Assembly: GCA_021786615.1 (NCBI GenBank)
Contig: JAJYMZ010000097.1
Coordinates: 1-32,055 of the forward strand
Length of the DNA stretch: 32,055 bases
From: Acidobacteriota bacterium
GTDB taxonomy: Bacteria; Acidobacteriota; Holophagae; Holophagales; Holophagaceae
Direction of reading: 5' to 3'
Of the stretch, positions 1 through 32,055 are shown piece by piece (the stretch's first letter is position 1; every line of letters starts with the position of its first letter). The position numbers were made by a program, and so were the translations under genes. Under the pieces are notes generated by a model. The model made no database searches and was not told where the DNA came from. It worked only from the letters and a program-made list of their open reading frames with translations.

Positions 1-987
1 ATCCAGCTGGTGCAGGGTGAGGCCGATGCGATGGTCCGTGACCCGGCCCTGGGGAAAGTTGTAGGTGCGGATCTTTTCGCTGCGGTCACCGCCCCCCACC
101 TGGCTCTTCCGCATGGCCGAGCTGGTGGCATCGGCCTCATCCTGGGCTTTCTGAAGCAATCGTGAACGTAGCACGGTCATGGCTTTGGCCATGTTCTTCA
201 ACTGGCTGCGCTCATCCTGGCATTGCACCACGGTGTTGGTGGGGAGGTGCGTGAGGCGCACCGCGGAGTAGGTGGTGTTCACGCTCTGGCCGCCCTTTCC
301 ACCCGAGCAGAAGGTATCAACCCGCAAGTCCTTCTGGTGGATTTCGATCTCCACGTCTTCGGCTTCGGGCATCACCGCCACGGTGCATGCGGAAGTGTGG
401 ATGCGGCCTTGGGTTTCAGTCTTGGGAACCCGTTGGACGCGGTGCACGCCGCTTTCGAACCGGAACAGGGAATAGGCGCCTTCTCCCTGGATCTCGGCGA
501 TGACTTCCTTGAGTCCGCCCGCATCCGCTTCGCTCTGATCCATCACCGCGACCTTGAATCCGCGCCGCTCCGCGAACCGCGCGTACATCCTGAAGATCTC
601 CGCCGCGAAGAGCGCGGCTTCTTCCCCGCCGGTGCCGGCGCGGACTTCCAGGATCACGTTCTTCTCGTCCTTGGGATCCTTCGGGATCAGCAGCCTGCGC
701 AATTCAGCCTCGCCTTTCTCCAGGGAGGCCTTCAGACCAGGAATTTCCATGGCGGCCATCTCGCGCAAGTCGGCATCCATGGTCTTGTCGTTGAGAATGG
801 CCTCGGCCTGATCCAACTGCTTTTGATGGTTGGCGTGAGTTCTCCAGGCTTCCACCACGGGCTCCAGCTCCGCCCGCAGCTTCGCCAGTTCCCGCAATTT
901 GCTGGAATCGCTCACGAAAGCGGGGTCCTGCAGCTGGGCTTCAACCTCCAGGAATTTGGATTCCAGCGATTCGAGTCGGTCTTTCAT
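1..987 (-). CDS. prfA: Peptide chain release factor 1 (3' end runs off the left edge)
   Basis: Minus strand from ATG at 987: [19 protein letters not shown]...[21 protein letters not shown]...[34 protein letters not shown]...[21 protein letters not shown]. The GGQ motif and RF1 C-terminal motifs are present. The ORF is open at the window edge. Confidence 0.95.
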
Positions 988-1011
988 GGGGAAGATCTCC
1001 TATGAAAACAT

Positions 1012-1046
1012 AAAAAAAGAACGGGCCGAAAGCTCGGCCCGTTCTT
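1012..1046 (-). terminator. Rho-independent terminator of rpmE
   Basis: 13-bp perfect stem AAGAACGGGCCGA / TCGGCCCGTTCTT with a 4-nt loop, followed on the minus strand by a T run, just after the rpmE stop. Confidence 0.85.
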
Positions 1047-1059
1047 GGGAGATGAATCG

Positions 1060-1317
1060 CTAGTTTTCGGTGGTGGCTTCGGGAACTACGGTGGCATCGG
1101 CAACCACTGGAGCTTCGGCCTTTTTCGCGTACTTGCGGTTGAAGCGCTCCACCCGGCCGGCCGTGTCCATGTTCTTCTGTTTACCGGTGTAGAAGGGGTG
1201 ACAAGCAGAGCAGACTTCCACGCGCAGCTCTTTTTTGGTCGAGCGGGTCATGAATTCGTTGCCGCACTGGCAGTGTACTTTTACTTCGTGCAGTTCGGGA
1301 TGAATGTTGGTCTTCAT
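1060..1317 (-). CDS. rpmE: 50S ribosomal protein L31
   Basis: [66 protein letters not shown], a typical L31 with Cys pairs. Confidence 0.95.
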
Positions 1318-1489
1318 GTCTGCCTCCTATGACCGACCGGATGCACGTATGCGGCACGCGGCTTGTCCATGCAAGAGGAATAGTTTAGCAAAAGATCCAA
1401 GAGCCCGGAAGCCTTCATTTTGGAGCCCACCCTACGGCCACTTATGCCGGTCCACTAGTGTGATGTTCAAGTTATTTTGACGCGACGGC

Positions 1490-2260
1490 TTACATGCTCT
1501 GGGGCCGCAGCACCCAGCGTTCCGCCAGCCGCCGCTGAAGGCTCAGCGCCGCAATCACCCCTAATTGCAGGGCCAGATTGAAGCTCAGCTCTCCTAAAAC
1601 CATGAAGAGCCCGCGATTGTTCCAATGGAAATGAACCCGCTGGAACACGACCACTTCCATGAAGAACATGAAGGCTGTGAAAGCTATGGTTTCCAGGGCC
1701 CATTGCCAAATGGGCCGCTTCTGCGCGTGGCGCTCTAGCAGGAATCCCGTGTAGGCGCCGTAAAACGTCCGCGTGATCACAAAACCGCGCGTGCTGGTGA
1801 ATCCCAAGGGAATGGACAGCAAGGCCGTGAAGCTGATGGCCATCACCAGCCGCCAGCCATCTCCAAGGCGCTGCCAGTGGCGGCGCATCCAGAAGAATCC
1901 CGCGCCAACTGCCAGGCCATGCACTACCCCGAAAGCCAAGCTGATGTACCAGAGCCAGCCCTGCGCGAACAGGTGCCCGCCCGTGATGGATCCGATGAGC
2001 GCCCCAGCCAGCAGGGAAGTGACATGGCGGTGGCTGAGATCCTTGCCGTCGCCCTCTGAAAGCTCAGCGGCCAGTTCCAATGGGCTTTCCTTGGCATCCA
2101 GAAGCCTCGACATGGGCCCATCTTCCGTGATGCCCAGGGCTTCGGCTTCATCCAGCAAATGCGATTCCAGTTCCCGCAACACCAGTCGGCGCCGCCTCGG
2201 GGGCATGGCCTGGAGGCCGCGCTCCACCTTGTTGAGGTAGGCGGCCAAGGCTCTTTTCAT
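1490..2260 (-). CDS. Membrane protein with N-terminal HAAS-like segment, co-encoded with a PadR regulator
   Basis: Start taken at MKRALAAYLNKVERGLQAMPPRRRRLVLRELESHLLDEAEALG; several hydrophobic segments follow. The start overlaps the PadR stop (ATGA at 2257-2260). Confidence 0.65.
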   Translation of the reverse strand: MKRALAAYLNKVERGLQAMPPRRRRLVLRELESHLLDEAEALGITEDGPMSRLLDAKESPLELAAELSEGDGKDLSHRHVTSLLAGALIGSITGGHLFAQGWLWYISLAFGVVHGLAVGAGFFWMRRHWQRLGDGWRLVMAISFTALLSIPLGFTSTRGFVITRTFYGAYTGFLLERHAQKRPIWQWALETIAFTAFMFFMEVVVFQRVHFHWNNRGLFMVLGELSFNLALQLGVIAALSLQRRLAERWVLRPQSM

Positions 2261-2601
2261 CCCTTGGAGCCCGTTGAGCCGCCCGGCGTCACGAAGCCTT
2301 CCACCATGTTCACGAACTGGCTCCACTGCTTTTTCTTGGCTTCAAGAAAGGTCGAGCCCGCGGGAAGAATGGCGTAATACCGGCGGTCCCGGCCATTGTC
2401 CTGGGTCTGCCAGTAGGACGAGATGAACTCGGCGGCTTCGAGCTTGTGCAAAGCCGGATACAGGGCGCCCTCTTTCAGCGTGTAGGCCCCATGGGTGCGC
2501 TCCAGCACCGTCTCGATGATCTGATAACCGTACATGGGCCCTTCGGTGAGCAACGAAAGCAACAGGATAGGGGTGCTGCCCTTGAGTAGTTCACGGTCCA
2601 T
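2257..2601 (-). CDS. PadR family transcriptional regulator
   Basis: MDRELLKGSTPILLLSLLTEGPMYGYQIIETVLERTHGAYTLKEGALYPALHKLEAAEFISSYWQTQDNGRDRRYYAILPAG: the classic PadR winged-helix signature. Confidence 0.92.
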   Translation of the reverse strand: MDRELLKGSTPILLLSLLTEGPMYGYQIIETVLERTHGAYTLKEGALYPALHKLEAAEFISSYWQTQDNGRDRRYYAILPAGSTFLEAKKKQWSQFVNMVEGFVTPGGSTGSKG

Positions 2602-2677
2602 GGAATCTCCCGGTTTAGTCCTTAAGTCTACCTCGCAAGGCGATGGGAAGGAATCATCAATCGTCGCGCTTTCTCCC

Positions 2678-3904
2678 TCAGCCCTTCATCGCCTCCGCCA
2701 GGGGTGTCCGTGAGGCCCTCCAAGCAGGGAAGAATCCCCCCAGCAAGCCCATCACCAGGCTGAAGGCCACACCTTCCAGCATCAGTACGGGGGTGATGGT
2801 AAAGGCGAAGGTCACATCGCTAAAGGTCTGGAAACTGGTGGTGCCAGTCTGGATACCGTTGGCGAAGAGGGCCAGGAAGGCCCCCAGGACGCCCCCCAGC
2901 CCGCACAGCAGGATGCTTTCCCACTGGAAGCTGGCCAAAATCTCCCGGCGCCGGAAGCCGATGGCGCGCAGCGTCCCGATTTCTTTGGTGCGGCCCGACA
3001 CGGACGCGTACATGGTGTTCATCGCCGCGAAAATCGCGCCCACGGTAAGGATCAGCGTGATGAGGTTGCCCAGGATGCGGATGGGATCGCCGGACTTGGT
3101 GAGCTCCGTGAAATAGGCCTTCTCGCTCACGGCATCCAGTTTCAAGCGCTTGTCCTCGTCCACGCTTGCTTGGAAGGCCTTGAAGCGCTCCGGCGTGTCC
3201 AGGCGCGCCAGCACGGAACTGAAACTCTCCCGCTTGTAGGCTTGCTGGACATCCACCACATCGGACCAGATTTCGGAATCGAAGCTCGACCCCCCTCCAT
3301 CGAAGACACCCACCACTTCCCAGTCGCGCCCTCCCATCTTCAGGTTCCTGCCCAGTTCCATGCCCGTGAAACGCAGCTGCATCTTGCGGGGCACCACCAC
3401 TTCGGAAAGGCCCGGGCGGAACCAGCGCCCCTGCACCAGCCTCACCTGGGGGCGCATGCGGATGCCCGTGGGCTCAAGGCCCCGCACGGTCACATTGGTG
3501 TCGGCGCCATCGGATTTCTGGAAGATTTTAATCACCACCACCTCAGCGCTCACCAGAGGTCCATCGGCATCTTTGGCCACCAGGGGATGCACCTTTAGGA
3601 TGCGGACCTGCCCTCGATCTATGCTGGAGTTCAATTCGAACTGGGCATTGCTGCGCATGACAATGGCCTGATCCGCGCGACCGGAACTGACAAAGGCTTT
3701 CGAAAGGCCTTGGGCTAGCGACAGCACCACCACGAATATGCCCACCACCAGGGCGATGGCGCCCGCGGTGCTGATGGTGGCCACCTTGCGCTGCCAGAGA
3801 CTCCGCAGGTTGTAGCTGAGGGGGATGGGATAGGCGAGGGCCGCCCAGGCCAGCCAGCCCAGATAGCCCAGGAAGACGGCTGCGAGAAGCCCCACGACTA
3901 TCAT
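2678..3904 (-). CDS. ABC transporter permease, FtsX/MacB-like
   Basis: FtsX signature near the C-terminus (TMYASVSGRTKEIGTLRAIGFRRREILASFQWESILL) and membrane segments. Confidence 0.88.
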   Translation of the reverse strand: MIVVGLLAAVFLGYLGWLAWAALAYPIPLSYNLRSLWQRKVATISTAGAIALVVGIFVVVLSLAQGLSKAFVSSGRADQAIVMRSNAQFELNSSIDRGQVRILKVHPLVAKDADGPLVSAEVVVIKIFQKSDGADTNVTVRGLEPTGIRMRPQVRLVQGRWFRPGLSEVVVPRKMQLRFTGMELGRNLKMGGRDWEVVGVFDGGGSSFDSEIWSDVVDVQQAYKRESFSSVLARLDTPERFKAFQASVDEDKRLKLDAVSEKAYFTELTKSGDPIRILGNLITLILTVGAIFAAMNTMYASVSGRTKEIGTLRAIGFRRREILASFQWESILLCGLGGVLGAFLALFANGIQTGTTSFQTFSDVTFAFTITPVLMLEGVAFSLVMGLLGGFFPAWRASRTPLAEAMKG

Positions 3905-5067
3905 CCAATGGACCTCAACCCCTCAATGATGGGGCGCCGCGTGGCCTGGTAGGCCGGAATGAAAGTCGAGAGGAGACCCACGGCAAGGGTGATCCCGAAG
4001 CAAAGCAGCATGGTGGAAGGCAGAAGCGTGAAATCTTCCAGGAAGGGCACCGTAGCCCCCATGCCTTTGCGGATTCCGCCGGCCGCCAAGCCCGCGAGGC
4101 CCACGCCAAGGATCCCGCCTGCGCCCACCAGGAGCATGCCCTCGCCCAGCAAGAGGCTCAAGACCAGTCCCGTGCGGAAACCCATGGCCCTGAGCACCGC
4201 GATCTCGGTGGTGCGCTCGCGGATGGCGATGCTCATGGTGCCGGCCGTGACGATGAGAATGGCCACAAGCACCGCGGCGGTGATGCCCTGGATCATGGCC
4301 GTGATGTTGCCGAGCATCTTCACGAAACTCAGATTGAAGGCGTTCTCGGTCTCGGACAGCGTTTCAGAGGCCGAGTTGGCGTAGTGGTTGTCAATGCGGG
4401 CGCTCAGGCGCGGGATCTCATCGGCGTTGTGGACCCGCAGGAAGAAGGTTCCCACGCTGCCTTTCATCCGGGGCACGCCCTCTGCCAGCACCTTGTAATG
4501 GAAGTGCAGCACATTCTCCTGGCTGGGTTTCGTTCCCTTGAAGATCACCCGGATCGTGAGCCGCGGGTTGATGGGAAAGATCGTTCCCTGAAGCGGCACC
4601 ACATCGCCCACCTTCCATCCGAATTTATCCGCCAAAGCCTGGCCTACGATGCACCCGGTGCCATCCCGGATGAAATCCTGGATCTGGTCCTCGGTCACAC
4701 CCGAAGCGCCGAATTCCTCCTTGAACACCTGGAACAACGTGGTTTCATCCGAGGCGAAATTCGCGAAGAAGTTGTTGGGATCTTTGTAGATCCCGCCGAA
4801 CCATTGCAGATAGGTCGCGGATTCGACTTCCGGCTGTTCCTTCAGGTAGGCCAGGTAGCTCATGGGCAGCACCTGGGCCAGGCCGCTCTTGGCCCGCACC
4901 ACCAGGCGATTGCTTGAAGTGGGATTGTTGGATACCGCGTCCAGGGTCGTGAGCAGCGATTGCAGCACCGTGACCAGGAACACCGAGAGTGTGATGGTGG
5001 AAAGAATCAGGAGCGTGCGCCGTTTGGAACGCATCAGGGACTTGAGGATGAACCGGAGGTACTTCAT
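3901..5067 (-). CDS. ABC transporter permease, FtsX/MacB-like
   Basis: MKYLRFILKSLMRSKRRTLLILSTITLSVFLVTVLQSLL... IRERTTEIAVLRAMGFRTGLVLSLLLGEG. Overlaps the next permease by 4 bp. The ORF track extends upstream to 5091. Confidence 0.88.
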   Translation of the reverse strand: MKYLRFILKSLMRSKRRTLLILSTITLSVFLVTVLQSLLTTLDAVSNNPTSSNRLVVRAKSGLAQVLPMSYLAYLKEQPEVESATYLQWFGGIYKDPNNFFANFASDETTLFQVFKEEFGASGVTEDQIQDFIRDGTGCIVGQALADKFGWKVGDVVPLQGTIFPINPRLTIRVIFKGTKPSQENVLHFHYKVLAEGVPRMKGSVGTFFLRVHNADEIPRLSARIDNHYANSASETLSETENAFNLSFVKMLGNITAMIQGITAAVLVAILIVTAGTMSIAIRERTTEIAVLRAMGFRTGLVLSLLLGEGMLLVGAGGILGVGLAGLAAGGIRKGMGATVPFLEDFTLLPSTMLLCFGITLAVGLLSTFIPAYQATRRPIIEGLRSIG

Positions 5068-5215
5068 CTCGCCTGCCTTCTGCGCTGGCACTCCGAGGGG
5101 GACAGCTCCTTGATTCGATTTTCGATTGACGATTGACGATTGACGATTGGGACCCCCATCGCCGATTGGGCTTCAATCGAAAATCGAAAATCGAAAATCG
5201 AAAATTCTGCCCGAC

Positions 5216-5914
5216 TCACCGGTTCACCTCCACGGTCTTGTCGAACACGCCCTTGTCGAGATGGATCTGGAAGCGGGCGTGGTGCGCGGCCTTGGGGTCG
5301 TGGGTCACGATCAGGATGGTCTTGCCCATGTCGGTGTTGAGCCGCTCCATCAGGTTCAGGACTTCCTCGGCATTCTGGTGGTCTAGGGCGCCCGTGGGCT
5401 CGTCGGCCACCAGCAGGTCGGGATCCCCGACGATGGCCCGGGCGATGGCCACCCGCTGTTCCTGCCCGCCGCTGAGCTGGCGCGGATAGTTGAGCATCTT
5501 GTCCTCGAGATTCACCAGTGCGAGGACTTCTTCGACCCGGTCCCGCCTTTCCCGCCGCGACATCGGGGTGAGCAGCAGGGGCAGTTCCACGTTCTCGAAC
5601 GCCGTGAGCACGGGAATCAGGTTGTAGTTCTGGAAGATGAAACCTACATGGATGTTCCGCCAGGCCGCCAGCTCGTCGTCATCGAGATCGTTCAGCTCGT
5701 AGCCGCAGACTTCCAGGCTGCCTCCCGTGGGCCGGTCAATGCCCGCGATGAGGTTCAGCAGCGTGGTCTTGCCGGATCCTGAGGGCCCCATCAGGGCGTA
5801 GTAGCCTCCCTTGGGAAGGTCGAAATCAATGCCCTGCAGCACGGGAATCTCCAGCGTCTCCCGCCAATAACTTTTCGCGACATCGCGCAGCCTGATGATC
5901 GGCTTGCCATTCAC
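5216..5914 (-). CDS. ABC transporter ATP-binding protein (LolD/MacB type)
   Basis: Walker [17 protein letters not shown], signature [32 protein letters not shown]. Confidence 0.95.
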
Positions 5915-5915
5915 T

Positions 5916-7022
5916 TTATTTCGCCTTCACGATAACCTTCGCGCCCGCTTTCAGGTTTTCCGGCGGAGCGACGATGAGTCGCGTGTCGGGCCTGATGCCA
6001 GAGACCTCGAAGCCGATGGGGTTTTCGGCCAGCATGGCTAGGGGTTTCAGCACGGCGGAACCATTCTCCACGGCCCAGGTAAAGCTTTGGCCGTTCCGCT
6101 TGACCACCTGCTCACGGCCCAGCACCACGACATCTTGCGTGTAGGTGTCGCCCAGGAAGGTCACCTTGGCACCCATGTCCGGCACCAGCAATGGATCCTT
6201 TTCCACGAAGGCCACGCGCACGATGATCACGGCTTTCTGGCGGTTGGAACTGGGATAGATCTCCCGAAGCTGGCCCTTCAGCACCTTGGCGCCATCCTTC
6301 CGGCCCTCGAGGGCGTCCACGCGGATCTCCGCGGGCATGCCTTTTTTCAGCTTGGCGATAGAACCCTCGTTCACCTCGACTTCCACTTCCAGCGAGTTGA
6401 AATCCACTAGCACCGCGATGGCATTGATGGCGTTGGCTCCGCCTGCGCTTCCTGGCGCGACGGTCTCGCCGACCTCCGACAATTTCTGGGTCACTACGCC
6501 GGTGAATGGCGCCCGCAGCACCATGCTTTCCAGCAGCGCGTCCTGGTACTTGAGCTGCTCGGTCTGCTGCTTCGCCAAGTTTACAAGACGATCCAGGCTG
6601 GCCTGGTCCAGAATGCCGTCCTTCACCAGTTTCTGGGAGCGTTCCAGGTCCAATTCGGTCTGCGCCAATTGCGAGGCCACCGCGTTGCGCGAGGCCACCA
6701 GATCCGGCGCCTCCAGTTTGGCGATGACCTGGCCCTGCTGGACGCGGCTGCCTTCCTGAACACCAAGCCAGGAGATGCGCCCGAGCACTTTGCTGGAGAG
6801 CGTGGCCCTGGTCCGGGCTACGATATAACCCGAAGCCGTCACCAAAGGATTGCGCTCCCCGGCCTTGAAGACCGTGGGAGGCACCGTGCTCACCTGCACC
6901 GGCGCGTTCTTTTGGGCCACGAATCCACCCACGGCCAGGACGACGATGAGAACTAGAACCAGCCAGCCCCACGGGAAACGTCTGCGTATGACGGATTTCT
7001 TGTTCGCCTGGGCATCGGCCAT
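5916..7022 (-). CDS. Efflux membrane-fusion (HlyD/MacA-like) periplasmic adaptor
   Basis: N-terminal TM, lipoyl-type halves (VQEGSRVQQGQVIAKLEAPDL; LRAPFTGVVTQKLSEVGETVAPG), directly upstream of the ABC ATPase. Confidence 0.9.
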   Translation of the reverse strand: MADAQANKKSVIRRRFPWGWLVLVLIVVLAVGGFVAQKNAPVQVSTVPPTVFKAGERNPLVTASGYIVARTRATLSSKVLGRISWLGVQEGSRVQQGQVIAKLEAPDLVASRNAVASQLAQTELDLERSQKLVKDGILDQASLDRLVNLAKQQTEQLKYQDALLESMVLRAPFTGVVTQKLSEVGETVAPGSAGGANAINAIAVLVDFNSLEVEVEVNEGSIAKLKKGMPAEIRVDALEGRKDGAKVLKGQLREIYPSSNRQKAVIIVRVAFVEKDPLLVPDMGAKVTFLGDTYTQDVVVLGREQVVKRNGQSFTWAVENGSAVLKPLAMLAENPIGFEVSGIRPDTRLIVAPPENLKAGAKVIVKAK

Positions 7023-7081
7023 GGGTCCTCCGAAACGTCAAACCAACAGAGTAGCAAAGCCTCCTTTGTTGATCCTGTCGT

Positions 7082-7352
7082 TCACCAGTGGATTCCCAGG
7101 CTCTCTGCAACTTTGATCGCAGAGTTGAGTCCATCCTCTTGGTATCTGCTTCGCAGATACGCAAGGCTTTCTTCGTTCATCATCTCGTTCACCAGTGGAT
7201 ACCCAGGCTCTCGGCGACTTTGATCGCGGAATTGAGTCCGTCCTCTCGGTATCCGCTGCGCGGATACACGAGGCCTTCTTCGTTGGATAGTTCGTTCACC
7301 AGTGGATACCTAGGCTTTCAGCTACCTTTATCGCGGAATTAAGTCCATCCTC
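7082..7352 (-). repeat. Three-copy 107-bp tandem array containing the 3' end of the FAD oxidoreductase gene
   Basis: 57-nt segments at 7082-7138, 7189-7245 and 7296-7352, each encoding EDGLNSAIKVAESLGIHW*. Spacing is exactly 107 bp; the two spacers each carry a hairpin. Confidence 0.93.
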
Positions 7353-8582
7353 ATGCAGACCGAGCCCCCAGTGGGCGCCGCAGTAGTGGGTACGCCCGAA
7401 AGCGCTGTAGCGGCCGCTGATTTCTTCCCATCTGGCTTGGGACTGGAGGGTGGCCAGGTCGTGGCGGGGATGGTGGAAGACTTCCCGATGCAGGATGCGC
7501 TTGGCATCCAGAAGCTCATCGGCATTGAGGCTCACAAAAATATTGGACTTGGTGTCGAGTGGTTGGAGGCGGTTCATATGATGGCTCAGCACCAATCGGC
7601 CGCGATCCGAGATGGTGCGCACGTTCCTGGCCGCCCAGGCCCGCCGCCGCTTGTCCAGAATGGAAGCATCCGTGTGCATGACCGTGGGGTTGCGATTCGT
7701 GCGGAAAGCGGAAAGGATTTCCCGCTCGGCCTTGGTGGCGTCCCCCAGCAGGGGCAGCACCTGGTCGCCATGGCAGGCGAACACCACATGATCAAAGCGC
7801 AGGGTATCGCCGCCTTCCAGGCGAAGATCGGCACCCTCGAGATTGCGCCGGATCTCCTTGATCCTGGCCCCCAGCACGATGCCGTCCGCGTAGGGTTTCG
7901 TCAGCGGCTCGATGTAGCTCGAGGCGCCACCCTGAATGGTGCGCCAGCGTTGGGTGGGTGCCCCGTTCAGGAAACCTTGATCGCGGAGGAAGACCAGCAG
8001 GGTGAAGGCCGGGAATACATCCATCTGATCGAGCGCCGAGGCCCATACCGCGCTCGCCATGGGATACAGGTAATTCTCGCGGAAGGCCCAACTGAAATGA
8101 TGCTCATCCAGGAATTCACCCAATGAAACATCCTGGCTGGCCCCATCTTCCAGCAGCTGGATCACGAATTTGTTGAAGCGTTGAATTTCACGCCAAAGCG
8201 CGTAGCAGCGCGGGTTGAATGCATTGCTGCGCTGGGCGAGAAGTCCGTTCAATCCACGGGAACACCAGGTGAGCCCCCTTGGGCCGCCATGCAGCGCGAA
8301 GGACATCTCGCTGGCGCGGCTCTCCACTTTCAGCTCGGCCATCAAGCGGCAGAAATTCGGATAGGTCTGACGGTTGTGGACCGTGAAACCCATGTCCACA
8401 AGCAGCCCACCACCGGGCGCATCGGCCATTTCCACGGGCAGCGTGAGGGCATGACCCCCCAGGCGGTCCCGCTTTTCGAACAGGGTCACGCGAAAACGCC
8501 GGCTCAGCAGGTAGGCCGCCGAAAGGCCGGAGATGCCCCCGCCGATGACCGCGATCTTCGCGATGCCGCTGTTCGACGACAT
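7296..8582 (-). CDS. FAD/NAD(P)-binding amine-oxidase-like oxidoreductase
   Basis: KIAVIGGGISGLSAAYLLSRRFRVTLFEKRDRLGGHALT dinucleotide-binding fold; adjacent to a desaturase. Start taken at MSSNSGIAKIAVIGGG. Confidence 0.88.
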   Translation of the reverse strand: MSSNSGIAKIAVIGGGISGLSAAYLLSRRFRVTLFEKRDRLGGHALTLPVEMADAPGGGLLVDMGFTVHNRQTYPNFCRLMAELKVESRASEMSFALHGGPRGLTWCSRGLNGLLAQRSNAFNPRCYALWREIQRFNKFVIQLLEDGASQDVSLGEFLDEHHFSWAFRENYLYPMASAVWASALDQMDVFPAFTLLVFLRDQGFLNGAPTQRWRTIQGGASSYIEPLTKPYADGIVLGARIKEIRRNLEGADLRLEGGDTLRFDHVVFACHGDQVLPLLGDATKAEREILSAFRTNRNPTVMHTDASILDKRRRAWAARNVRTISDRGRLVLSHHMNRLQPLDTKSNIFVSLNADELLDAKRILHREVFHHPRHDLATLQSQARWEEISGRYSAFGRTHYCGAHWGLGLHEDGLNSAIKVAESLGIHW

Positions 8583-8603
8583 TTCTGGCGGCAACCTTGG
8601 CAA

Positions 8604-9437
8604 CTACAGCTCCGGCGCCACTCGGGCAGATTCAGGATAGGGCCGGATGTCCTGGACGATCCGCACCCAGCTCATCATCTTCAAACCATAGAAAGTCAGA
8701 TCAAGTTCCCACCACTTGATGCCCTGGCGGCAGGCATTCATGAAGTGGTGGTGGTTGTTGTGCCAACCCTCCCCCAGGGTGATCAAGGCCAGCAGGAAAT
8801 TGTTGCGGCTATGGTCGCCGGTCTCGAAGCGGCGCGTGCCCCAGAGATGGCTCAGGCTGTTGATGCTGAAGGTGCCATGGAAGAGCAGCACCGTACTCAG
8901 CACGAAACCCCACACCAGCGCGCTCCAGCCGCCGATGCCCGTGAAATGGCCCAGGGCGAAGACCGCGGTGCCCAATAGCCAGGGGCAGATCCAGTGGTAG
9001 GCGCTGATGAACCGCAGTTCGGGATATTTCCCGAAATCGCGGATGTTTTGCTGGTTGTAGTCGTCGAATTTGTCCGAGAGCACCCAGCCCACATGGGACC
9101 ACCAGAAGCTCCGCGCGATGGGCGAATGGATGTCCTGCGCCGTATCCGAATAGCGATGATGGTCTCGATGATGGGCGGCCCACCACAGCACGCCCTTCTG
9201 GGCCGAGGTCTGCGCCACAAAGGCCATGACGAACTGGTTGAAGCGGTTCAGGTGGTATGTGCGGTGCGCGAAATAGCGATGGTACCCCGCCGTCACAGCG
9301 AACATGCGAACGAGGTATAGCAGCACACCGACGAGCACCGCCCACCAGCTGAAGGCCACCACGAACACCGTCAGGCAGGCCAGGTGCAGGAGCACGAAAG
9401 AAACACTGACGACCGTGAGGGGGATCTTCTGCTTCAT
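8604..9437 (-). CDS. Acyl-CoA/acyl-lipid delta-9-type fatty acid desaturase
   Basis: Three histidine boxes: HRYFAHR, HRDHHR, HNNHHH. Confidence 0.93.
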
Positions 9438-9538
9438 GGGCCTTCCCTGGCCCTCCAGTAAACCATGGGGGGGCAAACGGGCTCAGCCGGAAATTCGGAT
9501 GGCGGGCTCGCTGGTTCGACTCTCCCCCCAACAAACAC

Positions 9539-9566
9539 AGGAGCACAGCTCTTGGGCTGGGCTCCT
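9539..9566 (-). terminator. Hairpin downstream of tRNA-Arg (possible terminator)
   Basis: AGGAGC-a-CAGC ... GCTG-g-GCTCCT inverted repeat 8 bp past the encoded CCA end. Only a weak T-rich tail. Confidence 0.4.
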
Positions 9567-9574
9567 ATGTTCCT

Positions 9575-9651
9575 TGGTGCACCCGACTGGGGTCGAACCA
9601 GCGACCTCTGCCTTCGGAGGGCAGCGCTCTATCCAACTGAGCTACGGGTGC
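9575..9651 (-). tRNA. tRNA-Arg (anticodon CCG), CCA end encoded
   Basis: GCACCCG TA GCTCAGTTGGATAGAGC G CTGCC CTCCGAA GGCAG AGGTC GCTGG TTCGACC CCAGT CGGGTGC A CCA folds as a canonical cloverleaf. Confidence 0.95.
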
Positions 9652-9694
9652 GGCGCGTGTTTATGATGACGCTTTTATTGGGGTGGGCGCAACC
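9633..9694. repeat. 62-bp direct repeat copy I (tRNA 5' part + upstream leader)
   Basis: ccaactgagctacgggtgcggcgcgtg...ggggtgggcgcaacc; 58/62 identical to 9855-9916 at 222-bp offset. Confidence 0.93.
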
Positions 9695-9703
9695 ATCCGC
9701 GCT

Positions 9704-9916
9704 GGCAGCGCTCTCCATCTATCGGACAGTCCCCCGGACTGTCCTCCCGCTCTTCGCTTCGCTCAGTCGCGGAGATGGAGCCTCCCATCTATCGGACAGT
9801 CCCCCGGACTGTCCTCCCGCTCCTCGCTTCGCTCAGTCGCGGAGATGGAGCCTCCCAACTGAGCTACGGGTGCGGCGCGTAGTTATGATGACGCTATTGT
9901 TGGGGTGGGCGCAACC
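9704..9916 (-). pseudogene. Truncated duplicate of tRNA-Arg 5' half, interrupted in the D-loop by the 2x70-bp insertion
   Basis: 9855-9872 matches the tRNA 5' end and 9704-9714 (ggcagcgctct) matches 9620-9630 of the real tRNA. The 140-bp array replaces the 2 nt between these parts. Confidence 0.75.
9715..9854. repeat. Two tandem 70-bp palindromic units
   Basis: 9715-9784 and 9785-9854 differ at one base. Each contains the perfect hairpin GGACAGTCC-CCC-GGACTGTCC; an outer CTCCATCT/AGATGGAG inverted repeat flanks copy 1. Confidence 0.95.
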
Positions 9917-9921
9917 TGGGC

Positions 9922-10701
9922 TCAACTCGAGGTGGCGATGGCTTTGCGCCTCGCGGTCCTGGCGCCACCGGCGAAGTAGCGGCGGACACCGGTGGTGATG
10001 GTGGCGGCGAGCTTCTTGAGAAAGGCTTTGTTCTTGAGCTTGGCTTCTTCTTTCCGGTTGGAGATGAAGGCGCTTTCCACCAGCACCGCGGGCATGGCGG
10101 CGCCCCGCAGCACCACGAAGGGCGCTTGCTTGACACCACGTTCCTTGATGCCCCCCAGCCGGTTGAGCTGGAGCTGCACGGCCACCGCCAGCCGCTCGGA
10201 ATCCTGCAGGTAGGCCTTCTGCGCCATGTCCTCCAGGATGCCCGCCACGACGTTGTCCGTGGCAGGCTGGGCGCCCGCTCCTGCATTTTCCAAGGCCACC
10301 ACCGAAGCCGCATCTTCGTCGCCTTTATCCAGGGACAGGAAATAGACCTCGGAACCCTTGGCGGCCCGCGCCCGCGCGGCATTCAGGTGGATGCTGATGA
10401 AAAGATCCGCCCCGGCCTCGTTGGCGAGCTTCGCGCGATCCCACAAGGGGATGAACGTGTCGTCGCGCCGGACCAGCATCACGTCGAAGCCCGCCGCACT
10501 CAAGGCCGCGCCCAGCTCCTTGACGATGGCAAGAGCCGCATTCTTTTCGAGCAGCCCCTTGGGCCCTTTGGCCCCGGTGTCGTCGCCCCCATGGCCCGCG
10601 TCCAAGGCGATTTTAAGGCGCGGAGCAGCCACCGGCGTTTTGGGACTTTGTCCCCAAGCCAGTAGGCTAAGAAAAGGAATGAGCAGGATTCGCGGGAGCA
10701 T
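9922..10701 (-). CDS. N-acetylmuramoyl-L-alanine amidase (Amidase_3)
   Basis: Signal peptide MLPRILLIPFLSLLAWGQ; LKIALDAGHGGDDTGAKGPKGLLEKNAAL; ISIHLNAA; VLVESAFISN. Confidence 0.92.
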   Translation of the reverse strand: MLPRILLIPFLSLLAWGQSPKTPVAAPRLKIALDAGHGGDDTGAKGPKGLLEKNAALAIVKELGAALSAAGFDVMLVRRDDTFIPLWDRAKLANEAGADLFISIHLNAARARAAKGSEVYFLSLDKGDEDAASVVALENAGAGAQPATDNVVAGILEDMAQKAYLQDSERLAVAVQLQLNRLGGIKERGVKQAPFVVLRGAAMPAVLVESAFISNRKEEAKLKNKAFLKKLAATITTGVRRYFAGGARTARRKAIATSS

Positions 10702-10704
10702 GGG

Positions 10705-11952
10705 ATGTCGTCCAGTGTAAAGGGAATGCGGGATCTTTGGGGAGAAGAGCTGCGCTGGTTCCGGCGCATCGAGGAAACCGTGCACCGGGTCTTCGGCGCC
10801 CACGGCTACCGCGAAATCCGCACGCCCATCCTGGAGTACACCGAGGTCTTCAGGCGCAGCGTCGGGGACAGCTCCGACATCGTCTCCAAGGAGATGTACG
10901 AGTTCCTGGACAAGGGCGGCCGCTCGGTCACCATGCGCCCGGAGAACACCGCGGGCGTGGTGCGGGCCATGGTGGAGCACAAGCTCCTGGTGAACAACGA
11001 TCCGCAGCTGCTCTATTACATGGGCCCCATGTTCCGCTACGAACGCATGCAGGCGGGCCGCTACCGCCAGTTCTGGCAGATCGGCGCGGAAAGTTTCGGC
11101 GTGGCTTCGCCGGAATCGGAAGTGGAATCCCTGGCCATGCTTCTCGATTTTCTTCAAGGACTAGGGCTGAAATTCCTGTCGCTGTCCTTGAATTCCGTGG
11201 GTACCCCGGCATCAAGACCCGACTTCAATGCGGCGTTCCGCGCCTTTTTCGACGGCCGCGCGGACCGCTTCTGCGAAGACTGCCACCGCCGCATCGAAAC
11301 CAATCCCATGCGCATCCTGGACTGCAAGAATCCCGGCTGCCAGGCGGCCCTGGAAGGCCACCCCACCATGGTGGAATTCCTGGACGATGCCTCCAGGGCC
11401 CACCACGCGCGGCTCAAGGAATTGCTGGCGGCCCTGGGCATCCCCTTCATCGAAAACCCGCGCCTGGTGCGGGGTCTGGACTACTACACCCGCACGGCCT
11501 TCGAAGTGCTCAGTTCTGACCTCGGCGCGCAATCCGCCCTGCTGGGGGGCGGCCGCTACGACGGCCTGGTGAAGCAACTGGGCGGTCCCGACACACCCGC
11601 TTTCGGGTGGGCCATCGGCCTGGATCGCCTGGCCATGTTGCTGAAACAGCTCCACGGCGAAGCACTTTCCGAGCCACCGGCCCTGCTCATTCCGCTGGGT
11701 GAAGCAGCCTCGGCCAAAGCCCTTCAGCTGGCGCGGCAATGGTGGGCGCTTGGGCTCAGCGTGCAACTGGAAACCCGCGGCTGCCCCCTGAAGAAGGCCC
11801 TTGCCTCCGCCAACCGCTTGGGCGTGAGCCTCGCCCTGATCCTCGGCGATGGCGAGCTTGAAAAAGGCACCATTTCCGTCAAGCATCTGGACACCGGCGA
11901 GCAGGAGGAATGGGCGCTGGAGGATGTGGCTACAAAACTTAGAAAGGTTTGA
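10705..11952 (+). CDS. hisS: Histidyl-tRNA synthetase
   Basis: VKGMRDLWGEE...REIRTPILEYTEVFRRSVGDSSDIVSKEMYEF...TMRPENTAGVVRA...MGPMFRYERMQAGRYRQFWQIGAE...LVRGLDYYTRTAFEV: class II HisRS motifs. Confidence 0.96.
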   Translation: MSSSVKGMRDLWGEELRWFRRIEETVHRVFGAHGYREIRTPILEYTEVFRRSVGDSSDIVSKEMYEFLDKGGRSVTMRPENTAGVVRAMVEHKLLVNNDPQLLYYMGPMFRYERMQAGRYRQFWQIGAESFGVASPESEVESLAMLLDFLQGLGLKFLSLSLNSVGTPASRPDFNAAFRAFFDGRADRFCEDCHRRIETNPMRILDCKNPGCQAALEGHPTMVEFLDDASRAHHARLKELLAALGIPFIENPRLVRGLDYYTRTAFEVLSSDLGAQSALLGGGRYDGLVKQLGGPDTPAFGWAIGLDRLAMLLKQLHGEALSEPPALLIPLGEAASAKALQLARQWWALGLSVQLETRGCPLKKALASANRLGVSLALILGDGELEKGTISVKHLDTGEQEEWALEDVATKLRKV

Positions 11953-12046
11953 TTGCCGTGAATAGCAGGCCCCGGATGGACCGGTTTCAGTCCTTGTTTC
12001 ATCAACCTGCTGGCTTGCAGGCGGCACTCATCAGCCAGTGAACTTA

Positions 12047-12109
12047 AACGAGGTCTGAGATGAAACCCGTATTGGAGGAACGAGGCCTTCCATGAGGTTT
12101 GCATGGGTG
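12047..12109. repeat. 63-bp dispersed direct repeat, left copy
   Basis: aacgaggtctgagatgaaacccgtattggaggaacgaggccttccatgaggtttgcatgggtg; 54/63 identical without gaps to 17061-17123. Confidence 0.88.
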
Positions 12110-12177
12110 TGTTCCTGAATCCGGATACTCCCTATGCCTGCACCAGTCGAGGAAAAGACAGAGTTCCAGCGGCCCGC

Positions 12178-12966
12178 CTACAAGAGCGTTCGTACCGCGC
12201 CGCCATCTACAAGCAGAGCCTGCCCCGTCACAAACCCCGCCCGCCCCGATGCCAGAAACGCGATCATTGCCGCGATCTCTTCCGGCTGCCCCAGCCGCAG
12301 GGCCGGCGTCGCCGCTTTCCATTCGCCATAAACGGATTCAACGGACGCCTCCGTCCGCCTCGCATTCGCATCCGCGAGCGCCACGAGCCGCTCCGTCTCC
12401 GTATACCCCGGCAGCACCGTGTTCACGGTGACGCCATCCGCCGCCACCTCATCGGCCAGCGTCCGGAAGTAGCCCGTGACTGCTGCCCGTAGCGCGTTTG
12501 ACAGCACCAGCGACGCCACCGGTTGCTTCACCGCGAGCGACGTTATCCCGATCACGCGCCCCCACTTCCGCTCGCGCATCCCCGGTACGAACGCCCGAGT
12601 CATCTCGACCGCACTCCGCAACAGCAACGCCGACGCCGCTTCCCAGGCCGTCCAGTCGTGGCTAAGCGTCAGCCCCGTTGGCGGCCCTCCCGTATTCGTG
12701 ACCAGAATGTCTGCGCGTCCGTACCGCGTCATCATCTGTGCCACGGCCGCCGCGATGCCGTCCGTGGTCGCCAGGTCGGCGGCGATCGGCATCACCGGAT
12801 CGCCGTATGGCGCGAGACGTCTCACCGCGCTCTCCAACGCCGCTGCATCGCGCCCGGCAATCGCGACCTTCGCTCCCTCGCGCGCCAACTCCGCCGCCGT
12901 TGCGAAGCCGATGCCACGGCTCGCGCCGCAGACCAGCGCGACCTTGTCCGTCAGCCCGAAGTCCAT
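12178..12966 (-). CDS. Short-chain dehydrogenase/reductase (SDR)
   Basis: VALVCGASRGIGFATAAELAREGAKVAIAGRD; ILVTNTGGPP; catalytic S/YxxxK region divergent; C-terminal GFVTGQALLVDGGAVRTLL. Confidence 0.88.
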   Translation of the reverse strand: MDFGLTDKVALVCGASRGIGFATAAELAREGAKVAIAGRDAAALESAVRRLAPYGDPVMPIAADLATTDGIAAAVAQMMTRYGRADILVTNTGGPPTGLTLSHDWTAWEAASALLLRSAVEMTRAFVPGMRERKWGRVIGITSLAVKQPVASLVLSNALRAAVTGYFRTLADEVAADGVTVNTVLPGYTETERLVALADANARRTEASVESVYGEWKAATPALRLGQPEEIAAMIAFLASGRAGFVTGQALLVDGGAVRTLL

Positions 12967-13353
12967 CTACTTCTTCCCGCTGCTCAGGTACGCATCTGTA
13001 CCGTCGAGCCAGTCCTGCCGAGGCGGATTGAAGACATCAAGGTCGAGTGTCTCCTCCAGGGCCTCCGCGCGGTGCCGGATGCCGCCAGGAATGATCAGCA
13101 CTTCGCCGGCGTGGATGTCCGTGTATACGTCCCCGGGCTTATCGGCATGCTCACCGATCCAGAAGCGCAGGCACCCCTCGAGGATATAGGTGACCTGCTC
13201 GTTGTGATGGTCGTGCGCGGGGACGATGCACCCCGTTTTCAGGAAGACCTGCGCGACCATAATGTGGTCCGCAGTGACCAGCCTGCGCGAGAGGAGCGGC
13301 GTCATCACTTCGTGCGGGATATCCTTCCAGACGTGCTTCGAGACCTTGCTCAT
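12967..13353 (-). CDS. Cupin domain protein
   Basis: HDHHNEQVTYILEGCLRFWIGE...DIHAGEVLIIPGGIRHRAEALEETLDLDVFNPPRQDWL. Its stop abuts the SDR start. Confidence 0.85.
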   Translation of the reverse strand: MSKVSKHVWKDIPHEVMTPLLSRRLVTADHIMVAQVFLKTGCIVPAHDHHNEQVTYILEGCLRFWIGEHADKPGDVYTDIHAGEVLIIPGGIRHRAEALEETLDLDVFNPPRQDWLDGTDAYLSSGKK

Positions 13354-13665
13354 TCGTGGGGGCCTTTCATGGGAGTGATGGTCCAACAGCGACTACTGAA
13401 ACTGCAATTGCGTGTCTTTTGCAACTGTAGCGTCCAGCCTATTCCACGTCCACGACGACAGTCTGGAGCACTTTCTTGGTGGCGCGTTCCCGCGCGAACA
13501 GGACCCCCCTTGAGGCCCTCGCGGCTGATGTATAGCGTGTATAGCATTCATCCATGGCGGAGTGCACTGGAGTTTGGACATTTCAGGGCCCAGCCGATCG
13601 TGGCAGAGCAAGGATGGGGTCTGGAACCTTTATGGCGTCGCTGCGGTGGTGTATAGCTGCGGGAA

Positions 13666-14007
13666 TTGGTGGATGTGGAGGAGCTGGGCGGAACGATGCG
13701 TCTGGGTGCTTATCCCTGTCGCCTAGCCCCGGATAGCCAAGCCGCCAAGGCCTACGCCAGCACCGAGATCAGCGAACTCCACCACCATCGCTACGAGTTC
13801 AATCACGAGTACCGGAAGACCCTGGAGGACAAGGGCCTGCTATTCACCGGCATGAGTCCCGATGGCGTCTTCGTCGAGATCGTGGAACTGAAAGACCACC
13901 CCTACTTCCTGGCCTGCCAGTTCCACCCCGAGTTCAAGAGCCGCCCCCTGAATCCCCACCCGCTGTTCATGGCGTTCGTGAAGGCGAGCGGGGAGAACCG
14001 AGGCTGA
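13666..14007 (+). pseudogene. pyrG: CTP synthase C-terminal fragment (glutamine amidotransferase end only)
   Basis: [100 protein letters not shown]. Only about 113 aa, no ATG start; a full PyrG is over 500 aa. Confidence 0.88.
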
Positions 14008-14083
14008 AGTCGAGGATAACCACTAGGTCGGAGTGGATGCCCACCATGGCAGTAATTTCGACACCAAATGTCTAGAAGCAGTT

Positions 14084-14503
14084 TCATAACCATCGCAGCA
14101 CGATGAGGGCGCAAGCGAAGCAAAGGAATGCGTGGTAGAGCGCGGGTATGACTTCGTAACGGACCACCAACCTGCGGAAGGCGAACAGCCAGGCATTGGT
14201 CCTTTCGATTTTCCAACGCCGCTTGTATCGGCGGAGCCTCCGTCCATCCTGAGTTTTAGGGCGCACACGGCCCCTCCGGTGGGGGCAGACCAGTTCGATG
14301 CCGCGGTCCGCCAACTGCTCGCGGAAGGGATCACTGTCGTAGGCCCTGTCTGCGATCACGCGAACGGGTTTCTGACGGGGCCTTCCTCTACGCCTCGGGA
14401 CCCGGATGTTTCTCAGGGTTTCGTCCGCGAGACGGATTTCCGCGGGCGATGCCGAGGCGATGAGAAGCCCAAGCGGTAGGCCGTTGCCGTCAACTGCCAG
14501 CAT
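14084..14503 (-). CDS. IS5-family transposase, downstream frame (OrfB), probably made by -1 frameshifting
   Basis: MLAVDGNGLPLGLLIASASPAE...VIADRAYDSDPFREQLADRGIELVCPHRR...RYKRRWKIERTNAWLFAFRRLVVRYE: DDE transposase C-terminus. Confidence 0.88.
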   Translation of the reverse strand: MLAVDGNGLPLGLLIASASPAEIRLADETLRNIRVPRRRGRPRQKPVRVIADRAYDSDPFREQLADRGIELVCPHRRGRVRPKTQDGRRLRRYKRRWKIERTNAWLFAFRRLVVRYEVIPALYHAFLCFACALIVLRWL

Positions 14504-14886
14504 GCACTTCGTTCCCTTGCCCCGTTTGGTGGGTCCGACTGCATCGCCCCCTTTTTCGCGGGAGCGAAGGTCCCATCCAGAAAGGACTCCTCCCAGTCCA
14601 ACTGCCCCCGCTCATCCAATTCCGCGAGGAAAGCCTGCCAGATCCTCAGCCAGGTTCCGTCCGCCTCCCAGCGTTGCAATCGGCGCCAACAGGTGGCTGG
14701 ACTCGGATAGGCGGCCGGGAGATCCCTCCATCGCGCTCCGGTCTTCAACACCCCAAGAATGCCTTCGACGACTGGACGGTCCTCCGCCCAAGGCCGCCCC
14801 CCTTTCTTCCCCGTCGGAAGCGTCGGCAGAAGCGCCGATATCCGCTCCCAATCAGCGTCTGTAAGCCGAATCTCTCCGCGTGCCAT
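14413..14886 (-). CDS. IS5-family transposase, upstream frame (OrfA)
   Basis: MARGEIRLTDADWERISALLPTLPTGKKGGRPWAEDRPVVEGILGVLKTGARWRDLPAAYPSPATCWRRLQRW: DUF4096-type N-terminus. Confidence 0.88.
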   Translation of the reverse strand: MARGEIRLTDADWERISALLPTLPTGKKGGRPWAEDRPVVEGILGVLKTGARWRDLPAAYPSPATCWRRLQRWEADGTWLRIWQAFLAELDERGQLDWEESFLDGTFAPAKKGAMQSDPPNGARERSACWQLTATAYRLGFSSPRHRPRKSVSRTKP

Positions 14887-14984
14887 AGGATTGCCTCCCG
14901 ACAATTCGGTTGCAATTTTCTGGCCTTAGTTATGAAACTGACTCTAATGAATGGTGGAACGATGGAACTTGACCTGGAGGCAAT

Positions 14985-16865
14985 GTGAAGGCTGAACCCT
15001 TTCAAGTCGGCGATGTTCTGAAGGATCCCAAGCGCTTTGTGGTACCTATCTATCAGCGCACTTATGCCTGGACTAGGGCACGACAGCTTGAAAAGTTCTT
15101 CGATTCAGTAGAAGCGAAGGCCGTTGATCGCATTTCTGCCGGCGGCCCTTCCTACCCTCATTACATGGGTGCGTTGCTGTTAAGCCCCAGGGGGAAGTTC
15201 ACCTTCGGTGCCATTCCCGTGTTTGATGTGGTAGACGGGCAGCAGCGCCTCATGACCTATCAGCTTTTTCTTGCGGCATTGCGGGACCTAGGCAGGGTCA
15301 AGGGCTTCGGAGTTCTAGCCGATCAGCTCACGACTTACCTCGTGAACGCAGATACTCCGATCATGAAGGATCGGAAGATTGAACGGTACAAGCTGCACTC
15401 CACTTCCTATGACCGTCCCTTGTTCCGGGATTTGATCGACCTGGATACAGAAGTGCTACGCAGTAAATACCAGCAGCACTTCTTTAAGAACGGGAACATC
15501 AGGGAAACCGCTCCGCTCCCCCTGAGGGCTTGGTGGTTCTTCTGGGAAGAGTCCTTGGCTTTCATCGACGAGGGTGCGCCAGACGACACCTATTCAAGAT
15601 TCCTCGCTCTTTCCAGCGCGGTGCTGGAAGAATTCCGGGTCATTGTCATCACCTTGGATGAAACGGACGATGCTCAGGTTATTTTTGAGACGCTGAATAG
15701 CGGCGGCGAACCCCTTGCGGCCATGGATCTCGTGAGAAATGATGTGTTCCATCGCGCCATCCGCCAGGGAGAGGATCCTGAAATGCTGATGGAATCAAGG
15801 TGGGGTCAGTTTGAAGATGCCTTCTGGAAGGAGGATGCGACCCAGGGCCGAATTCGAAAGCCAAGAATCGACTTCTTCCTTGCCCATGTACTGGCCGCTG
15901 AGAGCGGGAAAGAAGTATTGCTTTCCGAACTTTACGCACACTACAAGGCCTTCGTGACTGCCCGCTCCTTTAAATCCGTAGACGAGGAACTGGAGGTGCT
16001 TCTCCGCCATACACCAACCTATCGAAAGCTGGTTGTTCCGGCGGGAGAGGATGCATTAGCTGACCTTGCCCGCGAATTGCAGGTCTTCGATGTGACAACC
16101 GCGTATCCATTGGTATTCGTTATCGCCGACAGCGATACCGATGAAGCTACTAAGGCTAATTTGTACCGGTTAATTTCCAGCTACATCGTCCGGCGTGCAC
16201 TTTGCGGCCTTACCGCCAAGGGGTACAACCTGATGTTCCTGAGGCTCGCAGCCATCTTCCGAACCGAGGGGGTTTCCGTCTGTACCTTCAGCGAGGCACT
16301 GGCCCAGGCGGAAGGCGATTCAGTGCGCTTCCCGACGGATGAGGACTTTGAAGTGGCAATCACAACTCGCCCTCAATACACTTCGCTTCAGGCCCAGCGG
16401 CTCAACTTCATCCTCCGTCAACTGGAACTGGCATCTCGGGATCGGTTCGATGAAGGGAAATGGCTTCCCGCTTCCCTGACCATCGAGCACGTACTACCTG
16501 AAGATTGGGCTGAACACTGGCCGCTTCCAAGCGGTGCCAGTGCTCCGCTCGATTATGGAGTCCAGGGGAGTGATCCACGTTGGGGTGAAATCGATAGAAG
16601 GCAGATCCTGAAACACTCCCTGGGAAACTTGACCCTGCTGACCCTTCCGAATAACTCAAGGCTTGGAAAACTCCCCTACACGCAAGCCGATTCTCGTAGC
16701 GGCCAATCCAAGCGAGACGCGCTTCGCGCATCGCTGCTGAAGTTGAACCTGGAGATTTCTGCACACGATTCGTGGGATGAGACTCGGATCCAGGAACGTG
16801 CCAAAAGGCTTGCCTCTAGGGCGAAACTTATCTGGCCGCATCCATCAGCTCTCCTTGTAGAGTAA
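14985..16865 (+). CDS. DUF262 + DUF1524 (GmrSD-like) restriction/defence protein
   Basis: GTG start with GGAGG upstream. FVVPIYQRTYAWTRARQLEKFF; VFDVVDGQQRLMTYQLFLAAL (ParB-like DGQQR); LTIEHVLPEDWAEHW (His-Me finger/HNH of DUF1524); HSLGNLTLLTLPNNSRLG. Confidence 0.88.
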   Translation: MKAEPFQVGDVLKDPKRFVVPIYQRTYAWTRARQLEKFFDSVEAKAVDRISAGGPSYPHYMGALLLSPRGKFTFGAIPVFDVVDGQQRLMTYQLFLAALRDLGRVKGFGVLADQLTTYLVNADTPIMKDRKIERYKLHSTSYDRPLFRDLIDLDTEVLRSKYQQHFFKNGNIRETAPLPLRAWWFFWEESLAFIDEGAPDDTYSRFLALSSAVLEEFRVIVITLDETDDAQVIFETLNSGGEPLAAMDLVRNDVFHRAIRQGEDPEMLMESRWGQFEDAFWKEDATQGRIRKPRIDFFLAHVLAAESGKEVLLSELYAHYKAFVTARSFKSVDEELEVLLRHTPTYRKLVVPAGEDALADLARELQVFDVTTAYPLVFVIADSDTDEATKANLYRLISSYIVRRALCGLTAKGYNLMFLRLAAIFRTEGVSVCTFSEALAQAEGDSVRFPTDEDFEVAITTRPQYTSLQAQRLNFILRQLELASRDRFDEGKWLPASLTIEHVLPEDWAEHWPLPSGASAPLDYGVQGSDPRWGEIDRRQILKHSLGNLTLLTLPNNSRLGKLPYTQADSRSGQSKRDALRASLLKLNLEISAHDSWDETRIQERAKRLASRAKLIWPHPSALLVE

Positions 16866-16927
16866 TTGATCAGTTCAGCCAAAATCCCTTCAGCATCCTC
16901 CATTTTCATAATCCCTTTCAGACGCAG

Positions 16928-16960
16928 AAAAGGGGCGGGCCGATTGGCCCGACCCTTTTT
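16928..16960. terminator. Bidirectional-type rho-independent terminator after the DUF262 gene
   Basis: AAAAGGGgCGGGCC-GATT-GGCCCGaCCCTTTTT inverted repeat with A and T tracts. Confidence 0.8.
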
Positions 16961-17060
16961 ACTGACAGCCGATTGCTGACAGCTGCTACTTCCGTCCACC
17001 CTTGGGGGCCCACTCTTCGAGCATGGCGATGGGTGACGTGGGCCCTGGGCATGGGCCGTT

Positions 17061-17123
17061 AACGAGGTCTGAAATGAGAGCCGTATCGGAGGGATGAGGC
17101 ATTCCAAGAGGTTTGTATGGGTG
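17061..17123. repeat. 63-bp dispersed direct repeat, right copy
   Basis: aacgaggtctgaaatgagagccgtatcggagggatgaggcattccaagaggtttgtatgggtg; see 12047-12109. Confidence 0.88.
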
Positions 17124-17241
17124 GATTCATGCTTGTTGATACGCCGGGCAGCGGTCTTGGTCAAGGTAAAGCCCGAGCTTCCGCGACCCTTAATGATCGG
17201 GGTTGAAATGAAATCGCGATCCTGAAAGCCCCAGAACGTTT

Positions 17242-17283
17242 GACTCTCAACTCTCGACTCTCGACTCTCAACTTTCCACTCAT
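17242..17283. repeat. Degenerate heptamer tandem array
   Basis: gactctc aactctc gactctc gactctc aactttc cactcat. Confidence 0.85.
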
Positions 17284-17328
17284 TGGCTCATCCGCGTCCA
17301 CCCGCTAGCCTAGAAGCCGGAGCCTGCC

Positions 17329-18537
17329 ATGCCGTACACCCGCCGCGAGACCTTCCTGCCCTTCACCCGTCCCATGATCGGGCAAGCCGAAATTGACGAG
17401 ATGATTGATTCCATCCACAGCGGCTGGATCACCACGGGGCCCAAGAGCGCGAGGTTCGAAGAGGAGCTTCAAACCTACAACGGCGTGCCCCATTGCCGGG
17501 TCATGAACAGCGCCACCACCGCCCAGGAAATCACCATGCAGTGCTTGAACCTGCAGCCGGGCGACGAGGTCATCACCACATCCCTGACCTGGGTGAGCAC
17601 GCTGTCCACGGTGGTCTTGCAAGGCGGTATTCCGGTGCTGGTGGACATTGACCCGGTGACGCTGAACCTCAACCCTTCCAAGCTCGAAGCGGCCATCACG
17701 CCGCGCACCGTGGGCATCATCCCCGTGCATCTCACGGGCCTGCCCTGCCCCATGGAGGCCATCTGGGACATCGCCCAACGACACGGCCTTTGGGTGGTGG
17801 AGGACGCGGCCCAGGCCATGGGGGCGACCTATAAAGGCACCAAGATCGGCGGTGATCCGCGCTCGGTGATGAGCGTCTACAGCTTCCACCCGAACAAGAA
17901 CATGACCACGGGCGAAGGGGGGGCCATCGCGTTCTTCAAGGATGAATTTTTGCCGCGCATCCAGCGCCTGCGCTTCCACGGCATCGAGCGGGATGCCTGG
18001 AAGCGCCAGAGCAAGGAAGGCAGTGTCCACATTGATGTGACGGAGCCCGCCCGCAAGGCCAACTTCATGGACCTGCAAGCCGCGCTGGGCCTCCATCAGA
18101 TCAAGCAGCTGGATGGCTTCAACGCCCGGCGGCGCCAGCTCTTCCATCGCTACTTGGACCTCTTCCAGGGCATGGACGAAGTGATGCTGCCGACACCAGG
18201 CGACGAAATCCATGGCCACTGCTTCCACCTGTTCGTGCTGCGCCTCCATCCAGAAAAAGCGGGCCTCAGCCGCGATGAATTCGTCGCGGCTTTGAAGGAG
18301 GAAAACATCGGCACCGGCATCCACTACCGCCCTACGCACTGGCACACCTACTACCAGGATTTCTACGCGAAACACGCCCACGCCCTGCCCAAGGACGGCC
18401 TGCCCCACACCGAGTGGAGCGGCGAGCGCCTGCTGAGCCTGCCCCTCTGGCCTGGGTTGACCGAAGAGGACCAGGATCAGGTGGTGGCCGCCATCAAGCA
18501 CGTGATCGCGAAGGCGAGGAAAAACGTCACGGTGTGA
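17329..18537 (+). CDS. DegT/DnrJ/EryC1/StrS family PLP aminotransferase
   Basis: FTRPMIGQAEIDEMIDSIHSGWITTGPKSARFEEEL; VVEDAAQAMGATYKGTKIGG; SFHPNKNMTTGEGGA: sugar aminotransferase signature. Confidence 0.93.
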   Translation: MPYTRRETFLPFTRPMIGQAEIDEMIDSIHSGWITTGPKSARFEEELQTYNGVPHCRVMNSATTAQEITMQCLNLQPGDEVITTSLTWVSTLSTVVLQGGIPVLVDIDPVTLNLNPSKLEAAITPRTVGIIPVHLTGLPCPMEAIWDIAQRHGLWVVEDAAQAMGATYKGTKIGGDPRSVMSVYSFHPNKNMTTGEGGAIAFFKDEFLPRIQRLRFHGIERDAWKRQSKEGSVHIDVTEPARKANFMDLQAALGLHQIKQLDGFNARRRQLFHRYLDLFQGMDEVMLPTPGDEIHGHCFHLFVLRLHPEKAGLSRDEFVAALKEENIGTGIHYRPTHWHTYYQDFYAKHAHALPKDGLPHTEWSGERLLSLPLWPGLTEEDQDQVVAAIKHVIAKARKNVTV

Positions 18538-18589
18538 CGCAATGGCGCGGCTGCGACAGTTCTTCGGTTTCCTCCGGTGACTTCCGGGG

Positions 18590-19396
18590 TCAAGAAACAG
18601 GAGAGTGGTCCCGGAGGTGCTCGATCAAGGCTTCCCGCCATCCGGCCAAGGCCGGGGATTCCAATTCCCGGAAATGGTCCATGCGCTCGCGAATGCGGCG
18701 AACCTCCTCCTGGAGGTCCATGCCCTCCTTGAAAAAGCACCGGGCCAGGAGGGCGCCCTGGGACCCAAGCCGCGCGTACTGGGCGTAGGCAAGATCCGAA
18801 GGCACCGGCAGATGGGCATCCCCGGACTGGGCCACCGCGGCGATGCCGTAGGGAATTCCCGCCTCCCCCACGGTGCGGCAGAGGAGTTCCATCCAGTCGG
18901 AAGCCAGGACTTCGAAGTGGCTAGCCACTCCCAGGCTGAGCCGCAGATCGTTGAGCCCGAAGTGGATCTCGTCCACGCCGGGCACTCGTACGATGTCCCG
19001 AAGCCTCAGGCCCGCCGCCGCGGTCTCCAGCAGAAGAACCACCCGGGCTCTTCCCCCCACCATGTCCACGAAGGTCGCCACCTCCGGCGCTGACCGGAAC
19101 ATGGGCAGCATGAGCACCTGAACCCCCGCTTCCAGGAGGGATTCCACTTCCATCCGGGAGCCTGGATTCAAGGGATTCACACGCACGAATGCCTTGGCAT
19201 TCCGCAGCACGGCCCGCACGGCGGCGACGTCCTCCAGGCTGTGATCGGACATGCGCGTATCCAGATGCTCTTGCCGCTCGCGCTTGCCAAGGCTCTCCAG
19301 ATCCGGGCCGATGCGGTCCACCCTCGCCTCATCCGCGGCTCGGGCCAGGACAGGGTCGTTGGTGAAAAGGGTGAGAGTGAAGGGAACGCCCTGCAT
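18590..19396 (-). CDS. HpcH/HpaI aldolase/citrate lyase-like protein
   Basis: MQGVPFTLTLFTNDPVLARAADEARVDRIGPDLES...VLLLETAAAGLRLRDIVRVPGVDEIHFGLNDLRLSLG. The start overlaps the upstream cupin stop (ATGA). Confidence 0.78.
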   Translation of the reverse strand: MQGVPFTLTLFTNDPVLARAADEARVDRIGPDLESLGKRERQEHLDTRMSDHSLEDVAAVRAVLRNAKAFVRVNPLNPGSRMEVESLLEAGVQVLMLPMFRSAPEVATFVDMVGGRARVVLLLETAAAGLRLRDIVRVPGVDEIHFGLNDLRLSLGVASHFEVLASDWMELLCRTVGEAGIPYGIAAVAQSGDAHLPVPSDLAYAQYARLGSQGALLARCFFKEGMDLQEEVRRIRERMDHFRELESPALAGWREALIEHLRDHSPVS

Positions 19397-19926
19397 CAGG
19401 GCACAAAGCGATAAGGGATGGCATCCGTGTCCTGGGGCAAGCGCCAATCGTCAGGATCTTCATAGCAGAATTGCTGGTCGAAAAAGTTGATGAAACTGCT
19501 TTCCGCGGCCTCCAGATTCTGGATCCCGTGCCAGATATGAGGCGGGAGCACCAGGAGGGTGGGCCGCATGCGGGAAAGATGGAAGATGTTCAGGCGGCCG
19601 CGGGTGGGGGAGCCTGGCCGGTCGTCGAACAGCACCAGCCTCAAACTCCCGGCGGTGCAGAAAATATGGTCCGTCTGGCGGGTGTGCAAGTGCCAGGCGC
19701 TCAGACCCCCAGGCCGGAAACTCACATGGACCATGTGCTGGATGGCGAGCCCATGAAGGGCCCAGTCATGACGGAAAATCTCGGTGGTCATGCCATTGCC
19801 CGTGATGATGTTCTTCGTCTCGTGGCACTGCACTCCGTCAATGAGGTCCATGAGCACGGTGCCATCCGGCAATACCGTCTGATGGTCTTTCACCGCCTTT
19901 TGCAGCAAGGTCTCAGGATCCTGCAT
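19396..19926 (-). CDS. RmlC-like cupin (dTDP-4-dehydrorhamnose 3,5-epimerase-related)
   Basis: GMTTEIFRHDWALHGLAIQHMVHVSFRPGGLSAWHLHTRQTDHIFCTAGSLRLVLFDDRPGSPT...YEDPDDWRLPQDTDAIPYRF. Confidence 0.75.
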   Translation of the reverse strand: MQDPETLLQKAVKDHQTVLPDGTVLMDLIDGVQCHETKNIITGNGMTTEIFRHDWALHGLAIQHMVHVSFRPGGLSAWHLHTRQTDHIFCTAGSLRLVLFDDRPGSPTRGRLNIFHLSRMRPTLLVLPPHIWHGIQNLEAAESSFINFFDQQFCYEDPDDWRLPQDTDAIPYRFVP

Positions 19927-21775
19927 GGCTGTCTCCTACTTGCGCTGCGTGGGTCCGGTGCCAGGTTTCCATCATATTCCGGAAAGTTTCTTCCAGGGCC
20001 CGCGTGAGCGTCTGGGGATGGCCGAGGGCTGAATTCCTCATCCGGCTTCGCAGTCCTTCCCGCAGCCGGGCGAGGGCTTCCAAGTCGCGGGCCTTTTCCA
20101 CCGCCACCCTGACGTAGGCCTCGGCATCCCGGGCGATCCAGTCCTCCATCCCCATGGGAGCCAGCAGCCTGGCCCCGCTGCGGGAGGCGATGCTGGGCCC
20201 CTGGAGGGTCACCACCGGGACCCCCATGCAGAGTCCCAGGCAGGTGGTCGTGCCACCCCCATATGGATAGGGATCGAAGGCGATATCCACTTGCGCGTGC
20301 AAAGACAGGAAATCCTGGAATGAAACCTTGCCCCGCAACTCAAGTCGCTCAGGGGCGACGCCCCGATCCGAAAACGCGGTGTTTAAGAATTCCTGAACCT
20401 GGGTACTCCCGGCCTCCAGCATCAGCAATCGAGCCTCCGGGAGGGTCCGCAGCACTTGGGCCCACAGATCCAGACAGGCTGGCGTGATTTTCCTGAAGGC
20501 GTTGAAGGAGCCGAAGGTGATCCGTCCCGAACCAAGGGCCGGAGGGGGCGACACGTCCGGCGCATCCTGAGGGGGCTCGAAGCACTGGCGGATCGGCAGG
20601 CGCACGAGGCGCTCGGTGTAGAGCTGTTCCGTCTCCCCTTCAGGGTCCGCGAAGCGGTCGGTGAGGCGGTAGTCCATGGCCGAAAGTCCGGTGGTGTTCT
20701 GGTACCCGATCCAGCTCACCTGCACCGGGGCGGCTCGGCGGGCGAAGGCCAGCAGGCGGTTCCCCTGGCTATGGCCCGCGAGGTCCACCAGGATGTCAAT
20801 GCCATCCCGCCTGATTCGCCGCGCCAACTCCTCATCCTCCATGGCCGCGCAGGGGATCCAGTGGTCCACGTATCCTTTCATACGCTGGCTCACCAGATCC
20901 TCAAAAGGGTGGGCATAGTAGGCGAAGATTTCGAAGCGTTCCCGGTCGTGCGCCTTGAGCACGCCTTCCACGAAAAAGGCGACCGAGTGCTTGCGGAAAT
21001 CCGCAGACACGTAACCAATCCGGAGCCGCTCCCGGCCTGGATGCGCCGGGAATGGATCCCCTCCGGGAGCCAGAGCCGCGCCATGGGTCCGGCCCCAGTC
21101 CAGGTGAGATTGCTTGATCTCCTCGGGTGAAAGCTTGTCCACATAGTTCAAGGCCATGAGGAAATTTGAATGGAAGCGGGGATCCGGCCGAGTCCCATCC
21201 TGGGGCTTGCTGCCCTTCAAACTGAAAGTCGCGCCCCGTCGCTGGCCGGCCTCCTTGGCGCTGCAGTCCATCGCCGCCTGGAAGCAGGCCAAGGCCCGTT
21301 CTGGGTTGCCCAATTGCTGATAGACGAGACCCAGATTGTTGTGGGCATCCGCGGCTTCAGGCATCTGCTGCAGTACTTTGCGGTAATCCCCTTCGGCTTC
21401 CTCGAAGCGGTCCAGGGCCTGCAGGACCCTGCCTCGGTTGTACAGGGCTTCCAGGAAATCCGGCTTGAGGCCGAGGGCTGCGTTCAGCATTTTCAGGGCT
21501 CCGTCTGATTCGCCCTTGGCATCCAAAAGCGAGCCCAGGGTGTTGAGGGCCTCTGGATACCCGGGACGAAGACGAAGGGCCTCACGGAGGCGGGTTTCAG
21601 CCAATGCGAACCGCCGGTCCCAGGAGGCGAGGAAGCCCAGGATGTGCCAAAGCTCGGCGTCCCTGGGGCTAACCCCCAGGATGTGCTCGAAAACCGTCTC
21701 TGCCGCCCGGAACTCACCCCCATGCAGCAGCTCCCAGGCCTTCCGCCGAGCCTGCTCCAGTGTCAATTCCGCCAT
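19913..21775 (-). CDS. TPR-repeat protein with SPINDLY/OGT-like glycosyltransferase domain (GT41)
   Basis: N-terminal TPRs (AELWHILGFLASWDRRFALAETRLREALRLRPGYPEALNTLGSLL), then RLRIGYVSADFRKHSVAFFVEGVL...ILVDLAGHSQGNRLLAFARRAAPVQVSWIGYQNTTGLSAMDYRLTDRFADP...DIAFDPYPYGGGTTTCLGLCMGVPVVTLQG. Confidence 0.93.
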   Translation of the reverse strand: MAELTLEQARRKAWELLHGGEFRAAETVFEHILGVSPRDAELWHILGFLASWDRRFALAETRLREALRLRPGYPEALNTLGSLLDAKGESDGALKMLNAALGLKPDFLEALYNRGRVLQALDRFEEAEGDYRKVLQQMPEAADAHNNLGLVYQQLGNPERALACFQAAMDCSAKEAGQRRGATFSLKGSKPQDGTRPDPRFHSNFLMALNYVDKLSPEEIKQSHLDWGRTHGAALAPGGDPFPAHPGRERLRIGYVSADFRKHSVAFFVEGVLKAHDRERFEIFAYYAHPFEDLVSQRMKGYVDHWIPCAAMEDEELARRIRRDGIDILVDLAGHSQGNRLLAFARRAAPVQVSWIGYQNTTGLSAMDYRLTDRFADPEGETEQLYTERLVRLPIRQCFEPPQDAPDVSPPPALGSGRITFGSFNAFRKITPACLDLWAQVLRTLPEARLLMLEAGSTQVQEFLNTAFSDRGVAPERLELRGKVSFQDFLSLHAQVDIAFDPYPYGGGTTTCLGLCMGVPVVTLQGPSIASRSGARLLAPMGMEDWIARDAEAYVRVAVEKARDLEALARLREGLRSRMRNSALGHPQTLTRALEETFRNMMETWHRTHAAQVGDSHAGS

Positions 21776-21815
21776 GCGTGAATGCTACCGGAATTGAAGA
21801 CCAGGTGCAGCCGTG

Positions 21816-22802
21816 TCACAAATCCATGGTCTTCAGATACCACATGATCGTGCGGTCCATTCCTTCCAGCAATGTTGTAGTTGTGCACCAACCAAAGTCA
21901 TCGCGGATGCGGGTGCTCGACAGCGCATAGCGGTGGTCGTGGCCGGGCCGGTCGGGCACGAATTCGAATAGGGCAGAACTGGTACCTGGGAGCCGCCCCA
22001 AGGCAAGGTCAACCCGGTTGGCCAACACGGTCAACAGATCCAAATTGCTGTACTCCTCGTCCCCTGAAATGCCGTAGGCTTCACCGGGAATTCCATGAGC
22101 CAACACCAGTTCCAATGCCGCGCAATGATCTTCTACGAAAAGCCAGTTCCGAATGTTTTGTCCATTCCCATAGATGGGCACCGGCTCGTTCCTGGCCATA
22201 CAGGCGATGGCTGAAGGGATCAATTTTTCAGGATGCTGGAATGGACCGAAATTGTTGGTGCAGTGGGTCACGAGGACCGGAAGGCCGTAGGTTCGGTGAT
22301 AGGCGCGAGCCAAGTGGTCAGATCCCGCCTTGCTCGCGCTGTAAGGATTGTTAGGTGCGTAAGGCGCCCCTTCCTGGGCCTGCCCGATCTCGATGGAACC
22401 GTAGACCTCGTCTGTGCTCACGTGGATGAACCGGGCGCTAGAGTCGTCGCCCCAGGCTTCACGCGCCGCTTCCAACAGGCTGAATGTGCCCACGAGGTTG
22501 GTCTGGATGAAGGGTGCTGGACCACGGATGCTGCGGTCCACATGGCTCTCAGCGGCAAAGTGGATGATGAAGCCTAATTGCCTGGAGATCAGAAGGTCGC
22601 GAACAAGTGTGCCGTCACAAATGTTCCCCACGACCAGCTCCACACCACGAACCCCCTGGATCCGGCTCGCATCGCCCGCATAGGTAAGGCTGTCCAGAAC
22701 CACGATCCGCGCATCAGGATGATGCAAGGCGATTCTGCGGACGAAGTTGGCACCAATGAACCCAGCGCCCCCGGTGACCAGCATGTCCCTCAAGGTGGGC
22801 AC
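21816..22802 (-). CDS. rmlB: dTDP-glucose 4,6-dehydratase
   Basis: MLVTGGAGFIGANFVRRI; HFAAESHVDRSI; FIHVSTDEVYG; NPYSASKAGSDHLARAYHRTYGLPVLVTHCTNNFGPFQHPEKLIP. Confidence 0.92.
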   Translation of the reverse strand: MPTLRDMLVTGGAGFIGANFVRRIALHHPDARIVVLDSLTYAGDASRIQGVRGVELVVGNICDGTLVRDLLISRQLGFIIHFAAESHVDRSIRGPAPFIQTNLVGTFSLLEAAREAWGDDSSARFIHVSTDEVYGSIEIGQAQEGAPYAPNNPYSASKAGSDHLARAYHRTYGLPVLVTHCTNNFGPFQHPEKLIPSAIACMARNEPVPIYGNGQNIRNWLFVEDHCAALELVLAHGIPGEAYGISGDEEYSNLDLLTVLANRVDLALGRLPGTSSALFEFVPDRPGHDHRYALSSTRIRDDFGWCTTTTLLEGMDRTIMWYLKTMDL

Positions 22803-23566
22803 CCTTGGATCCGGTTGCCGCAGGCCAGCATCATGGCGTTGGCCTCAGACAAACTCTCGAAGGTCCCCGCATCCGTCCAATCACCCTCGACGATATCGTA
22901 GTGAAGAGCCCTGCGCCGGATGTACTCATTGTTCACGGCAGTGATTTCGTACTCCCCCCGCAACGAAGGTTCAAGCCCGGCGATGATTTTCCACACCTGC
23001 GAGTCATAGCAGTAGGCCCCCACCACCGCATAGGGAGTCTTGGGTTGGCTCGGCTTTTCCTCGATCTCGATGACTTGGTGTTCATCCAAGGCGGCCACTC
23101 CATAGCGTTGCGGTTTGCCCACTGCCTTGAGCAGGACTCGGGCTCCACTCCCCTGGTCCAGGAAATGTGCCGTGAACGGCAGGATCGAATGAGTGAAAAT
23201 ATTGTCCCCCAACAGCACCAGGATGGGTGATGCGCCCGCGAAATCTTCTCCCAGGGCCAAGGCGTGGGCGATTCCACTTGCCTCCTCCTGGACCCGATAC
23301 GTGAACGCGCACTCAAAGTCCCGCCCGCTGCCCAACAGTTGAACCACTTCCCCCATATGTTCCGTGCTGGTCACCACCAGGATGTCGGTCACCCCGGCAT
23401 GCACCATCTGACGGACCGGATGGAAAATCATCGGTTCCCTCCCAACAGGCAGCAGATGCTTGTTGGTCACCTTCGTGAGCGGAAGCAGCCGCGGCCAACG
23501 CGCAGAGCAGGAGCCGGGTGGGTGCGGTCCTGGCGTGCTCCAGGCTAGTCCATAGACCCAACGCAA
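22790..23566 (-). CDS. rmlA: Glucose-1-phosphate thymidylyltransferase-like, with an abnormal N-terminus
   Basis: PLTKVTNKHLLPVGREPMIFHPVRQMVHAGVTDILVVTS...LVLLGDNIF...YGVAALDEHQVIEIEEKPSQPKTPYAVVGAYCYD. The usual LAGGxGxRL segment is absent (ORF start codon TTG at 23566). Confidence 0.78.
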   Translation of the reverse strand: MRWVYGLAWSTPGPHPPGSCSARWPRLLPLTKVTNKHLLPVGREPMIFHPVRQMVHAGVTDILVVTSTEHMGEVVQLLGSGRDFECAFTYRVQEEASGIAHALALGEDFAGASPILVLLGDNIFTHSILPFTAHFLDQGSGARVLLKAVGKPQRYGVAALDEHQVIEIEEKPSQPKTPYAVVGAYCYDSQVWKIIAGLEPSLRGEYEITAVNNEYIRRRALHYDIVEGDWTDAGTFESLSEANAMMLACGNRIQGCPP

Positions 23567-23918
23567 TGGCTGCCCATTCCGGTCTTCGGCAGCACAGAAT
23601 CCCTTCGGCGGGCGAATCAGACTCCCGATCTGACTCAGCTCCTTGATGAATCAGATTCCCTCCCGCCCGCCGCAGCCCGTTCCCATCCATTCGAATAACA
23701 GGAGGCCTTTTGTCATCCGTGGCAGTTTCCACGGCGGGGGGGAGGAAAGGCATCCAGCATCCCGGAGGAGGAATCACGAATGCCCGATCATCATCATCGG
23801 CTTTTCCAGGGGGCCATGGCTGGCTGGCCCTCCGAAGCGCTTGCGGAAAGTCTGTTCACCCTGACGAGCGGGCGACTGTCATGGCCGAGGCAGAATGAAC
23901 CTTGAGACTTGGGCCTTT

Positions 23919-24641
23919 CTACAATCCCAGCTTTTCCTTCAGGTAATGCGCCGCATTCCGGCTGGCTTCCAGCTCGACGCCCTCGGGCAGCAGCACGGCT
24001 TTGCGCCCGGTGGGCAGCGTGCGCAGGCCCAGCACCGCTTCCGGACGGAGCATGATGTTCCGCTGGATCCGCAGGAAGGCCACACCCGGAAAGGCAGTCT
24101 CCACATCGTTGAGGCTGGTCCAGGTGCACCGGAATTTCTTTCCCCCGGCCCAGGCCCAGACCACCTGATCTATGACTTCAAAATAGGCCACGCGCTTCAG
24201 TTCCAGGAGCAGTTTCCCATCGCCTGCCTTAACCGGGAAGCGAGTGGCGGCCGCCGGTGCAGCCGGGGCGGCTTCGGGCTTGCGGGCTTCCCCGCCCTCG
24301 AGACGGGCCAGGGTTTTCGCCAGGCGATCCGCGGTCACCGGCTTCACCAGGTAGTCCGAAGCCTGATGTTCGAAGGCGGCCACGGCATGTTCCGCGTTGG
24401 CCGTGACGAAGATGACGGGCGGGCCATCCCGCAGCTCCGCGAGCACTTCCATGCCCGAGGGTCCCGGCAAAGCTATGTCAAGGAAGAGCGCATCGAGCTT
24501 GTGGCCTTCCCGCAGCCAGGCCAGCAACTGGTGGCCGTCTTCCAGTTCCATGAGCACCTGGCACCCGGCTTCCCGCAGCAGGCGGCCCAGGCGCAAACGC
24601 GCGACGGGTTCATCGTCTACCAGTGCGACTCGGAGGGCCAT
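23919..24641 (-). CDS. LytTR-family response regulator
   Basis: MALRVALVDDEPVARLRLGRLLREAG...LDALFLDIALPGPSGMEVLAEL...VTANAEHAVAAFEHQASDYLVKPV, then LytTR domain (KLLLELKRVAYFEVIDQVVWAW...FLRIQRNIMLRPEAV). Confidence 0.93.
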   Translation of the reverse strand: MALRVALVDDEPVARLRLGRLLREAGCQVLMELEDGHQLLAWLREGHKLDALFLDIALPGPSGMEVLAELRDGPPVIFVTANAEHAVAAFEHQASDYLVKPVTADRLAKTLARLEGGEARKPEAAPAAPAAATRFPVKAGDGKLLLELKRVAYFEVIDQVVWAWAGGKKFRCTWTSLNDVETAFPGVAFLRIQRNIMLRPEAVLGLRTLPTGRKAVLLPEGVELEASRNAAHYLKEKLGL

Positions 24642-24729
24642 GACCTTAGAATGCTTAGTTCCGGCCGCGCACTCAACCTTTTGATGCGCGGCTAAAGCCA
24701 GAATCCCTCCGATCGCTTCCATCGAGTTT

Positions 24730-27700
24730 GTGTTATCCATGTTCATGTCCATGCGGGAAAGAGGGTCGTGGTTCCGCGGTCTGGCCGCCTGCGTGGCGCT
24801 TTGCCTGGGCTCCCTCATGCACGCCCAAGGCCCTGGCACCGTGGCTTTCCAGCCTTTCGGCGCCGAGCAGGGATTGACCAATTTCGCGGTGTCCGCCCTG
24901 GCCCAGGATGATCGCGGCTACCTGTGGGTCGGCACCGAAGATGGCGTTTTCCGTTTCGACGGCGCCCGCTTCCAGCGATTCGGGTCTGTTCAGGGTCTGG
25001 AGCGGCCCTGGGCGACCCACCTCGCCAAGGACGGCGCGGGTGGGCTTTACGTGGGCACGGACCGGGGCCTTTTCCATTTCGATGGCACCGCCTTTCACCG
25101 GATTCAATTCCCGGGATCCTCAAACGCGCCGGTCCGGTCCCTGGCATCTGCGGGTGGAAGCGTCTGGGTGGCTACTTCCGAGGGCTTTTTTGCCGGCTCG
25201 CCGGCCAAGGGATTCCAGCCCTTGGCGGGGTGGATCACCGCGCCCCCCACAGCGCTTTCGGTGAATGCCTCGGGGCTTCTGGCCGTGGCGGGCGCCGAAC
25301 TCTGGATCCAGGACGGGGATCGTTGGCGGCCGGCCTCCGCCTTGCCGGAACTGCGCGGCGAGCGGGCCTTTTCGGTCCTGAAAGATCAGGACGGCCGCAT
25401 CTGGATCCGCAGCCGGAGCCACTTGTTGAGAGGCCGCGAAGGCCAGGCTTTCGAGGATCTGGCCCCCCGGCTTGCGGGAATGGCTTCCAGCGAAGGCTCG
25501 TTGAGCATGGATTCCAAGGGGCGGGTCTGGATCCCCACCGTGGCGGGCCTGGTTCGGGCAGAAGGTGATGCCCTGGTCCCGCTTCATCCTGATCCGGGCT
25601 TGAGCTTCGGCTATTGCCGCCAGGTTTTCGTGGATCGCGAAGATAGCCTTTGGGTGGCGGGCGAACAGCTTTTCCACGCGCTGGGACAAGGCGCTTGGAG
25701 CGCCTACCGGACCCGCGAAGGCCTCCCTTCCAATCAGGTCTGGTCCCTGCTGCGGGATCGCCAGGGGGTTCTCTGGACCGCCACCAACCGTGGCGTGGCC
25801 CAGGGAACCGAGGATGGCTTCAGACTGTTGCCCTTTCATCTCCCCTTCGGACCTCTCACCTTGGCGCTGGGCCCTGATGGCCGCATCTGGGCCGGGGGAC
25901 GGGATGGTGCCGCGCTCTACGCATGGGAATCTTCAGGCCACGGCTTCGCGCCGGTAGGTATCAAGGACCTGGGGGATGGCGACACCCTCGTCCGCGATCT
26001 CTGCTTCGATCGCTCGGGCAATCTATGGGCCGCCACCAGCAACGGCGGCTTGCGCCTGATCCGCTCCGGCGCTTCGGGACAGCTGGAAGCAGAATCCATA
26101 GCGTTGCCCGGTGGTTCCTCCAGGGAAAACATTTGGGCCGTGGCGGAGGACGCCCAGGGACGCATCTGGGTGGGGGGCAGCGAAGGCCTTGGGGTCCTGG
26201 AAGATGGCCGCTGGCGCAGGTTCACGGCCGCTAACGGGCTGTCGGATTCCGAAGTGCGCTGCATCGCCCCCACCCCTGGAGGCGCCGTCTGGATCGCCTA
26301 TGGCCGATCCCTGGGCGCCGCGAAAGTGGCCCTGAGCGGCGAGTCCTTGAAACTCCTGGAGCAGCTGGGTGAGAACCAAGGTCTTGCCAATGTGCAGATC
26401 AATGCCCTGGCCTGCGACGCGCGCGGCGTCTTGTGGCTGGGCACGGCCCTGGGCGCCGCCCGGTGGGACGGCAGCCTGCTGGATACTTTCGGGAAGCTGG
26501 AAGGGCTCCCAGGCGAGGACTGCATCCTGGGCGCCCTGCTTTGCGATGGCAAGGATGTGTGGGTGGGCACCACAGCGGGGCTGGGGCGCTTCCATGCCCC
26601 AGGCGAAGGCGGCTCCCTTCCCAGCCCCGTGACGATCCTCACCGAGGCCCGCTTCGGCCCCAAGGCCGGCGACACCGCCACGCGCTTCGATCAGGTCCTG
26701 CGCATTCCCCACGAGCTGCCCTCCCTGGAAATCCGCTTCTCGGCCATGTCCTTCCTGAATCCCGCCAAGGTGCGCCACCAGGTGAGGCTGCTGGATTTCC
26801 AGAACGACTGGAGGGACATCGCCTCCTCCCAGGTGAACTACGCGGGCCTGCCGCCGGGGGTCTACCGTTTCGAGGTGCGCAGCCGCGCCGGGGCCTCGCC
26901 TTGGGGACCGCCGGCGAAAATGTACTTCCGGGTGGTGGGACCCTGGTGGAGCAGCCCATGGGCCCTTGCATTTTATGCAGCCGCCGCTTTGGCCCTCATC
27001 TCCCTCGCCTTCCGCTTCAGGACGCGCGTGCTGCGGTTCAAGAACCAGGCCCTGGGCGATCTGGTCCACGCGCAAACCGAAGAAATCCAAGGAGCCCTGG
27101 ATCAGGCCGAGCGCGCGAATACCGCCAAAAGCGAGTTCCTGGCGGTGATGAGCCACGAACTGCGCACGCCCATGCATTCCATTCTGGGCATGACGGATCT
27201 GTTGCTGGATTCTTCCCTGAGCCGGGAACAGCGGGACAGCGCCCAGACCATCCGCCGCGCGGGCCAGGCCCTGCTTTCGATCCTCAACGACATCTTGGAT
27301 TTTTCAAAGATCGAGGCCGAGAAAGTCGCGCTGCGGGAAGTCCCCGTGGACCTGCGGGGCCTCTGCGAGGACCTCATGGATCTGCTCAGCGTCAGCGCCC
27401 AGGAGAAGGGACTGGAGCTGGTGCTGCGCTTCGAGCCCGAAGGCAGCCCCGAATACCTGGGCGACCCGGAGCGCATCCGCCAGGTGCTGCTGAACCTGCT
27501 GGGCAATGCCATCAAGTTCACCGAAACCGGATTCGTGCAGCTCACGGTGCGGGTGACGGACCAGCAGGAGGACCGCCACGCGCTGATGCTGTCCGTGGCG
27601 GACAGCGGCCCCAGCATTCCCCTGGACAAACAAGCCCGGCTCTTCGAGAAATTCAGCCAGGCCGACACCAGCATCACGCGGCGCTTTGGCGGCACGGGCC

Positions 27701-29193
27701 TGGGCCTGGCCATCAGCAAACGGTTGGTGGAAGCCATGGGCGGCGTCATCGGCCTGGACAGCGAGGAGGGGCACGGCACCACCTTCTGGTTCACCCTGAG
27801 CCTGAAACCCGCCGAAGGAAAGGAAGGGGCGGAAAAGGTTCTGAGCTTCCCTCCGGAATTCCGCGTGCTGGTGGCGGACGATCTGCCGGAAAGCGCCAAC
27901 GCGCTGTTCGACCAGCTGTGGCGCTGGGGCCTGGAAGCGAGCCTGGCCTCCACTGGATCCGAGGCCATGGAAGACATCCTGGTTTCCGCCTTCAACCAAA
28001 AGCCCTACCACCTGGTGTTGCTGGATGAGGATTTGCCGGGCATGGGCGGATGGGAGTTGGCCAAGACCCTGCGCGCCGAGCATCCTGAAAGCTCGGCCCT
28101 GCTGGTGCTGCTCTGCCCCATGCACCAGCCGCGGGAGATCTGGGCGCTGAAGGCCGCGGGCTTCAACGCGATGCTCCGGAAACCTGTCTTCGCTTTCGAA
28201 CTGCGGGAGCTGCTGGAAGCGGCGTCCAAGCGATCTGGAAGCGGCGACGCGGGGTGGTTCGGGCCAGATGAGGCAACCTCGGATGAAGCGGCCCCCGCGG
28301 CCGCGAAGGCCATGGCCTTGGCCGGGCGCCGGATCCTTATGGCGGAGGACAATCCTTTGAACCAGCACGTCGCCGTCCGCCTGCTGAAATCCATGGGCGC
28401 CGTGGTGACCGTCGCTTCCACGGGGCTGGAAGCCGTGGAGCAGGCGGCCCGGGGCGGGTTTGATCTCATCCTGATGGATGGCCAGATGCCCGGAATGGAT
28501 GGCCTGGAAGCCGCCCGGGCCATCCGCGCCGCAGGCGGGAAATTGCCCATCCTGGCCATGACCGCCCACGCGCTGCAAGGGGATCGCGAGCGCTTCCTCA
28601 AATCAGGCATGGACGATCTGCTCACCAAGCCCTTCAGCCGAGATGAACTGCGGGACGCCATCCTGCGGCAGCTGAAATCTGAACGGAATCTGGCTTCGGA
28701 GGAGACCCTGATCCTCCGCCCGGCCTCGGCGGCGCCTGATGAAGAAACCTCAGAAATGGCCCTGGCTCCCAATGGCGAGCCATTGGAAGAAGAGGCTGGC
28801 GAAACGATGCAGATGCCCGTCCAGATTCCGGCCACGGATTTCCGCCACCCCATTGACACCGTCTCCCTGCTGCACTCCATTCACGCCGAGGACCGCGACG
28901 AGCTGCGCGAGTTGCTGGTGATGTTCCGGGCCCACGCGCCCGCCCGCATGGCCGACATCCGGGTGGCGCTGCAAGACAAGGATGCCAAGGCCCTGAAAGC
29001 CGCCGCCCACGCGCTCTGCGGCAGCGCCGCCTACGTCTACGCCCGGCCCGTCACGGACATCGCCAAGCGGATGGAGGAACTGGCCGCCGAAAATCGCGTC
29101 TTCGAAGCCGCGGTATTCCTGCCGGAACTGGAAATAGCCTTCGCCGCCGCCGAAGAAGCGCTGAAAGAGATGGAGACACGGCTCGCGCGGTAA
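24730..29193 (+). CDS. Hybrid sensor histidine kinase: Reg_prop propeller, Y_Y_Y, TM, HisKA-HATPase, two receiver domains, Hpt
   Basis: [26 protein letters not shown] and further propeller repeats; [24 protein letters not shown] (H-box); [30 protein letters not shown]...[30 protein letters not shown]...[28 protein letters not shown] (Hpt). Confidence 0.95.
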
Positions 29194-29278
29194 GTCAGAA
29201 CAACACGATTCATCGCCGGGGAGATCCGTGATTTGCCGGGGAAATTTAAAAGGAAAAACAAAACCAAGTTTATTCTTT

Positions 29279-29353
29279 ATCCCCGTAAATCCCCGTGTAT
29301 CCCCGGCTGAAAAGGCCTTTTTTAGCCGGGGATTCAGGGGGATTTTCGGGGAT
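29279..29353. repeat. 30-bp imperfect inverted repeat built of ATCCCC boxes, between convergent genes
   Basis: ATCCCCGTAAATCCCCGTGTATCCCCGGCT (29279-29308) versus reverse complement of 29324-29353, ATCCCCGAAAATCCCCCTGAATCCCCGGCT: 27/30 matches, 15-nt loop. Confidence 0.92.
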
Positions 29354-29462
29354 GGGAAAAAGATACCAGGCAAGAAAAAAGTTGTTTTGCTGGAGCCGCC
29401 ATTGCTCATCCCCGGCACTGAACAGGATCAGCGTTCCACAAAAAAGTGATTTGCGGAATCTG

Positions 29463-31106
29463 CTATTCGTCATCCTCGGCGCTGAACAGGTTTGGCGTCT
29501 CGGCGGCCAGGCTCAGGTTTTCGCGCTTGGCTTTCTTGAAGGTGAGCGTGCCCATGGACATGTCGGGGAACTCCGGGCGCTTGCGGCCCTCCAATAATTC
29601 CTCGATGGTGAGCACCTGGATGCGCGGGTAGTCGCGGCCATTGCTGCCCCGGTACAGGCCCGCGCTGGCGGCTTCCTTTTTCAGCGGCGCGGTGGGTTCC
29701 GCCAGCGACACGAAAAGGCCGATGGGGGCCTTCTCGCGCTCCATGGTGGCGCGCAGATCCTTCACCATGGTGACGTCCACTTTTCCACCGCCCTTCACGT
29801 TCACGATGATGCGTTGCGTGGCGGGCTTGCCATTCACGGCGTCGGTGAAATAGATGAGGCCATCAATGCCGCCGTCGGCGCCCTTCTTCTTGCCCTGGAA
29901 GGGCTGGGCGTTCACCAGGGAGCAGGCCCACCACTGGAACTGGTACTTGTCCCGCAGCGCCAGATCCCGCGCGCCTTCGAAATCCTTGGGCGTGCCGTGG
30001 ACCTCGAAGGCGATGCCGGGAAACGCGTCTCGCAGCCGCTTTTCGATGAGGCTGATGGCCAGGTGCGTGATGTCGATGCCGATCCACTGCCGGTTCAATT
30101 TCTGCGCCGCATGCACCGCCGTGCCGCAGCCGCAGAAGGGATCCAGCACCACGTCGCCTTCGTTGGAACTGGCGAGGAGGATGCGCTCGAGTAGAGCGAC
30201 TGGTTTTTGGGTGGGATATCCGAGTGATTCTTTGCCCGAAGCAGGTGGGATGTCGTCCCAAAGCGACTGCACTGGAACACCTTTACCTGTATCCAGATAC
30301 TGCTTTCTTTGTGGAACTGTCCCCGGCTTCGATTGGACGATCATTCCATCTTCCAAAAATTTGGCCATTTTCTCTCTGGAGTAGCGCCAGTAGCGTGTGA
30401 CCCCTAACACCTCATAGCTGGGATTCCCTTTCGCGGCGCCGCCGGGGCCAATCATGCTGATTAAGCGATAGCGACGACCATCCGCCTCCGTGTACTTGAA
30501 GAATCCATCAACATATTCTGCTGAGTAATCGTGAAACCCTTGACGAAAAGTGTGATTCCCGGACTTGGAGTAAAAGAAGATTGAGTCTGTGTTCGGAGCA
30601 AAATACTTGCTGCCCTGGCCAAAGTTCCCTTTGATCGTTTGAACCCGCTTCCATACGATTTCATTCCGATAGTTCTCTACCCCGAAAACCGCATCCAACA
30701 CCAACTTCAGATAGTGGCTCGCCGTGGGGTCGCAGTGCAGATACAGGCTGCCTGTGGGTTTCAGGACGCGGTGCAGTTCGATCAGGCGGTTGGCCATCAT
30801 CACCAGGTAGGCCATGAGATCGTTCTGCCCCAGGAAGGAGCGGAAGGCGGTGATGAGGTCCGCCACGTTGGTGTGGCCGCTGCGCAGGATCTGGTCAAAC
30901 TCGCGCTCGGCCTGGTCGCTCCAGTGCCAGGTGTCCTCAAACGCTTCGATCTGCGCGTGGCTTTGCGCGCCTTCGGGGCTCTTGAACAGCAGGTTGTAGT
31001 CCCGCTTGGAATTGAAGGGCGGGTCCAGGTACACCAGGTCCACGGACTCGTCCTTGATGGACTCCCGCAGCACATCCAGGTTGTCGCCGAAGAAAAGCTG
31101 GTTCAC
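29463..31106 (-). CDS. DNA methyltransferase (N4/N6, beta-type order) with C-terminal Mrr-like restriction endonuclease domain
   Basis: LVYLDPPFNSKRDYNLLF (motif IV) precedes YPTQKPVALLERIL...VVLDPFCGCGTAVHAAQKLNRQWIGIDI (motifs X/I). C-terminal GADGGIDGLIYFTDAVNGKPATQRIIVNVKGGGKVDVTMVKDL resembles Mrr_cat (D...xxK). Confidence 0.9.
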   Translation of the reverse strand: MNQLFFGDNLDVLRESIKDESVDLVYLDPPFNSKRDYNLLFKSPEGAQSHAQIEAFEDTWHWSDQAEREFDQILRSGHTNVADLITAFRSFLGQNDLMAYLVMMANRLIELHRVLKPTGSLYLHCDPTASHYLKLVLDAVFGVENYRNEIVWKRVQTIKGNFGQGSKYFAPNTDSIFFYSKSGNHTFRQGFHDYSAEYVDGFFKYTEADGRRYRLISMIGPGGAAKGNPSYEVLGVTRYWRYSREKMAKFLEDGMIVQSKPGTVPQRKQYLDTGKGVPVQSLWDDIPPASGKESLGYPTQKPVALLERILLASSNEGDVVLDPFCGCGTAVHAAQKLNRQWIGIDITHLAISLIEKRLRDAFPGIAFEVHGTPKDFEGARDLALRDKYQFQWWACSLVNAQPFQGKKKGADGGIDGLIYFTDAVNGKPATQRIIVNVKGGGKVDVTMVKDLRATMEREKAPIGLFVSLAEPTAPLKKEAASAGLYRGSNGRDYPRIQVLTIEELLEGRKRPEFPDMSMGTLTFKKAKRENLSLAAETPNLFSAEDDE

Positions 31107-31161
31107 ATGAGCCCCGCTGTTTCCCTACAGCGTGGCACAAGCCGGCCCAAGGCGTCAGGCC

Positions 31162-31227
31162 ATCCCCTTCATCCCCTTCATCCCTGTTAAAAAACCAATA
31201 AACAGGGATGGAGGGGATGAAGGGGAT
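31162..31227. repeat. 27-bp inverted repeat of TTCATCCCC boxes upstream of the methyltransferase
   Basis: atccccttcatccccttcatccctgtt (31162-31188) / aacagggatggaggggatgaaggggat (31201-31227): 26/27 pairing, A-rich loop. Confidence 0.92.
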
Positions 31228-31279
31228 AAGGACACGCCATGCGGTTCAGGTTGTCTCAGAAGCACCCTATCCGGTGCCA

Positions 31280-31396
31280 GCTTCGCGGTATGAATTCAGG
31301 CGGCCCGGCGGCGGCCTCACGCTTGAGTGTGATCCGCGCCGGGCCACCTGAATTTGCGGGCTTCCAGCCCGCGGGCGCTGCGCGCCCCCGCGAAGC
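31280..31396. repeat. Nested palindrome cluster (outer stem enclosing three adjacent hairpins)
   Basis: Outer GCTTCGCGG (31280-31288)/CCGCGAAGC (31388-31396). Inner: AATTCAGGcGGCCCGGCG 31293-31310/31337-31354 (17/18); GCGGGCT-TCC-AGCCCGC 31356-31372; GGGCGC-TGC-GCGCCC 31373-31387. Confidence 0.9.
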
Positions 31397-31445
31397 AATC
31401 CCGTGACGTAGCGATTGGTGGTGGATATTTTTTCTTGGCGCTCTT

Positions 31446-31473
31446 CTCGGTATCGGCCAAGCCGATACACGAG
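31446..31473. repeat. REP-like hairpin, same architecture as the hairpins at 7138-7165 and 7245-7272
   Basis: CTCG-GTATCGGC-CAA-GCCGATAC-a-CGAG. Confidence 0.88.
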
Positions 31474-31726
31474 ACAAAATGAAATCTGGCGTCTTGGTGG
31501 TGAATCTTTTCCGACCCGATTCAGTAGCGAGCAGCCATTGATTAAGATGCGAAAGTCAATTAGAGGATTATCTCGGAATCAATATTTGTGTTGAATGTCG
31601 GCCACATTCTGCTTAAAAAGCTGAGGCCACCTCGCGGTGGCCTCGCACCCGTCGCCCAAAGGCTTCGGGGGGATATCAACCAGAAGAATATGCCCTTGCC
31701 TAGGCCGACACCAAAGAGATTTTGCC

Positions 31727-31789
31727 CCCACAGCCTAGTGCCCACAGCCTAGTGCCCACAGCCTACAGCCTACCGCCCACAGCCCACTC
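31727..31789. repeat. Heptamer tandem array abutting a stop codon
   Basis: cccacag cctagtg cccacag cctagtg cccacag cctacag cctaccg cccacag cccactc: nine 7-nt units. Confidence 0.9.
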
Positions 31790-32055
31790 ACATCCGCTCG
31801 TGCGGCAGCGCCAATGCCGGCGCATAGACCGTGGTGTTGGGGTCCACCATGTAGAGGTTGCTGATCTTGCCGGTATAGGCGCCGGCGTACTGCTGGATCT
31901 GGTCCCCCAGGCGGGTCTGCTCATCGCCTTCGCGGAACAGCGGCCCCCACACGGGATTGAAGGAATGCTCCACGTGGCGGTTCAGCTCATGCACCTTTTC
32001 CCGCTGGGTTTCGGTGCGCGCCCGGACTTCCTCCAGCTCCGCGTTCAGAGCCGCC
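31788..32055 (-). CDS. HAD-IG family 5'-nucleotidase, C-terminal end (5' end runs off the right edge)
   Basis: ...HELNRHVEHSFNPVWGPLFREGDEQTRLGDQIQQYAGAYTGKISNLYMVDPNTTVYAPALALPHERM* matches the family C-terminal pattern (NPvfGslFR.G...s.f..Qv.ryAdlYts...N......t.f.ap..lmpHE). Confidence 0.72.
   Translation of the reverse strand, partial: AALNAELEEVRARTETQREKVHELNRHVEHSFNPVWGPLFREGDEQTRLGDQIQQYAGAYTGKISNLYMVDPNTTVYAPALALPHERM

Follow-up and report, generated by a model that had tools for sequence, protein, structure and literature searches.

Small palindromic repeats are common in bacteria, and how they spread without harm to dense genomes is largely open. The REP and BIME sequences, tagged by GTAG or CGTC, are small multi-copy palindromic repeats in which paired changes preserve the hairpins, some of them lying inside palindromes (PMC3733652, PMC2817692), and the CGTC REPs have no dedicated transposase (PMC3733652). 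Rickettsia palindromic elements are in-frame insertions of ~150 bp, selfish palindromes that sit in genes without killing them (reviewed in PMC10969869), and prokaryotic MITEs are short, non-coding elements whose direct repeats are target duplications made by a parent transposase (PMC10969869). Rearrangements of a comparable appearance are the tandem inversion duplications attributed to snap-back template switching, for example inverted amplification at short inverted repeats (PMC4689423). Outside bacteria, the double-hairpin elements of fungal (Allomyces) and sponge mitochondrial DNA are repetitive and lie in and near genes (PMC2800124).

The element considered here, designated E, is best explained as a family of selfish, hairpin-forming DNA of 60–85 bp in the Holophagaceae. 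It shares with REP and BIME sequences its small size, palindromy, many copies and hairpins kept by paired changes; however, E consists of two hairpins within an outer stem (60–85 bp against 20–40 for REP), lacks a constant GTAG or CGTC tag of the kind that marks the base of a single REP hairpin, is abundant in several genomes that lack the RAYT enzyme and has long stretches of duplicated gene end on either side. One case of E in frame inside an ORF6N-like gene (L097, L086) recalls the Rickettsia elements, whereas in-frame insertion is not the main habit of E, which normally spares the gene by duplicating its end. Like MITEs, E is short and non-coding, with terminal inverted repeats (the imperfect outer stem) and direct repeats on both sides, but these repeats of host DNA, termed T, measure 20–220 bp, follow gene boundaries and leave a gap of up to ~85 bp on the left instead of forming a short duplication of fixed length that abuts both ends; moreover, no larger parent element was found near the copies or at distant T within up to ~1.5 kb of available flank. 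E resembles tandem inversion duplications in its direct copies, in a short inverted piece at some junctions and in a probable origin at palindromes, yet those are sporadic rearrangements and here one element family lies at the junctions; when tested on E, the inverted flank was significant overall and clear in a minority of copies. The double-hairpin elements are likewise hairpin-forming repeats inserted in or near genes, but those of Allomyces are reported without flanking duplications (PMC2800124), which E has. Integron attC R/L boxes (GTTRRRY/RYYYAAC) were not seen in the E alignments by inspection, and a literature search did not find a published description of the family.

The window, meaning the whole stretch of 32,055 nt that was analysed, holds a single tRNA-Arg(CCG) gene as called by ARAGORN and Rfam (RF00005, 67.9 bits), intact and on the minus strand at 9575–9651. 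Joined to it is T_left (9633–9694, minus strand), which comprises tRNA nt 1–19 (9633–9651) and the leader, and which is repeated directly at 9855–9916 with 58/62 positions equal (94%). This second copy of tRNA nt 1–19 and leader, T_right (minus strand), abuts the element and is continuous with the native upstream flank and its amidase gene. Between the two lie a filler, atccgcgct (9695–9703), at the tandem-duplication junction, which sequence comparison finds also in the sister species G002; ggcagcgctct (9704–9714, minus strand), a second copy of the tRNA bases that immediately follow the insertion point on its 3' side; and two element units on the plus strand, head to tail, which fill 9715–9854. 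Unit 1 (9715–9784) has the outer stem CCATCT/AGATGG, a hairpin 1 of GGACAGTCC-CCC-GGACTGTCC and a hairpin 2 that contains GCGAAGC on the minus strand, and unit 2 (9785–9854) is identical to it at 69/70 positions (99%). The insert amounts to the E units plus ~20 bp, and the extra tRNA copy is broken between nt 19 and ~nt 22, resuming beyond the units for 11 bases. An earlier note, made from the letters alone, had described the 62-bp repeats, the two palindromic units in the D-loop of a truncated tRNA copy and the resumed tRNA sequence, with coordinates that all hold, and had seen that the insert is unlike an integrative element at a tRNA 3' end, which is borne out in that the site is the D-loop, the 5' end is duplicated, and neither an integrase gene nor cargo is present in the insert. 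Its reading of the structure was right, but it could not see that an entire family of elements has this arrangement as its norm, in protein genes as well as tRNAs, and that the tRNA-Arg D-loop is a recurrent target of the family.

Comparison of the locus across relatives, which the note had proposed as a route to the empty-site state, found that state in the sister species G003 and G004, in which the amidase gene, leader and tRNA-Arg are directly consecutive; T_right and its flank are therefore native, and the gap together with E is the insert. G002 carries an ortholog with one decayed unit and a drifted ggcagcgctct piece. At this locus E would have entered the D-loop of tRNA-Arg(CCG) before the split of G002 from the genome of the window (G000), and would then have doubled in the latter. 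The intact tRNA keeps its own leader while a second leader and tRNA 5' part lie upstream, so that a longer precursor or a short chimeric RNA, the latter suggested by the earlier note, may be made; scans of the window locus gave no sigma-70 consensus promoter in either leader copy and no terminator signature. Nothing points to a benefit of E for the host, and in plasmid records the sole match was the tRNA itself. Past the tRNA 3' end and the tRNA terminator lies an inverted copy of the tRNA T-arm (9508–9520, plus strand; 13/13 complementary to 9592–9604), which makes a long palindrome (9505–9604) at the tRNA 3' end. Similar inverted T-arms are seen in G002, G003, G014, G055 and G077, and in some of these an additional element separates the arms.

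A covariance model for E, built from 19 copies, matches 63 of the 77 Holophagaceae genomes and 9 of the 11 genera, with up to 44 copies per genome; many of these genomes are drafts, and several loci at one site are not independent. The window units score 90 and 74 bits against a family model that other loci also went into, which is far beyond chance. As relatives of the window unit occur elsewhere in its own genome and in other genera, the genome-wide search that the earlier note had suggested was productive, and the concern it raised about local noise without other copies falls away. A pattern scan of named species genomes matched 17 records, of which those with a name below the phylum are Geothrix or Holophagaceae and the rest Acidobacteria MAGs; the named matches are mostly Geothrix. 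Variants of the family were also observed: in the genome of the window an E subtype (L004–L007) lies inside a longer intergenic repeat that is edged by gcttcaggcttcagg, and no gene end is duplicated beside it, while in G055 three E copies that have lost hairpin 1 are arrayed in tandem together with copies, 136 bp long, of the start of a gene (L217–L219, G055:C1:1675339-1675792).

Every copy is a three-helix unit of outer stem and two hairpins, and the outer stem forms imperfect inverted repeats at the ends of E that are upheld by paired changes. Across 104 distinct sequences 94% of the cells pair, 297 being changed on both sides, and just 8 G-U pairs are present in ~1814 paired cells, which is no higher than other mismatches would give. 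RNA structures usually tolerate G-U pairs; since the changes here are Watson-Crick with almost none of these, the complementarity is apparently kept in DNA. The hairpin triloops of the minus strand are GNA in 65/81 cases (GAA 30, GCA 17, GGA 14, GTA 4) with the middle base free, against 0 in the opposite sense. A GNA loop closed by two G-C pairs (GCGNAGC) is an extraordinarily stable DNA mini-hairpin (PMC4686876). The presence of this DNA-specific motif on the minus strand points to E folding as single-stranded DNA and not as RNA. The GNA-bearing strand is also the G-rich one at 52/77 loci, not all of which are independent. Leading strands are G-rich in most bacteria, and if this holds here, the skew is suggestive of the GNA strand being the lagging-strand template. 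Other features of the unit are less constant, as the end motif varies (GACTAC, GACCAC, GACAAC or none in alignments A1/A2); on the minus strand GGAG lies ahead of hairpin 1. Downstream of the WGRFGELF gene in G042, one E is nested in the hairpin-2 loop of another (L157), which suggests that hairpin loops may be entry points.

Direct repeats of host DNA bracket E (within 300 bp) in 81/101 copies with enough flank, compared with 3/306 control positions at the same loci. As the 101-copy sample favoured high-scoring copies, the test was repeated on all matches of one single-contig genome of the genus g4 (Geothrix), where 20/22 had flanking repeats, which abut E in 13 of these cases. Most copies follow the order P - T_left - gap - E - T_right - Q, in which the gene with its intact end is on the T_left side, a remnant of that end on the other, and Q is the native flank, so that E lies within a gene close to one of its ends; T is ~20–220 bp long, T_right normally starts 0–2 bp after E, and T_left ends up to ~85 bp before it. 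Judged by their translated ends, the T sequences are gene ends, namely the 3' ends of genes for ribosomal protein S18, FtsK, thioredoxin and enoyl-CoA hydratase-like proteins, the 5' ends of further genes and 5' parts of tRNAs. With gene frames picked by a simple GC3 rule, T_left homology stops within 4 nt of a stop or start codon in 29/55 coding cases and within 12 nt in 39/55, so that the gene on the T_left side is complete in most cases. The two T copies differ more the farther they lie from E (29, 38, 58, 83 and 94 mismatches by fifths), and codon differences lean synonymous (105 vs 56), which suggests that another allele can supply some of T_left and that recombination must act on the unit. 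A plain horizontal origin of T_left as a foreign allele is weakened, as most of T is the species' own. Few copies of E lie in plain intergenic DNA, and some have no duplication, such as those at L097 966–1042 and L086 1501–1577, where E in the ORF6N-like gene of two species is apparently open in frame.

The tRNA-Arg D-loop is a recurrent, favoured target of E, and the window is one case of it. The junction of E with CCARCTGAGCTACGG occurs in 11/77 genomes, with 0 in a reversed-pattern control, and the same D-loop position is occupied in three tRNA-Arg genes: CCG (G000, G055, G068, G077, G083, G084 and G076, the last assigned by flanking genes), CCT (G055, G066, G074, G081) and TCG (G004). Wherever the intact gene is on the contig, the tRNA-Arg cases have their own leader and tRNA nt 1 to ~32 duplicated, and all of those other than the window carry a stretch of their own tRNA that matches the 9704–9714 piece; in G055, G068 and G076 the locus has expanded to T-E-T-E arrays. 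A second such site is the gene encoding WGRFGELF..., where 7 of the 30 Geothrix (g4) alleles carry E at the same nucleotide, one more holds a decayed E and the others are empty. The alleles with E are scattered on the gene tree, requiring 6 changes (shuffled mean 6.4), at least 4 of which are forced by well-supported branches; the T copies are mostly species-own, and some of the species with E have T_left distal ends in common. As E copies at the same site in different genomes have a mean identity of 83%, compared with 67% for different sites in one genome, the E lineages are tied to their sites, and are either old with many exact losses or have spread between species at the site.

The explanation tentatively preferred, to which we give a little less than an even chance, is that E enters by a process that copies the gene end again, through template switching in replication with later recombination between the T copies. 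The family and its fold, the duplication at most copies, the empty sites, the repeated use of one nucleotide and the tandem T-E arrays are shown, and the insertion step is inferred. In this proposal E would enter the lagging template, while that is single-stranded, at a palindrome or hairpin-like point; the nascent strand, which by then has copied the gene end, would switch template at E, re-enter the original template behind it and so copy that end twice. The T copies would later recombine, which would expand the unit (T-E-T-E-T), remove E to leave an exact empty site or homogenise the unit, and may bring it to the same site in other species. The left flank of E is complementary to the right flank in 14/66 copies against 3.2 expected in a position-limited test (permutation p < 1/5000), while a looser test is marginal (p = 0.05) and the complementarity is clear in a minority of copies; other left flanks repeat the sequence that precedes the insertion point, most clearly at tRNAs. 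Both patterns count as marks of template switching. The Y1 (RAYT) domain PF01797 is absent from the E-rich genomes G055, G085, G007, G042, G016 and G014, with fragments in G000 and intact copies in G071, G069 and the E-less G091, and reverse-transcriptase domains are absent from the E-rich G000, G055, G085 and G007; a RAYT or reverse-transcriptase partner was rejected on account of these absences. Switching at the fork with T recombination is favoured on account of the switch marks, the T gradient and the lack of these enzymes in several E-rich genomes, and the insertion step would amount to a replication error. Simple template switching does not predict that T_left ends at a codon boundary also in cases where the two T copies do not differ, and an unrecognised enzyme may take part in insertion. 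It is possible, if somewhat doubtful, that E represents a new class of mobile DNA, a palindrome that folds as a single strand and needs no transposase, and for which the fork copies a chosen gene end twice, the D-loop of tRNA-Arg genes being among the targets, making insertion harmless, exactly reversible and spreadable to the same site in other species.

Conventional transposition would require that E is a non-autonomous transposon and that T is a very long target-site duplication, left by an unrecognised transposase that cuts the strands far apart. T lies on both sides and T_right exactly abuts E in most copies, some copies are abutted by T on both sides (L110, 126 bp at 95%), and the imperfect inverted repeats at the ends of E are also as expected. 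The explanation is nonetheless unlikely, as most copies have a foreign gap between T_left and E, T stops at codon boundaries, the element-rich G055, G085 and G007 have neither Y1 transposase nor reverse transcriptase domains, and E copies are related by site and not by genome, unlike the result of ordinary transposition within a genome.

Integrative elements restore the genes that they enter, and by analogy T, gap and E could be a cassette, perhaps a minicircle, that brings along a copy of the gene end and, by homologous recombination, homes to that same end in relatives without E. Occupation of the same nucleotide across scattered species, site-bound lineages, tandem arrays, the synonymous lean of T with divergence growing away from E, and the T_left distal ends shared by some species would all follow. 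This is improbable, however, because both T copies mostly match the allele of the host species, no larger version with an integrase turned up at the examined sites, it is left unexplained how E first gets into a new gene, and vertical inheritance with repeated exact loss could yield the same scatter.

There is a small chance that partial tandem duplications of gene ends came first and E inserted later, without duplication, into the dispensable copy, where selection tolerated it. The E at tRNA-Arg is indeed flanked on both sides by a continuous second tRNA copy (nt 1–19, E, nt 22–32), and one E is nested in the hairpin loop of another. Such duplications are nearly missing from the control positions, few copies lie in plain intergenic DNA where a duplication would be unneeded, the native site is unduplicated in both G003 and G004, and E-less tandem duplications were not found at the relatives' sites checked, all of which speaks against this order of events.

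That E is a structured RNA, such as a terminator or sRNA, or a retrotransposed RNA is very improbable: the predicted folds are stable, and target-primed reverse transcription is called to mind by duplications of this length with an exact 3' junction, but the pairing is apparently not kept at the RNA level, the GNA triloops are confined to one strand, terminator signatures and, in the E-rich genomes named above, reverse transcriptase are missing, and an RNA element was rejected on the near absence of G-U pairs and of any Rfam match to the unit. Misassembly, which the earlier note had considered and which the 333-contig draft state of the genome might invite, has a negligible probability, as many independent assemblies, a single-contig genome among them, show this anatomy and G002 carries the decayed ortholog.

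Nearly every copy of E holds its own record in the form of an intact gene, the element, a remnant and empty sites in sister species, and insertion, exact loss and spread across species can thereby be tested directly in Geothrix, which is cultivable. Should the duplication belong to the insertion step, E would represent a separate route by which selfish DNA gets into genes and leaves them unbroken, and would be a natural source of partial duplications of gene ends and promoters. Elsewhere in the window, an IS4/5-family transposase split over two frames (14084–14904; DUF4096, DDE_Tnp_1) adjoins a gene for a type IV restriction endonuclease of the GmrSD type, in which the N and C domains are both present (14985–16865), and a fusion of an N6/N4 DNA methylase with an Mrr-like restriction domain is encoded at 29463–31106.
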